Source of the DNA: Vulcanimicrobiota bacterium | Lineage (GTDB): Bacteria; Vulcanimicrobiota; Vulcanimicrobiia; Vulcanimicrobiales; Vulcanimicrobiaceae | Assembly (NCBI GenBank): GCA_003168375.1 | Contig: PMSI01000003.1 | Span: 558,001-622,000, forward strand | Reading direction: 5' to 3' | Length of the DNA: 64,000 nt | Part shown: positions 1 through 64,000 of the stretch, one piece after another | Position numbering within the stretch: position 1 is the first letter of the stretch | How the letters are laid out: every line of letters begins with the position of its first letter | Notes under the pieces: model-generated | Seen by the model: only the letters and a program-made list of their open reading frames with translations | Told to the model about the DNA's origin: nothing | The model's database searches: none | Made by a program: the position numbers and the translations under genes

Positions 1-251
1 ACCAGGGTGCGCGTCGCGCCGGTGCGCGCGTCGACGAGCACGAGCTCGTTCCGGTATTTGTTCTTCTGAAAATCGGCCCGGCGCACGATCAGCGCGACGT
101 GCTTGCCGTCCGGTGCGATCGCCGGCGAGAGCAGCGTGACCAGCGAGCGCAGATCGCGCTCCTCGAGCGGGTGCAGCGGCGCGGCGAACGCGCCGCCGGC
201 GCCCAGCGCGAAGAGCGCGGCGACGGCCGCGACGCGATACGAACGCTTCAT
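1..251 (-). CDS. S9-type exported peptidase, N-terminal part (runs off the window)
   Basis: Reading from 251 leftwards, the ATG at 251-249 opens a frame that stays open to the window edge (83 residues seen). It begins with a Sec-type signal peptide (MKRSYRVAAVAALFALGAGG, then AFA) and continues with a segment closely resembling the start of the neighbouring S9 peptidase (LRSLVTLLSPAIAPDGK against LRGLVTVREPQISPDGK), the first blade of a TolB/DPP-IV-like propeller. Its ATG shares one base with the TGA of the gene before it (TGATG), so translation is probably coupled. The catalytic domain lies outside the window, so the family call rests on the paralogous N-terminus. I infer a tandem duplication of exported oligopeptidases. 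Confidence 0.75.
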   Translation of the reverse strand, partial: MKRSYRVAAVAALFALGAGGAFAAPLHPLEERDLRSLVTLLSPAIAPDGKHVALIVRRADFQKNKYRNELVLVDARTGATRTL

Positions 252-2266
252 CACTTCATCCATTGTTCGAACCAGCCGGCCCATTGACGCAAGACCGTCT
301 CCCGTCCGACGGGATCGGTCGGAAAGTGGCCCGCGCGCGGGAACGCGACGAACTTCACGGTCCGCCCGCGGTCGCGCAGCGCGTGGTAGAGCGCGTACGA
401 CTGTGCGATCGGAACGCGCTGATCGCCGGTGTCGCTCAAGATCAGCAACGGCGTGCGAACGTTCGCGGCGAACGTGATCGGCGACTCGGCGGCGAACGCC
501 GCGCGGCCTTCCTTCGTCCACGGCGAGGCGCCGCCCAGGAAGTCGATCGCGAACTGCTCGTTGATGTCGGCGAGGACGGCTTGTTCCCACCAGTCGTAGA
601 CGCCGGCGCCGGCGACCGCCGCCCGCCAGTACGACGCGTGCCCGACCAACCAGCCGGTCTGCAAACCGCCGCCGGACCAGCCCGAGACGCCGATCCGCGA
701 TTCATCGACGATCCCCAATTTCTTGATCGCTTCGACGCCGGCCAGGTTGTCGCGGCCGGGTCCGCTGGTGACGTGCGGGACGATCGCTTGCAAGAACGCG
801 TCCCCCGCATTGTCGCTGCCGCGATAGTTCGGCTGCAGCACCAGGTATCCGCGCGCGGCGAGGATCTGACACAGCCCGCCTTCGATCGTGCCGAAATCCC
901 ACGTCGAGGTCGAGACCGGGCCGCCGTGGATCACGAGCACCAGCGGATACTTCTTCGTCGCGTCGTAGCCGGTCGGGTAGGTCAGCACGCCGTTGACCTT
1001 CGTGCCGTCGTCGCTCGTCCAATCGACGCGGTCGCGTTTGGCGAGCGCGTAGCCTGCCAGGAACGCGTTCTCGCTGGTGAGCTTGCGCGGCGCGCCGCCG
1101 CTCGCCGCGAGCAGATAGATCTCGTTCGGATCGTCGCGCCGCTGCCCGACGAACGCGATCGCGCCGTCGCGCGCGACCGTCGCATCGGCGCCGAAGTCGA
1201 CCTCGCCGAGATCGACCTTCTTCGGGTTCAGGTCGGCGGGGATGTAATCGACGCCGAGCTGCGGCGTCAGCTTCCACAGAACGCTGCGCACGCCGTCGGC
1301 GGTTCCGACGAGAACGCTGCCGTCGGGGGCGAAGTCGAACCAGTGCACGTTGCGATCGAGCAGATCGCCGTGCCAGACGTCGTGCTCGGCGGTGTCCCAG
1401 ACGCGGATGTCGCGCTGCAGGTACGCGCTGCCGTGCCGCGGCGCCGCGAGCGCGATCTGCTTCCCGTCGCGCGAGAGCGCGAAGCCGCGATCGGTCCCTT
1501 CGCGGCGAACCGGCCGCGCCGCGCCGGTCTCCGCGTCGACGATCATCGTGCGGCTCTTGGTCAGGTGCGCGAACACCGCGTCGGGCTGCATCGTCATGAC
1601 GAGTGCGGTGCCATCCGGCAGCCAGCGGAGCTCGCCGCCGCCGGCGGGCGCGAGCTCGCCCTTGGTGATCTGCTTCGCGCCCTTGCCGTCGGCGCCGATC
1701 GTCCACGCGTGGGACGGGCGCGACGGTTCGCGCGTCAGGAAGTGTTCGTCGGTGACGGGGAACGCGGGGACGTACTCCTCGGGGGCCTTCGACTTGGGCG
1801 GATCGTCCTTCGCGAGGTACGCGAACGCGTTGCCGTCGGGCCGCCAGTCGAAGCTCTCGACCCCGCCCTTCACGCCGGTGATCTTCTCCGAGTCACCGCC
1901 GCTCATCGAGAGGACGTAGAGCTGGGCGGGCTTCGAGCGCGCCGGCGACGCGAGGTACGCAATCCGGTCGCCGCTCGGCGACCAGCGGGGGGCGTGGACG
2001 CCAATCCGGTCGTGGGTGATCACCCGGCGGATGCCAGAGGCGACCTCGATCAGGACCAGCTCGGTGTCGGTGCGGTCCGCTTTGTAGTCGCCGGTCGCGC
2101 GAACGTAGGCGATGCGTTTGCCGTCCGGCGAGATCTGCGGCTCGCGGACAGTGACCAGGCCGCGGAGCGCTTCGAAGGTCAGCGGCTTGAGGTCGGCCGG
2201 GCCGGCCGGGGCGACGGTCGCGGCCAGGACGCCGACCGCCACTGCTACGGGAAACAGAGGACGCAA
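251..2266 (-). CDS. S9 family prolyl-oligopeptidase-like serine peptidase, exported
   Basis: 671 residues starting at a TTG with a GGGAGG ribosome site nine bases upstream. Residues 1-23 are a signal peptide. Residues about 30-420 hold repeated SPDG-type beta-propeller blades (QISPDGKRIAYV, RWSPSGDRIAYL). Residues about 430-670 are the alpha/beta-hydrolase domain with HGGP, the nucleophile elbow GWSGGG near residue 528, the acid in SDTGDQRVP and the catalytic His in AGHFP. The full catalytic set and normal family length argue for an active enzyme that trims peptides outside the cytoplasm. It is the first gene of a coupled pair with the downstream paralogue (TGATG overlap at 251-253). Substrate preference cannot be read from sequence. 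Confidence 0.93.
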   Translation of the reverse strand: MRPLFPVAVAVGVLAATVAPAGPADLKPLTFEALRGLVTVREPQISPDGKRIAYVRATGDYKADRTDTELVLIEVASGIRRVITHDRIGVHAPRWSPSGDRIAYLASPARSKPAQLYVLSMSGGDSEKITGVKGGVESFDWRPDGNAFAYLAKDDPPKSKAPEEYVPAFPVTDEHFLTREPSRPSHAWTIGADGKGAKQITKGELAPAGGGELRWLPDGTALVMTMQPDAVFAHLTKSRTMIVDAETGAARPVRREGTDRGFALSRDGKQIALAAPRHGSAYLQRDIRVWDTAEHDVWHGDLLDRNVHWFDFAPDGSVLVGTADGVRSVLWKLTPQLGVDYIPADLNPKKVDLGEVDFGADATVARDGAIAFVGQRRDDPNEIYLLAASGGAPRKLTSENAFLAGYALAKRDRVDWTSDDGTKVNGVLTYPTGYDATKKYPLVLVIHGGPVSTSTWDFGTIEGGLCQILAARGYLVLQPNYRGSDNAGDAFLQAIVPHVTSGPGRDNLAGVEAIKKLGIVDESRIGVSGWSGGGLQTGWLVGHASYWRAAVAGAGVYDWWEQAVLADINEQFAIDFLGGASPWTKEGRAAFAAESPITFAANVRTPLLILSDTGDQRVPIAQSYALYHALRDRGRTVKFVAFPRAGHFPTDPVGRETVLRQWAGWFEQWMK

Positions 2267-2320
2267 AGGAGCAGCCTCCCGACTACGAAGGAATTGCGAG
2301 GGGCCCTTTTGCGCGCATGG

Positions 2321-2326
2321 TACGAT
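2321..2326 (+). promoter_or_regulatory. -10 element of the tRNA cluster promoter
   Basis: TACGAT ends nine bases before the first base of tRNA-Pro, the right place for a -10 hexamer. No convincing -35 is seen at 16-18 bp; the nearest TTG-rich hexamer (TTGCGA, 2294-2299) is 21 bp away. Modest confidence. Confidence 0.4.
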
Positions 2327-2334
2327 GGGGCCTG

Positions 2335-2408
<74 letters not shown>

Positions 2409-2445
2409 TTGTGTTCACCGCGCGCAGGAGGCGCGTTTCCGCGAG

Positions 2446-2520
2446 CGCCCGTGGTCTAACGGATAAGGCATCCGCCTTCTAAGCGGAACGATGGGGGTTC
2501 GACTCCCTCCGGGCGTACCA
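2446..2520 (+). tRNA. tRNA-Arg (anticodon TCT)
   Basis: The acceptor GCGCCCG pairs with CGGGCGT (terminal G-U), the anticodon stem TCCGC/GCGGA encloses CTTCTAA giving TCT, and the T loop is TTCGACT. CCA is encoded at 2518-2520. The next tRNA is 537 bases away because an HNH-type gene lies between them, whereas the other spacers in the cluster are short. Confidence 0.95.
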
Positions 2521-2572
2521 CCGCTCCGCACGCTGCCACCCTGTTGGCACAGCGTCGCGTTACGCTATCGCC

Positions 2573-3061
2573 ATGAAGCGGTGTGGGCGATGCGGCGAAT
2601 CGAAAGCCGGCGAAGGGTTTGCGAAGCGCAAACGAAGTGCCGACGGGCTCCAGGCGTCTTGCCGGCGATGCCAGCACAGCACGTACACGGCGTACTACCG
2701 CGACAATCGCGAGACGTTCCGTGCTACGCTGCAGGGGCGCACTGCCCGACAGCGAGACGCCAATCGTCGTTTCATCGCGAGTTTTCTCAAGGAGCATCCG
2801 TGCGTCGATTGCGGACTCGCGGATCCTATAGTCCTCGAGTTCGATCACGTTCGTGGTGAGAAGATCGGCCACGTCGGCGCAATGGCCTATGCGCCCGTTG
2901 CCTTGGCGAAGCTGAAACGCGAGGTTCAGAAGTGCGACGTGCGGTGTGCGAACTGCCACCGAAAGCGAACGGCGAAAGGCTGGCGCTTCACGCATCGGAC
3001 GCGTGTCGAGCAGGAAAAGGATGATGGAACGCCGATATTCGCAGGCTTGCTCGCGTGGTGA
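2573..3061 (+). CDS. HNH-type zinc-binding nuclease-like protein inside the tRNA cluster
   Basis: 162 residues. An N-terminal zinc ribbon is visible (C4-x2-C7 and C30-x2-C33), followed by a second cluster: C77-x2-C80, the DH pair at 91-92 (EFDHVRG) and C125-x2-C128-H129 (CANCH). The order Cys pair, DH, Cys-x2-Cys-His is the beta-beta-alpha metal fold of HNH endonucleases, with the DH pair supplying the usual catalytic His. The gene sits alone between tRNA-Arg and tRNA-His, and its TGA (3059-3061) overlaps the first bases of the tRNA-His gene. That position suggests arrival at a tRNA gene, as with homing or mobile HNH genes, but no recombinase, intron or direct repeat is seen. It could equally be a small DNA-repair or restriction-type nuclease. 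The function is not known. Confidence 0.75.
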   Translation: MKRCGRCGESKAGEGFAKRKRSADGLQASCRRCQHSTYTAYYRDNRETFRATLQGRTARQRDANRRFIASFLKEHPCVDCGLADPIVLEFDHVRGEKIGHVGAMAYAPVALAKLKREVQKCDVRCANCHRKRTAKGWRFTHRTRVEQEKDDGTPIFAGLLAW

Positions 3062-3131
3062 TTGTAGCTCAGTTGGTTAGAGCGCTGGCCTGTGAAGCCA
3101 GAGGTCGCGGGTTCGACCCCCGTCAGTCACC
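3057..3131 (+). tRNA. tRNA-His (anticodon GTG)
   Basis: The acceptor GTGATTG pairs with CAGTCAC, and an extra 5' G at 3057 faces C at 3131, the hallmark of tRNA-His. The anticodon stem CTGGC/GCCAG encloses CTGTGAA giving GTG. CCA is not encoded. The 5' end overlaps the last codons and stop of the HNH-type gene. Confidence 0.95.
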
Positions 3132-3138
3132 CCAACCA

Positions 3139-3214
3139 GCGCCTGTAACTCAGTTGGTAGAGTACCGGACTTTTAATCCGTGAGTCGCGGGTTCGAGCCC
3201 CGCCGGGCGCACCA
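3139..3214 (+). tRNA. tRNA-Lys (anticodon TTT)
   Basis: The acceptor GCGCCTG pairs with CGGGCGC and the anticodon loop CTTTTAA gives TTT. The outermost anticodon-stem pair (C/T) is a mismatch. CCA is encoded at 3212-3214. It follows tRNA-His by seven bases, so the two are surely co-transcribed. Confidence 0.93.
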
Positions 3215-3276
3215 ACTGCTCGCTCGGTGCCGACTCGCTTGACGGGGCGGCGCCGAGCGGGTACCCTTGATTTGTT

Positions 3277-3351
3277 GCACCGCTAGCTCAATGGTAGAGC
3301 AGTTGCCTCTTAAGCAATTGGCTGAAGGTTCGAGTCCTTCGCGGTGCACCA
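3277..3351 (+). tRNA. tRNA-Lys (anticodon CTT)
   Basis: The acceptor GCACCGC pairs with GCGGTGC, the D arm is GCTC/GAGC, the anticodon stem GTTGC/GCAAT encloses CTCTTAA giving CTT, and the T arm GAAGG/CCTTC carries TTCGAGT. CCA is encoded. With the TTT isoacceptor it gives separate decoding of AAG, as expected at high GC. Confidence 0.94.
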
Positions 3352-3362
3352 TCTGAACGAAA

Positions 3363-3389
3363 CGGCCCGGTCGATTACCGGGCTGTTTT
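3363..3389 (+). terminator. Rho-independent terminator of the tRNA cluster
   Basis: GCCCGGT, a five-base loop and ACCGGGC form a seven-pair GC-rich stem followed by GTTTTG on the plus strand, 12 bases after the last tRNA. It also separates the cluster from the convergent rdgB gene. Confidence 0.8.
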
Positions 3390-3394
3390 GCATT

Positions 3395-3997
3395 CTATAC
3401 CAACCCAGCCCGCTGGAGCTCGGCGACCAGCCCCGCGGCTGCGATTGCCCGGTGGCTGACCCGGTTCTTCTCCTCCGCGGTCATCTCGGCAAACGTCCGG
3501 TCTGCGGGCGGATACAGAAAAACCGGATCGAACGAGAAACCGAGCTCCCCGCGCTCCTCGGGCGCGATCTCGCCGTCGACCGTCCCGAGGGTCGCAAACT
3601 CTCGCCCCTCGGCGCTGACGAGGTGCAGCGCGCAGACGAACCGCGCCCGGCGGTGCGCCGACCCGCTCTCTGCCAACTCAGCGATGAGTCGCGCCCTGCG
3701 CTGGCTCCACGGCAGCTCGGCGCCGCCGTAGAACGCGGTAAGCACCCCCGGCCGGCGGTCGAGCGCGAACACCTCGAGCCCCGAATCGTCGGCCAGCACG
3801 TCGCCCGCGATCCCGGCCCGCCGTAGCTGCCCGTGCAGCGCGTGTGCCTTCAGCGCCGCGTTGTCGGCGTACGAGACGTCGCCCTCGACCGGATCCTCAT
3901 AGCCGGCGTGCGTCGCGAGAATGACACCGGAGCTGGCGAACAGCGCCTCCATCTCGCGCAGCTTCCCCGCGTTCCGCGTCGCCACGTAGACCTTCAC
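3395..3997 (-). CDS. rdgB: Non-canonical purine NTP pyrophosphatase (RdgB/HAM1, ITPase)
   Basis: 200 residues, GTG start, normal family length. It hydrolyses dITP, ITP and XTP to the monophosphates and PPi, keeping deaminated purines out of DNA and RNA; cytoplasmic. Family motifs are present in order: ATRNAGKLREM near residue 6 (triphosphate loop), ADDSGLEV near residue 69 (metal-binding Asp), GFSFDPVF near residue 150 and EEKNRVSHRA near residue 175. It lies 22 bases downstream of lepA on the same strand, so it is probably the last gene of the lepA transcript. Confidence 0.95.
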   Translation of the reverse strand: MKVYVATRNAGKLREMEALFASSGVILATHAGYEDPVEGDVSYADNAALKAHALHGQLRRAGIAGDVLADDSGLEVFALDRRPGVLTAFYGGAELPWSQRRARLIAELAESGSAHRRARFVCALHLVSAEGREFATLGTVDGEIAPEERGELGFSFDPVFLYPPADRTFAEMTAEEKNRVSHRAIAAAGLVAELQRAGLV

Positions 3998-4019
3998 GCG
4001 CGCACCGTCGCGTCCGGCG

Positions 4020-5849
4020 TTAGGGCTCGTCGAGGCGCAGGACGGCCATGAACGCCTCCTGCGGCAGATCGACCCGGCCGACGCGCTTCATGCGCTCCTT
4101 GCCGACCTTCTGCTTCTCCAGCAGTTTGCGCTTGCGGGTGATGTCGCCGCCGTAGCACTTCGCGAGGACGTTCTTGCGCATCGCGGTAACGGTCTCGCGC
4201 GCGACGATCTTCCCGCCGATCGCGGCCTGGATCGGCACGTCGAACATCTGGCGCGGGATCAGCTCCTTGAGCTTCTCGGTGAGCGCGCGCCCGCGGCTCT
4301 GAGCCTTCTCGCGTGCGATGATGAACGAGAGCGCGTCAACCGGCTCGCCGTTGAGCATGATCTCCAGCTTGACGAGATCGCCCTCCCGGTAGCCGATGAC
4401 CTCGTAGTCGAGCGACGCATAGCCTTTGGTGCGCGACTTGAGCTGGTCGAAGTAGTCGACGATCACCTCGATCAGCGGGATCTCGTAGGTCAGGATCACC
4501 CGGCCGTCGTGCAGGTACTCCATGTTGCCGAGCGCGCCGCGCTTGTTCTGCGTCAGCTCCATGATCGTCCCGACGTACTCGGGCGGCGTGATGACCGTGG
4601 CCTTGACGTAGGGCTCCTCGATCAGCGCGATCTTGTCGCGCGCCGGGAGCTTCGCGGGGTTGTCGATCGTGTCGACGTGCCCGTCGGTCATCGTCACGCG
4701 GAACCCGACCGAGGGCGAGGTCGCGATCAGGTCGAGGTTGTAGTTGCGCTCGAGCCGCTCTTGCACGATCTCCATGTGCAAGAGCCCGAGGAAGCCGCAA
4801 CGGAAACCGAAGCCGAGTGCGATCGACGATTCCGGCTCGAAGTGCAGCGCCGAGTCGTTGAGCGAGAGCTTCTCCAGCGCGTCGCGCAGCTCCGAGACCT
4901 CGACCCCTTCGTTGGGGTAGAGCCCGCAGTATACCATCGGCACGATCGGCTTGTAGCCCGGCAGCGCTTCCGCGGCCGGATCGTCCGCGAGGGTGATCGT
5001 GTCGCCGACGTCCATATCGCCGAGCGACTTGATGTTCGCGATCACGTAGCCGACGTTGCCGACGCCGAGCGACCCTGTCTTGCGCATCTCGGGTTTGAAC
5101 ACGCCGACCTCGGTCGCTTCGTACACGCGCCGGTGCGCCATCGACATGAAGCGCGAGCCCGCTTTCAACTCTCCGTCGACGATCCGGATGTACGCGACGA
5201 CGCCGCGATACGAGTCGAACTGCGCGTCGAACACCAGCCCGCGCAGCTTGTCCTCGCTCCCCGTCGGCGGCGGCACGCGGGTGACGATCGCCTCCAGGAT
5301 CTCCTCGATCCCGATCCCTTCCTTGGCGGAGGCGGTGATCGCCTCGTCGGCCTCGATCACCAGCAGCTCTTCGATCTCGGCCTTGACGCGCGGCACGTCG
5401 GCCGCCGGCAAGTCGATCTTGTTGATCACCGGGATGATCGTCAGGTTCTGCGCCAGCGCAAGGTGGTAGTTGGCGAGCGTCTGCGCTTCGATCCCCTGCG
5501 CCGCGTCGATCACCAGCAGCGCGCCCTCGCACGCCGCCAGCGAGCGCGAGACCTCGGAGCTGAAGTCGACGTGGCCCGGAGTGTCGATGAAGTTCAGCTC
5601 GTACGTCTCGCCGTCGTGCGCGGTGTACGTCAGCGTGACGGGATGCATCTTGATCGTGATCCCGCGCTCGCGCTCGAGGTCCATCGCGTCGAGCATCTGG
5701 TCTTCCATCTCGCGCTGGCCGATAGTTTTCGTGAACTCGAGCAGGCGGTCGCTCAGCGTCGTCTTGCCGTGGTCGATGTGCGCGATGATGCAAAAATTGC
5801 GTACGTGGGCGGGACCGCGGAAGGCGGCGGCTGACTCGGTCTGGATCAC
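4020..5849 (-). CDS. lepA: Elongation factor 4 (LepA) GTPase
   Basis: 609 residues, GTG start. Ribosome-associated GTPase that back-translocates or remodels stalled ribosomes. The G domain shows AHIDHGKT (P loop, about 23-30), RERGITIK (switch I), DTPGHVDF and NKIDLP. The C-terminal part carries the LepA-specific region and the basic tail motif [17 protein letters not shown], which sets it apart from EF-G. The gene begins seven bases after the YggT stop, in a minus-strand run of DUF4446, M23 peptidase, YggT, lepA and rdgB genes. Confidence 0.97.
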
Positions 5850-5856
5850 CGCACGA

Positions 5857-6129
5857 CTACTGGAAGAAGCAAGAAGTGTACTTTTGCTGGAGGACGATGT
5901 TCGAGTCGACCAGCTGGATCACGATGATGACGACGAGGAACGAGAGGTCGAGGCCGCCGATCGGCGGGATGACACGGCGGATCGGGACGAGCACCGGCTC
6001 GACCAGCATTGCGACGTAGTCGCTCCAGCGGCCGCGCAGGCTCGGCACCCACGAGAGCACCGCGTAGACGATCATGATCAGGATGTAGAGCTTGAAGACG
6101 AGGTCGACCAGACCCCAGATCTGACACAT
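5857..6129 (-). CDS. YggT family membrane protein
   Basis: 90 residues from the ATG at 6129. The frame is open further upstream but there only mirrors the M23 gene, so the ATG just after that gene is taken as the start. Two hydrophobic helices (about 6-28 and 63-76) flank a loop with the conserved pattern [18 protein letters not shown], the YggT signature. Family members are small inner-membrane proteins linked by genomic context to cell division or turgor; the molecular role is not settled. Spacing is 11 bases from the peptidase gene and seven to lepA. Confidence 0.88.
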
Positions 6130-6140
6130 CAGTACGCCTT

Positions 6141-7079
6141 CTATACGCCCGGCGCGTCGGGAAGTGTCGCCATCACCTTCTCGGGGATGCCGTTGAGGAA
6201 CGGCTGCGGGTCGATGGGGTTGCCCTCGAACATCAGCTGGTAGTGGAGGTGCGGGCCGGTCGATTCGCCGGTCGAACCGACGCTCGCGATCGGGGACCCC
6301 TTCGTCACGCGCTGCCCGGCGCTCACAGTCACGCGCGAGAGGTGCGCGTACCAGGTGTGGTAGCCGTTGCCGTGATCGATGTCGACCTTGAGCCCGAAGC
6401 CGCCGTCCCAGCCGGCGCTCACGACCGTGCCGGCCGCGGTCGCGCGGACCATGTCGCCGTAGTTCGCCTCGAGATCGACCCCCTTGTGAAACTCGGGCCA
6501 GGGGTTCGTGCGCCATCCGAAAGCCGCCGCGATCGCGCCGCCGACCGGGTTGAGCGACGGGATCGACGCGATCATCCGCTCGCGCGCCAGCGAGGCCAGC
6601 CGCCGCAGGTTGAGGACCCGGCGGGCGACGTGCTGCAGGTGCTGCGCGTCGTCTCGCATCGCCGCCGAATCGCGGGCGAGCGTCTGAAGCCGTTCTTGCA
6701 CGCTCGCGAAATCGGCGCGGCGATCGCCCGGCACCGGCGCGAACGAGTGCTGGTTCTTGCTGCCGCGATCGGCGCCGATCAGGCGTTTGATCTCGGCGTT
6801 CTCGCGCTGCACGGCCTTGAGCTGGTTCGCGAGCTCGTCGGCTTGCTTGTCGATCGTCTGCAGCTTCGTCTGCTGCTCCGAGGTGAGCGCCTGCAGCGCG
6901 CGCACGTTCGACTCCGCGACGCGCAACTGATAGGTGTGAAAGCCGGCCGCTGCGAGCAGCGTCATCAGCAGGGCCGCGCCGAGCAGCGCCACGTGCCGCC
7001 GCGTAAACGCGAGCCGGTAGACGCTGTAGCCCGTCGGCGGAATGATCTTGACCAGGAACGTCTTCTTGGCGTCGTTCAC
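6141..7079 (-). CDS. Membrane-anchored M23 metallopeptidase with coiled coil
   Basis: 312 residues, GTG start overlapping the previous stop (GTGA). A single transmembrane helix spans about 30-48. Residues 55-105 and 125-165 are heptad-like and rich in Q, E, L and R (coiled coil). The LytM/M23 domain starts near 180, with zinc ligands in HKGVD (H198, D202) and HLH (H277-H279) plus H246. All metal ligands are present, so it is probably an active peptidoglycan endopeptidase acting in the periplasm on stem-peptide cross-links. Coiled-coil plus M23 designs are common among division and elongation hydrolases and their activators. Confidence 0.92.
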   Translation of the reverse strand: MNDAKKTFLVKIIPPTGYSVYRLAFTRRHVALLGAALLMTLLAAAGFHTYQLRVAESNVRALQALTSEQQTKLQTIDKQADELANQLKAVQRENAEIKRLIGADRGSKNQHSFAPVPGDRRADFASVQERLQTLARDSAAMRDDAQHLQHVARRVLNLRRLASLARERMIASIPSLNPVGGAIAAAFGWRTNPWPEFHKGVDLEANYGDMVRATAAGTVVSAGWDGGFGLKVDIDHGNGYHTWYAHLSRVTVSAGQRVTKGSPIASVGSTGESTGPHLHYQLMFEGNPIDPQPFLNGIPEKVMATLPDAPGV

Positions 7080-7567
7080 GTTGCGGCTGCCCTCGCTTTC
7101 GCGATCGCCGCCAGCTCTTCTTCAGACGGATCCTGGGCCGGCTTGAACGCCGCGACCGCCTTGCCGTACGTGCGGGTGTCCTCGCGCGAGTAGATGCTGC
7201 TCAGGACGACGCCGTCGCCGTCACGGTTGAGCAGCGCGAGCGCGTACGAGAGATCGGAGCCGACGTCGCTGAACGCGTTGTACCGGACGAACCCGACGCG
7301 CGGCACCTCGCTGCGGGCGACCGTCTCGAGCGCGTCGATACGGTGCAGCTCGACCTCGCGGGCGGCGGCGCTCGCCGCGGCATCCCGCTCGAGCGAGGCG
7401 AGCCGGTCGGTGGCGCGCGCCGAACCGCCGCCGAGAAGTTCGTCGTGGGTGGCAAGGATCGCTTTGAGCTTACGAGCGCGCGGCGCGGCGACGAGCAGGT
7501 GGTAGAGCCCCGTCACTACGAGCGCGCTCGCTACTCCGGCGAGCACGGTCGTGATCAAATACTGCAT
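7076..7567 (-). CDS. DUF4446 family membrane protein
   Basis: 163 residues from the ATG at 7567; a longer reading from 7612 would put 15 polar residues before the membrane helix and is less likely. A transmembrane helix covers about 3-24, then an Ala-rich coiled-coil segment, then the DUF4446 core: VGFVRYNAFSDVGSD, a GDGVVLSSIYSRE stretch and TRTYGK. The function of the family is unknown; it is widespread and often lies near cell-envelope or chromosome-partition genes. The stop overlaps the M23 start, implying co-translation with a wall hydrolase. Confidence 0.85.
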   Translation of the reverse strand: MQYLITTVLAGVASALVVTGLYHLLVAAPRARKLKAILATHDELLGGGSARATDRLASLERDAAASAAAREVELHRIDALETVARSEVPRVGFVRYNAFSDVGSDLSYALALLNRDGDGVVLSSIYSREDTRTYGKAVAAFKPAQDPSEEELAAIAKARAAAT

Positions 7568-7607
7568 TACAAAAGAAAGGCCAGGACGAGGGCCAGGTGG
7601 CTCACGG

Positions 7608-7692
7608 CACACGATGGGGTCCGCTTACCGTTGCTCCCTTCCGGGCCTGGCGGGGTTCACGGATTACCGTTGCGCGAGGCCCAACCCTCGTC
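7608..7692 (-). ncRNA. ffs: SRP RNA, small bacterial type (4.5S-like)
   Basis: On the minus strand this holds the near-invariant SRP core: GTGAACCCCGCCAGGCC followed by CGGAAGGGAGCAACGGTAAG, i.e. helix 8 with the GGAAGGGAGCA tetraloop and internal-loop signature bound by Ffh. Flanking GGTTGGGCC and GGACCCCATC pair imperfectly to close the hairpin. TATCAT at 7704-7709 (minus strand) is a fitting -10. The ends are estimated to within about five bases. It lies upstream of the DUF4446 gene in the same direction. Confidence 0.92.
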
Positions 7693-7721
7693 GAGGCTCA
7701 GCTATGATACCGGGCTAGGGT

Positions 7722-7743
7722 CCCTTCGACAAGCTCAGGGTGA
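7722..7743. repeat. Copy 1 of a dispersed palindromic repeat
   Basis: CCCTTCGACA-A-GCTCAGGGTGA. The inverted CCCT/AGGG ends give a short hairpin. A second copy lies at 27594-27619 in the opposite reading sense with one base changed in the middle. This copy encodes the last residues and the TGA of the neighbouring minus-strand gene. Confidence 0.8.
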
Positions 7744-8850
7744 CTTCGTGAACCCCACCGGGACGGAAAAGAGCCCGGCATCGGCGGCTCCGAGCGTCTT
7801 GAGGTTGCCGCGTTCGGTCAGGAAGCCGATTCCGCTCCCCTGGGCGGCGGGCGCCGGCGTGGCCCCGTTGCCCGCGCCGAACGTGACCAGCGAGTAGAGC
7901 GCGAGCCGGTTCGAGGGCGGGGTGGGGCCGGTCCGGGTGGCGCTGAAGGTCGGCCGGCAGCCGCCGCCCGAGGACGGCGCAACCGCTTCGCCGGCCGTGG
8001 TCGGTACGGGCGCGCGGCGGACCGGGCAGAGGTTCACCGTCGGCCGGGCGATCGTCGAGAGGTACTGGACGGTGTCGATCGTGGTGTTGCCGTCGTGGCA
8101 GCTGCCGGTCGACTGCGCGACCGCGAAGGTCGTCGCGGTGTCGTAGCCGGTCGCCTTCTGGCTCTCGATCATCTGTGCGCCGAGAGGCCGCGTCGCCTCG
8201 GTCAGGCTCGCGACCGCGGTCCCTGGCTGCGGCGACTCGCCCGGCTGGGGCTGCGGGCGGCCGCGCTGCGCCCGAAGCGGCGGAGGCGGCGCCGGTGTCG
8301 GCTCGGCACTCGGATCGTAGATCGCATACGTCTTCGCGGCGAGGTCGAGGTGAATGACCTGCCCCGCGTCGCACTTGCGGATCGTCGAGGTCTGCGCGGT
8401 GACGTCGTCGACGCGTTCCCAGCCGTTCCAGTACGCGTACCGCAGCAGGTGCGGGGCGAGAAAGTTCCGCGCCGCGGCGGCGAGCCCGCCGAACTGCGCG
8501 CCGAGCGAGTTCTGGACGCTGTTCTCCATCGCGTTCGAGACGACGTTGCCGGCCACAGCGCCCGCGACGTCGCCGGCGTTTCCGCCCCCGGCGATGACGC
8601 CTGCGATGTTGCCGATGCTGATGCCGCGTTTCCGCGGGGCAGGGGTCGGCGAGGCGGCGACGGGCTGCGGCGAGTTCAGCGCAGCGAGGTCGGCCTGAAA
8701 ATTGCCGGGCGGCGGCGGGGTGGCGTTGACGACGACGCGCACGATCTCGTCGTACGCGATCCCGGGACCGGGCGCGGCCGATGGAACACCGGGCGCGATG
8801 AGCCCGGCGAAGGCGAGCGCGGCGCTTGCGCGCAGCAGCGAACGAAGCAT
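7735..8850 (-). CDS. Secreted Pro/Ala-rich protein of unknown function
   Basis: 371 residues. A signal peptide (1-25, cleavage near PSA-AP) leads a mature protein with several low-complexity proline segments (about 44-75, 182-210) and Gly/Ala/Asn-rich stretches (AGVIAGGGNAGDVAGAVAGN) like those that precede envelope association. Four Cys (in RKCD, GSCH, NLCP, GGGCR) could form disulfides. No domain is recognised. The last residues and stop lie within a dispersed repeat, so the original C-terminus may have been altered. It is transcribed divergently from the next gene with a 51-base gap. Confidence 0.6.
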   Translation of the reverse strand: MLRSLLRASAALAFAGLIAPGVPSAAPGPGIAYDEIVRVVVNATPPPPGNFQADLAALNSPQPVAASPTPAPRKRGISIGNIAGVIAGGGNAGDVAGAVAGNVVSNAMENSVQNSLGAQFGGLAAAARNFLAPHLLRYAYWNGWERVDDVTAQTSTIRKCDAGQVIHLDLAAKTYAIYDPSAEPTPAPPPPLRAQRGRPQPQPGESPQPGTAVASLTEATRPLGAQMIESQKATGYDTATTFAVAQSTGSCHDGNTTIDTVQYLSTIARPTVNLCPVRRAPVPTTAGEAVAPSSGGGCRPTFSATRTGPTPPSNRLALYSLVTFGAGNGATPAPAAQGSGIGFLTERGNLKTLGAADAGLFSVPVGFTKSP

Positions 8851-8901
8851 GGGCGCCTCTGCGGCGGCGGAACTCCGGCGCCCTGCCGGGAAATATCCCG
8901 C

Positions 8902-9480
8902 ATGCGATCGGTGCGCGCCATCTTCGTGGCGTTTGCGCTCGGTGCGGCGGCCGCCTCACCCGCCACGGGTGCCGGCGCTGCGCAGGGCTTTTCCGACGCG
9001 ATCTGTCCCGAAGCGACGCATTACGTGCTGGCGGTCGGGAGGGTGCGCACCGACGATGCGCCGGAGCGTATCTACGCGGTTGCCCAAGCCGCGGCCGATG
9101 CGTATTCGCGCTGTTCCCGCGACAAGCTCGCGTACGGGTTTCGCGAGGCGCAGCACTATGCGGACACGCGCGGTGCAGGGTTTGCGGTCGTCGCCGCGCG
9201 CGCGCTGATCGCGATGCACCGGTTCGACGACGCGCGGAGCTTGCTGTTGCATTGGCGCCCGCTCGCACAGCAGGTCGTCGACTGGCAGACGGAGACCGAA
9301 GCGTACGCGTCGGCCAACGTCCACACCGATTCCGTCACCATTGCGAGCGACCATCGCCCCTCGATGTACCGCGCGTCGGCGCGGGAGATCGTGCAGTCGG
9401 CCGATCAGGCGCTCTCCGAGGTCGACCACCTTTCCGCCATCCCTCGTCGTCAGGCGCCGCGCCCTTCTCCCTCGCCCTGA
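8902..9480 (+). CDS. Secreted protein of unknown function
   Basis: 192 residues from the ATG at 8902. The signal peptide is about 1-24 (ATG, FVAFALGAAAASPATGAGA). The mature part is mostly helical with regular Ala/Asp/Arg spacing resembling a TPR-like or helical-bundle fold (RIYAVAQAAADAYSRC, YADTRGAGFAVVAARALIA). Four upstream codons overlap nothing. It lies 37 bases before the M3 oligopeptidase gene on the same strand, so the two may be co-transcribed. No family is recognised. Confidence 0.6.
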   Translation: MRSVRAIFVAFALGAAAASPATGAGAAQGFSDAICPEATHYVLAVGRVRTDDAPERIYAVAQAAADAYSRCSRDKLAYGFREAQHYADTRGAGFAVVAARALIAMHRFDDARSLLLHWRPLAQQVVDWQTETEAYASANVHTDSVTIASDHRPSMYRASAREIVQSADQALSEVDHLSAIPRRQAPRPSPSP

Positions 9481-9517
9481 CGGAACGTCGCGGGGGGTCG
9501 CGAACGTACGTTGTACG

Positions 9518-11575
9518 ATGACCTCCGTATTCTCGCGTAGCTCGGCCGGCGCCCTCGCCGCAGCTCTCCTCGCCATGCTCCCGGTCGCTTCGCCCGCGAA
9601 GCTCGGCACCGCGATCCTCAGCGTCGATTGGACGCTGGGCCCGGCACAGATCGCGTCGTCGTGCGCGGCATCGATCGCGACCGCCAAGCGCCGCGCCGCC
9701 GCGATCGCGAGCGCGCCCGGCCGGCGCACGTTCGACACCATCGTGCTGCCGCTGGAGACCGCGTCCGCCGACTTCAACGACGACCTGGCCGCTCAGGCGT
9801 TTCTCTACAACGTCTCAACCGACGCCAAGGTCCGGGCCGCGTCGCTGAAGTGCTCGACCGACGCCGGCAATGCGCTCACGGAGATTAGTGCCCGCCCGGA
9901 TCTCTACCGGGCCGTCGCCGCGGCGGACGCAGGCGGCTCAGCGCGCGGCGCGGCGCAGATCAAGGTCTCGCAGTTGTGGCTGACCTCGCTGAAGCGGAGC
10001 GGCGCGGGCTTGCCGGACCCCAAGCGTCGTGAGTTCGTCGCGCTCCAGCAAAAGCTGACCGAGGCGCAGAACAAATTCCAAGCGAACCTCGGCAACGATA
10101 CGTCGTCGATCGCGATCACCGCGGCGCAGGCGCAGTCCCTGCCGCCGGACTTCGTCGCAGCGTCGCTCAAGAAGACCGCGGACGGCAGCGGCTACACCGT
10201 CCCGGTGAACGAGTCGACGATCGGGCCGTTCCTGCAGAACCAGACCGACTCGGCCGCCCGCAAGGCGTACTACATCGCGTACAACAACCGCGGCGGCGAG
10301 GCGAACATCACGCTGCTGCAAAGCGCGATCGCGGCGCGCGACAGGCTCGCCCACCTGATCGGCTACCCGTCGTGGGCGGCGTTCGTCCTGGCCGATCGTA
10401 TGGCCGCGTCGCCGGCGCGCGTCGAAGGCTTCCTCTCGCAGATCGACGCGGCGATTCTGCCGAAGGCGCGCCAGGAGCGCGACGAGGACGCGGCGCTCGC
10501 CAAGGCCGACGGGAAGACGACCTTCGACCAGTGGGATCAGACGTACTACGAGAACCAGTTGCACAAGACGAAGTACTCGGTCGACCAGAACGAGATCAAG
10601 CAATACTTCCCGGTCCAGCACGTCGTCGACAGCGTGCTCTCCATCTACCAGGAACTGCTCGGCGTGCGGTTCACGCGCGCGAACGTCCCGGTCTGGGAAT
10701 CGCAGGTCCAAGCCTACGACGTCGCCGACGCGGCGTCCGGCAAATCCCTCGGGCGCTTCTATCTCGACCTGTTTCCGCGCCCCGGCAAGTACGATCACTT
10801 CGCGAACTTCCCGATCATCCCGCGGCGCGTGATGCCCGACGGGACGGTGCGCCTGGCGGAGAGCGCGATCGTCGGGAATTGGCCGCAGCCCGCGCCCGGC
10901 AAGACGGCGCTGCTGCAGCACGGTGACGTCGAGACGTTCTTCCACGAATTCGGCCACTGCATGGCGGCGATGCTCGCCGACGAGCCGTACGAGACCCTGA
11001 CCAGCGGCTTCCGTCAGGACTTCATCGAAGCGCCTTCGCAGATGCTCGAGAACTGGGCCTGGGATCCGGCGATCCTCAAGCGCGTCAGCTCGAACGTCAC
11101 GACCGGCCAGCCGCTCCCCGACGATCTGATCCAGAAGATGATCGCCGCACGCTACGTCCACTACGCGCTTCAGACCAGCCAGCAGATCCTGTACGCGACC
11201 GTCGACATGGCGTATCACACGCAGAAGCCGCCGGTCGACACCACCGCTGTGTGGGCCGCGACCGTCGGCCGCACGACGCCGAACCAGTACGTCCCCGGGA
11301 CGCATCCGCAGTCGGAGTTCGGTCACTTGATGGGCGGATACGACGCGGGCTACTACGGCTATCTCTGGTCGAAGGTGTACGCGCAGGACATGTTCTCGCG
11401 CTTCAAGGCGCAGGGCTTGACGAGTCCCGCCGCCGGAATGGCCTACCGAAAAGACATCCTCGCGCCGGCCCGCTTGCAAGAGCCCGATGCGGAAGTACGC
11501 GCGTTCCTCGGCCGGCCGATGAATCCGAACGCGTTCTATCAAGAGCTCGGCATCACGCCGCCGTTGCAACGCTAG
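9518..11575 (+). CDS. M3 family zinc oligopeptidase, exported
   Basis: 685 residues from the ATG at 9518; longer upstream readings mirror the preceding gene. A signal peptide (1-27, ending ASPA) shows export, unusual for thimet/OpdA-type enzymes, which are mostly cytoplasmic, but known in high-GC bacteria. The M3 zinc site is in FFHEFGHCM near residue 476 (HExGH), with the third ligand Glu expected in the following helix (residues about 500-510, FIEAPSQMLENW), the normal M3 arrangement. It would cleave short peptides in the periplasm, a job complementary to the S9 peptidases at the window start. TACGAT overlaps the start codon, so the transcript may be nearly leaderless. Confidence 0.92.
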   Translation: MTSVFSRSSAGALAAALLAMLPVASPAKLGTAILSVDWTLGPAQIASSCAASIATAKRRAAAIASAPGRRTFDTIVLPLETASADFNDDLAAQAFLYNVSTDAKVRAASLKCSTDAGNALTEISARPDLYRAVAAADAGGSARGAAQIKVSQLWLTSLKRSGAGLPDPKRREFVALQQKLTEAQNKFQANLGNDTSSIAITAAQAQSLPPDFVAASLKKTADGSGYTVPVNESTIGPFLQNQTDSAARKAYYIAYNNRGGEANITLLQSAIAARDRLAHLIGYPSWAAFVLADRMAASPARVEGFLSQIDAAILPKARQERDEDAALAKADGKTTFDQWDQTYYENQLHKTKYSVDQNEIKQYFPVQHVVDSVLSIYQELLGVRFTRANVPVWESQVQAYDVADAASGKSLGRFYLDLFPRPGKYDHFANFPIIPRRVMPDGTVRLAESAIVGNWPQPAPGKTALLQHGDVETFFHEFGHCMAAMLADEPYETLTSGFRQDFIEAPSQMLENWAWDPAILKRVSSNVTTGQPLPDDLIQKMIAARYVHYALQTSQQILYATVDMAYHTQKPPVDTTAVWAATVGRTTPNQYVPGTHPQSEFGHLMGGYDAGYYGYLWSKVYAQDMFSRFKAQGLTSPAAGMAYRKDILAPARLQEPDAEVRAFLGRPMNPNAFYQELGITPPLQR

Positions 11576-11582
11576 TTGCGTT

Positions 11583-11617
11583 CTCCGCGTAGCATCCTGT
11601 AAGAGGGTGCTGCGCGG
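11583..11617. repeat. Imperfect inverted repeat after the M3 gene
   Basis: CTCCGCG-x-AGCA-x-CC faces GG-x-TGCT-x-CGCGGAG over a seven-base loop, giving about 13 pairs. There is no T tract, so it is not a standard terminator. It contains CGTAGCATCCTG, found again (reverse strand) in the hairpin at 51574-51613. Confidence 0.6.
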
Positions 11618-11717
11618 AGCGCACGTAAGATACTGGTACAACGGGTGTAGGCGGAACCGCTCGGCACGAGAGGCCGGCGATTGGTGTTCCTCTACCTGCA
11701 CGATAGGGTCGTTCGCG

Positions 11718-13289
11718 ATGCCGCGCGCTGACCCCACGCGTTCCCCGTACTGCGCGACGCGGCATCTCCTGCGCAACCTCGACGACGCGGCGGAACTGCG
11801 GCGCAACCCGCTCGTTCGGTCATGCTTCGCACCGGCGAACGAAGGGCGCGACGGCGGCGAGCACCGCACGGCGCTCGCTCGCGTCCGCGGGCTGGTACAC
11901 GCGAGCTTGGCGCGCTGCCGCGATCGTTCCAGCGTCCGCGCGCGCACGCGGATCGGCCGCATGCACGCGGCGCTCCTGCGCTGCGATATCGACAAGCAGC
12001 CGCTCTCGGTCGTCGCGGCCGAGCTCGGGCTCTCCGATCGGCAGGTTCGGCGCGAGCGCCGGGCCGCGCACGACGCGTTCTTGCGCGCCTTCCATCACAC
12101 CGCGACCGACCCCGCTGCGGCCACCGTCTGCGACACTGCCGCGCTGCGCATCGCCCAGACCGCAGAGCTGCACGAGCTCGGCCAAAGCGCCCTCGCGATC
12201 GCCGCGTGCGAGGACATCGCAGCTTCGGCAGAGTTGCCCGAGCGGCGCATCGAGGCGTTGTGCCTGGCGGCGGAGATCGACCTCGACGGTGCGCGCTACG
12301 TCGATGCAAAGGGACGTCTCGCCGAGGCGGAGGCGATCTTGGCCTTGCGCGCGCAGCAGCTCGACGACGGCGCGCGGATCGTTGCGGCCGAACGCATCGA
12401 CCTCGGCACCTGGTCGCTGCGGCGTGCTACGGGAGCCGGGAGCGCGCTCTCCGCGCTCCCGCCCCTCGCGTTGGCACACCCGAATCCGCTCGGGGAGGCG
12501 GACGAGTCGCGGCGAGCGCTCATCGTGCGTGCGCTCGCGGCGTACACCGCGCAGCGTTGGGAGGTCGGCGACGCGCAGCGCGGCGCGGAGTCGGTGCGGC
12601 TCGCGCGGCAGTTGCTCCCCTCGCTCGACCGGGCGCGGATCAAGGACCGTCTCGCCGTCATGTACGCCGAAGCACGCATCCTCGGACTGCGGCGACTCTT
12701 CGACGGCTACGGACGCCTGCTGGCGATCGAAGAGCTCGCCGCCGCGCGCGGATACGTGCGGACGCTGCTGATCGCGCGAGCCGACCGCATCAGCACCGAG
12801 TTGGCCACCGGCGCCGGCGGCGAGAACGTCCTCGAGCGGATCGTCGGCTCGCTCGACACGGCCGGCCGCCGTTCGATGCCGGGGGCACTGGCATTCGCCG
12901 CCTGCGCCGCGGCCGAGTGCGAACGCGACGCCGCCACGGCGCGCGCGGCGCTGGACATGGTGGGGCGATTGCTGCCGCCGCGCAGCGCACTCGTACTGCT
13001 TGCGCGCAGCACGCGCATCACGATCGTCCGGCGTGAGCACCGGTACGACGAAGCGCGGCTGATGGCGCACGCGCTCCGAAACGACGCCGAGAGCGCCGGG
13101 AACGAGCGCGTTCGCGGCAGCGCGGAACGGCATCTCGCGGAGATCGCCGTCGCGCAGCGGCGCTGGGGCGACGCGAGGCGCCACGCGTACGCGGCACTGT
13201 CGCTACTCGAGCGATACGGCACGCCACTCGGTCTCGCCGAGGCGCGCCGGATCGCTCGGCACCTCGCGATCGATTGCGCGGAATCGTAA
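11718..13289 (+). CDS. HTH protein with TPR-like helical repeats
   Basis: 523 residues from the ATG at 11718. An N-terminal region rich in Arg and Cys leads to a sigma-region-4-like helix-turn-helix near residues 90-125 (LSVVAAELGLSDRQVRRERR), then about 380 residues of Ala/Leu/Arg-rich paired helices resembling TPR or MalT-type repeats (DARYVDAKGRLAEAEAILAL is a typical pair). The design matches transcriptional regulators with a helical sensor domain. No membrane helix is present. It stands alone, with the lipoprotein/subtilase operon 118 bases downstream on the same strand, so it could control that operon. Specific family unknown. Confidence 0.6.
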   Translation: MPRADPTRSPYCATRHLLRNLDDAAELRRNPLVRSCFAPANEGRDGGEHRTALARVRGLVHASLARCRDRSSVRARTRIGRMHAALLRCDIDKQPLSVVAAELGLSDRQVRRERRAAHDAFLRAFHHTATDPAAATVCDTAALRIAQTAELHELGQSALAIAACEDIAASAELPERRIEALCLAAEIDLDGARYVDAKGRLAEAEAILALRAQQLDDGARIVAAERIDLGTWSLRRATGAGSALSALPPLALAHPNPLGEADESRRALIVRALAAYTAQRWEVGDAQRGAESVRLARQLLPSLDRARIKDRLAVMYAEARILGLRRLFDGYGRLLAIEELAAARGYVRTLLIARADRISTELATGAGGENVLERIVGSLDTAGRRSMPGALAFAACAAAECERDAATARAALDMVGRLLPPRSALVLLARSTRITIVRREHRYDEARLMAHALRNDAESAGNERVRGSAERHLAEIAVAQRRWGDARRHAYAALSLLERYGTPLGLAEARRIARHLAIDCAES

Positions 13290-13407
13290 TATCCTTTCCG
13301 GCCAACATCGTACGCGAAGCGCGATGGTAACAAGCCGGCGACGCACTCGTTCGCGTACACCGTCACACTAGCGCACATAGGTGCGCCCGTTCACCGGAAG
13401 GACGCGA

Positions 13408-13854
13408 ATGCCGAATCGTTTCCCGCGTCTCGTGCGACGCTTCTTCATCTCGTGTACCGCGGCTTTCGCCGCCTGCGCGCTCGCGTGCGGTTGCGGCGGA
13501 GGCGGCGGTTCGCCGGCGCCGGCATTCGTCGCGCCGTCGCCGACGCCGTCGCCGAGTCCGACGCCGCCGCCCGGCGGACCGCTCTCGTCGTCGCAGAGCA
13601 CGGCGACGTTCTCGCTCGCCGGTCAGTCGGCGGCCGTCCTGGTGAACGAACCGGGCTACACCGGCAGCGTCGCGGCCGATGCGAGCGCGTGCGTGAACGT
13701 CGCGAGCGTCGCGCCGCCGTCGGCGAGCGCGCCGGCGACGTTCACGATCACCGCACTCGGCTCGGGCTCGTGCGCGATCGGCTTCGCGGACGTCTTCGGC
13801 CAGCGCGCGACGGTGCAGGTCGGCGTGACCGTGACGCAGGGGACGATCCATTGA
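13408..13854 (+). CDS. Small exported Pro-rich (lipo)protein
   Basis: 148 residues. The ATG at 13408 is preferred because GGAAGGA lies seven bases upstream. The N-terminus MPNRFPRLVRRFF leads a hydrophobic core with Cys at 16, 23, 27 and 29, followed by a Gly run, a Pro/Ser/Thr spacer (about 37-60) and an Ig-like beta segment. It looks like a lipoprotein whose lipobox is imperfect (CALAC). Its TGA overlaps the TTG start of the next lipoprotein (TTGA), so the products are made together. Confidence 0.6.
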   Translation: MPNRFPRLVRRFFISCTAAFAACALACGCGGGGGSPAPAFVAPSPTPSPSPTPPPGGPLSSSQSTATFSLAGQSAAVLVNEPGYTGSVAADASACVNVASVAPPSASAPATFTITALGSGSCAIGFADVFGQRATVQVGVTVTQGTIH

Positions 13855-15485
13855 GCGCCCGGGGATTCGCGGCGGTCCTTACGATCGCGCTCGCCGTCAG
13901 TGGCTGCGCCGGCAGCTCGCGCGCCGTTCCGGCGGCGCGCCACGGGGCAACCGCGGCGCGCGTGGCGGTCAGCTTCGTCATGCACTGGCCGAGCCGCGCG
14001 CAGAGCGCGCACCGGCGGCCCGCGTTCGTCTCGCCGTCGACGGCGAGCGTCATCGTCGAGGTGAACCCGGACGCGGCGAGCGCCGGTCCGGTGACGTTCT
14101 CCAACGCGCCGGCGGGCGGCGGCACCTCCACGGTTGCAATCGACGCACCGCCGGGTGCCGACATCTTCGTCATCTCGCTCTACGATGCGCCGCAGAGTGC
14201 CGGCGAGACGAGTGCGAGCGGCAGCGAGCTCGGCCGCGTTCGCGTCGCGCAGACCATCACCGCGAACGCGACCAACACCCTGAGCGCGACGGTGATCGGG
14301 ACGGTCGCCGCGATCCGCATCGGGCCGCTTCCGAATCAGAGCAACGTCCTGCCGGTCGCGGGCTCGAGCCCGGCGGCATACGAGCTGGTCGGCCGCGCGC
14401 CTGCGACCTTCGCCGTCGCCCCGCTCGACGTCGACGGCAACGTCATCGTGCAGCCCGACGCGCCGCCGGCGATCGCGCTCGCTCCGAACGTCCGCGCGAC
14501 TGGGATTCTCACGGTGACGCCGGTGAGCGGCACGACGGATCAGTTCACCGTCCAAGCCGTCGCGGCGAACACGACGACGTATCCGACCTCGCTCACGGCG
14601 ACGGCGACCGACGCGAACGGCAACATCGCGACGAGCTCGACCGTCGCCGACGTAACGAGCGCCGTCTACGTGGCGTACGCGAACGGCGGAGCACCCGCGG
14701 TTGCGCGCTTCGATGCGCACGGGACGCCGCTCCCACTCCCCGCCGGCGGGTTCCCGGGTCTCGACAATCCGGTCGCGCTCGCCTACGATCCCGACGACCG
14801 CGAGATCCTGGTCGCCGATGCCGCGCTCGGCAAGGTTCTCGCGTTTGACGAGGCCGGAACGCCGCTCGCGTCGTTCATCGTGCCGGCGATCGCCGGAGTG
14901 AACGGCGTCATCTACGATCCGCACAACGGCAACGTGTACGCGTCCGGGAGCGCAGGCGTGACGGTGTTCGCGCCAAGCGGCGGCGCGCCGCGCGGTGGCG
15001 TCCCCGCGTCGTTCGCCGCACCGAACGCGCAAGGGATCGCGTTTGTCGCGAGCTCGGCGACCAGCGCACTGAACCGGCTCGCGGTCGGCAGTGCTGCGGC
15101 GACGCCCGCGCTGCGCTTCTACTCCGAGAGCGGCTCGGCGGCAGGGAGCGTCACGCTTCCCGCGGCGCCGGTCGCCGTCGCGTACGCGGCGCCCGCCGGG
15201 GCGGGTCAAGTGCCGCCGACGACCGCGCAGCTCTACGTCGCGACGGCTGCGGGCATCCTCGCGCGCGACGCGTTCGGCGCAGCGGTCGCGACGGCCGCCG
15301 ACGCGGGCGCACCGTTCGGGATCGCCGTCGACCCGAACTTCGGCGAGCCGTTGGTGACCGAGCGCGGCACGAACGCGCTCACCGTCTACCTCGACGATCT
15401 CAGCGCCGTCGATCCGGCGCGTACGTTCACCACCCCGGCCTCGCTCGGCCTGACCCAACCGCAAGGAGTGTGCCATGTCTTCTAG
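13851..15485 (+). CDS. Lipoprotein with Ig-like and beta-propeller (NHL-like) parts
   Basis: 544 residues. The start is deduced: a TTG at 13851, overlapping the previous stop, gives SARGFAAVLTIALAVSGCAG, a clean lipoprotein signal with lipobox VSGC; the first in-frame ATG (13979) would lose it. Residues about 60-240 are Thr/Ser/Ala-rich beta segments; residues about 260-540 contain repeated blades (NPVALAYDPDDREILVAD, GVIYDPHNGNVYASG, GIAVDPNFGEPLVTE) as in NHL or SMP-30-like propellers. It likely sits on the outer face of a membrane and binds rather than catalyses. It overlaps the subtilase gene by 11 bases. Confidence 0.72.
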   Translation: MSARGFAAVLTIALAVSGCAGSSRAVPAARHGATAARVAVSFVMHWPSRAQSAHRRPAFVSPSTASVIVEVNPDAASAGPVTFSNAPAGGGTSTVAIDAPPGADIFVISLYDAPQSAGETSASGSELGRVRVAQTITANATNTLSATVIGTVAAIRIGPLPNQSNVLPVAGSSPAAYELVGRAPATFAVAPLDVDGNVIVQPDAPPAIALAPNVRATGILTVTPVSGTTDQFTVQAVAANTTTYPTSLTATATDANGNIATSSTVADVTSAVYVAYANGGAPAVARFDAHGTPLPLPAGGFPGLDNPVALAYDPDDREILVADAALGKVLAFDEAGTPLASFIVPAIAGVNGVIYDPHNGNVYASGSAGVTVFAPSGGAPRGGVPASFAAPNAQGIAFVASSATSALNRLAVGSAAATPALRFYSESGSAAGSVTLPAAPVAVAYAAPAGAGQVPPTTAQLYVATAAGILARDAFGAAVATAADAGAPFGIAVDPNFGEPLVTERGTNALTVYLDDLSAVDPARTFTTPASLGLTQPQGVCHVF

Positions 15486-18400
15486 AGCCTGGCCGGTCAT
15501 CGCAATCGTTCTTGCGCTCGCGACGATCGCGAGCAGCGCCGAAGCGCGTCCGAATCGTCGTCTCGCGGCGACGCCGTCGCAGCCCATCTCGCAGCAAGTC
15601 GCCTTCATGGGCTATCTGCGCGACGGCCGCGTCGCGACCGTCTACACCGACGAGCGCGTGGTGATCGTACCGCCGCGTGCGGCCGCCGTTCCGCGCGATC
15701 CGCGCAGCCGCGGCGCCGCGCTGCTGCAGAGTCTGACGGCCCGCCGCTCGGGCCGCATGGCGACACAGCAGGTGCAACTGCCGGCCGGCCGCTACGGCCC
15801 GCTCGACGGCGACGTGCCGCCAAGCGTGCGCAACCAGATCCTGTTCGATCTCCAGCGTAATCCGCAGCGCTACGTCCCCGGCCGCGTCATCGTGGTGTTC
15901 AAACCCGGCGTGACGGTCGCCCAGGATCACGACGCCCTCGCGCCGGCCGCCGCCGGCGTGCTCGTGCGCGGCGCGCTGGCGAAACGCCGCGACCTGACGC
16001 CGCACGCGTTCAGCAGCGACGCGCGCACGAACCTGTCCTTGATGCAGCTCGGCGTCGACCGCGCCGACCGGCTCTTCGCCGGCGTCGACCGCGGAACGCT
16101 CGGGGCGATGCGCGGCCGCGCCGAATCACGCGCGCGGCGTTCCATCATGCCGTTCGACAACGCGTTCGCGCTGCACGTGAGCGCATCGTCGGTCGAGAAC
16201 GCGGTCCGCACGCTGCGGGCGTCGTCCTCGGTCGCGTACGCCTCACCGGACTATACGGTCTCGTCGATGATCGCCGAACACCGGCCTATCCCGGCGGAGA
16301 TCGGGCGAGAGATCGCCGGCTACCGCCGCCAGCCGAAGACGTTCGGCCGTTCGACGCGTTCGACGTCGATGCACGGCGTGCCGTCGAACACCGCGGTCAG
16401 CTTCGGGATCCAAGCGATGCTGAACGCGCCGGGCGTCGACGCGATCGCCGCGTTCGACGAGATCGGTCAGCGCTTCAACCAGCTTCCCGGGGCGGGCGAG
16501 ATCATCACCAACGTCGGACTCGGCGACGTCTACGACGCGTCGGCGGCGAATCCGAATGATCCGTGCAATTATTTCGCGCATAACTACGGTCCGACGACGC
16601 ACCTGATCGGCGGCCAGCGCTACCTCGACTGGCCGTCGCTCCCTCTCATCCCGGCGTGGGTTTCGGACGGTTCCGGCACGGTCTCGTCAACGGCCGAAGT
16701 CTGCGGCGTCGATCCGCAGCTCTACGAGGTCGGGCTCGACTTCTCGGTGATGGCGCCGCTCCCGCACGACGTGCAGCGGCCCGGTGAAGTCGCCGGGGTC
16801 GGCATCGATCTGCTCGGGATCGCGCCCGGCGCGTCGTACCGCTGGGTCGCGCCCGGCATGACGAACGGGATTGTCTCCACGACGGACGTCCTCGCCGCGA
16901 TGCTCGCGTCCGCACGCCAAATTCCCTCGCCCAATGTCATCACCGCAAGCCTCGGGTTCGGAGCCGACGCTTACGGTTTCCCGAGCCGCTATCTCGAGGA
17001 GGATCCGATCGCGCAGGGCGTCATCGCTGGGATCGTCTCCTCGAACGTCGTCGTGTGCATAGCGGCGAACGACGGCACGCGTCTCGTCACGGCTGCGGCG
17101 ATCGGTCCCTCCGGCGGCAGCGCGCCGACGAACGTCGGAACGACCGGGATCACAACAATCGATGACGTCTTCTACACGACTGTAGCGAGCGTAGTCCCCG
17201 ACAGCGGCGCAATCGACGTCGGCGCGACAACGCTCGACGACATCTTCTCGGCGAACCCGCAAGACCCGGCGATGGCGAGCCTCGCCAACGTGAAAGCGTT
17301 CACGCAGACGCGCTACAACGGAACGCTGGGCTTTTCGAGCGGGTTCGGCAGCCGGGTGAACATCTCGGCACCCGGCGACAACATCAACACCTTGGCCAAG
17401 TTCAGCCTGCCCTACGACGGCGTTGCCTTGGTGAATACCGGCGGAACGTCGGCATCGTCGCCGGAGGTCGCGGCGGCGGCCGCCGTCGCGCTGCAAGTCG
17501 CGCGCTTGACGGGGCATCCGTTCGCCAGCGCCACGCAGCTGCGTGACGCGCTGGTGGCAACCGGAACGCCGGTCGTGAGCCCGCCCCAATCGGACGTGGT
17601 CGCGAACGTCGGCCCGCAGGTGAGTGTCCGCCGCATCGTCGAGCAGTTGCTCGCCGCCTCGGGCAGCGCGGTGCAGCCGGGGATCGCTCGCGTCGCGGTA
17701 CACGGCCGGCGCAGCGGCTCGTACATCGCGCAGTTCAACACGAACACCGTGAACGACGCGGTGTTCGTGACCGCTCTCGACCCGTCGTACATCAAGCTCG
17801 ACGGACCCTACACCCGGACACTTCGGAGCCACGCGGTAACGTTCCCCGGCCTCGACACCGGCGCCGATTTCAACTCGTACATCACGATCGCGCCCGACTG
17901 GGAAGGGATCCCGGCGAACGCCAGTTACCGGCTCACCGTCGCGGGACAGCCGACGCGCCTCGTCGCGACGACCCCCTACGTTCGGCTGTTGCCGGCAAAG
18001 CTTTTCGCCGCGAGCGGCGTCGCCCTGACGCCTGGAGTTTCGCGAACGATCTCGCTGACGTACAGCGCGTCGGTCGGGCTGCACGTCGTCGCCGAGTCGA
18101 CGTTCCAGTTAACTTTCGGCCCGCCGCCGGCGAGCTCGCGGCTGGTGATGGCGCCGAGCGCGCCGCCCGTCGTCAGCGGCCCGACGATTCCGGTGAGCTA
18201 TGACCTAAGCGGCTATCCGTCGGCGCTGCTCAGCGCGCCCGTTCTCAACGTCTCGATGCCAGGGACTGCCAAGGCGGATTTCCTCGCGCTCGGTCTCGTT
18301 CCGTACTACACCGTGCCGCTGACGGCGACGCGAGGCACCGTGAACGTCCCGGTCTCCGCTCTGGCGGGCGCCGGCACGTACGCGATGTGGATCGCGATGC

Positions 18401-20043
18401 AGCCGGGCGCGACCGCGTTCAACTCCGACATCAGTGACGAAGCGTTCGTGCGCGTCGACGCCGGGACCGCGCGGCCTCCGGCGCCGCTGCTCTCGCTTGG
18501 GCCAGGACAACCCCAAACGCACACCCTCACGGCTCCCTACAGAAGCACCTTTCGCGTAGCGTACGATGTTTCGAGTGTCCCGCGTGCGACCGGCGGCATT
18601 ATCGAAATCGCCGCTCCGCCTCCGGCGTTTACGCTTACGAGCGGAACGCTCAACGGTGGGCTCAACACGTTTCACAATCCGAACGGCAGCGCGATCGACG
18701 ACGACGGGCTCGAGACCGGCTCGATCTATCACGTCCAAGCCACCGGAACGAGCGGAACGGTGACGATCGATCCCGCGGTCGCAGCGATCCCCGCGACCGC
18801 GAGCGTCAACGTTCGCGTCCTCCCGACCGCCGGCGGGACGCCGATCGCGGAAGCGAGCGATGCCGACACGCTGATCTACCTCGGGATTGAACCGCAGCTG
18901 GGCGTTCCGGCGATTCTCACGTACATCAACCCGAACGGCACCGACGGTTACCTGTCTGAGAACGGCACGATCGGCACGCCTCAGTCGAACGTCGAATTCG
19001 TCACCGTCGAGCCGTTCGACCTCGCGACCGGCGTTGCGCCGGGCTTCCCGCTCACGTTCACGACCACCAGCACTACGTTCATGCCTTTCGTTCAAGACGA
19101 CGTCGTCATCGCAGCGAACGCGGTAGACAACGCGAACATGAGTTACTTCCGTGCGGCACCATTGGCCGCTGGGTTCTCGCAGTTCACCTTTCCACCGGGG
19201 ACGTTCGGAGCGACGAGCCTTCTGCTCACCGCCGGAACGAATTCGACCCCGGCCGCATCTGCCTACATCGGCCTCGACCTCGCGACAGGAAACGTCACGG
19301 TCGCTCGTGGCGACGTGACGACCGGGGTTTTCGCTCCGCCGATCGATCTGACGGCGCTCTTCGGGTCGAGTCCCGAGTTCCAGAGCTTCTTTACCTTGAA
19401 CTACGATCCCGGTTCCGACCGTGCGTACTTTCTCGTCGAGGACGTGAGTACGCCCTGCGATGCGCAGTCACCGACGTTCATCACGGCCGACTTCGCCACC
19501 GGCACGGCCGCGGTGAGAACGCTCCCGATCGGCGCCGGCAACACCGAGGACGGAAACGCAGGCTTCAGCCTGGCGATCGATCCGGCGACGCACATGGCGG
19601 CGATCGGGACGAGTTGCCAATCCCTCGCAACCGACAGTTTCCGCGCCGAGCTGACGCTGCTGGACCTCGGGACGGGCGCCCTCTCGCGCGTGTTCCAGCA
19701 CACGATGACCGGTCAGGAGGGCGGCCACCACGGTTTCGTCGCGATGAACGGCGGCGACTCGCCGGCGATTGGGATCGATCCTGTGAATCACCTGATCCTC
19801 CAACGCTCGCTGTTCTGCCCTCAGCTCGTCTATTTGCTCGATCTCTACGCGCGGCCGTGCCTCAATCTCTACGACGAGCACGGAGGCTTGGTGAAAACGA
19901 TCCCCGGCCTCTTCTCGAACGGCGCCAGCAACGAATCCATCTACAACGGCGTCAACGGCACGATCCGGACCGGTGTGGCGCTCGGGCAGCAAGCGTACTC
20001 GCCGTTCGTCGAAAGCTTCGACGTGCAACCGTACACGTATTGA
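15475..20043 (+). CDS. Large secreted S8 (subtilisin-like) serine peptidase
   Basis: 1522 residues. ATG 15475 follows AAGGAG at a good distance and lies inside the end of the lipoprotein gene. The signal peptide is 1-23. Residues 125-270 look like an I9-type propeptide. The protease domain is about 330-720: GTSASSP (nucleophile Ser near 659), the oxyanion Asn in IAANDG near 530, a probable catalytic Asp in GLGDVYD near 351 and a probable His in PLPHDVQRPGE near 431. The usual HGTHVAG motif is absent; the spacing suggests a divergent S8 subgroup. From about 730 to the end are several beta-sandwich modules and a final propeller-like segment (TFITADFATGTAAV). With two upstream lipoproteins it forms an export operon, possibly for extracellular protein breakdown. 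Confidence 0.85.
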   Translation: MSSRAWPVIAIVLALATIASSAEARPNRRLAATPSQPISQQVAFMGYLRDGRVATVYTDERVVIVPPRAAAVPRDPRSRGAALLQSLTARRSGRMATQQVQLPAGRYGPLDGDVPPSVRNQILFDLQRNPQRYVPGRVIVVFKPGVTVAQDHDALAPAAAGVLVRGALAKRRDLTPHAFSSDARTNLSLMQLGVDRADRLFAGVDRGTLGAMRGRAESRARRSIMPFDNAFALHVSASSVENAVRTLRASSSVAYASPDYTVSSMIAEHRPIPAEIGREIAGYRRQPKTFGRSTRSTSMHGVPSNTAVSFGIQAMLNAPGVDAIAAFDEIGQRFNQLPGAGEIITNVGLGDVYDASAANPNDPCNYFAHNYGPTTHLIGGQRYLDWPSLPLIPAWVSDGSGTVSSTAEVCGVDPQLYEVGLDFSVMAPLPHDVQRPGEVAGVGIDLLGIAPGASYRWVAPGMTNGIVSTTDVLAAMLASARQIPSPNVITASLGFGADAYGFPSRYLEEDPIAQGVIAGIVSSNVVVCIAANDGTRLVTAAAIGPSGGSAPTNVGTTGITTIDDVFYTTVASVVPDSGAIDVGATTLDDIFSANPQDPAMASLANVKAFTQTRYNGTLGFSSGFGSRVNISAPGDNINTLAKFSLPYDGVALVNTGGTSASSPEVAAAAAVALQVARLTGHPFASATQLRDALVATGTPVVSPPQSDVVANVGPQVSVRRIVEQLLAASGSAVQPGIARVAVHGRRSGSYIAQFNTNTVNDAVFVTALDPSYIKLDGPYTRTLRSHAVTFPGLDTGADFNSYITIAPDWEGIPANASYRLTVAGQPTRLVATTPYVRLLPAKLFAASGVALTPGVSRTISLTYSASVGLHVVAESTFQLTFGPPPASSRLVMAPSAPPVVSGPTIPVSYDLSGYPSALLSAPVLNVSMPGTAKADFLALGLVPYYTVPLTATRGTVNVPVSALAGAGTYAMWIAMQPGATAFNSDISDEAFVRVDAGTARPPAPLLSLGPGQPQTHTLTAPYRSTFRVAYDVSSVPRATGGIIEIAAPPPAFTLTSGTLNGGLNTFHNPNGSAIDDDGLETGSIYHVQATGTSGTVTIDPAVAAIPATASVNVRVLPTAGGTPIAEASDADTLIYLGIEPQLGVPAILTYINPNGTDGYLSENGTIGTPQSNVEFVTVEPFDLATGVAPGFPLTFTTTSTTFMPFVQDDVVIAANAVDNANMSYFRAAPLAAGFSQFTFPPGTFGATSLLLTAGTNSTPAASAYIGLDLATGNVTVARGDVTTGVFAPPIDLTALFGSSPEFQSFFTLNYDPGSDRAYFLVEDVSTPCDAQSPTFITADFATGTAAVRTLPIGAGNTEDGNAGFSLAIDPATHMAAIGTSCQSLATDSFRAELTLLDLGTGALSRVFQHTMTGQEGGHHGFVAMNGGDSPAIGIDPVNHLILQRSLFCPQLVYLLDLYARPCLNLYDEHGGLVKTIPGLFSNGASNESIYNGVNGTIRTGVALGQQAYSPFVESFDVQPYTY

Positions 20044-20108
20044 TCCGCAATCTCGCGGGCGGCGCCCGGTTCGCAAACGCGACACCGGACGCCGATGTCG
20101 AGGACGCC

Positions 20109-20585
20109 TCAGGTTGCCCAGGTCGGGACGTACACGCTTGCCGTGAACTGCCCGTCGCTCGTCCGGACGTCAGCCGGCGCCGTGCACGACGGATGATCCG
20201 GCGTGACGTGGAGCAGGTACGGCAAGACGTTGGAGTCTTTCTTCACCTGGAACGTGAACGTGCATGGGTTGCTGATCCCGTCGCTCGCGTTGGCGTACGT
20301 CAGGCTGACGCTCCTGGTCTGGTTGAGCAGGGGCAGCGCGTCCGAATACACGGCATTCCCGGTCCCCGGGTCGAGCCCGCCCGGTCCCACCGCGACAGCG
20401 GGATTTGGCAAGCCGGAGATCGTGCTCGGGAGCGAGCCGACGCGGATCATGCTGGCCGACGTATCGTTGTTCTTGATCGCGAAGTCGACGTTGAAGTTGG
20501 CGGCGGACGCCTGGACGGCCGTCGCGCCGAGGGCGCCGGCGAGTGCGAACGTCGCGAGCGCCAGGGCTTTGAGGGTACGGTTCAT
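20109..20585 (-). CDS. Small secreted protein of unknown function
   Basis: 158 residues, ATG with AGGAGA eight bases upstream. Signal peptide 1-28 (ends QASA-AN). The mature part is beta-rich, with the phrases FAIKNNDTSASMIRVGSLPS and two Cys (C108, C133), typical of secreted beta-sandwich proteins. It ends convergently 65 bases from the subtilase stop. It shares size, export and two-Cys layout with the next minus-strand gene (20695-21147) but no clear sequence identity. Confidence 0.6.
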   Translation of the reverse strand: MNRTLKALALATFALAGALGATAVQASAANFNVDFAIKNNDTSASMIRVGSLPSTISGLPNPAVAVGPGGLDPGTGNAVYSDALPLLNQTRSVSLTYANASDGISNPCTFTFQVKKDSNVLPYLLHVTPDHPSCTAPADVRTSDGQFTASVYVPTWAT

Positions 20586-20694
20586 GAAGATCTCTCCTGT
20601 CGGTTGCCCGTCTCCGGGCGGCTTGGCAAGGTCGAGCGGGCGGCGTCGTTGTGACGCAGGGATCGCCGCCCGCTCGTCGCTCGTACGGCGCCGG

Positions 20695-21147
20695 TTACTT
20701 CATCGTGAAGGTCACGCCGAAGTCGCCTTTGGTCTTGTCGGGGCCCGTCGTCGTGACGATGCACGCGGCTTGACCCGTCCAGCTCGCGCGCGCGTCCGCG
20801 GTGAGGACGAAGCGTCCACCCGTGAAGGCGAGCGAATAGCGGAACGTGCACTCGCGCGTCGGCTCGCCGGCGGCGCGGTAGATCAACTCGCCCGCCAGCG
20901 CCTTGGCGCTGGTGGACGCGATCGTGAACGCGTCGGTCGTTTGCCGCGGGACCATCGAAAGCGGAGCGTTGTCCGACGTCACGTAGCCGCCCAAGCTCGA
21001 CGCGCTGGCCGCGTAGGCGAGGTCGAACCCCGTCGCCGCGTTCGTTACGCGCACCCCCGCGACGGGATTCGCAACCGCCGGCAGCGCAGCCGTCAGGACG
21101 ACGGCGATCGCGCCGAGCGAGCACAGAGCCTGTGACCGTCGGAACAT
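20695..21147 (-). CDS. Small secreted protein of unknown function
   Basis: 150 residues from the ATG at 21147; a GTG one codon earlier is also possible. Signal peptide about 2-27 (ends AVA-NP). The beta-rich mature chain has two Cys (ECTF and AACIV) and a C-terminal FGVTFTMK. It lies 109 bases upstream of the 20109-20585 gene on the same strand. The 137 bases between it and the TetR-like gene contain a perfect 18-bp palindrome, so it is a likely target of that regulator. Confidence 0.6.
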   Translation of the reverse strand: MFRRSQALCSLGAIAVVLTAALPAVANPVAGVRVTNAATGFDLAYAASASSLGGYVTSDNAPLSMVPRQTTDAFTIASTSAKALAGELIYRAAGEPTRECTFRYSLAFTGGRFVLTADARASWTGQAACIVTTTGPDKTKGDFGVTFTMK

Positions 21148-21257
21148 CACACCCGTTTTCTCCGACCTCGCCCGGTTCGTGCATCGGCAGGGCGTCGTCG
21201 AGCGAGTTCATCATGCACCGAAATACGCGCGAGGCGCAATATCCTACGGTGACGAGT

Positions 21258-21275
21258 TTGGCACACGTGTGCCAA
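21258..21275. promoter_or_regulatory. Perfect 18-bp palindrome, candidate TetR-type operator
   Basis: TTGGCACACGTGTGCCAA is fully self-complementary. It lies 12 bases past the stop of the TetR-like gene and about 110 bases before the secreted-protein gene at 21147. No T tract follows, so it is more likely an operator than a terminator. Confidence 0.6.
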
Positions 21276-21287
21276 CCGCATCGCGCT

Positions 21288-22058
21288 TCAGCGCAGCGGT
21301 GCGACGAGCCGCTCGACGACCGCGACGCTCGACGCGCGCGCCGCCTCGCGCCGGTCGAACCACGCCGCCGCTCCAGCGACGAGCGTCGTCACGAAGGCGC
21401 CGAACTCGTCCGGCGCGCGCAACTGTGCTGCGATCGCAAGCCCGTTCGCGAAGCGCTCGATCTCGGCGAGGTGGTCGCGCAGGTCGTCTTCGCGCAGCTC
21501 GGGCGCGAACGACGGCCGCGCGGAGAGCGCCTGATCGCGGCGGAACCGCTCCGATCCGACCCACGCGTCCAGCACGTCCACGACCGCGAACAGCCGCTGC
21601 TGCGGATCATCCGCGGCGGCCAGGACGAGCTGTTCGAACCGCGCGCGCCAAATCGTCTGGCCACGGCGCCGGCAAGCCTCGACGAGCTCGCCGCTCGCCG
21701 CGTACATGTTGTAGAGCGTGCGCCGTGGCACACCCGCCAGGTCGGCGACCGTGCTCATCGTGAGCTCGCGCGGCCCGGGCTGCACGATCTGGTCCGTCGC
21801 CGTCTCGAGGACGCGTTCGCTCGCGCTCGGCGGTTCGGCGAGGACCGCTTGCGCGCCGAGCTCGCGGACGCGTCGTCGCACCTCGGCGACGAACTGCCGC
21901 CCCATCGCGGTGAAGCGGCCGATCCTCTCGGGCGTGTCGTCGCCGAGCGCCACGAGCGCGCGCACCGTCACATAGTCGGCGGTGCTCCAGCCGCTTACGG
22001 CCGCGGCGAGCCGACTGCGCTCGACCGCGCGAAGAACCGTCGATTCACCCGTCATCAT
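21288..22058 (-). CDS. TetR/AcrR-like transcriptional regulator with extra N-terminal domain
   Basis: 256 residues. The TetR-type DNA-binding segment is not at the N-terminus but at about 82-130: ERVLETATDQIV, then STVADLAGVPRRTLYNMY (recognition helix), followed by an alpha-helical ligand domain to the end. Residues 1-80 are an added helical stretch (STADYVTVRALVALG, RRRVRELGAQAV). Such insertions are unusual; the start might be further in, but no good start with a ribosome site is seen at the HTH. It is transcribed toward the two secreted-protein genes, with a palindrome between. Confidence 0.75.
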   Translation of the reverse strand: MMTGESTVLRAVERSRLAAAVSGWSTADYVTVRALVALGDDTPERIGRFTAMGRQFVAEVRRRVRELGAQAVLAEPPSASERVLETATDQIVQPGPRELTMSTVADLAGVPRRTLYNMYAASGELVEACRRRGQTIWRARFEQLVLAAADDPQQRLFAVVDVLDAWVGSERFRRDQALSARPSFAPELREDDLRDHLAEIERFANGLAIAAQLRAPDEFGAFVTTLVAGAAAWFDRREAARASSVAVVERLVAPLR

Positions 22059-22222
22059 TCACCGTCAGCGTCCTCACCCGCAAGGAAAGCCCAGCGGCTA
22101 CCGGCCCTTGATTTTCTGCATGATACCACACTCCCCGCCCTTGCGCTCCCGCTCGGTACGCGCAGAGGTCGCACGCACGATGTGCGTGAACTCTTTGGAC
22201 CGACGCAGGACGGGGGCAACGG

Positions 22223-24205
22223 GTGAGACCTTCAGCGAGATCGCGTTCTTCGCGAGCCTTCACGGCCGTCGCGCTACTCGCGTTCGCAGCGGCGGCGCTT
22301 CCGCCGGGCGTCCACGCACAGCCGGCACGACACGCGGTGCCGTCCCCGGCGCCGCCGGCCGTGCTGCAAGTGCAGGTCATCGGCGCGGCGCGTGCGGCCG
22401 AGGTGCTGCGCGGGCTCTTTCCGCACGCACGCGTCGCCGTCGACCGCGTGGCGAACGCGCTCGTCGTCGTCGCGCCGCCGGACGACCTGCTCGCGATGCG
22501 CGCGGTGCTGTTGGGGATCGACGTTCGCAGCCCGCTGCGCACGACCAGCGAGGCCGTGCAGTTGCGCAGCGCCGATCCCGGCGTGGTGGCCGCGCGTATC
22601 CGCCGGCTCTACCGCGGCGCTCGGATCGAGAGCGCGCCGAACCGGACGCTGCTGATCGAGGCGGCGCCGGCCGATCTCGCGCAGATCAAGTCGCTGATCG
22701 CGGCGATCGACACGCCGCCCGCGACGCCGTCCCCGGCTGCCGCGGCGCCGGTCGACGCGGTCCGCGTCACGAAGGCGGCGCCGCGCGACGTCGCCCGTGC
22801 GATCGGCAACCAGTTTCGCGGGATCCGCGCGAGCGTCGCCGGTCAATCGGTCGTGCTCACCGGCGCGCCCGAAGAGGTCGCCAAAGCGAAAGCGCTGATC
22901 GCGCTCATCGACCAGCCGCAGGCCGGCGTCCGCTACACGCAGATCTACCGGCTGCGCTACGTCGATGCCGGATCGGTTGCCGCGCTCGTCGCGCGGTCGT
23001 TTCGCGACGCGCAGGTCACGACCGACGCGAGCCTCAACGCGCTCTCCGTCGCGGCAACCCCGGCGCAGCACCAGCGGATCGCCGATGCGATCGCGCAGCT
23101 CGACACCTCCGGCATTGCGCTCGCGCCGGCCGCCGGTCCGCCGGTGCAGCAGGCGGGGAGCACCGAAGCGGTCGCCGGCAGCACCGGCATCGAGGTGATC
23201 TCGCTCAAAGCCGCGGCGCCCGGCTTGAACGGCGCGCCGTCCTCGTCGGCGACCGACATGGCGACCACGGTAACGCAGGCGCTGCAAAGCGTTGCGTCCG
23301 ACCTGCATATCACCGTGCCGCCGAACGGGACGCAGCTCGTCCTCACCGGCAGCCCCTATTCGATCCGGCTCGCAAAGTCGCTGATCGACCGGCTCGACGT
23401 CGAGCAGAAGCTCGTCGTGCTCGACACCGAGATCCTCGAAGTCGACGAGACCGCGGCGAAGAATCTCGGCCTGAGTTTCGGCGTGCCGGCGATCTCCTCG
23501 AGCTTCTCCGAGACGACGCCGGCCTCGCCGGACGGCGGGACGCCGCCGCCGTTCCTGCGCTTCCAGCCGCTCACGCGCACGCCGATCTCGTTCGGGATCA
23601 CGCTCAACACGCTGATTCAGCGCGGTCAGGGACGCGTGCTCGCCGACCCTCGCATCACCACGATCTCGGGCCGCACCGCGACGATCCGCGCCGGCGACAA
23701 CATCGCGATCCTCACCACGACCGGCGGCGGTACCGGCACCGTCGCGACCACGCAGCTGCAGACGTTTCAGACCGGCGTCACGCTCGACATCACGCCGGTC
23801 GTCAACGCCGGCAACTTCATCACCGTCTCGCTGCACCCGACGGTCAACAGCTTAGCCGGAATCTCGAACGGTATCCCGCAGATCGCCACTCGCGATACGC
23901 AAACGACGGTCGCGATGCGCGAGGACGAGACGCTCGTCATCGGCGGGCTGATCCAGGACACGACCACGCGCAGCGACACACGGATCCCGCTGCTCGGGGA
24001 CCTGCCGCTGATCGGCCGCGCGTTCCGCAACGAAGCGCTGAACCATCAGCGCAACGAGCTGATCATCACGGTGACGCCGCACATCCTGACGCCCGGCGCG
24101 CGCGGTGTGAGCCCCGGCCCGCCGCTGCCCGCCGTCCCCGCGCCCGCACCGCTCCCGACGCTGCCGCCCGGCACGACGCTCCCGCCGCCGCACCGCGCGC
24201 CGTAA
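22223..24205 (+). CDS. Secretin family outer-membrane channel (GspD/PilQ-like)
   Basis: 660 residues, GTG start. The signal peptide is about 1-33. Residues about 45-320 contain at least three secretin N-type repeats (AVDRVANALVVVAPPDDL, PNRTLLIEAAPADLAQIKSL, DASLNALSVAATPAQHQRI). Residues about 400-620 are the secretin barrel domain with RVLADPRITTISG, VGVTLDITP-like stretches, the signature TLVIGGLIQ and IPLLGDLPLIGRAF, and RNELIITVTPHIL. The tail is Pro-rich. Secretins export folded proteins or pili across an outer membrane, evidence for a diderm cell. No other type II secretion or type IV pilus gene is in the window, so partners must lie elsewhere. Confidence 0.92.
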   Translation: MRPSARSRSSRAFTAVALLAFAAAALPPGVHAQPARHAVPSPAPPAVLQVQVIGAARAAEVLRGLFPHARVAVDRVANALVVVAPPDDLLAMRAVLLGIDVRSPLRTTSEAVQLRSADPGVVAARIRRLYRGARIESAPNRTLLIEAAPADLAQIKSLIAAIDTPPATPSPAAAAPVDAVRVTKAAPRDVARAIGNQFRGIRASVAGQSVVLTGAPEEVAKAKALIALIDQPQAGVRYTQIYRLRYVDAGSVAALVARSFRDAQVTTDASLNALSVAATPAQHQRIADAIAQLDTSGIALAPAAGPPVQQAGSTEAVAGSTGIEVISLKAAAPGLNGAPSSSATDMATTVTQALQSVASDLHITVPPNGTQLVLTGSPYSIRLAKSLIDRLDVEQKLVVLDTEILEVDETAAKNLGLSFGVPAISSSFSETTPASPDGGTPPPFLRFQPLTRTPISFGITLNTLIQRGQGRVLADPRITTISGRTATIRAGDNIAILTTTGGGTGTVATTQLQTFQTGVTLDITPVVNAGNFITVSLHPTVNSLAGISNGIPQIATRDTQTTVAMREDETLVIGGLIQDTTTRSDTRIPLLGDLPLIGRAFRNEALNHQRNELIITVTPHILTPGARGVSPGPPLPAVPAPAPLPTLPPGTTLPPPHRAP

Positions 24206-24209
24206 GGCG

Positions 24210-24488
24210 CTACGCCGCGCCGTTCCGGTGCTGGGCGGCGTCGAGCACGGCTTTCGCCTTCTCTTGCAGCACCTGCTTGCCGTGCTCGATCGCGTCGCTG
24301 CCGGCGCTCTTCGCCCGCGCGATGAGGTCGTCGCGGAGCGGGCCGACGGTCTTGCGCTCGAGCTCGGAAACCGGCGCCGCTAAACCGGCGAGGAAGCCGA
24401 CCGCGAGGGCGCCGATGGCGAGCCCCAGCGGGTTCTTCTCGCTCACGCTGCCGACGGTCCGCTGCATCTTCTCGACGACGTTGCTCAT
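24210..24488 (-). CDS. Small YtxH-like membrane-anchored protein
   Basis: 92 residues from the ATG at 24488, which overlaps the upstream stop by four bases (ATGA). A Gly/Ala-rich helix at about 19-39 (NPLGLAIGALAVGFLAGLAA) could insert into the membrane; the rest is amphipathic helix rich in Lys, Glu and Ala, with the look of YtxH or LEA-like stress proteins. Paired with the next gene; I infer a role in envelope stress. Confidence 0.6.
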   Translation of the reverse strand: MSNVVEKMQRTVGSVSEKNPLGLAIGALAVGFLAGLAAPVSELERKTVGPLRDDLIARAKSAGSDAIEHGKQVLQEKAKAVLDAAQHRNGAA

Positions 24489-24910
24489 TCGACAACTTCC
24501 TTTGCGGTTTGCGCGGTCTGCTCGGGGGCGGGCGCCTCTCGGTACCGCCGCGCGCTCGTCGTTTTCAGGAAGCGCGACGTCGCGAAGCCGAGGACGAGCG
24601 CCCCGGCGGCGATGCTCCACGGATTCTGCCGCGCGACGCTCTCGAGGTCGCCCAGCAGCCGTTCGCTGTCGGCGTCCTGCAAGTACGTGCCCAGCCGTTC
24701 GACCAGATCCGCCGCCTGGTCGACGTACGGCGCGGCGAGTCCCAGCGGGCCGCTCGCACGGAGCTCGTCGCCGACGTGACGCAGTTCTTGCGCGACCGAT
24801 CCGACGCGCCGGCCGATCTGGGTCGTGCGCTCGTCGACCTGTTTCTCCAAGAGCGATCTGCCCTGTTGTACCGCGTTTCGCGCCACCTCGCGGACGTCCG
24901 TTGAATCCAT
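24485..24910 (-). CDS. Small helical protein with one membrane segment
   Basis: 141 residues. A helical, coiled-coil-like part (residues 5-90, ERTTQIGRRVGSVAQELRHV) leads into one transmembrane segment (about 95-112, NPWSIAAGALVLGFATSRF) and a polar tail. It shares the NP-x2-(I/L)A-x-GAL signature with its downstream partner, so the two may be diverged duplicates forming a complex. Similar pairs occur with phage-holin-like or DUF3618 proteins. Function unknown. Confidence 0.6.
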   Translation of the reverse strand: MDSTDVREVARNAVQQGRSLLEKQVDERTTQIGRRVGSVAQELRHVGDELRASGPLGLAAPYVDQAADLVERLGTYLQDADSERLLGDLESVARQNPWSIAAGALVLGFATSRFLKTTSARRYREAPAPEQTAQTAKEVVE

Positions 24911-24990
24911 GCCATCAAGATACCCAGCGTGCCTGGAATCGCTCGCTCGCCAACGAGGGAACGCAGGCCGTCCAGGGTAAGCGAACGGAC

Positions 24991-26106
24991 GTGAGCACGA
25001 TCTCGCCGCCGCGCTCGCCCGCGCTGGCGACGCTGGAATTCGACCACTTGGAGCTCTGGGTCGGGAACGCCAAGCAAGCAGCGCATTACTATTGCACGGC
25101 GTTCGGGTTCGCGCCGCTCGCGTACGCGGGTCCAGAGACCGGCGTGAAGGACGCAGCGTCCTATGTCGTGCGGCAGAACGACCTGACGTTGGTACTGACC
25201 TCGGCGCTGGTCCCGGGTAGTCCGATCGCGGAGCACGTCAAGCGGCACGGCGACGGCGTCCGCGACGTGGCGCTGCGTACCTCCGACGCGCGCGAAGCGT
25301 TTACCGCCTCGGTCGCGGGCGGTGCGGTACCGCTGGCCGAGCCGGCCGTCGCCGAAGACGAGCACGGGGTCGTCGTCACCGCGCGGATCGCGACCTACGG
25401 CGATACCGTGCACACGTTCGTCGAGCGCGGTACGTACCGCGGCCCGTGGTTGCCTGGCTACCGGCCGTGGAGCGCGCTGATGCCGACCGAGAACGAGGTC
25501 GGCCTTGTCCGCATCGACCACTGCGTCGGAAACGTCGGGTGGGGCGAGATGGACCGCTGGTGCGCGTACTACGCCAAGGCGTTCGGCTTCACGCAGCTGA
25601 TCGGCTTCGACGACAAAGACATCTCGACCGAGTTCACCGCGCTGCGCTCGAAAGTGATGCAAAGTCCGAGCGGCAAGGTCAAAATGCCGATCAACGAGCC
25701 GGCCGAGGGGCTCAAGCGCTCGCAGATCGAGGAGTATCTCGACTTCTACGGCGGCCCCGGGATCCAGCACGTCGCGATCGCGACCAACGACATTGTCGAA
25801 ACCGTGCGTGCCCTGCGCGGGAACGGGGTCGAGCTGCTGGAGACGCCCGCCTCGTATTATGAGAAGCTCGCCGACCGGGTCGGCGTGATCGCCGAGGACC
25901 TGGCAATCCTGCGCGGACTCAACATCTTGGTCGACCGGGACGATCAAGGCTACATGCTGCAAATCTTCACCAAGCCGCTGCAGGACCGGCCGACGATGTT
26001 CTTCGAGATCATCCAGCGGCGCGGCTCGCTGTCCTTCGGGAAGGGCAATTTCAAGGCGCTGTTCGTATCGATCGAACAAGAACAGGCGAAGCGCGGCAAT
26101 CTCTAG
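24991..26106 (+). CDS. hppD: 4-hydroxyphenylpyruvate dioxygenase
   Basis: 371 residues from the GTG at 24991 (AGGG upstream); longer in-frame readings mirror the secretin and membrane-protein genes. It converts 4-hydroxyphenylpyruvate plus O2 to homogentisate in tyrosine breakdown; non-haem Fe(II) enzyme. Two VOC halves are visible, with metal ligands in the second: RIDHCVGN (His), GIQHVAIAT (His) and FFEIIQRRG (Glu). The C-terminal FGKGNFKALF is the usual substrate-gating helix. Length is normal. Homogentisate dioxygenase is not nearby. The GGDEF gene seems to start inside or immediately after its stop. Confidence 0.95.
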   Translation: MSTISPPRSPALATLEFDHLELWVGNAKQAAHYYCTAFGFAPLAYAGPETGVKDAASYVVRQNDLTLVLTSALVPGSPIAEHVKRHGDGVRDVALRTSDAREAFTASVAGGAVPLAEPAVAEDEHGVVVTARIATYGDTVHTFVERGTYRGPWLPGYRPWSALMPTENEVGLVRIDHCVGNVGWGEMDRWCAYYAKAFGFTQLIGFDDKDISTEFTALRSKVMQSPSGKVKMPINEPAEGLKRSQIEEYLDFYGGPGIQHVAIATNDIVETVRALRGNGVELLETPASYYEKLADRVGVIAEDLAILRGLNILVDRDDQGYMLQIFTKPLQDRPTMFFEIIQRRGSLSFGKGNFKALFVSIEQEQAKRGNL

Positions 26107-26170
26107 CGACGCAGCGTTCTTCCTCGGCTTCTTCGTCGCGATCGGCGCGTTCAACGCGCTGCTCTATGTC

Positions 26171-27262
26171 GTGCTGCGCGACGTGCCGTTCGGGTGGTAC
26201 GCCACCTCGATGTTCGCGCTGGTCGGATTGACGCTGGTCGAGACGCGCGGGGTCGGAGCCGGTGGGCCGAAGGCGACGCATCTCGCCGAAGCGGTGACGC
26301 TGGCGCTCTACTACATCGCGCTGACGGGCTTCTGCCGCTCGTTCCTGAGCATCACCCGCTGGCGCCGGCTGCTCGACGGCCTGACGCTCCCGGTGCTCGG
26401 TGCGATCGTCGCGCTGATCTTCGTCGAGAAAGTGACCGGCTGGCGCGGCTACGGCTACGTGCTCGACGAGGTGCTGCAAGCGGCGCTCTTGGTGCTGCTG
26501 TTCGTCCGCGGCGTGGCGGCCCGCGACCAGGGCTTCGCCCCCGCGCGCTTCTACCTCATCGCGTTCGTCTTCGCCGCAGCCGGGATCCTGATCAACGACC
26601 TCAACCTCCACGGCGTCATCTTCCCGCACCAGAACCTCACCCGCGCGTTCGACGCCGGCATCGCGCTCGAAGCGCTGCTGTTCGCGCTCGCGCTCGCCGA
26701 CCGCAATCGCGCGCTCTCTGCGCTGATCAGGCTCGACGGCCTGACCGGGATCGCCAACCGCCGCTCGTTCGACGGCGCGCTCGCCCGCGCGTGGGATCGC
26801 TCGCGCCGCTCGCATTCGGCGCTGGGCGTGCTCATGATCGACGTCGACCACTTCAAGCGCTACAACGACACCCATGGCCACCAGGCCGGCGACGAGATCT
26901 TGCGGCGTGTCGCGGAGGGCGTGGAGGCGGCGGTGCTGCGGCCGGACGACGTCGCCGCCCGCTACGGCGGCGAGGAGTTCGCGATCGTGCTGCCGCTCGC
27001 CGAAGGCGAGGCCTCCCGGCTCGTCGGCGAGCGCGTCCGGGTAAACGTACGCGCGCTGGCGATCCCCTATCCGGAGGCCCCGACCGGGATCATAACGGTC
27101 AGCGTCGGGGTCGCTTCCACGCGGCCCGCCGAGTCCGGGGTCAGCCCCGGCAAGCTGCTCGAGTCGGCCGACGCAGCGCTCTACCAAGCGAAGCGCGAGG
27201 GCCGCGACAAGGTCGTACTGGCGCCGCTCGAGCGCTCAACTCCCGACCCAGCGATCCGATAA
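26171..27262 (+). CDS. Membrane diguanylate cyclase (GGDEF domain)
   Basis: 363 residues from the GTG at 26171, the first usable start. About six hydrophobic helices in residues 1-180 resemble a 7TMR-DISM-type sensor. The GGDEF domain is about 185-355: DGLTGIANRR, DVDHFKRYND, RYGGEEF near 264 (catalytic) and an intact inhibitory RxxD (RPDD) just upstream. It should make cyclic di-GMP at the membrane. The same frame upstream (26108-26170) reads AAFFLGFFVAIGAFNALLYV, an obvious missing first helix, yet contains no ATG, GTG or TTG; see findings. Confidence 0.9.
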   Translation: MLRDVPFGWYATSMFALVGLTLVETRGVGAGGPKATHLAEAVTLALYYIALTGFCRSFLSITRWRRLLDGLTLPVLGAIVALIFVEKVTGWRGYGYVLDEVLQAALLVLLFVRGVAARDQGFAPARFYLIAFVFAAAGILINDLNLHGVIFPHQNLTRAFDAGIALEALLFALALADRNRALSALIRLDGLTGIANRRSFDGALARAWDRSRRSHSALGVLMIDVDHFKRYNDTHGHQAGDEILRRVAEGVEAAVLRPDDVAARYGGEEFAIVLPLAEGEASRLVGERVRVNVRALAIPYPEAPTGIITVSVGVASTRPAESGVSPGKLLESADAALYQAKREGRDKVVLAPLERSTPDPAIR

Positions 27263-27270
27263 CTCGACTA

Positions 27271-27585
27271 ATGAGGGACCGCAGCTTCGCCGATTTCATG
27301 GTCGGCGCGCTCGCATGCATTTCCATCCTGAGCTTCTGCGCCGTGCTCAAAGAGACGGAACTCGGTCAGGAACAGCGCCGCCGCCGGGCCGCCGAGAAGT
27401 GGACGCTGCCGCGCAAACGCAAGCGCCGGCGCTCGCCCGAAGACGACTGCCGCCACTGCACCGGCAGCGGCGAGTGCGAGGAGTGCGCGCCCGCCGCGTG
27501 CCGCGTCTGCAAAGGCAACGGCCTCCAACCCCACGACGCCGGCGTCAAATCCCGCCTAACCGCCCTCTGGGACGGTGCCGCATAG
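27271..27585 (+). CDS. Small membrane protein with DnaJ-like zinc motifs
   Basis: 104 residues from the ATG at 27271, eight bases after the GGDEF stop. One transmembrane segment (about 7-26) is followed by a basic stretch (RRRRAAEKWTLPRKRKRRR) and a Cys cluster CRHCTGSGECEEC and CRVCKGNG, i.e. CxxCxGxG units as in the zinc domain of DnaJ. It may bind zinc on the cytoplasmic face. Function unknown; co-transcription with the diguanylate cyclase is likely. Confidence 0.7.
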   Translation: MRDRSFADFMVGALACISILSFCAVLKETELGQEQRRRRAAEKWTLPRKRKRRRSPEDDCRHCTGSGECEECAPAACRVCKGNGLQPHDAGVKSRLTALWDGAA

Positions 27586-27593
27586 TCCTGATG

Positions 27594-27619
27594 TCACCCT
27601 GAGCCTGTCGAAGGGTGAA
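27594..27619. repeat. Copy 2 of the dispersed palindromic repeat
   Basis: TCACCCTGAGC-C-TGTCGAAGGGTGAA is the reverse complement of the 7722-7743 copy, apart from one central base, extended to a CACCCT/AGGGTG stem. It fills the gap between the convergent ends of the zinc-motif gene and ettA, directly abutting the ettA stop, where it could act as a bidirectional terminator. Confidence 0.8.
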
Positions 27620-29290
27620 CTACGGCAGGCTAAGCGGCCGGAAGCGCAAGCGGTGCGGGCGCGCCGCTTCTTCGCCGAGGCGGGCTTTCTTGTTCGTCTC
27701 GTACTCCTGGTAGTTGCCCTCGAAGAAATACACGCGCGAGTCGCCTTCGAACGCGATGATGTGGGTCGCGATGCGGTCGAGGAACCAGCGGTCGTGACTG
27801 ATCACCATCACCGTGCCGGCGAACTCGCTGAGCGCGTCCTCGAGCGCGCGCAGCGTCTCGACGTCGAGGTCGTTCGACGGTTCGTCGAGCAGCAGCACGT
27901 TCGCGCCGGCGAGCAACGTCTTCGCGAGGTGGAGCCGTCCCCGTTCGCCGCCCGAAAGGTTGCCGACCAGCTTCTGCTGATCGCCGCCCTTGAAGTTGAA
28001 GCGCCCGAGATACGCGCGTGAGGGCATCTCGAACTTGCCGACCAGCAGCAAGTCGCGCCCGCCGGTGACGTCGTCGAACACGGTCTTCTCGTTCTCGAGC
28101 GACTCGCGCGACTGGTCGACCACGGCGAGCTTCACCGTCGCGCCGATCGCGATCTCGCCGGCGTCCGGCTGCTCCTTGCCCGAGATCATCCGGAAGAGCG
28201 TCGTCTTCCCGGCGCCGTTGGGGCCGATGATCCCGACGATCGCGCCGGCCGGGATGCTGAAGTTCACATCGTCCATCAGCAGCCGGTCACCGTACGCCTT
28301 GCGCACGCCGGTGAACTCGATCACCTGATCGCCGAGCCGCTCGGCGACCGGGATGAAGATCTCTTGCGTCTCGTTGCGGCGCTGGTACTCGTAGCTGGAG
28401 AGCTCTTCGAAGCGCGCGATGCGGCTCTTGTTCTTCGACTGTCGCGCCTTCGCGCCGGTGCGCACCCATTCGAGCTCGCGCTTGAGCGCTTTGCGGCGCG
28501 CCGATTCGGTCGCTTCTTCCTGCGCGAGCCGCTCCTGTTTCTGGTCGAGCCAGGAGCTGTAGTTGCCCTTCCACGGAATGCCGCGGCCGCGGTCGAGCTC
28601 GAGGATCCACTCGGCCGCGTTGTCGAGGAAGTAGCGGTCGTGCGTCACCGCGACGACGGTTCCGGGGAAGCGCTGTAGGAACTGCTCCAGCCACTCGACG
28701 CTCTCCGCGTCGAGATGATTCGTCGGCTCGTCGAGCAGCAGCATGTCGGGTTTCGAGAGCAGCAGCCGGCACAGTGCGACGCGCCGCTTCTCGCCGCCCG
28801 AGAGCGGCCCGATCTTCGCGTCCCACGGCGGGAGCCGGAGCGCGTCGGCGGCGATCTCGAGCTGCTGCTCCATGTCGTCGCCGCCCTGCGCGAACAAGAT
28901 CGCTTCGAGCTTCGCCTGCTCTTCGGCGAGCTTGTCGAAGTCCGCGTCGGCCTCCCCGTACGCCGCGTAGATCTCGTCGAGCCGCGTGCGCGCGGCGCTG
29001 AGCTCGCTGAGCCCCTCCTCGACGGTCTCGCGCACGGTCTTGTCGGGATCGAGCTGCGGCTCTTGCGGCAAAAACCCGATGCTGATCCCCGGCATCGGCT
29101 GCGCGTCGCCCTCGATATCGGTGTCGAGCCCCGCCATGATGCGCAGCACCGTCGACTTGCCGGCGCCGTTGAGCCCGAGGATCCCGATCTTCGCCCCGGG
29201 GAGAAAACTGAGCGAGATGTCCTTGATGATCTGCCGGTTGGGCGGCACTTTCTTGCCGACCCGGAACATCGAATATACGTACTGCGCCAC
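27620..29290 (-). CDS. ettA: ABC-F ATPase EttA (energy-dependent translational throttle)
   Basis: 556 residues, GTG start, normal length. A soluble ABC protein with two nucleotide-binding domains and no membrane part; EttA binds the ribosomal E site and gates the first peptide bond according to ATP/ADP. Visible are Walker A GLNGAGKST (about 40) and GPNGAGKTT (about 350), signatures LSGGEKRR and LSGGERGR, Walker B LLLDEPTNHLD and LLLDEPSNDLD, and the linker/arm between. The opening MAQYVYSMFRVGKKVPPNR is characteristic of EttA rather than Uup or antibiotic-resistance ABC-F proteins. Confidence 0.96.
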   Translation of the reverse strand: MAQYVYSMFRVGKKVPPNRQIIKDISLSFLPGAKIGILGLNGAGKSTVLRIMAGLDTDIEGDAQPMPGISIGFLPQEPQLDPDKTVRETVEEGLSELSAARTRLDEIYAAYGEADADFDKLAEEQAKLEAILFAQGGDDMEQQLEIAADALRLPPWDAKIGPLSGGEKRRVALCRLLLSKPDMLLLDEPTNHLDAESVEWLEQFLQRFPGTVVAVTHDRYFLDNAAEWILELDRGRGIPWKGNYSSWLDQKQERLAQEEATESARRKALKRELEWVRTGAKARQSKNKSRIARFEELSSYEYQRRNETQEIFIPVAERLGDQVIEFTGVRKAYGDRLLMDDVNFSIPAGAIVGIIGPNGAGKTTLFRMISGKEQPDAGEIAIGATVKLAVVDQSRESLENEKTVFDDVTGGRDLLLVGKFEMPSRAYLGRFNFKGGDQQKLVGNLSGGERGRLHLAKTLLAGANVLLLDEPSNDLDVETLRALEDALSEFAGTVMVISHDRWFLDRIATHIIAFEGDSRVYFFEGNYQEYETNKKARLGEEAARPHRLRFRPLSLP

Positions 29291-29382
29291 GGCGCTGCGT
29301 CTTCGGAGCGGTTCGCCGCGTCGCCCGCCGCCGCAGCGGCCGGCCGACAGGGCTGCCGCACGGCGCTGGAAAACGCCCCGCC

Positions 29383-29892
29383 ATGCGCACGACGCTCTCC
29401 GTCTTCACGGCGCTCCTCGCCCTGAGCGCAACCGGCGCCGCGACCGCGCATCCTACACCGGTGCCGGGCGGCGCCAACCAAGCCGCCGCCGTCGCCGGCA
29501 GCTTGCATGCAACACTGTTCAACGGGCAAGCGCGCATCCGGAAGATGTCGCTCGGCAAGCCCGACAACTCTCCGAACGAGTCGTATCCTGACACCGCCGA
29601 CGAGAAGTGGATCGTGTTCCGCGCCGTGATGAGCAACGGCACCGCGAAGCCGCTCGAGATGACGCAGTTCACCGCGTCGATCGTCGACGGCGACGGCATC
29701 GCGGTCGCGGCCCAGCCCGACAAGGTGCGCCCGATCGGGATCGTGTCGAACATTCCGCCTGGCGGGGCGTGGAAAGAAACGATCCTCTTCCAGGTGCCGA
29801 AGGACTTCAAGCCGGTGAAGATCGTCCTGGTCGCCGCGAACCCGCACTACAAAGCGTTCCGCATCACCATCGCGCCATCCGACGTCCCATAA
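29383..29892 (+). CDS. Secreted immunoglobulin-like protein of unknown function
   Basis: 169 residues. Signal peptide 1-23 (ends ATA-HP). The mature domain has the alternating beta pattern of DUF4352-type modules (KWIVFRAVMSNGTAKPLEMTQF, GGAWKETILFQVPKDFKPVK). It is divergent from ettA with 92 bases between starts. No catalytic motif; a binding or scaffold role is inferred. Confidence 0.65.
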   Translation: MRTTLSVFTALLALSATGAATAHPTPVPGGANQAAAVAGSLHATLFNGQARIRKMSLGKPDNSPNESYPDTADEKWIVFRAVMSNGTAKPLEMTQFTASIVDGDGIAVAAQPDKVRPIGIVSNIPPGGAWKETILFQVPKDFKPVKIVLVAANPHYKAFRITIAPSDVP

Positions 29893-29894
29893 CC

Positions 29895-30076
29895 GCCAAC
29901 CGCGTCGCAGTTTTCGCGGCCGCTCTGTGCGCAGCGGTGCTCCTGAACGGTGCCGCGGCCGTCACGATGACGATGACCGTTGCCGGCAATTTTCGCAAGG
30001 AAGCACGGCCGTCGTCGAGGTGCGCATGCGCGAGAAGGGCGGCTTCTCGACGGATGACATGGACGAACTAATGTGA
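29895..30076 (+). pseudogene. Remnant of a small secreted-protein gene
   Basis: One frame reads a signal-peptide-like run without a start (NRVAVFAAALCAAVLLNGAAA) into MTMTVAGNF; a coding-like continuation (AVVEVRMREKGGFSTDDMDELM) then appears in a different frame, ending at the TGA near 30076. A lost start and a frame change indicate a decayed gene, directly after a related-sized secreted protein gene. Confidence 0.4.
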
Positions 30077-30116
30077 TCCTAGTGGCGCCCCGCGCCCGAG
30101 CAGGTCGGTCCTTAGC

Positions 30117-31640
30117 TCAGCCGTTACCGGCTTCATGGTGATTCGTGTCATAAGCGTGGGAGCGGAGGACATAGCATATGCTTTCGAGCGTTGCGGCGTC
30201 CGTTATGAAGTCTTCGTGCCGTCGCGACGTGCAGCGAAGGCCGATCGGTGGTTGCGCCGGAGCTGGTTGAACCGCAGGCGGCGGCGAGCTCAAGACTCTC
30301 CGCTGCGGCGCCGCTGCGAACGATTCGCGCAATGCGTCAATCATGGCGTTCCGGCCTGGCCCGAAAGCGCCGGCACCGCTGAAGAAGCGAACCATGCCGA
30401 GGAGCGGCGTGTCTCCGTCCTCGTCCTCCAGCACACCCGAAGTGAAGTAAAGGAGCGAGCGCCGATAAATCTGGCCGAGTATCTCATTGGCAGGCGACGC
30501 CGCCGGTTCGCCGGCCCGCCGGAGCAGGGCGTCGTTCCGTTCCTGCGCGTCCAGCATTGAGAACATCCGGAAATCGCCGATCATGTGGCCGTACCGTTCC
30601 GACATCGCGCTCCAAACGTCGACGCGAACTGCCGGCGCGAGGACGATGACGTCGAATCGTATGTCTGGTCCGTACGATTTCCCCAGCAGTTCCGAGTCCA
30701 TGGCCGCTAGAAACGGGCAGACGTAGAGGGCGCCCGCACCATGCGCAACGAGCGCGACGCGCGGACGCTTCTTCGCGTCGAACATCTTGACGAGTTCCCG
30801 GACCATATTCGTTCCGACGTAGCTCGCCGGATCGGGGCTGAACGCCGCAGCGGCGCCTGCCTTCGCTTCGGTCCATGTGGCAAAGCCCGCATTCACAAGG
30901 TAGTAGGCGCGAAGGATCTCCTCGATCAAGGTTTCATGGAATCCGTGGTCGCGGCCGAACGAGAAGCGATGAATCATCTGCGAGAGCACCACGCCTGCCT
31001 TCAGGGCGAGGATCCCGAGCCGAACGGTTTGCTGCTCTTCTGCCGCAATCGCGGCGAGTATCTCCGGCGAGAGCAGGCTCGATCGAGTCGCCGCTACACG
31101 AGCCTTCGCCGTTCGGATCAGCGGATCGTTCTCGACGGCCCGCTGTACCTCGTCGATTTGAGCCGCGGTCGGCGCGACGCCGGGCGCGAAATTCCCCGCG
31201 ACCGCCGCCGTTGTCGGCAGGATCGTCGACATCGTAGGCACCGCGGGGGGCTGCTGCGCGTTCAGGATCGTCCGAGCCGTCGCCGCGACAATCGAGAGAA
31301 TGCGTTGGAAGACGATATCCGAGACGATCTCCGGCAGGTTGCGGAGGAGTTCGTCAAGCAATCCCGATTCCCAGACGAAGGAGTACGGATAAACGTTGCG
31401 TCCGGCGGCCTGCGTCGCAGCCGGCTCGGGGAACCGCGACTGAAGCCGCTTCGCCAGATTGACACCGTCGGCTCGAGACAGAAGGCCGCCGTGAAAGAAC
31501 AATGCGAGATCTGTTTTTTCCGACACTTTCGCATAGGCAGCCATTGTCGTTGCCATGTCGTGAGACGTGGTCGGAAAGCGGCCCGTCTCATCGAACGCAC
31601 CGAGCCTCGACGTGCAGTAGTTCAATGCGCTGGTTGTCAT
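30117..31640 (-). CDS. Alpha/beta-hydrolase-like protein lacking the nucleophile Ser
   Basis: 507 residues, ATG start overlapping the membrane-protein stop (ATGA). Residues 44-58 (DLALFFHGGLLSRAD) resemble the strand and oxyanion loop of alpha/beta hydrolases; residues 83-105 (VYPYSFVWESGLLDELLRN) are a striking conserved-looking segment. Residues 294-306 (RVALVAHGAGALY) match the nucleophile elbow GHSxG, but the Ser position (301) is Gly. A possible late acid/His region is at 330-370. There is no signal peptide; the C-terminal 60 residues are Pro-rich and probably disordered. It forms a two-gene unit with a four-helix membrane protein; binding rather than hydrolysis is inferred. No named family is recognised with confidence. 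Confidence 0.65.
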   Translation of the reverse strand: MTTSALNYCTSRLGAFDETGRFPTTSHDMATTMAAYAKVSEKTDLALFFHGGLLSRADGVNLAKRLQSRFPEPAATQAAGRNVYPYSFVWESGLLDELLRNLPEIVSDIVFQRILSIVAATARTILNAQQPPAVPTMSTILPTTAAVAGNFAPGVAPTAAQIDEVQRAVENDPLIRTAKARVAATRSSLLSPEILAAIAAEEQQTVRLGILALKAGVVLSQMIHRFSFGRDHGFHETLIEEILRAYYLVNAGFATWTEAKAGAAAAFSPDPASYVGTNMVRELVKMFDAKKRPRVALVAHGAGALYVCPFLAAMDSELLGKSYGPDIRFDVIVLAPAVRVDVWSAMSERYGHMIGDFRMFSMLDAQERNDALLRRAGEPAASPANEILGQIYRRSLLYFTSGVLEDEDGDTPLLGMVRFFSGAGAFGPGRNAMIDALRESFAAAPQRRVLSSPPPAVQPAPAQPPIGLRCTSRRHEDFITDAATLESICYVLRSHAYDTNHHEAGNG

Positions 31641-32530
31641 TGTCGGCCCTTCGGCGGTATCGGCTCTGTCGTGGGCATCAGCTTGCAGTCGATCGCAGGC
31701 TGCACGATCGTGCAGTGGAGCACCGTCGATGTAACCGCCTGTTCCTTACTCAGCCCCGAGGGGATCAGCGCGTTTAGCACGATCGTGCACACCCCGAACG
31801 CGAAAAGCAGCTGCGCCGCCCAAAGATGACTAGCCTTCTTGCGCAGAACCACGTAAGCGCTGCGCGATGCCTCGATGTATTCTCGCCCCATGATGGCGTC
31901 AATCTCACTTTTGCCGGCGTCCGCTTTCAACAACCGCACGCTGGTCAGGCGTTCGACGTCCGCGGTCGCGCGCCGTCGGGGGATCTGCACGGCGATCAGC
32001 GATGCGAGAACGCAAAAGAGGAAGACGGCGGCCAGGATCAGGAGCGGCGTGACGGTCGGCCGCGCGATCTTCTCGGATCCGGCGGCGAGCGCGACGATGC
32101 CCGAGCCGCCCCCGACGAGCCCCAAAATCGCCGCCGCCTTGTCGTCTAACGCTTTGAGCGCGTCCTCATAGGCCGAATGCATCTCCTTGGCGCGCCCGGA
32201 AAACGCCTCCGCAGGCGTCGACTCGGCCGGGAGCGTCCGAACCGCGGCGCGCCAATCCGGATCGTTGGGGTATCCCGGGTCCGGACTGACGTCGATGGGG
32301 CCCCAATCACGTTTCCAATGCGGCAGCAACAGCGCCGCGGAGGAGACCACGAGTAACGCTGCGACGGACAGCTGCGGCAGCAACGCTAGCTCGATGTGCG
32401 GAAGTGCCAAGATGACGGCCGTCTGGGAGGAAAGGCAGTGTTCGATCAGAACGTTCGGATCGCCTAGGAAGGTAACCTTCTCTGGACGTGGTGGGACGAT
32501 GGGTGGTTGGGGCACGTACGGTTTCAGCAT
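31637..32530 (-). CDS. Four-helix membrane protein, PycTM/SLATT-like design
   Basis: 297 residues from the ATG at 32530; a start at 32578 adds 16 residues. Predicted membrane helices are about 48-70, 134-152, 162-183 and 235-256. Before the second helix lies YEDALKALDDKAAAILGLVG, resembling the helix preceding the membrane pair in PycTM and SLATT proteins, where a conserved Asp-Lys-Ala stretch enters the membrane. A long helical loop (184-234) and a short outer tail with two Cys (C273, C282) follow. PycTM and SLATT proteins are membrane effectors of nucleotide-triggered phage defence; the match here is by pattern only. Its stop overlaps the hydrolase-like gene. The 5' end overlaps the divergent 32499 gene by about 30 bases. 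Confidence 0.6.
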   Translation of the reverse strand: MLKPYVPQPPIVPPRPEKVTFLGDPNVLIEHCLSSQTAVILALPHIELALLPQLSVAALLVVSSAALLLPHWKRDWGPIDVSPDPGYPNDPDWRAAVRTLPAESTPAEAFSGRAKEMHSAYEDALKALDDKAAAILGLVGGGSGIVALAAGSEKIARPTVTPLLILAAVFLFCVLASLIAVQIPRRRATADVERLTSVRLLKADAGKSEIDAIMGREYIEASRSAYVVLRKKASHLWAAQLLFAFGVCTIVLNALIPSGLSKEQAVTSTVLHCTIVQPAIDCKLMPTTEPIPPKGRQ

Positions 32531-32930
32531 CGGCGCGTACGACGAAGCAAACACGCGTACGGAGAAGCTGCACGCCATCTCAAGGAACTTGCGAAGTACA
32601 GCGTACGGTCTGGACGAATCGCTCGCGACCGGCTGGAGCGATCACGACGTTGCGCAGTTGCACGACCTCGCGCAACACATCCACGCCGCCGCCTCGGCGG
32701 CAGAGCCATCCCTGATAGCGGTTGAGCTCGACGACGAGACGATGCGCAGCCTACATTTGGCGACGGTCGGTGCGGTCCAGGCGCTCTATCTCGGAGTCGA
32801 AGAACGACATGTCGAAAACTCGATCTTCGTCGCTCGTCGGGTCGTCGAAGCGTACGATGCGATTCAAAACCGTGCGCCGCACCGAGCGATCGCCATGCTG
32901 CGTTCGGTAACGGAACAGGAAAAAGCATGA
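32499..32930 (+). CDS. Small helical protein, divergent from the membrane-protein operon
   Basis: 143 residues from the ATG at 32499, with GGTGGGACG just upstream. Apart from about 20 N-terminal residues it is all-helical and acidic (TEKLHAISRNLRSTAYGLDE, DDETMRSLHLATVGAVQAL, RRVVEAYDAIQNRAPHRAI). No known family. The start regions of this gene and of the membrane-protein gene overlap head to head, so promoters must lie inside one another's coding ends, suggesting mutual control. It may be a regulator or immunity partner; that is inference. Confidence 0.5.
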   Translation: MGGWGTYGFSIGAYDEANTRTEKLHAISRNLRSTAYGLDESLATGWSDHDVAQLHDLAQHIHAAASAAEPSLIAVELDDETMRSLHLATVGAVQALYLGVEERHVENSIFVARRVVEAYDAIQNRAPHRAIAMLRSVTEQEKA

Positions 32931-32949
32931 GGGCCGGATAGGCTAACCT

Positions 32950-33395
32950 TTCGCGATACCAGGCTCGGAGTTGCTCCGCCGCGGCTCTGCGCTCGCCGGA
33001 GAGGCGCTCGAGCGGCATTCAAGACGCGATCCTCTCGATGTTGATCCTGACCCTCGTTCAGCGCGTCGTCAAACGCGATGTCACGGCCCCTTGGCTTCCC
33101 CGAGCTGCCAGCAGCGTTTTGCTGTGACCAAACCAGCGTCGACCACCGCCTTGACGTCTACAAAATCGCGCGGCGCGCCCCGCGACACGAGAGCCATCAT
33201 CTTCGACGCGACGTTGTCTTCGAGGGTTTCCATCGGGAAGCGGCCCCAGGGGCTCCGGATGGGCGGGTCAATCTCGTGCTTCAGCGCGAAATTGCCGCCG
33301 AGCACGAACTGTTCCGCCTCAAACCCGTCCTGGACGCTCAAGGAACGCTACCGCGAACGGATCGGGATATGCGGGCTTCTTCGGTTCCATCGACC
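32950..33395 (-). pseudogene. Decayed AbiEii-type nucleotidyltransferase
   Basis: Minus-strand frame 33341-33081 reads METLEDNVASKMMALVSRG, then APRDFVDVKAVVDAG, which matches the helical segment after the catalytic core of AbiEii/AbiGii nucleotidyltransferase toxins (pattern LED-x3-K-x2-AL-x2-R-x3-RD-x2-D). The catalytic GSxxxxDxD part is missing upstream, a stop follows at 33081, and plausible continuation (PLERLSGERRAAAEQLRAWY) appears in another frame after a further stop. I read it as a broken gene. No AbiEi-type antitoxin is present. Confidence 0.55.
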
Positions 33396-33420
33396 GCGCG
33401 GTAATCGTCCACGTCACCAG

Positions 33421-33711
33421 CTAGAGGTCGGCCGCGGCGTCCTCGTGGCTGATGTAGAACTGCACGGTTTGGGTGAGCTCCTCACCGGCGGCGTCCAGCG
33501 CGGTCAGGCAGTAGGCGCCGGCGGGTGTCGAGGCGTCGATGGCGATCGCGACCGTGCCGCTGCCGCCCGAAAACAGCACCATACCGCCTTCGAGCGCCAC
33601 GCCGCTGGTCGTGTTCTTCATGAGGATCTGAGCGCCGCCCGGCATGCCGGTGTAGTCGGCGTTGACCTGCGCCATGGTCTGGCCCTTATAGTCGAGCTTG
33701 GGCGCTTCCAC
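33421..33711 (-). CDS. Small beta-rich protein at the end of the ABC-importer operon
   Basis: 96 residues from a GTG at 33711 that overlaps the preceding TAG (TAGTG), so it is coupled to the solute-binding protein. The sequence is beta-sandwich-like (GGMVLFSGGSGTVAIAIDAS, YCLTALDAAGEELTQTVQFY), with no signal peptide. No family is recognised. Tight coupling to an importer suggests an accessory function, perhaps in the cytoplasm, since export signals are absent. Confidence 0.6.
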   Translation of the reverse strand: MEAPKLDYKGQTMAQVNADYTGMPGGAQILMKNTTSGVALEGGMVLFSGGSGTVAIAIDASTPAGAYCLTALDAAGEELTQTVQFYISHEDAAADL

Positions 33712-34748
33712 TAGACCTTCACCGTCTTGGCGGCTTTGTCGACGTAGCTGTTGTCGTACAGCTTGCTGGGGTCGGCTTTCGAGGCGGTGCCGAGGAAGTA
33801 GGCGTTGGTTTCCATCACCGCGCGCACGGATTCCAGCGTCATCTCGCCGTGCTGCGTGTAGGCCGGACGCGAGTGGCTGTAGGCCGCAGCGAAGTCGCCT
33901 GCCGGTGTCCCCCCGCGGTATTCGTCGTTCAGCGCCGCGGCGATCTGCGCGGAGCTGTGCGTCGCCATGTACTTCTGGGCGCGCACGAGTCCGTTGACGA
34001 TCTTCTGCGTGCGCTCGGGATTCTTCTGGATCACGTCGCCGCGGGTCAGCGCGCCGGTGAAGCAATACCCTGGAAAGCCGAGTCCCCGGCGAGTATCGGC
34101 CGCCGTATACATGCCGAGCCACTGAATCCCGCGGCCCGTCTTGATCAGCGTCGTCACGTACGGATCGGTACCGTACGCCGCGTCGACCTGGTTCCCCGCG
34201 AGCGCCGAGATCATCGTCGATCCGGCACCGACCCCGACGATCTTGAGATCGTCCTTGCCGAGTCCGGCGCGATGGGCCATCCATATTGCGAGCACGTGCG
34301 TCGCCGAACCGATCGACGTGATACCGACCGTCTTGCCCTTGAAGTCGGCGAACGTCTTGTACTTGTCCTTGTCGCCGGGGCGGATCACGATCGCGATCCC
34401 GGGCTGGTTCATGAAATCGGCGATCATCACCAGCGACTTCCCTCGATCGGCCGCCGCGACCGCATGATCGATCGCGTTGCCGCTGTACTCGCACGAGCCG
34501 GAGGCGAGCGCGGTCGCGGCTTCGCTCCCGCCTTTCGTATAGGTCAGCTCGACGTCTAGCCCTTCCTGGTCGAAGTAGCCGAGCGCTTTCGCCAGATCCC
34601 ACGGGAAGTAGACCAGCGAGTGCTCGGCACCGACCGCGACCGCCACCTTCTCCTTCGGCCCGGCCGCCATGACGATCGTCGGAACGCTGAAAACGGTCGA
34701 TGCGGCGGCGATACCGCCGATGAGCGTGCGGCGCGAGATGTCGGACAT
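33711..34748 (-). CDS. NitT/TauT-type ABC transporter substrate-binding protein
   Basis: 345 residues from the ATG at 34748 (AAGGGAG upstream). A twin-arginine-type signal (SRRTLIGG, hydrophobic run, ending VMA-AG) exports it. The fold is the SsuA/TauA/NMT1 class: SLVYFPWDLAKALGYFDQEG, KGGSEAATALASG, FKGKTVGITSIGSATH. Such proteins bind anions such as sulfonates, nitrate, taurine or thiamine precursors and aromatic carboxylates. The ligand cannot be read, but the operon starts with a class III CoA-transferase, pointing to a carboxylic acid that is activated to a CoA ester after import. Confidence 0.9.
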   Translation of the reverse strand: MSDISRRTLIGGIAAASTVFSVPTIVMAAGPKEKVAVAVGAEHSLVYFPWDLAKALGYFDQEGLDVELTYTKGGSEAATALASGSCEYSGNAIDHAVAAADRGKSLVMIADFMNQPGIAIVIRPGDKDKYKTFADFKGKTVGITSIGSATHVLAIWMAHRAGLGKDDLKIVGVGAGSTMISALAGNQVDAAYGTDPYVTTLIKTGRGIQWLGMYTAADTRRGLGFPGYCFTGALTRGDVIQKNPERTQKIVNGLVRAQKYMATHSSAQIAAALNDEYRGGTPAGDFAAAYSHSRPAYTQHGEMTLESVRAVMETNAYFLGTASKADPSKLYDNSYVDKAAKTVKV

Positions 34749-34761
34749 GCGAATCACTCCC

Positions 34762-35544
34762 TTACGGATCGACGGGCTTCCAGACGAGCAGACGCCGCTG
34801 GAGCCGCTGCAAGAACAAGTTGATGATGAAGACGAGGACCATCAGGATGAACAGCCCGCCGAACACCCCGCTGGTGTTGAGCTGCGCCTCGGAGTATTGG
34901 ATGCGGTACCCGACGCCGGCCTGCGCGCCGAAGTACTCCGCGACCACGGCGCCGATCAGCGAGAAGCCGACCGCCGAGCGGAGCGACGAGAATATCCAGG
35001 TCAGCGCGGAGGGGATCAGCACGTGCCGCATCACGTCGAGCCGCTTGGCCCCCATCACCCTGACGTTGGCGACCAGCGTCGGATCGACGTCCTTGATCCC
35101 GTCGTAGGTCGCGAAGAACACGACGAACACGACGAGCACGACCGCGCTGACGACTTTCGACCACAGCGTGAAGCCGAACCACAGGATGAACAGCGGGACC
35201 AGCGTCACGCGCGGGATCGAGTTGAACAGCACCAGGAACGGGACGAAGATCGCGCCGAGCCACCGGTTCGAGGCGAGCAAAATGGCCAGCACGATTCCGA
35301 TCCCGCCGCCCAGGAGCAGCCCGAAGACCGTCTCCTCCATGGTGACCGCGACGTCGCGCAGGATGTAGCCGTGCTGCCACCAGCCGCCGATCGTCACGCC
35401 GATCTGCGAGGGCGCCGAGAAAAAGAACGGATCGATCTTGCCGGCTCGCACGCCGAACTCCCACGCCAGCAGCGAGCCGACGATGAGCGCGACCTGCATC
35501 GCCAGGACCAGCCAGCGGTTAGCCGGCTGCGTTCGCTCGCGCAT
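34762..35544 (-). CDS. NitT/TauT-type ABC transporter permease
   Basis: 260 residues from the ATG at 35544 (a longer reading mirrors the ATPase gene). Six hydrophobic segments; the cytoplasmic EAA loop is ANVRVMGAKRLDVMRHVLIPSA (A-x2-MGA-x8-PSA), as in SsuC/TauC. It overlaps the ATPase gene by 26 bases and precedes the binding-protein gene by 13. It should form the membrane channel of the importer. Confidence 0.93.
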   Translation of the reverse strand: MRERTQPANRWLVLAMQVALIVGSLLAWEFGVRAGKIDPFFFSAPSQIGVTIGGWWQHGYILRDVAVTMEETVFGLLLGGGIGIVLAILLASNRWLGAIFVPFLVLFNSIPRVTLVPLFILWFGFTLWSKVVSAVVLVVFVVFFATYDGIKDVDPTLVANVRVMGAKRLDVMRHVLIPSALTWIFSSLRSAVGFSLIGAVVAEYFGAQAGVGYRIQYSEAQLNTSGVFGGLFILMVLVFIINLFLQRLQRRLLVWKPVDP

Positions 35545-36304
35545 AGCTCTCCAGCACCTCGTCGCGTAGGTCGTTCCACATCCGCGAGTAGAGCTCGGTG
35601 AAGCGCGGATCGAAGCGAACCTGCTCGATGTCGCGCGGCCGCGGCAGGGTGACGTCGTAGCGCGCCTTGACACGCCCGGGACCGGCGGTCATCACGACGA
35701 CCTCGTCCGCGAGCGCGATCGCCTCTTCGAGGTCGTGCGTCACGAAGATGACCGTCTTTCGCGAACCCTGCCACAGGGTCAGCAGCTCAGCCTCCATCAG
35801 GTTGCGCGTCTGCACGTCGAGCGCCGCGAACGGCTCGTCCATCAGCAGGATCTCGGGATTGTAGACCAGCGTCTGCGCGAGCGCGACCCGCTTGCGCATC
35901 CCGCCGGAGAGCTGGTACGGAAACGACTGCTCGAAGCCGCGCAGTCCGACGCGGCCGATCCACTCCGCGACGCGCGAGCGCGCCTCCTCACCCCCGACCC
36001 CGCGCAGTTGCAGCGGCAAGAGCACGTTGTCGCGGACGGTTTTCCACGGCAGCAGCGCGTCGCGCTGGAACAAAAACCCAACGCCCTCGGTGATCCCGCC
36101 GACCGCGCTGCCACGCACGCTGATCGTGCCGCTCGTCGGGCGATCGAGCCCCGAGATCAGGGAGAGCGTCGTCGACTTTCCGCAGCCCGACGGCCCGACC
36201 AGCGCGACGAAGCGTTCCGGCGCGACGTCCAGGTTCACGTCGCGCAGCGCGGTGTAGCCGGAGTCGAACGTCTTGGTAACGCCCGCGAGCGAGATGATCG
36301 TCAC
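35519..36304 (-). CDS. NitT/TauT-type ABC transporter ATPase
   Basis: 261 residues. Walker A GPSGCGKST (about 37-45), signature LSGGMRKR, Walker B ILLMDEPFAALD and the H loop FVTHDLEEA are all intact, matching SsuB/TauB. Its start overlaps the CoA-transferase stop by four bases (ATGA), and its end overlaps the permease. It energises uptake of the operon's anionic substrate. Confidence 0.94.
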   Translation of the reverse strand: MTIISLAGVTKTFDSGYTALRDVNLDVAPERFVALVGPSGCGKSTTLSLISGLDRPTSGTISVRGSAVGGITEGVGFLFQRDALLPWKTVRDNVLLPLQLRGVGGEEARSRVAEWIGRVGLRGFEQSFPYQLSGGMRKRVALAQTLVYNPEILLMDEPFAALDVQTRNLMEAELLTLWQGSRKTVIFVTHDLEEAIALADEVVVMTAGPGRVKARYDVTLPRPRDIEQVRFDPRFTELYSRMWNDLRDEVLESYARANAAG

Positions 36305-37464
36305 GACGTCCCGATCCCCAGCTCCTCGAGCACCGCCGCCGTATCGGCGCCGATCGCGCGCGCGGCGTGGTTCGACACCGTCGGGTGCGCGCGGAAGCGC
36401 GTCACCGGCGCGGTCGTTGCCACGCGATTGCCGGCGTCGTCGCTCAAGTATCGCACGACGCCGCGGGAGCGGACCTGCTCGTCGGCGACGATGTCCGCGA
36501 TCGAGTAGACCGGCCCGGCGGGGACGCCTGCATCGGCGAGGATGCTCGACGCATCATCCGCGTCGAGCGTGATCGTCCACTCGGAGATCAGCGCGTCGAT
36601 CTCGGCGCCGTGCTCGGTGCGCCGGCGGTTGTCGCCGAAACGCGGGTCCTCGGCGAGCTCGGGGCGGCCCATCGCCGCGGCGAAGCGGCGAAAGAGCGAG
36701 TTCGCGTTCGCGCCGATCGCGATCCACCGGCCGTCCCGCGTCGGGTAGATGTTCGACGGCGCGACCGCGTTGTGCGCGTTGCCGCTGCGCTCGCGCACGA
36801 TCCCGAGGGCCTCGTATTCGGCGAGCATCCCTTGCGTCAGCGCGATGCTCGACTCGAGCAGCGAGATGTCGACGTAGTCGCCGACGCCGTCGCGATCGCG
36901 CGCGAGCAGCGCCGCCTGGATCCCGACCACGCAGTACAGCGCCGCCAGCTCGTCGGCGAGCGAGACGCCGACGCGCACCGGCGGGCGGTCCGGATAGCCG
37001 GTGACGTAGCGCAGTCCGCTCATCGACTCGGCGATGTTCCCGAACCCGGTGCGATTCCGGTACGGTCCGTCTTGGCCGTAGCCGCTGATCGAGGCATAGA
37101 CGAGCCGCGGGTTCTCCGCGCGCAGGCTGTCGTAGCCGAGACCCCACGCGTCGAGCCGGCCGGGACGGAAGTTCTCCAGCACGATGTCGCTGCGCAGCGC
37201 GATCTCGCGCACGGTCCGGCGGTCGGCCTCCGCGTGGAGGTCGAACTTCACGAACCGTTTGTTGCGGTTGTGCGACTTGAACCACCACGACGTCCCGTCG
37301 GCCGCCGGGGGACCCCACGTGCGGAGCCCGTCGCCTTCGTCGCTCTCGACCTTGATGACCTCGGCGCCGAGATCGGCCAACAGCCGTCCGGCCGCCGGGC
37401 CTGCCACCGACGAGCCCAGCTCCAGCACGCGGATACCGTCGAGCGGCGGACGATACGAGGTCAC
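36301..37464 (-). CDS. Class III (CaiB/BaiF family) CoA-transferase
   Basis: 387 residues, normal length. Family III enzymes move CoA between carboxylic acids through an aspartyl-CoA anhydride. Visible are VLELGSSVAGPAAGRLLADLGAEVIKVE (Rossmann-like start; quoted only in part here as RVLELGSSVAGPAAGRLLAD), the Asp-bearing GNIAESMSGLRYVTG and SLADELAALYCVVG region, and the C-terminal VPAGPVYSI. It lacks the GGGQPG-type glycine loop seen in the 46.5 kb enzyme, so it is not formyl-CoA transferase in the strict sense. It is first in an operon with an anion importer; substrate unknown. It is divergent from deoC with 30 bases between starts. Confidence 0.9.
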   Translation of the reverse strand: MTSYRPPLDGIRVLELGSSVAGPAAGRLLADLGAEVIKVESDEGDGLRTWGPPAADGTSWWFKSHNRNKRFVKFDLHAEADRRTVREIALRSDIVLENFRPGRLDAWGLGYDSLRAENPRLVYASISGYGQDGPYRNRTGFGNIAESMSGLRYVTGYPDRPPVRVGVSLADELAALYCVVGIQAALLARDRDGVGDYVDISLLESSIALTQGMLAEYEALGIVRERSGNAHNAVAPSNIYPTRDGRWIAIGANANSLFRRFAAAMGRPELAEDPRFGDNRRRTEHGAEIDALISEWTITLDADDASSILADAGVPAGPVYSIADIVADEQVRSRGVVRYLSDDAGNRVATTAPVTRFRAHPTVSNHAARAIGADTAAVLEELGIGTS

Positions 37465-37494
37465 GTCGCGCGAGGTTCTCGAACGTACGGACCC

Positions 37495-38385
37495 ATGCCC
37501 CTTCTTCTGTCGCCGTCGTCACGAACCGTCGACGCCGTCATGCTCGAGGCCCGGGCCGCCGGGTTCGCCAAGCGGTCGATCAAGAACGAGGCCAAGCTGG
37601 CCGCGATCGATCTGGCTATCCGCTGCATCGACCTGACCACGCTCGAAGGCCGTGACTCCCCGGGCCGCGTCCGTTCGCTGTGCGCCAAAGCCGCGTTTCC
37701 GGCCCCGGGCGCGCCGCGCGTCGCGGCGGTCTGCGTCTATCCGAATCTGGTCGCCGTCGCCAAGGCGGCGCTGCAGGGAACGGGCGTCAAGGTCGCCTCG
37801 GTCGCGACCGCGTTTCCGAGCGGGCTCTCCTCGCTCGACGTCAAGCTGCGCGATGTGGAAGCGGCGCTGGAGTCCGGCGCCGACGAAATCGACATGGTCA
37901 TCGACCGCGGCGCGTTCCTGGCCGGTGACGAACAGTACGTCTTCGACGAGATCGTCGCGGTCAAGAAGCTGTGCGGCCCGGTCCACCTCAAGGCGATCCT
38001 CGAGACGGGGGAGCTCGGCTCGTACGACGCCACGCGGCACGCGAGCGACCTCGCGCTCGAAGCGGGCGCGGACGTGATCAAGACGTCGACCGGCAAGATC
38101 GGCACCTCGGCGACGCTCGCGACCGCGCTGGTGATGTCCGAAGCGATCCGCGACTTCGCCCACCGCACCGGCGAGCGCCGTGGGCTCAAGGTCGCCGGCG
38201 GTGTGCGCAACACGAAGGCGGCGATCGCCTATCTCGTGTTGATCGACGAGACGCTCGGCGAGGCGTGGCTCACGCCGGAGATGTGCCGCATCGGTGCCTC
38301 CTCGCTGCTCGACGACCTGCTGCTGCAGCGCGAGAAGCTCGCGACGGGCCGCTACGGCTCACTGGACTACATCGCCAAGGACTAA
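37495..38385 (+). CDS. deoC: Deoxyribose-phosphate aldolase
   Basis: 296 residues from the ATG at 37495. It splits 2-deoxyribose-5-phosphate into glyceraldehyde-3-phosphate and acetaldehyde, ending deoxynucleoside catabolism. The Schiff-base Lys is in DVIKTSTGK (K196) and the assisting Lys in GLKVAGGVR (K232), with DMVIDRGAF and CVYP as usual for the family. The N-terminal extension of about 40 residues is typical of long DeoC forms. The aldehyde dehydrogenase downstream would oxidise the acetaldehyde, so the cluster is functionally coherent. Confidence 0.95.
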   Translation: MPLLLSPSSRTVDAVMLEARAAGFAKRSIKNEAKLAAIDLAIRCIDLTTLEGRDSPGRVRSLCAKAAFPAPGAPRVAAVCVYPNLVAVAKAALQGTGVKVASVATAFPSGLSSLDVKLRDVEAALESGADEIDMVIDRGAFLAGDEQYVFDEIVAVKKLCGPVHLKAILETGELGSYDATRHASDLALEAGADVIKTSTGKIGTSATLATALVMSEAIRDFAHRTGERRGLKVAGGVRNTKAAIAYLVLIDETLGEAWLTPEMCRIGASSLLDDLLLQREKLATGRYGSLDYIAKD

Positions 38386-38387
38386 GG

Positions 38388-38783
38388 CTACTCGCACGAA
38401 CCGGCGTCGAAGACCATGCGGATCCGGGTTCCGCCCTCGGTGTCGATCGAGACGGCGCGAGCGATCGCGCGCACGATGCGCAGGCCCAAGCCCCGCCCTT
38501 CCCGCACGTCGCGATCGATGAACGCGCCCCGGTCGAAGACGTCGACGAGCAGGGTGTTCTCGCCGTCGATGCTCGCGTGCAGCTCGACGAGCCCCTCCTT
38601 CGCCGGGTACGCGTGCTCGACAGCGTTGGCGATCGCCTCGCCGACCGCGGCGACGATATCGTCCCGCAGCGGCTCTTCGATGTCGACGGCGTTCAGGAAG
38701 GCGGCCAACGCGTGCCGCAGGCAGATCGGCGTGCTCGGATCGCCGGTCGCACGGTTGATGCGCAGCTCCGAGTTGCCCGTCAC
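38388..38783 (-). CDS. RsbW-like anti-sigma/serine kinase ATPase
   Basis: 131 residues from a GTG at 38783. HATPase_c_2 fold: N box EAIANAVEHAYPA (about 47-59), G1 box DVFDRGAF and the glycine loop GRGLGLRIVRAIARAV. Such kinases bind a sigma factor or phosphorylate an STAS anti-anti-sigma factor. No STAS or sigma partner lies next to it. It ends two bases from the deoC stop, convergent with deoC and divergent from the ALDH gene. Confidence 0.85.
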   Translation of the reverse strand: MTGNSELRINRATGDPSTPICLRHALAAFLNAVDIEEPLRDDIVAAVGEAIANAVEHAYPAKEGLVELHASIDGENTLLVDVFDRGAFIDRDVREGRGLGLRIVRAIARAVSIDTEGGTRIRMVFDAGSCE

Positions 38784-38903
38784 GCCGCACCGGCCGTAGA
38801 CTGCAAGCTCACGGGCAGATCGTTCCCGCTCAAACGCCGAACGCCCGCCTTCCTTGCCGCTCCGCCGGGGACCGGGGCCCGTACGCCGAATCTTCATACC
38901 ACG

Positions 38904-40337
38904 ATGGCCCTCGCCTACGCCCCCTCGATCGAGACCACGCCGGTGCGAATCCGGCACCGTTACGACCACTTCATCGGGGGCCGATGGGTGCGCTCGTCGG
39001 GCGGGGAGACGTTCCCGACCGTGAACCCGGCGACCGAGGAAGAGCTCGCCCAGATCGCGGTCGGGACCGCGGAGGACATCGATCGCGCGGTCGCTGCCGC
39101 CCGCCAGGCGTACGAGAAGTACTGGCGGCCGATGCGCCCCGCCGATCGCGCGAAATACGTCTACCGCATCGCGCGCGCGATCACCGAACGCTCCCGCGAG
39201 CTCGCGGTCCTCGAGACCAAGGACGGCGGGAAGCCGATCAAGGAGTCGCGCGACTTCGACGTGGTCCAGGCCGCCGCCAACTTCTTCTACTTCGCGGGCT
39301 GGGCCGACAAGCTGCGCTACGCGCTGCACGGCGCCCAGGAGCCGGCGCCGGTCGGCGTCGTCGGCTCGATCGTCCCGTGGAATTTCCCGCTCCTGATGGC
39401 AGCGTGGAAGATCGCGCCGGCGATCTCGTGCGGCAACACCGTCGTGCTGAAGCCCGCCGAGACGACGCCGCTGACGGCGCTGCTCCTCGCGCAGATCTGC
39501 GAAGAGGCCGATCTTCCGCCCGGCGTCGTCAACGTCGTCACCGGCGATGGGCGCACCGGCGCGGCGCTGGTCGCCCACGCGGGCGTCGACAAGATCGCGT
39601 TCACCGGCTCGACCGACGTCGGGAAGATCATCCAGAAGACGTTGGCCGGTTCGCGCAAGCGTTTGACGCTCGAACTCGGCGGCAAAGCCGCGAACATCGT
39701 GTTTGCCGATGCCCCGCTCGATCAAGCGATCGAAGGCGTCGTGAGCGGCATCTACTTCAATCAGGGGCACGTCTGCTGCGCGGGCTCGCGGCTGCTGGTG
39801 CAGGAGTCGGTTCACGACGAGGTCGTCGAGAAGCTGACGGCGCGCATCGAAACGCTGCGCCTCGGCGATCCGCTCGACAAGAACACGGATATCGGCGCGA
39901 TCAACTCGCTCGCGCAGCACGCGAAGATCTCCGAGCTCATCGAGAGCGGCGTCGCGGAAGGCGCGGTGCTGCACCAGCAGTCGTGCGCGCTCCCGGAGCG
40001 CGGCTGGTTCCATCGCGCGTCCTTCTTCACCGGGGTCTCGCAGTCGCACCGCATCGCGCGCGAGGAGATCTTCGGGCCGGTTCTCTCGATCATGACGTTC
40101 CGCACCGCCGACGAGGCGATCGAGAAGGCGAACAACACGCCGTACGGGCTCTCCGCCGGCGTCTGGACCGACAAGGGAGCGAAATCAATGTACGTGGCGC
40201 AGCATCTGCAGGCCGGCGTCGTGTGGTGCTCGACGTTCAATCAGTTCGATCCGAGCTCGCCGTTCGGCGGCTACCGCGAGTCCGGCTTCGGCCGTGAAGG
40301 CGGTGTCGCCGGGCTCCGGCCCTACCTGGCCGTCTGA
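38904..40337 (+). CDS. NAD(P)-dependent aldehyde dehydrogenase
   Basis: 477 residues from the ATG at 38904. Conserved PWNFPLLMA, KPAETTPLTA, FTGSTDVGK, the general base in LELGGKAANIV (E257) and the catalytic Cys in NQGHVCCAGSR (C291), then EEIFGPVLS. Complete and of normal length, so active. From the deoC context the likely substrate is acetaldehyde. The TGA overlaps the ATG of the EgtB-like gene (TGATG). Confidence 0.94.
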   Translation: MALAYAPSIETTPVRIRHRYDHFIGGRWVRSSGGETFPTVNPATEEELAQIAVGTAEDIDRAVAAARQAYEKYWRPMRPADRAKYVYRIARAITERSRELAVLETKDGGKPIKESRDFDVVQAAANFFYFAGWADKLRYALHGAQEPAPVGVVGSIVPWNFPLLMAAWKIAPAISCGNTVVLKPAETTPLTALLLAQICEEADLPPGVVNVVTGDGRTGAALVAHAGVDKIAFTGSTDVGKIIQKTLAGSRKRLTLELGGKAANIVFADAPLDQAIEGVVSGIYFNQGHVCCAGSRLLVQESVHDEVVEKLTARIETLRLGDPLDKNTDIGAINSLAQHAKISELIESGVAEGAVLHQQSCALPERGWFHRASFFTGVSQSHRIAREEIFGPVLSIMTFRTADEAIEKANNTPYGLSAGVWTDKGAKSMYVAQHLQAGVVWCSTFNQFDPSSPFGGYRESGFGREGGVAGLRPYLAV

Positions 40338-41608
40338 TGGACACGCTTGCACCCGCCGCTGGGCTCGACCGTGAGGCGATGGCGGCGCGCTATCGCGCGA
40401 ACCGCCGCCGCACCGCCGGCCTCTTCGCCATGATCGCGCCCGAGGCGTACGAGGACCGGCCGATCCCGCTGCGTCACCCGTTCGTGTTCTACGACGGGCA
40501 CATCCCCGACTTCGCCTTCATCACGCTCGTCCGCGACGCGCTGAAGCGCCCGTCGGTCGACCCGGAGCTCGAGCGCCTGTTCAATCGCGGGATCGATCCG
40601 CGCGACGCCGCGACGGCGGCGCAGCTCCAGAAGCCCTGGCCCGACCGCGCGACGGTGCGCGCCTTTGGCGACGCCTGCGACGCCGCGATCTTCGACGCGT
40701 TCGCGAACGCGCGGCTCGACGACCCGTCGAATCCAAGCCTGGTGCGCGCGGAAGCGGCGTACAACATCCTCGAGCACGAAGAGATGCACCACGAAACGTT
40801 CACCTACATCGTGCATCGGCTGGCGCGCGACAAGCAGCGCGGGCCGCGCTTCGAACACCGCGACGTCGCGCCGCCGCGCCGCGAACCGGTCGCGATTCCA
40901 GCCGGCCGCGCGACCCTCGGTGCGCGCCGCGACGGCATCCCCTTCGGGTGGGACAACGAGTTCGACGAGCACGCGCTCGACGTCGCGGCGTTCGGCGTCG
41001 ACGCGTACGACGTCACCAACGGCGAGTACCTCGCCTTCGTGCGCGACGGCGGGCCGCTGCCGCCGTTCTGGCTCGAGCGCGACGGCGCGTTCATGCTCCT
41101 CGGCGCGTTCGAGGATCTGCCGCTGCCGTCGTCGTGGCCGGTGTGGTGTACGCAGGAGCAGGCGACCGCGTTCGCGCGCTGGAGCGGCACACGGCTGCTC
41201 ACCGAACCGGAGTACCACCGCGCGGCGTTCGGTACGCCCGGCGGTGAAGAGCGGGCGCACCCCTGGGGCGACGCCGCGCCCGACCCCGCCCGGCACGGCA
41301 ATTTCGGCTGGCGGCGATTCGATCCCGAGCCGGCCGGCTCGTCGCCGGACGGCGCCAGCGCCTGGGGCGTCCACGATCTGGTCGGCAACGGCTGGGAGTG
41401 GACCGCGACCCCGTTCGCCCCGTTCGCGGGCTTCCGCCCGATGGCGTCCTACCCGCTGTACTCGAACGACTTCTTCGACGGCATGCACTTCGTCATGAAG
41501 GGCGCCTCGCCGGTCACCGCATCGACGCTCGTGCGGCGCTCGCTGCGAAACTGGTTCTACTTCGACTATCCGTACGTCTACGCGACGTTCCGCCGCGCGT
41601 ACGACTAG
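40337..41608 (+). CDS. EgtB-like non-haem iron sulfoxide synthase (DinB plus FGE-sulfatase fold)
   Basis: 423 residues. The N-terminal DinB-like half holds an iron-ligand pattern H55 and EHEEMHHE (H147, H151/H152); the C-terminal half is the SUMF1/FGE fold (DVTNGEYLAF, RLLTEPEYHRAA, GNGWEWT, RRSLRNWFYF). EgtB joins Cys or gamma-Glu-Cys to hercynine in ergothioneine synthesis. The matching methyltransferase EgtD and lyase EgtE are not in the window, so the exact reaction (EgtB, OvoA-like or another sulfur-oxygen coupling) is open. It is translationally coupled to the aldehyde dehydrogenase, an odd partnership. Confidence 0.85.
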   Translation: MDTLAPAAGLDREAMAARYRANRRRTAGLFAMIAPEAYEDRPIPLRHPFVFYDGHIPDFAFITLVRDALKRPSVDPELERLFNRGIDPRDAATAAQLQKPWPDRATVRAFGDACDAAIFDAFANARLDDPSNPSLVRAEAAYNILEHEEMHHETFTYIVHRLARDKQRGPRFEHRDVAPPRREPVAIPAGRATLGARRDGIPFGWDNEFDEHALDVAAFGVDAYDVTNGEYLAFVRDGGPLPPFWLERDGAFMLLGAFEDLPLPSSWPVWCTQEQATAFARWSGTRLLTEPEYHRAAFGTPGGEERAHPWGDAAPDPARHGNFGWRRFDPEPAGSSPDGASAWGVHDLVGNGWEWTATPFAPFAGFRPMASYPLYSNDFFDGMHFVMKGASPVTASTLVRRSLRNWFYFDYPYVYATFRRAYD

Positions 41609-41652
41609 CCGCGCCGGAGGTCCGAACTCGACGCTCGCATAAGCCGCCCGTC

Positions 41653-42000
41653 ATGGCAACGCCCGTCGGACCTCCCCACGCGATCGCCGGGATCATCCAC
41701 GCCCAGGTCTTCCGCGACGCGACGCAGACCGATCCTGCCCAGGCCTTCTCGGTGCAGATCAACGCGCCGGGCGTCCCGCAGCAGACGCTGCCGCTGAACA
41801 ACACGGCAACGCTGGACTTTCCGATCAACAGCGGCAACTTTCACGGCACGATCCACGTCGAGGTCGACGACTTCCGGCTGCTGCCGGCCGGTGCGAGCGG
41901 CGCCGCCGCGACCGCGATTGCCTGCACGGTCGTCTTCAAGCTGATCGAGTTCTTCAAGTTCACGATCGGGAGCATCCCCGTCACCGCCTCGCTGACGTAA
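41653..42000 (+). CDS. Small conserved-looking protein of unknown function
   Basis: 115 residues from the ATG at 41653. A beta-rich N-terminal half (AQAFSVQINAPGVPQQTLPL) and a hydrophobic stretch near 85-100 (AAATAIACTVVFKLIEFFKF), no signal peptide. It follows the EgtB-like gene by 44 bases and is closed by a strong terminator. No family recognised. Confidence 0.5.
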   Translation: MATPVGPPHAIAGIIHAQVFRDATQTDPAQAFSVQINAPGVPQQTLPLNNTATLDFPINSGNFHGTIHVEVDDFRLLPAGASGAAATAIACTVVFKLIEFFKFTIGSIPVTASLT

Positions 42001-42017
42001 CGCACCGCCGGATACCC

Positions 42018-42052
42018 AAAGGGCGCCCGCACCTCTCGTGCGAGCGCCCTTT
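42018..42052. terminator. Bidirectional rho-independent terminator
   Basis: AAAGGGCGC and GCAC face GTGC and GCGCCCTTT around a CTCTC loop: about 13 pairs with A/T ends, lying between convergent genes, so it can work on both strands. Confidence 0.85.
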
Positions 42053-42079
42053 GCATGCGCGGGGGTTCCGTCGCGCTGA

Positions 42080-42871
42080 TCAGCTCTTCGGCGGCGGCAG
42101 GTAGCGGTGGCTGTGCAGGATCGCTTGGCCCTGCGCGTTGGACATGAGCGTCACCATGTCGGCCGCTTCCTTCGGGTTCTTCGCCGCCTTCGGGATGAAG
42201 ATGTAGTACACCGAGTCGATGTTGTACTTGTCGGCAATCTGGATCGCTTGGTACTTCGACGGATCCACCGAGGAAACGAAGCCGATCGCAACGTCGGCCT
42301 CGCCCTTGTCGAGGCCCGTCAGCACATCATCCTCTGATTGCAGTTTATCGAAGTAGGCCGGTGAGTTACCGCGCACCTTCACCGGAAAGTCCGCGCCGAA
42401 AGCCGGATCGTCAGCGGCTTTTTTGAGCATCTGGCGCGCGAGCGTGCCGACCGCGGAGCCGGCCCCGTTCGCCATCCCAACGCGAATGCCGGGCTTCGCG
42501 AGGTCCGCTAGGCTCTTGACCTTCGTGCTCCCTCTCGGGATGATGAGCACTTCGCGATTGGTCAGGATCGCGACCGGCTTGTTGATGTGCGCGAGCACCT
42601 TGTCCGTCTGGTTCTTGCCGACGACCACGATGTCGATCGGATTGTCGGATTCGACGTCGGCCTGGATCGGACCGCCGCCCAGATACTTTGCCGAGATCGT
42701 AGCATCCGGATGCTTCTTTTCGTAGATCTTGATGAACTGCTCGAAAGGCGGTCTCACGCTGGAGGCGACTTCGGCAGTGAGCTGCACCTTGTCGGCAGCG
42801 GGTGCGGGCAGCGTCGTGAAGCCGAGGGCGCACGCCGACACGAGGACCGCGGAACGTAATAGCAACTTCAT
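42080..42871 (-). CDS. ModA-like periplasmic solute-binding protein of the acyl-CoA cluster
   Basis: 263 residues. Signal peptide 1-26 (ends PAPA-AD). Fold class is ModA/type II periplasmic binding protein: YLGGGPIQADVES, DIVVVGKNQTDKVL, GIRVGMANGAGSAVGTLARQ, EADVAIGFVSSVDPS. Molybdate-type binders end operons with ModB/ModC; none is here. It is instead 14 bases after the oxalate/formate-type MFS gene, so it may present a small carboxylate to that transporter or act as a sensor ligand-binder. Ligand unknown. Confidence 0.8.
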   Translation of the reverse strand: MKLLLRSAVLVSACALGFTTLPAPAADKVQLTAEVASSVRPPFEQFIKIYEKKHPDATISAKYLGGGPIQADVESDNPIDIVVVGKNQTDKVLAHINKPVAILTNREVLIIPRGSTKVKSLADLAKPGIRVGMANGAGSAVGTLARQMLKKAADDPAFGADFPVKVRGNSPAYFDKLQSEDDVLTGLDKGEADVAIGFVSSVDPSKYQAIQIADKYNIDSVYYIFIPKAAKNPKEAADMVTLMSNAQGQAILHSHRYLPPPKS

Positions 42872-42885
42872 AAAATACCTATTCC

Positions 42886-44202
42886 TTACGGTGTAGAAGG
42901 CGCCGGAGAGATGCCTGGCCCGCCCGTGAAACCGCTCTCAGCGTCCGCTTTGCGCGCACGCATCGGCTTGATGACGAACATGGCGATCAGCGCTGCGCAC
43001 ACATTCAACGCAGCCGCGGTCTGAAAGATCGGCACCCAGCTGCCGGTGGCGTCCTTGATGATGTTTGCGAACGGAACGAGGAGTGCGGCCGTCCCCTTCG
43101 CCGTGTACAGGAAGCCGTAGTTCGTGGTTGCGAACTTGCGGCCGTACGTGTCGGCGTTCAGCGACGGGAACAGACTGAAGATCTCGCCGTACGTGAAGAA
43201 CACCAGCCCCGACATGATCACGAACCAATACGGGTTCGCGGCGACCTTGATGAACAGCAAGATGATGAGGGCCTGACCGCCGAACGCGATGAACATCGTG
43301 TTCTCTCGACCGATCCGGTCGGAGAGCCAGCCGAAGGCCGGTCTGGCCAGGCCGTTGAGAACGCGGTCGAAGACCAGCGCCCACTGCAGCGCGGGTAGCA
43401 TGATCAGCAACAGCGTGACCGGGACTTCGTCGACGATGTAGTCGCGAGCGATCGGTGCCAGCTGCGCCGTTGCCATGACGCCGCCGATCGCGACACACAT
43501 CATGGCCAGGTACATGACGTAGAACAGCGGCGTCTTGAGCATCTCGCCCGGACGGAAGTCGCGAAGCGTCTGTTTGAGCGCCGTCGACTTGGCCGCCGCC
43601 GGAACCTCACCCGGGAGCGGCGCACGCAGCATCAAGCCGACGAGCACGACCACGATACCTTGAACGATACCGAAGACCAAGAACGTACGCTGGTAGCCCG
43701 CGTTCAGGACCATCTGCGCGATCGGAACGATCGTAATCGCTGAACCGGCGCCAAAGCCCGCCGCCGTCAGCCCGGCCGCAAGGCCGCGCCGGTCCGGGAA
43801 CCACTTCAGCGCCTGACCGACGGTGCAGCCGTACACGATCCCGGCGCCGATGCCGCCGATCGCGGAACCGATGTAGAACGTCCAGAGCGAGGTCGCGAAC
43901 GAGAACATCACCCAGGAGATGCCGACGAGCACGCCGCCGACCATGGTGATCTTGGTCGGGCCGAACCGGTCGATGATGTAGCCCTCGACCGGGACCAGCC
44001 AGGTCTCGACGACGACGAAGGTGGTGAACGAGACTTGGATCGCCGCCGTCGACCAGTGGAACTGGTCCTTGATCGGGTTCACGAACAGCGTCCAGCCGTA
44101 TTGCAGGTTGGCAATCGCGATCATCGCGACGATGCCGAGAATCAACTGGAACCAGCGGTTCCGGATGGGACTACTCGGCGCCATGGCCGTGGTACTCGTC
44201 AT
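42886..44202 (-). CDS. MFS transporter, oxalate/formate antiporter (OFA) family
   Basis: 438 residues with 12 hydrophobic segments. OFA features: GWTLFVNPIKDQF after the first helix, GSAIGGIGAGIVYGC, KWFPDRRGLAAGLTAAGFG, and in the second half DRVLNGLARPAFGWLSDRIG and the charged Lys in FLYTAKGTAAL, equivalent to the substrate-binding Lys of OxlT. In OxlT, uptake of oxalate and exit of formate conserve energy. It starts a new transcript with its own operator-like site (44274-44291) downstream of the acyl-CoA synthetase gene. Confidence 0.9.
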   Translation of the reverse strand: MTSTTAMAPSSPIRNRWFQLILGIVAMIAIANLQYGWTLFVNPIKDQFHWSTAAIQVSFTTFVVVETWLVPVEGYIIDRFGPTKITMVGGVLVGISWVMFSFATSLWTFYIGSAIGGIGAGIVYGCTVGQALKWFPDRRGLAAGLTAAGFGAGSAITIVPIAQMVLNAGYQRTFLVFGIVQGIVVVLVGLMLRAPLPGEVPAAAKSTALKQTLRDFRPGEMLKTPLFYVMYLAMMCVAIGGVMATAQLAPIARDYIVDEVPVTLLLIMLPALQWALVFDRVLNGLARPAFGWLSDRIGRENTMFIAFGGQALIILLFIKVAANPYWFVIMSGLVFFTYGEIFSLFPSLNADTYGRKFATTNYGFLYTAKGTAALLVPFANIIKDATGSWVPIFQTAAALNVCAALIAMFVIKPMRARKADAESGFTGGPGISPAPSTP

Positions 44203-44273
44203 AAGAATCCCCCGTGTGTGGTTAGGCGTTGGGGTCCGTGGGCGCGTCCTGAGGAAAGATTATTCCTTCGCTT

Positions 44274-44291
44274 CAGTATGCGGTATACCAG
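44274..44291. promoter_or_regulatory. GntR-type operator in front of the OFA transporter
   Basis: CAGTATGCGGTATACCAG, an imperfect palindrome sharing the GTATACCAG half with the site at 50234-50252. It lies 72 bases upstream of the transporter start, in the 106-base gap after the synthetase gene. Matches the TGGTATAC-type half-sites bound by FCD-class GntR proteins. Confidence 0.65.
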
Positions 44292-44308
44292 ATCATGCCG
44301 TCTCGGGC

Positions 44309-46456
44309 CTAGAGCAGCCCCGCTGCCCGAGCCCAGCGGTACTTGGCGCCCAGCGCCGCGACCATCGTTTCCGTATTGTACGGATACGCCGGAATCTTGT
44401 GGTCGAAGAGGTATTCGCTCGCCTCTTCCACCTCGACGTCACCGGCAAGGGACGCCACGACGGGCTTGTCGATCCCCTTGGCGCGGAACTCCTCGACGAC
44501 TTCGACCACGAGCTTTGCGAAGACCATCGGCGGGGTCACGATCGTGTGCCAGTAGCCGAGGATCAGTGCGTGGATGCGAGGGTCTTCGAGTCCGAGCCGG
44601 ATCGTGTTCTGGTAGGTCTTCGGGGGTTCGCCGCCGGTGATGTCGACCGGATTGCCGGAGGCGCCGAACGGCGGTATGAACTTCTTGAACGCCTCGTCGA
44701 GATCGGGATCGAACTTCATCAGGGTGAGGCCGGCGTCGACGACCGAGTCCGAGAGCAGCACGCCGGAACCGCCGGCTCCCGTGATGATGACGACGTTCTC
44801 GCCCTTCGGCGTGGGCAGGATCGGGACGGCGCGCGCGAACTGGAGCAGCTCGTTCAGGCCGCGGGCGCGGATGACGCCGCTCTGCCGCAGAACGTCGTCG
44901 TAGATCTTGTCGTTCCCGGCGAGCGCGCCGGTGTGCGAGCTCGCCGCACGCGCGCCGAGCTCCGTCCGGCCGGCTTTGAGCACGATGATCGGCTTCTTCT
45001 TCGACACGCGCTTCGCGACGTCGGCGAACGACCGGCCGTCCTTGAGGTCTTCCATGTGCATCGCGATCGCTTGCGTCGCGTCGTCCTGCTCGAAGAACGT
45101 CAGCAGATCGTCCTCGTCGATGTCGGCCTTGTTGCCGAGCCCGACGATCGCAGAGACGCCCATCTTGGCCGAGCGGCTGAAGCCGATGATCGCCATCCCG
45201 ACGCCGCCCGACTGCGAGGACAGCGCGACGCTGCCCTTGACGTCGTACGGCGTGCAGAACGTAGCGCACAAATCCTTGGGCGTGTAGTAGAAGCCGTAGA
45301 TGTTCGGGCCCATCAGGCGCACGTTGTACTTGCGCCCGATCGCCTGGATCTCGAGCTGACCCTCTTCGTTCCCGGTCTCGGCGAAGCCGGACGGGATGAG
45401 CACGGCGCCCGGGACCTGCTTCTCGCCGCACTCGACCAGCGCGGCCGCGACGAACTTCGCCGGAATCGCGAACACGGCGACGTCGACGATCCCGGGGATG
45501 TCCTTGACCGACGGGTACGCTTTGTAGCCGAGGATCTCATCGGCTTTCGGGTTGATCGGGTAGATCTGGCCCTTGTAGCCCCCGTTGATGAGGTTCTTCA
45601 TCACCGAGTTGCCGATCTTGCCGTCTTCGCTCGATGCGCCGATCACGGCGACCGCATCCGGCCGCATGATGCGGTTCATCGCGCGCACGATCTCGTCTTG
45701 CGAGTAGCGCTGGCGCGGCGCCGGCGGGTTGAAGTCGACCAGGATGCGCACGTCGACGGCGGTCGCGCCCTTGGGCGTCGCGAACACCGGGTTGAGGTCG
45801 ACTTCGCTGATCTCGGGGAAGTCGGTAACCAGCTGCGAGACGGCTTCGATGATCCCCGCGAGCGCCTCGCGGTCGACGGGTTCCGATCCGCGCACGCCCT
45901 TGAGCATCTCGGCGGCCTGGATCCCGTCGAGCATCGAGAAGGCGTCCTGGCGCGACGCCGGCGCGAGCCGGAACGTGACGTCCTTCAGCACTTCGACCAG
46001 CACGCCGCCGAGGCCGAACGCGACCAGCTTCCCGAAGCTCTGGTCGGTAACCGCACCGACGATCACTTCTTGCGCACCGGTCGGCAGCATCTGCTGAACC
46101 TGCACGCCGCTGATCTTGGCGTTCGCCTGATATCTCTTCGCGTTGGCGACGATCGTGTCGTAGCCGCTGCGCACGCTTTGCGTGTCCTTCACGCCGACCA
46201 GCACACCGCCGGCCTCGGTCTTGTGCAAGATCTCCGGCGAGACGATCTTGAGCACGACCGGGAATCCCATTTGCTCGGCAAGTTGCGCCGCGGCATCGGC
46301 CGACGTCGCCAGGCCTTCCTGCGGCACCGGGATGCCGTAGGCGTCGGCGACCTCCTTCGCCTCCGGCGCGCTGAGCGCACTGCGGTTCTCCGCTTTGACG
46401 CGATCGAGGACCGCGCGGACCGCGGCCTGATTGCGAGTCTGACGCTCGAGCAGCAT
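44309..46456 (-). CDS. ADP-forming acyl-CoA synthetase, fused subunits
   Basis: 715 residues. Order: ATP-grasp domain first (about 15-235, GFPVVLKIVSPEILHKTEAGGV), then CoA-binding Rossmann domain (about 260-400, RPDAVAVIGASSEDGKIGNS), then the succinyl-CoA-ligase-like domain with the phospho-His region SSHTGALAGND. The reversed order and single chain are normal for this superfamily. It either activates a carboxylate with ATP and CoA or recovers ATP from an acyl-CoA. Placed 14 bases after the CoA-transferase gene in a decarboxylase/lyase operon, the substrate is likely oxalate, formate or a short 2-hydroxy acid, which is inference. Confidence 0.88.
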   Translation of the reverse strand: MLLERQTRNQAAVRAVLDRVKAENRSALSAPEAKEVADAYGIPVPQEGLATSADAAAQLAEQMGFPVVLKIVSPEILHKTEAGGVLVGVKDTQSVRSGYDTIVANAKRYQANAKISGVQVQQMLPTGAQEVIVGAVTDQSFGKLVAFGLGGVLVEVLKDVTFRLAPASRQDAFSMLDGIQAAEMLKGVRGSEPVDREALAGIIEAVSQLVTDFPEISEVDLNPVFATPKGATAVDVRILVDFNPPAPRQRYSQDEIVRAMNRIMRPDAVAVIGASSEDGKIGNSVMKNLINGGYKGQIYPINPKADEILGYKAYPSVKDIPGIVDVAVFAIPAKFVAAALVECGEKQVPGAVLIPSGFAETGNEEGQLEIQAIGRKYNVRLMGPNIYGFYYTPKDLCATFCTPYDVKGSVALSSQSGGVGMAIIGFSRSAKMGVSAIVGLGNKADIDEDDLLTFFEQDDATQAIAMHMEDLKDGRSFADVAKRVSKKKPIIVLKAGRTELGARAASSHTGALAGNDKIYDDVLRQSGVIRARGLNELLQFARAVPILPTPKGENVVIITGAGGSGVLLSDSVVDAGLTLMKFDPDLDEAFKKFIPPFGASGNPVDITGGEPPKTYQNTIRLGLEDPRIHALILGYWHTIVTPPMVFAKLVVEVVEEFRAKGIDKPVVASLAGDVEVEEASEYLFDHKIPAYPYNTETMVAALGAKYRWARAAGLL

Positions 46457-46470
46457 TTCTTCCGGTTCTC

Positions 46471-47748
46471 CTACAGCACGCCGGCGGCGTGGAGCGCTTT
46501 CGCGTCCTTACCGTCCCAGCCGATCTCTTTGAGGATTTCTTCGTTGTGCTCGCCCAGCAGCGGCGAGGTCTTGATCTCGACCGGCGTGTCGGAGAGCACC
46601 AACGGGCAGCCGACGGTCTTGAACGTCCCGCGCTCGGGATGGTACACGTCGGCGATCATCCCGCGCGCGCGGAGCGAATCGTCTTCGATGAGATCCTTCG
46701 TGCTCAGGATCGGTCCGCACGGGACTCCGACCTCGTTGAGCGCATCGAGCACCTCGAACTTGGTGCGTCCCTTCGTCCAGTCTTCGACGACGCCGAACAC
46801 GTCGTCCAAGTGTTTGAGGCGCGCCGCCGGCGACGCGAACGCGGGATCTTCGGCCAGCTCCGGACGGCCGATCAACTTCGCGAGCGGGCCCCAGACCTGC
46901 GGTTGGATGATCACGTAGACGTAATCGTTCTCACCGCCCCCCAGGGTCTTGAGGGCCGAACCGGGCTGGCCGCCGCCCGATGCGTTCCCCGAGCGCGGCA
47001 CGTAGTCGGCGAACGTCTTGTTCGGATACTCGCGCAGCGGTCCGTGCGCGAGCCGCTGCTGATCGCGAATCTTGACGCGAATCAGGTTCAGCACCGAGTC
47101 TTGCATCGCGACCGAGATGCGCTGGCCGCGCCCGGTGTGGGTGCGCTGGTAGAGCGCGGCCAGGATCGCCGCGACCATGTGGATCCCGCTCCCGGAGTCG
47201 CCGATCTGCGGGCCGGAACTCGTCGGCGGGCCCTCGGGCCAGCCGGTCGTGCTCATCCCACCGCCCATCGCCTGCGCGACGGTCTCGTAGGCCTTGAAGT
47301 CCTCGTATTTGCCGGGGCCGAAGCCCTTGATCGACGCGTACGACATGCGCGGGTTGATCTCGCGGATGCGGTCCCAGGTGAAGCCCTGGCGGTCGAGCAC
47401 GCCCGGGCCGAAGTTCTCGACCAGCACGTCGCAGTGCGCGATGAGCCGCTCGAAGATCGCCTTCCCGTCGGGCGTCTTCGTGTTGAGCGTGATGCTGCGC
47501 TTGTTGCAGTTCAGCATCGTGAAGTACAGGCTGTCGACGTCGGGGATGTCCTGCAGTTGACCGCGCGTGATGTCGCCGCGGCCCGGCAACTCGACCTTGA
47601 TGACGTCGGCGCCGAGCCAGGCCAGGATCTGCGTGCACGAGGGGCCGGCCTGGACGTGCGTCATGTCGAGTATCTTGACGCCGTCGAGCGCTTTGCGGAC
47701 GTGCTGTCCGTCCTGCGCGCCGTCCGCGGGTGCGCCGTTCGAGCTCAT
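46471..47748 (-). CDS. Class III CoA-transferase, formyl-CoA transferase-like
   Basis: 425 residues from the ATG at 47748 (a GTG one codon earlier is possible). Matches Frc: [41 protein letters not shown], the catalytic-Asp motif GDSGSGIHM (about 190) and the glycine loop ASGGGQPG near 265, which closes over the active site in formyl-CoA transferase. It would move CoA from formyl-CoA to an incoming acid such as oxalate. Start is four to seven bases after the lyase stop, in the same operon. Other acid pairs (e.g. succinate/oxalate) are possible. Confidence 0.85.
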
Positions 47749-47754
47749 CACGCC

Positions 47755-49482
47755 CTACTTGTACATCGTCTGGTTCATCGTCCCCGGAGCGAACTCGTTG
47801 GGGTCGATCCAGACGTTGATCAGGGCGACCTTCCCGGAGGCCATGGATTCACGCGCGCGCTCGAGGGCGGGCCGAATCTGCTTGGGATCGCGCACCGCTT
47901 CGCCGTAGCCGCCGAGCATCTGCGCGAACTTCTCGAAGTCGACATCGCCGAGGTAGTTGCCGATGTCGCCCTTCTCCTTGCCGTACTTCATGATCTGACC
48001 GGCGCGGATTTGGTTCATGAACGAGTTGTTGCCGATGATCCCGATGAACGGCAGGTCGAAACGGTTGGCCGTCTGGATGTCCCAGCCGGTCATGCCGAAG
48101 GTGCCGTCGCCGAACAGACACACGACCTCTTTGTCGGGCTCGGCGAGCTTCGACGCCATCGCGAACGAGACGCCGACGCCGAGCGTGCCGAGCGGACCCG
48201 GATCCATCCACAGACCGGCACCCTTCGGCCACACGATCCCGCCCGCGGCGGTCACGACGTCGCCGCCGTCGCCGATGAAGCGCGTGTTCTCGGTCAGGAA
48301 CTCGTTGATCTCGTAGCCGAGCCGCAGGGGGTGGATCGGCATCGCGTCGTTCTTGATCTTGGGCAGGCGTGCGTCGTAGAGCTTCTTCTCTTCGGCGCGC
48401 AGTTCGTCGATCCAGGGCTGACGGCTCTTCGCGCCGTCCCGCAGTCGGCCGGACGCGGCCTGCGTCACGGCGCGCAGGATCGCACCGACGTCACCGACGA
48501 GGCCCAGCGAGATATCGCGGTTCTTGCCGACGGTGGCGTAGCCCATGTCGATCTGCACGACGGTCGGCGCCTTGAGCCGCTTGCCGTAGCTCATGCGGAA
48601 GTCGAACGGCGTACCGACGATCAGGATCACGTCGGCCTTGCCGAACGCATAGCCGCGCGTCAGCTGGAAACCGTGCGGATCGCTCGGCTGGAACGTGCCG
48701 CGGCCCGCGCCGTTCATGAACGCCGGGATGTTGAACGTGCGCGCGAACTCGTGCGCCGCCTCGGTCGCGCGGCAGGTCCACGTCTGCTGCCCGAAGAGCA
48801 CGGCAGGGCGCTCGGCCCTGATCAAAATGTCGGCCAGCTTCTCGATGTCGTTGGGATCGCCGATCGACTTCGTCGACGCGCGATAGTGCCCGCGCTGCGG
48901 GATGACCGCTTTGTCGAGCGGCACTTTGCCGTCGAGAATGTCGCGCCCGATCTCGAGGTACGACGGGCCGAACGAACCGTTGTGCGCTTCGCGGAACGCC
49001 ATCGCGATCATGTCGGCGACGCGCTCGGTCGTCACGACGCTGGAGGCGAACTTGGTGATCGGCTTCATGATCTCGACGTGCGGGAGATCCTGGAGCGAAC
49101 CCATCTTGTGCTGGTTCAGCGCGCCCTGGCCCCCGATCAGCAAGAACGGGCTCTCCGCGCGGAACGCGTTGGCGACGCCGGTCGTCGCGTTGGTCGTCCC
49201 GGGGCCGGCGGTGACGACGGCGCAGCCGGGCCTCCCGGTGACGCGCGCGTAGCCGTCGGCGGCGTGTGCCGCGACCTGCTCGTGCCGCACGTCGATGATC
49301 TTGATGCCCTCAGCCGTGCAGCCGTCGTAGATGTCGATGATATGACCGCCGCACAGCGTGAAGATCGCGTCGATGCCTTCGTTCTTCAACGCCTTCGCAA
49401 CGAGGTGGCCGCCGGAGATCGTCTGTGCCGGCTGGTCGGCATCGAGTTTCGGCAGGTCGGTAGCCGGTGCGGTCTGAGCCAT
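47755..49482 (-). CDS. ThDP-dependent oxalyl-CoA decarboxylase / 2-hydroxyacyl-CoA lyase
   Basis: 575 residues. Catalytic Glu in DVRHEQVAAHAADGYAR (about 68), Mg/ThDP motif GDGTFGM to GNNSF (about 475-505). By context (Frc-like transferase, OFA transporter) it would be oxalyl-CoA decarboxylase. But the N-terminal stretch IFTLCGGHIIDIYDG and the C-terminus INVWIDPNEFAPGTMNQ resemble 2-hydroxyacyl-CoA lyases, and the C-terminal Ser-Gly-Arg lid of classical Oxc is not present. Both reactions pass through or release formyl-CoA. I am confident of the superfamily and unsure of the substrate. Confidence 0.85.
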   Translation of the reverse strand: MAQTAPATDLPKLDADQPAQTISGGHLVAKALKNEGIDAIFTLCGGHIIDIYDGCTAEGIKIIDVRHEQVAAHAADGYARVTGRPGCAVVTAGPGTTNATTGVANAFRAESPFLLIGGQGALNQHKMGSLQDLPHVEIMKPITKFASSVVTTERVADMIAMAFREAHNGSFGPSYLEIGRDILDGKVPLDKAVIPQRGHYRASTKSIGDPNDIEKLADILIRAERPAVLFGQQTWTCRATEAAHEFARTFNIPAFMNGAGRGTFQPSDPHGFQLTRGYAFGKADVILIVGTPFDFRMSYGKRLKAPTVVQIDMGYATVGKNRDISLGLVGDVGAILRAVTQAASGRLRDGAKSRQPWIDELRAEEKKLYDARLPKIKNDAMPIHPLRLGYEINEFLTENTRFIGDGGDVVTAAGGIVWPKGAGLWMDPGPLGTLGVGVSFAMASKLAEPDKEVVCLFGDGTFGMTGWDIQTANRFDLPFIGIIGNNSFMNQIRAGQIMKYGKEKGDIGNYLGDVDFEKFAQMLGGYGEAVRDPKQIRPALERARESMASGKVALINVWIDPNEFAPGTMNQTMYK

Positions 49483-49521
49483 GGTCCCTCGTCCAGTGAA
49501 GCGTTTGCGAGATAGAAAAGC

Positions 49522-50205
49522 TTACAGGTCGTTGTCGTTCGCGTCGACGTGCGCTGCGAGCGCGAGCGCATGGTCGCGAACCAGACGTTCGGCCAAGTCG
49601 GCGTCGCGCTTCTCGAGCGCTTCGATGATGTGCATGTGGTCGACGATCGAGCGTTCGAAACGACGATCCTCAGCGATCGTGCGATGCCGGATGGAACGAA
49701 CGTGGATCAAGATCCCTTCGGCGGTGCGCCGCAGCGCCTCGCAGCCGGAGAGTTCGATGATGCGCTGGTGGAACCGGAGGTTGGCGTCCGAGTACTCGTC
49801 GAGGTTGGCCGCAATGCGACCGCCGTCGAAGGTGGCAAAGATCGATCGTAAGGAGGCGATCGCCGCCTCGCTGGTGTGGAGGGCGACGAGCCGCGCAGCC
49901 ATGCTCTCGAGCGCCGCCCAGACGACGATGATTTCCAGCAGCTCGGCTTTGCTCTTTCGCGCGATGAAGTATCCCCGGCGAGGGACGCTTCGTACCAGCG
50001 ACTCGTGCTCCAAACGAACCAGCGCCTCGCGGATCGGCGTGCGGCTGACCCCGAGCCGGGCGGCCAGCTCGCGTTCGTCGAGGCGCAGGTTCGCCTCGTC
50101 CATCTCGTAGAGGTTCGTCGCGGTGATCGCGCCGCGAATGGCATCGTACACCTGCGCCGAGAGGCTGGCGTCGGAGCGAATCGCAGCGAGGGCTAGGGCA
50201 GCCAT
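49522..50205 (-). CDS. GntR family regulator (FCD/FadR class) of the acyl-CoA cluster
   Basis: 227 residues, ATG with GGGAGG six bases upstream. Winged HTH at about 15-85 (LDERELAARLGVSRTPIREALVRLE), then an all-helical FCD domain with metal/ligand His in DANLRFHQRI and VDHMHIIEAL. FCD regulators usually bind a metabolic acid. It is first in the operon, 39 bases before the lyase gene. The palindrome at 50234-50252 overlaps its likely promoter, fitting autorepression relieved by the pathway substrate. Confidence 0.92.
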   Translation of the reverse strand: MAALALAAIRSDASLSAQVYDAIRGAITATNLYEMDEANLRLDERELAARLGVSRTPIREALVRLEHESLVRSVPRRGYFIARKSKAELLEIIVVWAALESMAARLVALHTSEAAIASLRSIFATFDGGRIAANLDEYSDANLRFHQRIIELSGCEALRRTAEGILIHVRSIRHRTIAEDRRFERSIVDHMHIIEALEKRDADLAERLVRDHALALAAHVDANDNDL

Positions 50206-50233
50206 ACGGGCCTCCCAGTCAGGCGAATCGGGT

Positions 50234-50252
50234 CTGGCATACAGTATACCAG
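50234..50252. promoter_or_regulatory. GntR-type operator in front of the regulator gene
   Basis: CTGGCATACAGTATACCAG is a near-perfect palindrome (one mismatch pair), 29 bases upstream of the GntR ATG. On the minus strand it contains TATACT, a good -10, so a bound repressor would block RNA polymerase. Same GTATACCAG half as the 44274 site. Confidence 0.75.
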
Positions 50253-50329
50253 GCCCGAAGTTGGGCTACTGACATGATTCTCCTCCCTTGCGGGAGGCTC
50301 CGGCGGACCTCCTCGCGAGTACCACCGGC

Positions 50330-51535
50330 ATGTGCGTCGCCGACGGCCGCGCGGCGTTCTTGAGCCGGCCGGCGTTCCTCGGAATTCTGACCGCCGTCGC
50401 GGCGCCACTCCTTGCCGGTGCCGGCGGGCTCGAGGCCGCCGCCGCTGACGAAGCAGCCGGGAGCGGCCCGCTCCCGGAGCCGCGCGGCCCGCTCTCGCGC
50501 GGCAACGCCGCCGCGGCGATGCTCGCCCGGAGCTCGAGTCTGGCCGTCGCGACGTACGCCCGGGTCGAGGCGCTCGCCGGCTCGATCGCCGACCGGGAAC
50601 TGCGCGCGGACGTGCTCGACCTCATCCGCGTGCCGCGCGCGCTCTACGCCGACCGCCACCCGGCCCCGGCGCTGCGCATCGCGGTCCGCGACGCCCTGGC
50701 GCGCGAAGGCTTCGTCGCCGCGGACGCGCCGGTGGCCGGGATCTTTCCGCCCGGGACCGAGCCCGGTTCGACCGGCTCGATCCAACCGTTCTGGGCCGCG
50801 CCGGGCTCGGGTGAAGGTTCGCACCACGGCTACCCCGGTGGGCTCGCGCTGCACGAATCCTTCAACGCCTCGGTCGCGGTCGGCATCGCCGGTTCGTACG
50901 ACGCGCACTATTTCGGGGGGCGGCCGACCGTCTCGCGCGACACCGCGATCGCCGCCGCGCTCTATCACGACGTCATGAAGACCGTCGTGTTCGGGTGGAA
51001 CGACGACGGCACGCTCGCAGCCGAACTCGCGATCGCCGGAACCGGCGGGCATCACGTCCTCTCCGGAGCCGAGGCGATCGCACGCGGACGCGATCCGCGC
51101 TTCGTCACCACGCTGCTCTCGGCGCACGCCGCCCCGTCGCTGGGCGACGAAACCAAGGTCGTCGCGTGGTGCCGGGCCGCCGCGATCGTCGCCGGCGTCG
51201 ATCCGGTCGCGTTCGGGCTCGTCAAGCGCGACGGCGCAGACTACGTGCTCGCCGCCGACCCCGCTCCGCTCGAAGCGTTCGTCAACTACTTGAGCGACCA
51301 CGACTACGTCGTCTCGGTCCATGCGATGCACGTCGTCTCGGCCCGGCTGCAGCAGTCGTGGTCGCGCCGGCCCGCGCTGATCAACTTGGCGCCCACGTTC
51401 GCGTGGTACCGCGCGATGATCCTGACCCGGACGAGCGCGCTCGCGCTCTACGACACCTTGGCGCGCAACGGCGCCGGCGCGTTCGACCGCACGATCCTGC
51501 GGGTCGAGTCGCAGCTCGTTCCGTTGCGCGTCTGA
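50330..51535 (+). CDS. Exported HD-domain protein
   Basis: 401 residues from the ATG at 50330. A signal/anchor segment lies at about 10-30 (FLSRPAFLGILTAVAAPLLA). An HD-type metal site can be traced: LHESF (H175), ALYHDVMK (H213-D214), GGHHVLSG (H241/H242) and LLSAHAAPS (H266), in the order expected of HD phosphohydrolases. An HD protein outside the cytoplasm is unusual and would act on something other than nucleotides in the cell. It is divergent from the GntR gene; the operator between them could also affect it. Substrate unknown. Confidence 0.7.
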   Translation: MCVADGRAAFLSRPAFLGILTAVAAPLLAGAGGLEAAAADEAAGSGPLPEPRGPLSRGNAAAAMLARSSSLAVATYARVEALAGSIADRELRADVLDLIRVPRALYADRHPAPALRIAVRDALAREGFVAADAPVAGIFPPGTEPGSTGSIQPFWAAPGSGEGSHHGYPGGLALHESFNASVAVGIAGSYDAHYFGGRPTVSRDTAIAAALYHDVMKTVVFGWNDDGTLAAELAIAGTGGHHVLSGAEAIARGRDPRFVTTLLSAHAAPSLGDETKVVAWCRAAAIVAGVDPVAFGLVKRDGADYVLAADPAPLEAFVNYLSDHDYVVSVHAMHVVSARLQQSWSRRPALINLAPTFAWYRAMILTRTSALALYDTLARNGAGAFDRTILRVESQLVPLRV

Positions 51536-51573
51536 TCGCTCCCAAACGGCCATGATCGCGCTCCGCGGGACGG

Positions 51574-51613
51574 CCGTAGCATGCTGCCGAAACCCCGTTG
51601 CAGGATGCTACGG
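51574..51613. repeat. Inverted repeat at the start of the XRE gene
   Basis: CCGTAGCAT and ATGCTACGG are perfect complements 22 bases apart, with further TGC/GCA pairs inside. It ends two bases before the GTG start of the XRE gene, so it could be an operator or a structure hiding the ribosome site. Its right arm (reverse strand) repeats 12 bases of the 11583-11617 repeat. Confidence 0.65.
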
Positions 51614-51615
51614 GT

Positions 51616-51912
51616 GTGAACGAGACGTTCGGCGATCGGCTGCGGCGGCTGCGTGAGGAGCACGGGTTCAGCATCGCGACGCTGGCCGCCGAGATCGGCG
51701 TCTCCGAAGGCGCGATCCGCCAGATGGAGACCGGCAACGTGAAGAGCCCGAGTATGCTCGTCGGTTTGCGCCTCGCGCATCAGCTCGGCGTCGATCCGTA
51801 CGAGCTCGCGCTCGGCGAAGGCTCGAACCTCAATGAACGGCTGATCGTCGTCGAACGCCGGCTCGCGAAGCTGGAGCAGCGCGTCGCCGCGCTCCCCGCG
51901 CCACGGCGCTGA
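51616..51912 (+). CDS. XRE-type helix-turn-helix regulator
   Basis: 98 residues from the GTG at 51616; a TTG at 51598 is possible but lies inside the inverted repeat. HTH at about 4-58: FGDRLRRLREEHGFSIATLA, EIGVSEGAIRQMETG, RLAHQLGVDPYELA. A short C-terminal coiled coil (ERLIVVERRLAKLEQRVAAL) would allow dimers. A 40-base inverted repeat directly upstream suggests autoregulation. It is convergent with the PFK gene; other targets unknown. Confidence 0.85.
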   Translation: MNETFGDRLRRLREEHGFSIATLAAEIGVSEGAIRQMETGNVKSPSMLVGLRLAHQLGVDPYELALGEGSNLNERLIVVERRLAKLEQRVAALPAPRR

Positions 51913-51921
51913 GCCGGTCCG

Positions 51922-53184
51922 CTACGCCGTCGTCGCGGCGGGTGCGAAGAGCCGCCGGAACTGCGCTTCGAACGTCTCGGGATCCAGATTGGTCTGCGTC
52001 GCGAGACGCGAGAGGCGCGGCTCCGTCAAGTCCTGTTCCTCGAGCCGGATCATGTACTTGCGCGCGACCTCGTACGACTCGGTGGTGACGTCGACCAGCC
52101 GCACGCGGATCCGTCCGGTCGCCGGATCGAGCATCTCCTCGAGCGTCACCGGGACGATGCGACCGCCGGCGAGCGCGATCAGCGCCCCGCTCCCGCCCCC
52201 GAGCAGATACCGCACGGCGCCGTAGCCGAGCGTTCGCGTGTACTCGGCGTCGAACGGGATCGGCTTGGCGCTGCGCAGCTCGTAGCCGATATCCTTCGGC
52301 ACGACGGTTTCGTCGATCCCGAGCTGCGTGAGCCGGGCGCGTATCGCGTCGCGCAACACCATCCCGAGCGGAACGTCGGCCAGCCGCACGTGCCCGTAGG
52401 CGTCGCGCGTTGCGGTGGAGACCGCGGCGAGCTCCTCGGGCGCGATGCGCTCGGCGAGCCCCTCCGCGATCACCGCGACGCCGTGGTCCTGCCCCGACGC
52501 GAGCCGCTTCACGATCGAGCCCACGATCGTGTCGACGACGTCGTCGAGGGCGATCCGATCGCCGGTGAACTCCTCCGGGATGACGGCGAGCGTCGCACCC
52601 GCCGCCTTGCAGATCCCCAGCGCGAGCGCCCCCGACTTGCGCCCCATCGTGATCGCGAGATACCAGCGCGAGGCGGTGCGGGCATCCTCCATCAGGTTCT
52701 CGACGATCGCCGAGCCGACCGAACGCGCCGTCTCGAAACCAAAGGTCGGCGCGTTGTCGGGGAGCGGGAGATCGTTGTCGATCGTCTTCGGCACGGTCGC
52801 GACGCCGATACGGCCCTTCGTCTCGGCCGCGATCCGTGTCGCGCCGAACGTCGTGTCGTCGCCGCCGATCGTGATCAGGTAGCGCACGCCGAGCATCGTC
52901 AGCGAGCGCACGCACATGCGCAGCGACTCCGGGTCGGCCGCCGGATTCGTCCGCGACGTCCGCAACATCGAGCCGCCGGTGAAATGCATCCGCGACACGT
53001 CCTCGATCTGCAGCTCGGCGACGTGCGAGAGGTCGCCGAGCACGAGGTGGCGGTAGCCCTCGTAGATCCCGAGCACGCGCAGCCCGTGGTTGCGCGCCTC
53101 GATCGTCGCCGACGCGATGACGCCGTTGATCCCCGGGGCCGGCCCGCCGCCGACGAGGATCGCGAGCGTCTCGTCTCCGTTCAT
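51922..53184 (-). CDS. 6-phosphofructokinase, PPi-dependent type
   Basis: 420 residues from the ATG at 53184; longer readings mirror icd. The phosphoryl-donor loop is GGDDT (107-111), with Asp where ATP enzymes have Gly, and the catalytic loop is PKTIDND (132-138), with Lys where ATP enzymes have Gly. Those two changes are the accepted mark of pyrophosphate-dependent PFK, which is reversible and saves ATP. Other motifs: GGGPAPGIN, MGRKSGALA, PEEF. It is 10 bases after the icd stop on the same strand. Confidence 0.92.
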   Translation of the reverse strand: MNGDETLAILVGGGPAPGINGVIASATIEARNHGLRVLGIYEGYRHLVLGDLSHVAELQIEDVSRMHFTGGSMLRTSRTNPAADPESLRMCVRSLTMLGVRYLITIGGDDTTFGATRIAAETKGRIGVATVPKTIDNDLPLPDNAPTFGFETARSVGSAIVENLMEDARTASRWYLAITMGRKSGALALGICKAAGATLAVIPEEFTGDRIALDDVVDTIVGSIVKRLASGQDHGVAVIAEGLAERIAPEELAAVSTATRDAYGHVRLADVPLGMVLRDAIRARLTQLGIDETVVPKDIGYELRSAKPIPFDAEYTRTLGYGAVRYLLGGGSGALIALAGGRIVPVTLEEMLDPATGRIRVRLVDVTTESYEVARKYMIRLEEQDLTEPRLSRLATQTNLDPETFEAQFRRLFAPAATTA

Positions 53185-53194
53185 GGTGCGCCGC

Positions 53195-54451
53195 TCACAC
53201 GGCGGCGGGCGCGGTGACGGCTCCCATCCGCTTGCGGAGCTCCGCATCGAGCGCGTCGAGGAATTGATTCGTCGTCAGCCACGGTTGGTCGGGTCCGATC
53301 AGGATCGCGAGGTCCTTCGTCATCTTCCCCGACTCGACCGTATCGACGCAGACGCGTTCGAGCGTCTCGGCGAACCGCGTGACCTGCGGCGTCTCGTCGA
53401 CCTTGCCGCGATGCGCGAGACCGCGCGTCCAAGCGTAAATCGACGCGATCGGGTTGGTTGACGTCTCCTGCCCCTTCTGGTACTGGCGGTAGTGGCGCGT
53501 CACCGTGCCGTGCGCGGCTTCGGCTTCGATCGTCTTGCCGTCCGGCGTCATCAGCACCGACGTCATCAGGCCCAGCGAACCGAAGCCCTGCGCGACGGTG
53601 TCGGACTGCACGTCGCCGTCGTAGTTCTTGCACGCCCACACGAACGCGCCCGACCACTTGAGCGCCGAGGCGACCATGTCGTCGATCAGCCGGTGCTCGT
53701 AGGTCAGGCCGCGGCGCGCGAACTCGGCCTTGAACTCTTCCTCGTAGACCTGCTCGAAGATGTCCTTGAAGCGGCCGTCGTACGCCTTGAGGATCGTGTT
53801 CTTCGTCGAGAGATAGACCGGGTAGTTGCGCAGCAGGCCGTAGTTCATGCTGGCGCGCGCGAACCCGCGGATCGAATCGTCGAGGTTGTACATCGAGAGC
53901 GCGACGCCCGAGCTCTGGAACTGGTACACCTCGCGCTCGATCGGCGCGGAGCCGTCGCTCGGCGTGAACGTCAGCGTCAGCGTGCCGGCGCCGGGGACGA
54001 GGAAGTCGGTCGCGCGGTACTGATCGCCGAAGGCGTGGCGCCCGATCACGATCGGCTGCGTCCAGGCCGGCACCAGGCGCGGCACGTTGCGGCAGATGAT
54101 CGGCTCACGGAAGATCGTGCCGTCGAGCTCGTTGCGGATCGTCCCGTTCGGCGAGCGGTACATCTTCTTGAGGTGGAACTCTTCGACGCGCGCTTCGTCG
54201 GGCGTGATCGTCGCGCACTTTACGCCGACGCCGTACTGCTTGATCGCGCGCGCCGCGTCGAGCGTGACCTGGTCGTCGGTCGCGTCGCGGTGCTCGATCC
54301 CGAGGTCGTAGTACTTCAGGTCGACGTCGAGATACGGCAGGATCAGCTTGTCCTTGATGAAGTGCCAGATGATCCGCGTCATCTCGTCGCCGTCGAGCTC
54401 GACGATCGGGTTCTTGACCTTGATCGTATTCAGGGGAGGATGCTCCTGCAT
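53195..54451 (-). CDS. icd: NADP-dependent isocitrate dehydrogenase (eukaryote-like subfamily)
   Basis: 418 residues from the ATG at 54451; a longer in-frame reading covers the divergent cytochrome gene. Oxidises isocitrate to 2-oxoglutarate in the TCA cycle. Motifs: [44 protein letters not shown] (substrate Ser/Asn), NYDGDVQSD (metal Asp) and [13 protein letters not shown] (NADP). This pattern is the homodimeric type II IDH found in eukaryotes and some bacteria, not the E. coli type. Confidence 0.95.
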
Positions 54452-54514
54452 GCGGTGGGGCGTGAGCGCGGAACCTTCAGCGTCCCGTGCGCCCGTCCCC
54501 CGGAGCCTTTCGCC

Positions 54515-54543
54515 TTGCCGAGGGACGAGGGCTGGCGTACAAT
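54515..54543 (+). promoter_or_regulatory. Sigma-70-like promoter of the cytochrome gene
   Basis: TTGCCG, 17 bases, TACAAT: close to consensus at exact spacing, 65 bases before the cytochrome start. It is the clearest promoter in the window. Confidence 0.65.
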
Positions 54544-54607
54544 GCACCACAGCCGGAAGCGCAGGCGGGCGTTGGCCCGCTGCGGCTCCCTGGGGTGGAG
54601 GTGCTCG

Positions 54608-56527
54608 ATGTCCATGACGCTTACCCCGCGTGCTCTGGCGGCGACCGCGTTTGCCGCTCTCGGGCTCGCGGGCCTCGCCGTCACCGGCGGCTGGATGCCG
54701 CCGCGCGCGACCGCCGCACCGGCCGCGACCGCCGCGATCGCGATCTCGCCCAACGTGCCGGGCGATCTCGCAACGGCGGCGCCCGCGGCGTCGCTCAACG
54801 ACGCGGCGACGTTCGCGTGGAACGAGTTCTTCGCGCTGAACTGGGCCGCCGCGCCCGGGAAGCGCGACACGGCGGCGACGAACTGCGCGTTCGGGCAGAC
54901 GGGTCCGGGCTGCAGCGGGCCGCTGGTGTGGCAGACGTTTCGCGGCAAAGCCGAGATCTTTCCGGGCCAGCCAAGCTTCACGTCGACGGTGAAACCGCCG
55001 GGCTACGATCCGTCGGATCCGCGCTTCGGCTACGATACGCCGCCGCGGTACGGCAACGTGTATCCGTTCGCGGTGCCGCAGTGCCCGACGACCAACGCAT
55101 CGCAGATCGTCGAGCCCGCCGCGTGGCTGAACCTCGATGAAACCGACGAGATCACGCTCGCCAACATGTTCGCGGGATCCGCGCCCTCCCCGCTGCCGAG
55201 CTCGGCGCCGTTCAACAGCGCGCCGCAGCTCGTCCGTTTTCTCGCTAAGGCGAACCACGTCGAGTACATGTACGTCGCGAAGAACAAGTGGTGGGGATTC
55301 CCCGACAACGATCCGGATCCGAACACCGGCTCGCCCGCACCGTTCGCCGGACCGCAGATGGAGACGATGGCCTACGTCGCCGCCAACCATCGCGACCCGG
55401 CGCCGGGCTCGTCGACGCTGATCAGCCTCCCGAACGGCTCGATCGAGATCAAAGCCGGCTGGCGCGTGCTGACGGCGGCGGAGGCCGCGTCGCACGCGTT
55501 CGTGCAGCAGCGCGCGCGATACTATGAGAACGCCAACAACCCGTGCTGGCTGCAAGCCACGTTCGGGCTCGTCGCGCTGCACATCATCCAAAAGACGCCG
55601 AGCGCGCCGTACTTCGTCTACGCGACGTTCGAGCAGAGCGACAACATCAAGACGGCCGCCGGAGTCCCGGTCGAGGACGTCAACGGCGGCGTCGTCGCGA
55701 TGCAGGCGTGCGCCGCGGGGCAAGCGTCACCGTGCCCGACGTCGCCGACCGAGCAGCTCGTGCAGCCGACGCCGCCCGCGCCGCCGCAGACGCCGGGGCC
55801 GTTCCCGGTGGTCAACCTGACGCCGGCGGCGTCCGCATACTGCACGCGGCCGCAAAAACGGATCTACTACCTGAACGAGCAGAGCGGCACGCCCACCGGC
55901 GGCTTCATCTGCGTCAACCGCCGCGACAACGACATCCCGACCCAGATTCAAAGCGTGAACGCGCAAGCACACGCGGTGCTCGCGACCTATCTCGCCGCGA
56001 AGCACATTACGAACTCGCCGTTCGCGCACTACAAGCTCGTCAACGTTCAGTACCAGCCGATCGACAAGCCCTACGCCGGTCCGTATCGCGCGGCCGGATC
56101 GAACCCGAACACCGGCGCGAACCCGGCGAGCTACCATCTCGCCAACATCGTCGTCGAGACGAACCGCTCGCTGCAGCGCTTCAGCGGCGGTCTGAGCCCC
56201 GGCATCTCGACCGACTACAACGCCTATCTCGGCATCTCACCGCCGCCGGTGATCCACCAGAACGTGTTTTACGCCGCGAACGGCTCGACCGGGCACGGCA
56301 CCGGCAACAACATGGGCGGCTGCATGGGCTGCCACGGGAGCCAGGGGCAGCTGCAGGGCGGCAACTTCAGCGTGATCTTCGCGCGCGGAGCGACCACCGC
56401 CAACGGTCCTGAGGTTCCGTCCAACCTGACGCCGATGACGATGACCGTCCTCCACGCGACGCGCGCGAACGCCGTGCCTCGCCACCCGACCCGCAACCGT
56501 CACCTCGTGACCGATCGAATCCGCTGA
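54608..56527 (+). CDS. Large secreted mono-haem cytochrome c-like protein
   Basis: 639 residues from the ATG at 54608 (GGAGG eight bases upstream). Signal peptide about 1-37. One haem c motif, CMGCH (572-576), near the C-terminus with surrounding Gly/Asn; no second CxxCH. The long N-terminal part has Trp-rich and Pro-rich stretches ([32 protein letters not shown]) and several Cys that may form disulfides. It looks like an exported redox protein whose large domain binds a substrate or partner. A second small gene with cytochrome-like spacing follows 34 bases later. Specific function unknown. Confidence 0.75.
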
Positions 56528-56561
56528 TTCGCCGCACTCTCTTCCGAGCCGGAGTCACTCG

Positions 56562-56849
56562 ATGAGCCACCATCCGCATGCCAAGCACGAAGGCGCCGCC
56601 GCGCCCGTGAGCTACGCTAAAGACATCAAGCCACTCTTCAGCACGAAGACCGACATCCCGCACATGGCGCAGCACGGCATCCACCTCGATCAGTACCAGT
56701 CGACCAGCGACAACGCGACGGATATCTACGGCCGTCTGACGCAGCCGCCGCACAGCCAGCAATTGATGCCGCCGGCACCCGAAGGCCCGTGGCCGGCCGC
56801 GAAGATCGCGCTCTTCAAAGCCTGGATGGACGGCGGCAAGCAGCCCTAG
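56562..56849 (+). CDS. Small cytochrome-like protein without a haem motif
   Basis: 95 residues. VSYAKDIKPLF, then HGIHLDQYQ, MPPAPEGPWP and IALFKAWMDGGKQP match the layout of small c-type (PSCyt-like) domains, where CxxCH normally follows DIKPLF; here that stretch is STKTDIPHM with no Cys at all. There is no signal peptide, but the N-terminus is His-rich (SHHPHAKHEG), which may bind metal. Probably co-transcribed with the mono-haem protein. Confidence 0.55.
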   Translation: MSHHPHAKHEGAAAPVSYAKDIKPLFSTKTDIPHMAQHGIHLDQYQSTSDNATDIYGRLTQPPHSQQLMPPAPEGPWPAAKIALFKAWMDGGKQP

Positions 56850-56897
56850 ATCTCGGCGAGCGGGCGGCGGAGCACGGCGCGCGGAACAGCAACCGCG

Positions 56898-57818
56898 ATG
56901 CGCGTCGTCAGCCTCTTGCCGTCCGCCACCGAGATTCTGTTCGCGATCGGCGCCGGCGACCACGTCGTCGGCGTTACGCACGAATGCGATTTCCCCGCTG
57001 AGGCGACGACGCGTCCCGCGCTGACGTCGACGCTGCTGCCCGCGGAGCTCGACGCCGCCGGCATCGACCGCCACGTTCGCGCGCGCATCCACAGCGGTTC
57101 CTCGCTCTACGGTCTCGACGAGGTCAAGCTCGCCGCGCTGGAACCCGATCTCATCGTGACGCAAGAGCTCTGCGTCGTGTGCGCGGTGTCATACGAGATC
57201 GTGGACCGCGCCGCAAAGCGTCTTCGGGGCGATCCTCGGGTGGTATCGCTCGAGCCGTCATCGCTCGAGGACGTCTTCGCAACGATCGCGTTCCTCGGCG
57301 ACCTGGTCGACGCGCACGACGGTGCCGCGCGGCTCCTCGCATCGCTGCGCGCCCGCATCGACGCGCTTCGAGCCGGTGTTCCAGCGGGACGGCGCCCGCG
57401 ATTACTGGTCCTCGAGTGGACCGATCCGCCGATGAGCGCCGGCCACTGGACACCGGGCTTGATCGACCTCGCGGGCGGCGTCCCCGTGCTCGGCAATCCT
57501 GGGGCGAACAGCCGCGTCATGACCTGGGACGAGATCACCGCCGCCGATCCGGACGTCACCGTCGTCGCCCCGTGCGGGTTCGACCTTGCGCGCACGCAGC
57601 GCGAGATTGCCGCGCTTCCACCCGACGCCGCACGCGCGTTCGCATCACTGCGCGCCCTGCGCGAAGGACGCGCCTACGCGATGGACGGCAACGCGTTCGT
57701 CAACCGCCCCGGCCCGCGCCTCGTCGACACGGCCGAGCTCTTCGCGGCAGCGCTCGCCGGCGACGTACCATCCGGCAGCGACGCGCTCGGGCGAGTCGAC
57801 CCTCGCCCGCCAGGCTAA
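56898..57818 (+). CDS. BtuF-like (cobalamin-type) periplasmic-binding-fold protein
   Basis: 306 residues. [32 protein letters not shown] (motif start [11 protein letters not shown]), then [21 protein letters not shown] and the C-terminal [20 protein letters not shown] are typical of BtuF/FepB-class binding proteins. No signal peptide or lipobox is seen, and no BtuC/BtuD genes are near, so it may be a cytoplasmic corrinoid- or haem-binding form rather than a transporter part. Confidence 0.85.
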
Positions 57819-58105
57819 GCGGTCCCGTCGAAGCGTTGCGCCGATTCCGTGATGACGCGGCGGGCGGTGGCGGCGTCGTCCCAACCCGTCGTGCTGGTCG
57901 CGAGCGTGCGCGGCACGAAGCCGTAGTCGCCGGGATAGAAGATCGGGGAGTGGAGCGCGCGGTCGAGCCGGAAGATGTCGAGCGACTTGTCGTATTCGTA
58001 CTTGTTCCGCGAGCCGCTGGGGATCTCGACGATCACGTTGATCTCGTCCGGCGCGCGCTCGCCGAGCGGAAGATTCAGCCGGTTCTGGCGGGTCGCGAGG
58101 CTCAC
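57815..58105 (-). pseudogene. ppa: Inorganic pyrophosphatase with internal deletion
   Basis: 96 residues in one frame from a GTG at 58105. Residues 20-70 are the canonical family I PPase N-terminus ([29 protein letters not shown]). Residues 74-93 ([19 protein letters not shown]) match the usual C-terminus. The middle, about 90-100 residues including the catalytic Asp cluster (DPLD and beyond), is absent, with the frame kept. Normal length is about 165-180 residues. Unless it is an assembly artefact, the product cannot hydrolyse PPi. It starts 21 bases from yggU, divergent. Confidence 0.8.
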
Positions 58106-58126
58106 TCGGGCGGGGTTCCCCGGGCG

Positions 58127-58405
58127 GTGAGCGCACGCCTGGAGATCGTCGCCAAACCGGGCGCCCGGGTCGCCGGGATTTCGCGGCGCGCCGGCGACGT
58201 CGTCGTCGCAGTCCGCGAACGTGCCGTCGACGGCAAGGCGAACGACGCGATCGTCCAGGCCGTCGCCGGCTGGCTCGACGTGGCGCCCGGCCGGGTCCAC
58301 ATTCTGCACGGCGGCCGCGGACGGCGCAAGCTCGTCGAGATCCAGGGCATCGACGACGACGCGATCCGTGCGCGCGTCGAAGCTCTACCGGCGTCCGGTC
58401 CCTGA
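58127..58405 (+). CDS. YggU / DUF167 family protein
   Basis: 92 residues from the GTG at 58127. The DUF167 core is clear: [30 protein letters not shown] (G-KAN-A motif) and [10 protein letters not shown]. Small cytoplasmic proteins of unknown function, often near YggT. Here it faces the deleted ppa gene, only 21 bases between starts. Confidence 0.88.
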
Positions 58406-58413
58406 ACCAGCGA

Positions 58414-59010
58414 TCACGACGCGTCGTGCGCGGTTTGGTTCAAGCGGGCCAGCGTCCACACGCCGTTCGTGCGCCGGAAGCGCGTGACCGACGCAGTCAG
58501 AAACCGCACCTTGAGCTCGTCGCCGAGCAGCACGCTCAGCAGTGCGTGCAACGGCCCCGCATGCGTCGCCACCAGCGCGACGCCGTCGTCCGGAACCTCG
58601 GCGGCGATGCGTTCTGCCGCGCGTCCCACGCGCGCGCACAGCTCCGCGAAACTCTCGCCGCCGCCCGGCGTGTACGCCTTCACGGAGGTCCGACCCGTCG
58701 TGTCCATGTGCGGGTTCCCGGCGCAAATCTGCGCCCACGTCAGCCCTTCCCAGTCACCGAACCGCATCTCGCGCCAGTCCGGATCGAGGCGCAGCGGTAT
58801 CTCGCGCGGGCCGAGCACGATCCGTGCCGTCTCCGCGGCGCGCGAGAGGTCGCTCGACACGGCCGCGTCGATCCGCTGATCGTGCAGCAACGCGGCGAGG
58901 GCCGTCGCTTGCGCGCGGCCCTCGTCATCGAGCGGAACATCGGTGTGCCCTTGAAATCGGCTGTCGGCGTTCCACGCCGTCCGGCCGTGCCGGACGCAGA
59001 TCAACTCCAC
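58414..59010 (-). CDS. Histidine phosphatase family protein (GpmB/CobC-like)
   Basis: 198 residues, GTG start. VRHGRTAWN (phospho-His, residue 8), SSDLSRAAETA, the acid in WREMRFGDWEGL and ATHAGPL (second His) are all present. These enzymes remove phosphate from small molecules (e.g. 3-phosphoglycerate-like compounds, alpha-ribazole phosphate). The BtuF-like gene nearby makes a cobalamin role conceivable, but nothing else supports it. Confidence 0.9.
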   Translation of the reverse strand: MELICVRHGRTAWNADSRFQGHTDVPLDDEGRAQATALAALLHDQRIDAAVSSDLSRAAETARIVLGPREIPLRLDPDWREMRFGDWEGLTWAQICAGNPHMDTTGRTSVKAYTPGGGESFAELCARVGRAAERIAAEVPDDGVALVATHAGPLHALLSVLLGDELKVRFLTASVTRFRRTNGVWTLARLNQTAHDAS

Positions 59011-59035
59011 GCCGGCACTATCGCGGCGGAGGCGT

Positions 59036-59593
59036 TTATTTTCCTCCGTGCGCCGAGAGCAGGTCCGACATGTCGTTGGCGTGCTCTTCTTCCACCGCCA
59101 GGATATCTTCCATCATCGTCCGCGTGGTCGGATCCTTGTCGCCGAAGAAGTGGACCAATTCACGATAATGCTCGATCGCGATCCGCTCGGCGACCAGGTT
59201 CTCCTTGATCATGCCGACCAGATCCAGATCGTCGCTGCCGTACTGCGAAGCCGAGCGCGTCGCCAGCCCTTCCGGATTGAAGTTCGGCGTGCCGCCGAGC
59301 TGATTGATCCGCTCCGCGATCCTGGCCGCGTGTTCGCGCTCCTCGTCGGCGTGCTGCGCGAACTCTTCCTTGGGGCCTTGGCTCGCGATCCCGCTCGCGG
59401 CGACGCTGTGCATCGTGTAGCGCAGGACGCAGACGATCTCGGTCGCGAGGGCGTTCTGCAGCAGCTCGATCGCCTGCTTCGGATCGAGCCCGTAGTCTTG
59501 CGTGAGCGCGCCCTTCTCGATGTGCTGGCGAGCGCGGCGCCTGAGTTCCTGAACGTCGCTCAGGAACGGCTGGCTGTTCTTGGTCGTCGTCAC
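59036..59593 (-). CDS. Ferritin-like / bacterioferritin-type protein
   Basis: 185 residues, GTG start. Four-helix bundle with iron ligands ALATEIVCVLRYTMHS (Glu), HADEEREHA, LVAERIAIEHYRELV and DILAVEEEHANDMSD: two ExxH-type pairs as in bacterioferritin and the Dps-like DUF892/ferritin group. It likely oxidises and stores iron or protects from peroxide. It is 25 bases upstream of the histidine phosphatase gene. Confidence 0.88.
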   Translation of the reverse strand: MTTTKNSQPFLSDVQELRRRARQHIEKGALTQDYGLDPKQAIELLQNALATEIVCVLRYTMHSVAASGIASQGPKEEFAQHADEEREHAARIAERINQLGGTPNFNPEGLATRSASQYGSDDLDLVGMIKENLVAERIAIEHYRELVHFFGDKDPTTRTMMEDILAVEEEHANDMSDLLSAHGGK

Positions 59594-59734
59594 GGTACGG
59601 ATTCTCCCATGGTTCGGCTAGGCGGTCTCACGAGATTGTACCCGCCTGCCGCCCGCCTCAGCCAGGGCGGCTCCCAGGGTTTCGGGGGGAGGCCGGGCCG
59701 AGGAAGCGCGGCTCCACGCCGGAACATCCGGCCC

Positions 59735-60598
59735 ATGAAGTCCAACGGCCGCGTCGCGATCCGCAAGATGTACAAGCTCTACATCAACGGGGCGTTCGCG
59801 CGCAGCGAGTCGGGCCGCAGCGATCAGATCGACGGCGAGAATGTCGCCCATGCTTCGCGCAAGGACGTCCGGGACGCCGTCGTGGCCGCGCGGGCGGCGC
59901 ACGCAAAGTGGGCAGCGCAGACCCCCGCCCTGCGCGGTCTGGTCCTCTACCGGCTAGCCGAGATGATGGAGGCCCGCAAGGCGGAGCTCGCCGAGCAGCT
60001 CGTCATCGGCGGCACCGTCAAGGAGGCCGAGGCGAAGCGCGAGGTCGCCGCGGCGATCGACCGGGCGGTCTGGTACGCAGGTTGGTGCGACAAGTACCTC
60101 GCCCTCGCGTCGACGCGCAATCCGGTCGCCGGTCCGCACTTCAACTTCTCGACCCCCGAACCGACCGGCGTGGTCGCGCTGCTCGCGCCCGACGAACCGG
60201 CGCTGCTGGGGCTCGTCACCGCCGTCCTGCCGGTGCTGGTCAGCGGCAACGCGGTCGTCGTCGTCGCCGGCGAGCGCGACCCCCGCAGCGCGGTCGTCTT
60301 CGCCGAGTGCCTCGCGACCAGCGATCTCCCCGGCGGCGCCGCGAACCTTCTCACCGGAACGCGCGCCGAACTCGGCCCGGTGCTGGCGGGACATATGGAC
60401 GTCAACGCGCTCGGCGCGTTCGGACTCGACCGCGAGGCCGAGAAGCGGCTCGGCGAGCTCGGCGCCGAGAACGTGAAGCGCACGCGCTTCGAGGACGCGC
60501 CCGCACGCGAGGCATGGTTCGCCGGCGCGTACGACGACTTGGAGCGCGTGCTCGCCTACACCGAGCTCAAAACCATCTGGCATCCCGCCGGCATCTGA
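59735..60598 (+). CDS. Half-length aldehyde dehydrogenase-like protein
   Basis: 287 residues from the ATG at 59735. It matches the N-terminal NAD-binding half of ALDH (YKLYINGAFARSESGR, ALRGLVLYRLAEMMEARKAEL, TGVVALLAPDEPALLGLV) but lacks the Glu and Cys active-site motifs and the C-terminal half. It closes with LAYTELKTIWHPAGI, a clean ending rather than a torn one. Some deoC-linked ALDH pairs have one such catalytically reduced partner; here it lies 20 kb from deoC and its full-length ALDH. A structural subunit is possible, or a stable degenerate copy. Confidence 0.75.
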   Translation: MKSNGRVAIRKMYKLYINGAFARSESGRSDQIDGENVAHASRKDVRDAVVAARAAHAKWAAQTPALRGLVLYRLAEMMEARKAELAEQLVIGGTVKEAEAKREVAAAIDRAVWYAGWCDKYLALASTRNPVAGPHFNFSTPEPTGVVALLAPDEPALLGLVTAVLPVLVSGNAVVVVAGERDPRSAVVFAECLATSDLPGGAANLLTGTRAELGPVLAGHMDVNALGAFGLDREAEKRLGELGAENVKRTRFEDAPAREAWFAGAYDDLERVLAYTELKTIWHPAGI

Positions 60599-60624
60599 CG
60601 AACCCTCGTCCCGTACTTCTTATA

Positions 60625-60717
60625 TTAGCCCGCATTCACCGGATGAATTTTGCGAAAAAGACATCTTAGCCCGGATCCCCCGGATGATTTAGGCTAAAAT
60701 AGATCTTAACCCGAATG
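60625..60717. repeat. Tandem imperfect repeat, period 40-41 bases
   Basis: Three unit starts, TTAGCCCG (60625), TTAGCCCG (60666) and TTAACCCG (60706). Units 1 and 2 also share CCGGATGA and a following AAAA tract. The third is partial and overlaps the end of the 60689-60970 gene. Confidence 0.7.
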
Positions 60718-60970
60718 CGTCAACCTGAAAGAATCGGAACTTCGCTGCTGTCACCGTCATAACGCCTCGGTTTATGAACCCGACACAGGACATAATTTCG
60801 GCCTTATCATCGGTTCGATATGCCGACGTCTCGATGATATCGACTGGTGACTGGGGTTGAATGATGTATTTCGTTGGAAGTTCGTTCCATCCAGCACTTG
60901 CCGCGGAGCGAACTGAGAAGCACAAGGATAGAACGATCGTCGCTGCTATGGTCAAACGAAGTAGCTGCAT
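60689..60970 (-). CDS. Small secreted protein of unknown function
   Basis: 93 residues. Signal peptide about 1-26 (LTIAATIVLSLCFSVRSAAS, then AGW). The mature part reads PVDIIETSAYRTD, SCVGFINRGVMTVTAAKFRF and FFQVDAFG, beta-rich, ending abruptly (LRSILA) within the tandem repeat, so the C-terminus may be truncated. GC is lower than in the main chromosome, suggesting recent acquisition. Confidence 0.5.
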   Translation of the reverse strand: MQLLRLTIAATIVLSLCFSVRSAASAGWNELPTKYIIQPQSPVDIIETSAYRTDDKAEIMSCVGFINRGVMTVTAAKFRFFQVDAFGLRSILA

Positions 60971-61296
60971 CCTGATTCACCCCAGTGTGGCTTGCGATGG
61001 CCTCTGGCGGAGAGGGTTTTTCACGTCGAATGGTTTGCCCCTTGGCAGTCGAGTGCTGCGCCTCTAGCGCGCTCATAAAGGGCATTTCCTTGCCCGTGGT
61101 GAGGCGGAAAGGGGTGGAGGGCTATTCTGATACCTCCGACCAATCCGGCACCGTCGATTTTCACCGCATCGAGGTTCCCTAAAGGCGCATCGCGCGATGC
61201 GCGGTGGAGGCAGGGTGCATCACGCCAGGTGCCGAGTCCGTCACCTGGGCTGCCGCAGCGCTATGCGATCGGCGCACGGCGGTTTACGGCTGTACG
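60971..61296. other. Gene-free stretch
   Basis: 326 bases with no convincing coding frame on either strand. The only structure seen is a perfect 18-base palindrome, GCGCATCGCGCGATGCGC, at 61185-61202, with no T tract. Confidence 0.5.
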
Positions 61297-61686
61297 TTAC
61301 GAACCTACGTCGCCCCATCCCGTGCAGAGCTGGTGCGCGACCGACGCCGGTACGCCATGTTGAACGAGTGCGGTGCAACCCGCGGGGCCGAAGCCGCCGC
61401 TTTTTGCGAAGATCATCGTCCATCGCTCGCCTGATATCCGTTTGAACGCGCTATTAGTCTGCGTATTAATGCCGCCGTTATTGAAGGAACTACCCCACCA
61501 AACAAGGAGCAACGCGTAGTTGCCAACCACGTGCACTCCCTCTATGTGGGCGCTCGGGGATAACCGGTGCTCCGCTGCCTGCACCGCAGCGATGTCCGTC
61601 TTCGACCCCGCAAAGTATACTCCGGCAAAAACTACACCGGTCGTCATCGCGGTCAACGCGGCCAATCCAACTAAGAACTTCCTCAT
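61297..61686 (-). CDS. Small secreted protein of unknown function
   Basis: 129 residues, ATG start. Signal peptide about 1-26. The mature chain has VVGNYALLLVWW, FKRISGERWTMIFAKSGGFG and a pattern of short phrases ending GVPASVAHQLC, with two Cys. It resembles small exported proteins found in several copies in high-GC bacteria; no named family. It lies just outside the right end of the IS1380-type element. Confidence 0.55.
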   Translation of the reverse strand: MRKFLVGLAALTAMTTGVVFAGVYFAGSKTDIAAVQAAEHRLSPSAHIEGVHVVGNYALLLVWWGSSFNNGGINTQTNSAFKRISGERWTMIFAKSGGFGPAGCTALVQHGVPASVAHQLCTGWGDVGS

Positions 61687-61739
61687 GAGAACCTCTCTCC
61701 GACTTCATTTATAAGCCGAGCTCGCTTCTTAACCGGCAT

Positions 61740-63360
61740 TCCCCATATGGACGAGCTTTTCTACCCCAAAACGTCGGTTGCCCTGTTTGCGGGGCACGGC
61801 CCGGCGATGTGATTCGGGGTTTGGACCCCATTGGCGACGTGAGAGACGGGCTTAGGCGACACCGAGCACTGAAAAACCCGATTGGATGCTCATAAGGACA
61901 CAACTCTCCCGTCGTTTTCCCGGCGCGCACCGTGGCCGGGGTGCTCATGTTGCCGTTGCCATCGGGGGCGATCGCAAAGCGGCAATGCGCTGCATGATCG
62001 CCGCGACCAACTGCCGTGGGATCGACACCTCGGCCATCTGAAAAGCGACGTAGCGACCGTGACTGACAACCCTCGCGCCGATCTTGATCAGCTTCTCGCG
62101 AAGTCTCGTCAGCGACCAATCTGTAATCGCTTCGGGAGTCGCGAGCGCGCGCAGAAAGTTCCCGAGATTGTAGGCGAGCGCGTGAAGCTGCAAGCGCACC
62201 GCGTTGGCGTTGAAGGAGCGACACGAGAGTCGTGTCCACTTGATCGCACCTTTGCCTTCCTTGATCCATTGCTCAGCCGTCCCGCGCTTGTTGTAAAACC
62301 CGACGATATTCTTCGACGAGTAGCCCAAGTTGGCGATGATGAATCCAACGCGCGGGAATAGCTCTCCGAGATGCCACTCCACTTTGGCGACAACCCGACG
62401 CGGATGGGACCAACTCGCCGCTTTGTAGCGAAAGCTCTTATGGAAACGTTGTACGTGATGGGGCGGTCGCCCAACGGGTCGCTTGAGAAGATGCCCGATT
62501 CGCGCTTGAAGAATCTGATTTGCAGGAAGGCGGATCGCATATTCGATGCCCTGTGATTCGAGGTACTCGTACATGTTAGGCTGAGCGAAGGCGGCATCGC
62601 CACGGAAGGCGATGCGCTCGACTGCGCCCTGATAGCGTGCAACGATCGGCTTGAGAAGGTCTTCCCACCCATCGGCACTGTGAACGTTGCCCGGCCTGAG
62701 CGCGCATCGTTCCAGGTCCCCAAATTGGTTGAACACGAAGAGCGGGTGGTAGCAGGTGCAACCGAAATGTCCGTTCCACACGCTCTTCTCTTGATCGCCA
62801 TGCGTTGGGCTGACGCTCGAATCCATATCAAGCACGACGCGCTTGCATGAACGGCGCTTCGCAACCTGGTCGATCCAATGACCGGAGAGATCGGTGAGCG
62901 TTGCGAGGTTTTCAGGCTTTGCCAGCCAGTTTGTTTCGAACCGCCCCATCTGACTTGGCGACGCGCCCGAGCCTTTCGCTGCTTTGCCGCCGATGATCCA
63001 GCGCATGGCGGGGTCATGCCGCAGGCGCAAAGCATCGTTCACGTCTTCGTATCCCGCAAGTCTGCCGAAAACGGATTGACGGAACATGCCGACGAGCGCA
63101 TGACGACCGTTCTTCCCCGTGCGCGCATCGGCGAGAAGGTCACCGGCCCTTGGAGTCAATCCAAGTGCATCATCGAGTTCGCGATACGCGAGCAGACCGG
63201 CATCCGACGTAACGACCGATCCACGAAACTGAAGCATCACACGACGGTCGAAGTCGGGCCTGAGAATACCATCCTGAGCTTCACCCGCCGGGTTCGTCAC
63301 TTTGGCGTCACATCATCAGCGCAAATCACTTGCCAATTATAGCAAGATCCTGCGCGGCCG
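61740..63360 (-). mobile_element. IS1380-type insertion sequence, full length
   Basis: It comprises the transposase gene (61945-63300), a left end with TTGCTATAATTGGCAAGTGA near 63340-63360, and about 200 bases of non-coding right end reaching CATATGGGG near 61741-61750. Both ends recur in the shorter element at 63390-64000, which defines them. Exact termini and target duplications could not be fixed by eye. GC is clearly lower than the chromosome. Confidence 0.75.
61945..63300 (-). CDS. IS1380 family transposase
   Basis: 451 residues, GTG start. DDE-type nuclease fold: first Asp in VVLDMDSSVSPTHGDQ (D158/D160), second in AFRGDAAFA (D234-235) and Glu in EQWIKEGKG (E343/E347), with the IS1380 features YHPLFVFNQFGDLE and NKRGTAEQWIKEGK. 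No frameshift or stop, so the protein is probably active. The internally deleted copy next to it keeps the same first 45 and last 78 residues. Confidence 0.92.
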   Translation of the reverse strand: MTNPAGEAQDGILRPDFDRRVMLQFRGSVVTSDAGLLAYRELDDALGLTPRAGDLLADARTGKNGRHALVGMFRQSVFGRLAGYEDVNDALRLRHDPAMRWIIGGKAAKGSGASPSQMGRFETNWLAKPENLATLTDLSGHWIDQVAKRRSCKRVVLDMDSSVSPTHGDQEKSVWNGHFGCTCYHPLFVFNQFGDLERCALRPGNVHSADGWEDLLKPIVARYQGAVERIAFRGDAAFAQPNMYEYLESQGIEYAIRLPANQILQARIGHLLKRPVGRPPHHVQRFHKSFRYKAASWSHPRRVVAKVEWHLGELFPRVGFIIANLGYSSKNIVGFYNKRGTAEQWIKEGKGAIKWTRLSCRSFNANAVRLQLHALAYNLGNFLRALATPEAITDWSLTRLREKLIKIGARVVSHGRYVAFQMAEVSIPRQLVAAIMQRIAALRSPPMATAT

Positions 63361-63404
63361 CATTGTTTTCGATGTAGGCGACGAACGTATTTGCTATAAT
63401 TGAC
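63341..63404. promoter_or_regulatory. Head-to-head transposase promoters
   Basis: Two inverted copies of TTGCTATAATTG each carry a TATAAT -10, pointing outward from a 45-base spacer: one to the full transposase, one to the deleted copy. -35 elements are not obvious and would lie in the shared spacer. Confidence 0.6.
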
Positions 63405-64000
63405 AAGTGAATCACGCCGATGAGATGAGCCCAGATTGACGAACCCGACGGGTGAAGCGCAAAATGGCATTCTCCGGCCGGATTTCGACCGGCGCATAAT
63501 GGTTCAGTTTCGCGGATCGGTTGTCACCTCGGATGCAGGTCTGCTCGCATATCGCGAACTCGATGATGCGGCATTGGCTTACAATCTCGAGAACTTCCTT
63601 CGCACGCTGGCGACTCCAGAACCAATTGCCGAGTGGTCGCTGACAAGTCTTCGCGAGAAGCTGATCAAAATCGGTGCCAAGGTCGTCAGGCATGGTCGGT
63701 ACGTCACGTTCCAGATGGCGGAGGTCGCGATCCCACGGGAGTTGTTCGCTGCGATCATGCAGAGAATCGCTGCTTTGCGATCGCCGCCGATGGCAACGGC
63801 AACATGAACACCCCGGTCAATTGCGTGCGCCGGAAAACGATGGGAGAGGTGCGTACTTATGAGGATCCAGCAGGGCTGTTTAGTGGCCAGAGGCCAAAAA
63901 GCTGGCCCATTTCGTTCCGAGCGAACCAAGCCAGCCGCCGGGGCGTTCGGAAACTGCCGGAATCCGCCCGCCACGACTCGAATAGCAGGGTCATATGGGG
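63390..64000 (+). mobile_element. Internally deleted IS1380-type derivative
   Basis: Opposite orientation to the neighbour. It has the same left end and promoter, a coding part with 328 codons removed in frame, and the same tail reaching CATATGGGG at the window edge. A non-autonomous, MITE-like derivative that the intact transposase could move. Confidence 0.75.
63436..63807 (+). pseudogene. IS1380 transposase, internally deleted in frame
   Basis: 123 residues, TTG start. The first 45 residues (TNPTGEAQNGILRPDFDRR and so on) and the last 78 (ALAYNLENFLRTLATPEPIA to the end) match the intact transposase, but residues 46-373, including every catalytic residue, are gone with the frame kept. Cannot catalyse transposition; it might still bind the ends or the transposase and act as an inhibitor. 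Confidence 0.85.

Follow-up and report, generated by a model that had tools for sequence, protein, structure and literature searches.

Why would an operon that appears to be built for oxalate encode an acyl-CoA synthetase of the ADP-forming type? We analyzed a 64,000-nucleotide stretch of a Vulcanimicrobiota genome (contig PMSI01000003.1; hereafter the window), in which a sequence-only reading had placed such an enzyme inside an oxalate-like operon and had suggested that it either primes the oxalate cycle or harvests ATP from formyl-CoA. The host genome comprises 4.43 Mb in seven contigs and is 97% complete.

An oxalate-type operon carries a fused ADP-forming-type synthetase

We observed a run of six genes, all on the minus strand, given here in gene order.

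49522..50205 (-), GntR/FCD-family regulator (Pfam GntR + FCD)
47755..49482 (-), ThDP-dependent enzyme, 575 aa (Pfam TPP_enzyme N/M/C)
46471..47751 (-), Frc, formyl-CoA transferase (TIGR03253, nearest solved chains)
44309..46456 (-), ACD, fused beta-alpha NDP-forming acyl-CoA synthetase (predicted), 715 aa (ORF, Pfam)
42886..44202 (-), oxalate/formate antiporter OxlT (MFS), 438 aa (TIGR04259)
42080..42871 (-), solute-binding protein, SBP_bac_11, 14 bp behind OxlT (Pfam)

The intergenic gaps in this order are 39, 3, 14, 106, and 14 bp. Frc, upstream of ACD, passes the TIGR03253 equivalog model (631.3 bits, cut-off 504), has YfdW and formyl-CoA transferase as its nearest solved chains, and contains the glycine-rich loop GGGQP, which is also present in 81 of the 87 open reading frames (ORFs) of the Frc cluster. 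Downstream of ACD, OxlT scores 581.5 bits against TIGR04259 (cut-off 335). With Frc and OxlT both over their equivalog cut-offs, the description of the operon as oxalate-like holds. The GntR/FCD protein is probably the regulator of the six-gene operon, and the SBP_bac_11 protein is possibly an oxalate-binding partner. A scan for promoters and terminators returned sites no commoner than in shuffled sequences. The order ThDP-Frc-ACD recurs in eight other genomes of the phylum (L020-L023, L025-L027, and L031), so the arrangement is not due to chance; one further contig, L049, is identical to L023 letter for letter and was excluded from clustering. The host genome also encodes a formate dehydrogenase (Fdh-alpha) over its cut-off, a Gcl-like protein below its cut-off (646 bits against 711), and, ∼143 kb away, an ApbA/PanE-family homologue (47%).

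The ACD ORF starts with ATG and has no internal stop. Four Pfam domains exceed their cut-offs: ATP-grasp_5 (residues 20-240, 279 bits), CoA_binding_2 (268-389, 74 bits), Succ_CoA_lig (407-543, 169 bits), and Ligase_CoA_2 (555-715, 310 bits). By its domain order, the protein is predicted to be a beta-alpha fusion of the NDP-forming acyl-CoA synthetases. Residues H508 (in an SHT motif) and H78 (in an HK[TS][ED] motif), which we take from work on archaeal ACDs to be the phosphorelay histidines, are kept in all 92 ORFs of the ACD cluster. Domains and histidines together bear out the enzyme class assigned earlier to 44309-46456, and the family suggests a product of ADP rather than AMP. Among solved structures, the protein is closest to a 4-hydroxybutyrate--CoA ligase, a 3-hydroxypropionate--CoA ligase (9y43), and 4xyl, presumably the ACD of Korarchaeum. 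The window protein shares its domains and both conserved histidines with 4xyl and 9y43, and its beta-alpha order with 9y43. Unlike them, it belongs to a separate clade bound to oxalate operons and falls below the named ligase equivalogs: it was under the curated cut-offs of all 13 NCBIfam models listed, including acetate--CoA ligase alpha (TIGR02717, 484.4 bits, cut-off 567.15). The predicted ACD structure was poor (pLDDT 65) and was set aside.

The ACD clade is linked to oxalate genes in several phyla

Within the phylum, members of the ACD clade (at least 70% identity) were found in 13 of 149 genomes, one as a partial gene, and ACD-like matches beyond the clade had 37% identity or less. Twelve of these 13 genomes also have the ThDP enzyme. 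Conversely, no ACD of the clade was found in 5 of the 17 ThDP-bearing genomes, suggesting that the cycle may be able to run without ACD. Among plasmid records, the clade appeared at 66-78% identity in 16 records, after which identity dropped to 34%. In the 13 neighborhoods that were read, from which the decarboxylase type was also judged, Frc was present in 12, canonical oxalyl-CoA decarboxylase (OXC) in four, the ThDP family in six, and neither in three. Skermanella has the arrangement GntR-oxc-frc-ACD-sucCD, with a formate dehydrogenase as well in S. rosea, and Streptomyces fungicidicus has ThDP-frc-ACD-OFA transporter.

A wider scan used one genome per species and took the best 80 of 540 relatives, which biases the sample toward close homologues. 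Neighbors were called at identity floors of 50% for OXC and the ThDP enzyme, 45% for Frc, 38% for OxlT, 60% for ACD, 40% for SucD, 35% for Fdh, and 30% for all others. In these best 80 of 540, Frc lay within the fetched flanks of 70 ACD loci, and in 42 of the 46 loci with full 10-kb flanks; several of the 10 loci without Frc in the fetched stretch stop at a contig border. This linkage, whose absence from other genomes the earlier reading had named as grounds for dropping its proposal, is thus conserved and places the synthetase in oxalate catabolism. Among the same 80 loci, we also found a GntR homologue (at least 30% identity) in 57, OxlT in 26, formate dehydrogenase genes in 21, and succinyl-CoA-synthetase-like sucC and sucD near ACD in 30 and 31, respectively. 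Such sucCD-like pairs could feed CoA esters instead of ACD. Across phyla, members of the clade inside oxalate loci are 65-93% identical, and many Bradyrhizobium loci carry one. The ACD gene also occurs in Bradyrhizobium sp. BTAi1 and in Cupriavidus metallidurans CH34, whose protein is a 76% homologue of the window ACD. Given the distinct clade, the clear identity gap, and the linkage, an ordinary acetate ligase sitting here by accident is unlikely.

The ThDP enzyme is not of the OXC family

The earlier reading had treated the operon as a classical one, and in this it was mistaken about the decarboxylase. The ThDP enzyme is far below both OXC models (TIGR03254, 213.3 bits against a cut-off of 739.4; second model, 229 against 557), and no OXC over the cut-off was found anywhere in the host genome. 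It also stays below the actinobacterial-type 2-hydroxyacyl-CoA lyase (HACL) model NF058623 (331.2 bits, cut-off 600). An acetolactate synthase was considered and rejected, as the best NCBIfam model, PRK05858, gave 451 bits, below its cut-off of 587.

A profile of 15 family members searched against solved chains ranked AcHACL of Actinomycetospora (7pt1) top at 331 bits, with other HACLs at 306 bits or less and E. coli OXC at 243 bits. The predicted fold (pLDDT 82) matched HACL 6xn8 (Z 41.8), OXC 2q27 (Z 40.9), and AcHACL 7pt1 (Z 39.5), with benzaldehyde lyase close behind its best matches (Z 40.0-40.3). HACL and OXC are thus tied in the predicted fold, which therefore does not decide the substrate. 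The enzyme shares with AcHACL and the HACL/OXC superfamily this predicted fold and the ThDP glutamate (E68), and its Q131 corresponds to Q128 of AcHACL. It differs from AcHACL at the catalytic acid/base glutamate E493, which is replaced by Ile in 16 of 16 family members (Ile492, invariant in 15 of 15 alignment rows). According to the available part of PMC8760513, OXC has no acid/base residue like E493, and decarboxylation there proceeds without proton transfer.

The enzyme differs from OXC as well. In O. formigenes OXC, Y120, E121, and Y483 position the oxalyl group (PMC7190790, in part). All three residues are conserved in 12 of 12 OXC rows, whereas the ThDP family has Leu-Gln and Ile at these positions in 16 of 16 members. 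L044, whose OXC stretch contains a stop, was excluded from the OXC alignment. If it is a decarboxylase, the ThDP enzyme would therefore bind oxalyl-CoA in its own way, and the missing residues are the weakest link in reading it as a second decarboxylase. A tree placing the ThDP family relative to OXC had moderate support (88/87, 84/68) and carried long-branch warnings; in that tree, the two do not form one exclusive clade.

OXC and a putative second decarboxylase replace each other beside ACD and Frc

Canonical OXC was present in 41 of the best 80 of 540 ACD loci and a ThDP-family match in 24, of which 22 were intact; the matches in L058 (where OXC is present) and L076 were rejected as genes, both being fragments. 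Pairs of related loci had one enzyme in place of the other. L083 and L100, both from Rhizobiales, share the order OxlT-Frc-decarboxylase-GntR-ACD, with ThDP in L083 and OXC in L100. Similarly, three Phyllobacterium loci with ThDP (L088, L091, and L114) and the OXC-bearing Mesorhizobium locus L073 have in common the segments sucDC-Frc-decarboxylase and ACD-sucCD-GntR, although these loci also have different transporters (OxlT against TctA). In a quick tree of 99 ACD proteins with SH-aLRT support only (45 labeled OXC, 35 ThDP, 19 unlabeled), the decarboxylase label changes at least eight times, with six changes forced by well-supported branches. These counts leave L067 (Rokubacteria) unlabeled; its enzyme, a 33% relative drawn in via single-linkage clustering, was rejected as a family member and groups in the tree with a Bosea enzyme. 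Labeling it ThDP would give 10 changes, five of them forced.

Whole-genome searches gave the same picture. Of 40 genomes searched, three had OXC over the cut-off. Two of them belong to Caballeronia: the ThDP gene was not found at the locus in L072, and L076 has two fragments of it. Of the 38 searched genomes with a ThDP gene, which in some is truncated at a contig end, a single one had OXC over the cut-off: Burkholderia sp. WSM2230, where OXC lies in another stretch, accompanied by an Frc of its own. In the reverse direction, we searched 40 genomes whose ACD locus has OXC (L099 left out), and none gave the ThDP enzyme at E 1e-100 or better. Genomes from the best 80 of 540 whose ACD lacked a linked intact decarboxylase had OXC somewhere in 11 of 17 cases; compared with 1 of 38, this gives a Fisher p of ∼1e-6 with kinship ignored. 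Within Caballeronia-type genomes (n = 7), the corresponding counts were 2 of 2 against 0 of 5 (p = 0.048).

A candidate oxalyl-CoA decarboxylase was thus found in the genomes of 74 of the best 80 of 540 ACD loci, and neither enzyme in six (L051, L059, L067, L070, L081, and L094), these being four MAGs and two draft isolates; one search behind the latter count matched in no genome and so lacks its own positive control. Elsewhere in its genome, L067 encodes a protein related to the ThDP enzyme (43%). Remnants of ThDP genes lie in three OXC-bearing genomes: residues 17-85 at 77% identity just upstream of OXC in L058 (a MAG contig), residues 549-575 at 67% just upstream of Frc in L108 (a MAG contig, with OXC elsewhere in the genome), and residues 19-69 and 539-575 in L076. 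They resemble traces of ThDP genes lost from genomes that have OXC. We infer oxalyl-CoA decarboxylation by the ThDP enzyme only from this complementary occurrence with OXC; by filling the OXC slot, the family would be a candidate second family of oxalyl-CoA decarboxylases.

A probable ATP-dependent primer for the oxalate CoA cycle

Our favored reading, which we consider reasonably probable, is that the operon runs an oxalate CoA cycle in which ACD is the ATP-dependent primer and refiller and the ThDP enzyme the decarboxylase. OxlT would bring oxalate in, Frc would pass CoA from formyl-CoA to oxalate, and the ThDP enzyme would decarboxylate oxalyl-CoA to formyl-CoA; formate would leave via OxlT or be oxidized by formate dehydrogenase. 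Such a cycle would require a CoA ester to start, and would lose esters by hydrolysis of formyl-CoA, which has been described as very short-lived (PMC8511477, in part), or by diversion of oxalyl-CoA to glyoxylate. ACD would supply them (acid + CoA + ATP -> acyl-CoA + ADP + Pi), with oxalate as the likeliest acid and formate second; both its substrate and its direction are predictions. At one phosphate bond per ester, such an ACD would fit the need of the cycle with either decarboxylase. More broadly, we tentatively propose, at slightly under an even chance, that many soil and plant-associated bacteria have two such unrecognized enzymes. One would be an oxalate:CoA ligase of the ADP-forming type, serving a first step that has lacked a gene; the other would be from a second oxalyl-CoA decarboxylase family of separate origin, which has been swapped with OXC several times while ACD and Frc stayed.

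Could ACD instead run as formyl-CoA + ADP + Pi -> formate + CoA + ATP, coupled to decarboxylation? ACDs are reversible, and many known ACDs make ATP. However, Frc and the decarboxylase together neither add nor remove CoA esters. Making up for every formyl-CoA spent on ATP formation therefore costs at least one ATP equivalent. On this CoA bookkeeping, net substrate-level phosphorylation from oxalate was rejected and ATP-dependent priming or refilling is favored; of the two roles first suggested for ACD, priming is the better supported, and a general net ATP yield from formyl-CoA on oxalate does not stand. A net gain is possible only if oxalyl-CoA has a source other than oxalate, such as glyoxylate acted on by an oxalyl-CoA reductase running backwards, and it is there, not on oxalate, that harvest would pay. 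Cupriavidus necator can oxidize glyoxylate through oxalyl-CoA, a link that was inferred from mutant growth to involve ApbA2, of the ApbA/PanE family; a frc-oxc deletion in this species abolishes growth on oxalate (PMC7486775, in part). We found ApbA/PanE-family genes (Pfam) in 22 of 97 loci (14 of 39 ThDP-type, 5 of 41 OXC-type, and 3 of 17 others); their likeness to ApbA2 is at the family level (Pfam), and NCBI models name them 2-dehydropantoate 2-reductases. Bradyrhizobium diazoefficiens has been proposed to send arabinose-derived glyoxylate to Frc and Oxc (PMC5996035, in part), and the clade is well represented in Bradyrhizobium. Against this, the OxlT antiporter over its cut-off points to oxalate as the substrate, and we regard ATP harvest as unlikely.

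ACD might also prime indirectly, as an ordinary acetate- or propionate-CoA ligase whose acetyl-CoA would donate CoA to oxalate through Frc or another transferase. E. coli YfdE, the proposed primer of the oxalate cycle there, shows that acetyl-CoA is usable as a donor (PMC3720670, in part), and annotated plasmid records name the protein an acetate--CoA ligase family protein. Yet ACD misses the cut-off of the acetate--CoA ligase alpha model (484 bits against 567), as it does those of the other ligase equivalogs listed, and we would not expect a general acetate ligase to be 65-93% identical across phyla inside oxalate loci; such a detour is improbable.

Equally doubtful is a role of the ThDP-type operons in the use of a 2-hydroxy acid such as glycolate or 2-hydroxyisobutyrate rather than oxalate, where ACD would activate the acid, a ThDP lyase would release an aldehyde or ketone together with formyl-CoA, and the CoA would be recovered by Frc. 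The ranking of AcHACL, a 2-hydroxyacyl-CoA lyase, above E. coli OXC (331 against 243 bits) agrees with this, as do two loci with no ACD nearby: in L029, an aldehyde dehydrogenase gene (Pfam) separates Frc from OxlT, and L030 has a similar ORF. However, the AcHACL glutamate is Ile throughout the family, L083 and L100 keep one gene order around different decarboxylases, the Phyllobacterium loci and L073 share Frc, ACD, and both sucCD pairs (their transporters differ), and OXC accompanied the ThDP gene in a single genome of 38. These observations argue against a 2-hydroxy acid, which we think very unlikely.

Relation to known oxalate systems

The priming cycle that we favor resembles the oxalate cycle of Oxalobacter and E. 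coli (Frc-OXC-OxlT; yfdXWUVE) in its Frc and OxlT, in the net conversion of oxalate to formate and CO2 by a CoA cycle, as predicted here, and in having a separate priming enzyme, proposed to be YfdE in E. coli. It differs in that YfdE is an acetyl-CoA:oxalate CoA-transferase, whereas the primer proposed here is an ADP-forming-type synthetase, and in its decarboxylase. AAE3 of plants is an AMP-forming enzyme, unrelated to ACD. It is an oxalyl-CoA synthetase that makes oxalyl-CoA from oxalate (PMC7700444, in part), as we propose for ACD. In the open literature, subscription papers being mostly outside our scope, we found no account of the ACD clade or the ThDP family in oxalate metabolism and no paper that joins "formyl-CoA transferase" and "ADP-forming". 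What we describe is the known oxalate CoA cycle with a probable ATP-driven starter and a replaced decarboxylase.

A 2023 survey of oxalotrophy, in its available sections, reports that the initial oxalate CoA-transferase step has no identified gene; that transferase and a "formate-CoA hydrolase" were hypothesized there without known genes (PMC10192776). Tied to oxalate operons in several phyla, ACD is a candidate enzyme for attaching CoA to oxalate through a different reaction. An oxc-based survey collected 1396 sequences that form one network at 50% identity (PMC7190790, in part). A second decarboxylase family would be missed by oxc-based surveys, so current counts could be too low for the oxalate-degrading capacity of soils. 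Designers of one-carbon pathways would also find an ADP-forming activation of formate or oxalate of interest, and Bradyrhizobium growing on arabinose would be a place to look for an ACD-driven ATP yield.

Genes accompanying the oxalate loci

We observed a fumarylacetoacetate-hydrolase-family gene (Pfam; cluster 23 in the clustering of ORFs across the 97 loci) in 17 of the 39 loci carrying the ThDP-dependent enzyme (ThDP-type), in one of the 41 loci with a canonical oxalyl-CoA decarboxylase (OXC-type), and in 2 of the 17 others. The fused NDP-forming acyl-CoA synthetase (ACD) lies directly 5′ of this gene in several loci. Against the NCBIfam models, the protein reached no equivalog.

L036 (Cupriavidus metallidurans), 14459-15232: fumarylacetoacetate-hydrolase-family protein (Pfam, cluster 23); also in L045, L062 and others

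Two Eremiobacterota loci without ACD, L029 and L030, each carry an aldehyde-dehydrogenase gene between Frc (formyl-CoA transferase) and OxlT (the MFS oxalate/formate antiporter); in L028, formate dehydrogenase genes take its place.

L029, 10094-11566: aldehyde-dehydrogenase gene, between Frc and OxlT (Pfam)
L030, 2924-4399: aldehyde-dehydrogenase gene, between Frc and OxlT

Transporter genes

In the window, OxlT is followed after 14 bp by a gene for a solute-binding protein. It is unusual for an MFS antiporter to be partnered by a binding protein. The same pair was also present in L020, L021, L023, L025 and L028 (39-98% identity).

Window 42080-42871, minus strand: SBP_bac_11 solute-binding protein, 14 bp behind OxlT

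A TctA-family transporter gene (cluster 18; family assigned by Pfam on the L073 member) was found in 22 OXC-type and three ThDP-type loci (L066, L073 and 23 more), and is perhaps an alternative oxalate uptake system.

CoA-transferase and sucCD-like genes

The window encodes a second class III CoA-transferase, for which the nearest model was succinate--glutarate CoA-transferase (313 bits versus a cut-off of 750).

Window 36301-37464, minus strand: second class III CoA-transferase, 4.6 kb beyond the solute-binding protein

Near the oxalate genes of Phyllobacterium, Labrys and some Mesorhizobium, we found two different sucCD-like pairs, which might also supply CoA esters. C. metallidurans (L036) has only one such pair; it passed the succinate--CoA ligase models and scored 578 bits with the malate--CoA ligase beta model, just below its cut-off of 604.

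L041, L060, L065, L066, L073, L088, L091, L114: two different sucCD-like pairs

Related clusters elsewhere

On a Bosea plasmid (L189), a relative of the ThDP-dependent enzyme (33%) is encoded next to a different CoA transferase, MmgE/PrpD proteins and isocitrate dehydrogenase. These genes may represent one more pathway in which a ThDP enzyme works on CoA-dependent chemistry. For Paraburkholderia terrae BS001, the available part of the published account describes a second oxalate cluster that is induced in the vicinity of a fungus; it lists an antiporter and Frc for this cluster and does not name oxc (PMC5209427); we infer that this cluster may be of the ThDP type.

Follow-up and report, generated by a model that had tools for sequence, protein, structure and literature searches.

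The locus described here raises the question of what a gene for inorganic pyrophosphatase (PPase) represents when its middle is missing and its start, stop and frame are kept: a short protein with a role of its own, a fault of the assembly, or a gene that has simply been broken. It lies in the window, a stretch of 64,000 nucleotides from a Vulcanimicrobiota genome (G000) that is assembled in 7 contigs at 97.12% completeness and 0.04% estimated contamination. The positions of the features discussed are collected in the table below.

Features at the ppa locus, with positions in the window
Feature	Position	Strand	Remark
Insert between icd and btuF, 2.4 kb	54502..56892	plus	two ORFs; none at this spot in the congeners compared
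Insert ORF 1, 639 aa	54608..56527	plus	CMGCH haem-c-like motif at the end
Insert ORF 2, 95 aa	56562..56849	plus	no Pfam match
btuF-like periplasmic binding protein (PF01497)	56898..57818	plus	convergent with ppa; equally diverged from G004 and from other congeners
Remnant ppa ORF, 96 aa	57815..58105	minus	GTG start 58105, TAG stop 57815; PF00719 positions 1-46
C-terminal 27 codons of ppa	57818..57898	minus	synonymous sites strongly diverged from G004
Deletion junction	57898..57899	minus	lacks 249 bp present in seven full-length relatives; microhomology of 0-1 nt
N-terminal 69 codons of ppa	57899..58105	minus	normal PPase, 100% protein identity to sister G004
DUF167/YggU gene	58127..58405	plus	divergent from ppa; adjoins btuF directly in G001

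The shortened frame and the lost block

The remnant belongs to the family I inorganic pyrophosphatases (PF00719), with the N-terminal 69 residues fused to the C-terminal 27 in an unbroken frame; the full domain is absent from the product, and the Pfam profile matches over positions 1-46 of 153 only (58.9 bits, E 6.8e-16). Its start codon was placed by homology in an open frame that extends upstream to 58309, and a promoter scan found nothing. The protein of the sister genome G004, a MAG from uncultured WPS-2/Eremiobacterota (public contig CALEOJ010000067), agrees with the remnant at 100% of the residues ahead of the junction and at 85% of those beyond it. This 69-residue identity to the sister's full-length gene, together with the same gene neighbourhood, establishes common descent of the remnant with the family I soluble PPases. 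Relative to the genes of seven full-length relatives (the congeners G003, G004, G005, G006, G007 and G010, and G028 from another genus), exactly 249 bp, or 83 codons, are missing. The earlier note, which had described a PPase N-terminus joined to a C-terminus with the Asp cluster missing and the frame intact, is thus borne out by the 96-codon frame and the profile match, and its figure of 90-100 missing residues was slightly high.

In the sister genome the lost block reads LDGDPLDVL...RMIDDGKEDDKVLAV...ETYKLLEGK, and it holds the cluster of Asp-65, Asp-67 and Asp-70 together with the counterparts of Asp-97, Asp-102, Lys-104, Tyr-141 and Lys-142, in the numbering of the E. coli enzyme. The Asp cluster (D-G/D-D-P-x-D), the later Asp and Lys residues and the Tyr-Lys residues are all present in the aligned proteins of G004, G006 and G007 and missing from the 96-residue product. 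The N-terminal 69 codons retain the residues that correspond to Glu20, Lys29, Glu31, Arg43 and Tyr55 of the E. coli enzyme, and the residues left in the remnant form only part of the phosphate-binding set. With the cluster, the later Asp and Lys residues and the Tyr-Lys pair gone, the product would not be a working PPase; judged by the residues known in the E. coli enzyme, its PPi hydrolysis has very probably been lost. The structure prediction by AlphaFold2 gave a pLDDT of 42 for the remnant and of 36 for the full-length control from the sister, both from the same shallow eight-sequence alignment; since the control itself reached only 36, owing to too little alignment depth, the folding comparison is uninformative.

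Pyrophosphatases in the genome and in its relatives

The missing 249 bp were not found elsewhere in the genome, where the profile search returned a single PF00719 match, and the 97%-complete assembly yielded no second soluble PPase, neither another PF00719 match nor a family II DHHA2 match. The absent 3% might still harbour a full-length soluble PPase. What the genome does encode is a single membrane pyrophosphatase (G000:C6:1146288-1148366, 885.9 bits) without internal stops, in which the catalytic motif DNVGDNVGDCAGM and the motif GNTTKAVTKG were read by eye; the latter we take to be the signature of potassium-independent proton pumps, and the enzyme is classed here as an intact membrane H+-PPase. 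While its presence is observed, its compensation for the loss of the soluble enzyme is probable. The earlier note had advised a search for a second or membrane PPase, and had named a strain-specific deletion beside an intact paralogue as the finding that would speak against its reading; the sister species does lack the deletion, and there is no intact soluble paralogue, the membrane PPase standing in its stead.

Among 60 relatives, a membrane PPase occurs in 57 and a soluble PPase in 33, and across the class a soluble PPase was found in 66 of 117 genomes. The short form that the note had suggested looking for in relatives did not turn up again: no other of the 117 class genomes searched shows a profile match confined to positions 1-46, and a conserved short form is thereby ruled out. 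In these genomes PF00719 has two other partial matches, which take in the larger part of the domain, at positions 1-123 and 27-153. Three loci (L109, L114 and L121) that at first looked like matches to the short query over its entire length prove to be full-length PPases. A second, more divergent type of family I PPase, scoring about 120 bits to PF00719, occurs in some members of the family, at times alongside the common type (for example at L030, G008:C80:127397-127867, and at G007:C139:3737-4207).

At the syntenic locus of two congeners the whole gene is gone: in G001 the btuF-like gene directly abuts the DUF167 gene, and in G008 btuF adjoins a histidine-phosphatase gene. Loss of the soluble PPase is recurrent in this clade, and the absence of the whole ppa from the same locus in both congeners indicates that the soluble enzyme is dispensable here. 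The G001 assembly (86% complete, 7 contigs; syntenic locus L198) has neither a PF00719 nor a PF03030 match, which probably reflects missing sequence.

The junction and the origin of the deletion

At the junction CTCGCG is joined to ACCAGC with 0-1 nt shared, and direct-repeat slippage is ruled out, as the junction has no repeat. The two sides of the gene differ in their divergence from the sister genome, with 2 of 207 nucleotides changed on the 5′ side and 11 of 69 on the 3′ side; at fourfold sites the counts are 1 of 38 against 6 of 13 (p = 0.0006), which is the lowest value among the 28 genome pairs tested, the remaining pairs all being at least 0.041. A maximum-chi-square analysis placed the change-point at 57890/57891, 8 bp off the junction, and 0 of 500 permutations were as strong; because permuting the sites takes no account of differences in their rates, the fourfold-site test is given more weight. 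Beyond ppa, the dS of btuF to the sister is 0.66, equal to that against other congeners, and that of the flanking genes (icd, the ppa 5′ part, ferritin, an aldehyde-dehydrogenase-like gene and histidine phosphatase) is 0.04-0.43. All of these recombination signals are read from one sister genome, in which btuF is split over two contigs, and, within ppa, from just 23-27 codons 3′ of the junction.

Several other features of the neighbourhood were recorded. The stop codons of ppa and the convergent btuF-like gene overlap (57815-57818). A relative of the 639-residue insert ORF, with 47% identity, is found in the sister genome on the opposite side of icd. Farther along the window there is an intact-looking transposase ORF on the minus strand (61945-63300; PF13701, DDE group 1), and several partial matches to this stretch are found in the sister.

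Two origins of the deletion could be considered, both of which fit a loss of function. In the one, which we put forward tentatively and at slightly below even chances, the deletion arose together with an incoming foreign segment: a segment comprising the haem-protein insert, btuF and the ppa 3′ end would have recombined into the chromosome, and its right end would have been joined non-homologously within ppa, removing the 249 bp. The divergence step at the junction, the diverged btuF and the genome-specific insert would all be accounted for by such a single recombination event. The recipient of the foreign tract could be either G000 or G004, since between btuF and ppa the latter has 514 bp peculiar to it and its btuF is split. 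In the other, a possible but less favoured origin, a spontaneous deletion by slippage or end-joining took place independently of the adjacent divergence step. A loss of 249 bp requires no foreign DNA, and the step may be a separate event or a change in the sister lineage, as the latter's own stretch between btuF and ppa would allow; yet the change-point and the junction are no more than 8 bp apart, and it is on the side of higher divergence that btuF and the genome-specific insert are situated.

Standing of the remnant and comparison with known systems

Based on these findings, we propose that the remnant is a loss-of-function allele of the only soluble PPase gene, from which 83 codons were cut by an illegitimate join and whose loss the membrane H+-PPase lets the cell tolerate; we hold this to be likely. 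Upon the join, the metal-binding Asp cluster would be deleted with the rest of the block and the product could no longer hydrolyse PPi, and the intact membrane enzyme, which is observed, would remove PPi in its place. An assembly or population artefact, in which the organism has the full ppa and the consensus stems from a minority deletion or a mis-join, is unlikely. The source is a draft in several contigs, the sister carries an intact ppa, and joining two strains into a chimera would likewise place the junction at a divergence step; but the deletion is clean and exactly codon-preserving, the ORFs beside the remnant are open and free of stops, no direct repeat able to drive a collapse is found at the junction, and the estimated contamination is very low. 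It is very improbable that the short protein has been kept because it serves some non-catalytic purpose. Frame, start and stop are all preserved and the N-terminal part is identical to the sister's, but with merely 2 nucleotide changes in the 5′ part this identity is uninformative on constraint after the deletion, and selection on so nearly identical a sequence is not measurable. The loss of the active-site residues, the lack of any other short form in the class and the existence of congeners without ppa speak against such a role, and it is scarcely credible that the 96-residue product is translated and kept to bind, for example, PPi, a metal or a partner protein, with PPi removed wholly by the proton-pumping enzyme.

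Therefore, the ppa remnant is most likely a real but ordinary broken gene, a fresh case of a well-known type of event. The earlier note's view of a defined deletion rather than random decay holds insofar as the deletion is internal, preserves the frame and leaves start and stop in place. Anything beyond ordinary loss is unsupported, given that the short form occurs nowhere else, that the junction is non-homologous, that congeners have lost the whole gene, and that any random deletion has a one in three chance of an in-frame outcome, which makes the intact frame weak evidence for anything special.

The locus offers a snapshot of the loss of soluble PPase, intact in most congeners, broken here and gone in others, in a phylum where the membrane proton-pumping PPase is nearly universal. 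Soluble PPase has been called essential in E. coli; the present case suggests that the enzyme is dispensable in this clade, in agreement with other organisms that have a membrane PPase.

Compared with the family I soluble PPase of the clade, the remnant matches the normal enzyme in its N-terminal 69 and C-terminal 27 residues, and differs in that the 83 central residues with most of the active site are gone, so that it would be inactive. As regards its origin, homology-facilitated illegitimate recombination has been described in Acinetobacter baylyi, Streptococcus pneumoniae and Pseudomonas stutzeri. The apparent foreign tract, the non-homologous join and the deletion of recipient sequence at one end resemble that process; its junctions, however, usually show 3-10 bp of microhomology and deletions of about 1 kb (PMC3240628), as against 0-1 nt and 249 bp at the ppa junction. 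A membrane PPase in the absence of a soluble one is also what Clostridium thermocellum and Thermoanaerobacterium saccharolyticum live with (PMC7657619). In its gene content the present genome is alike, the membrane H+-PPase being the sole PPase detected; it differs in that the broken soluble gene is still there.
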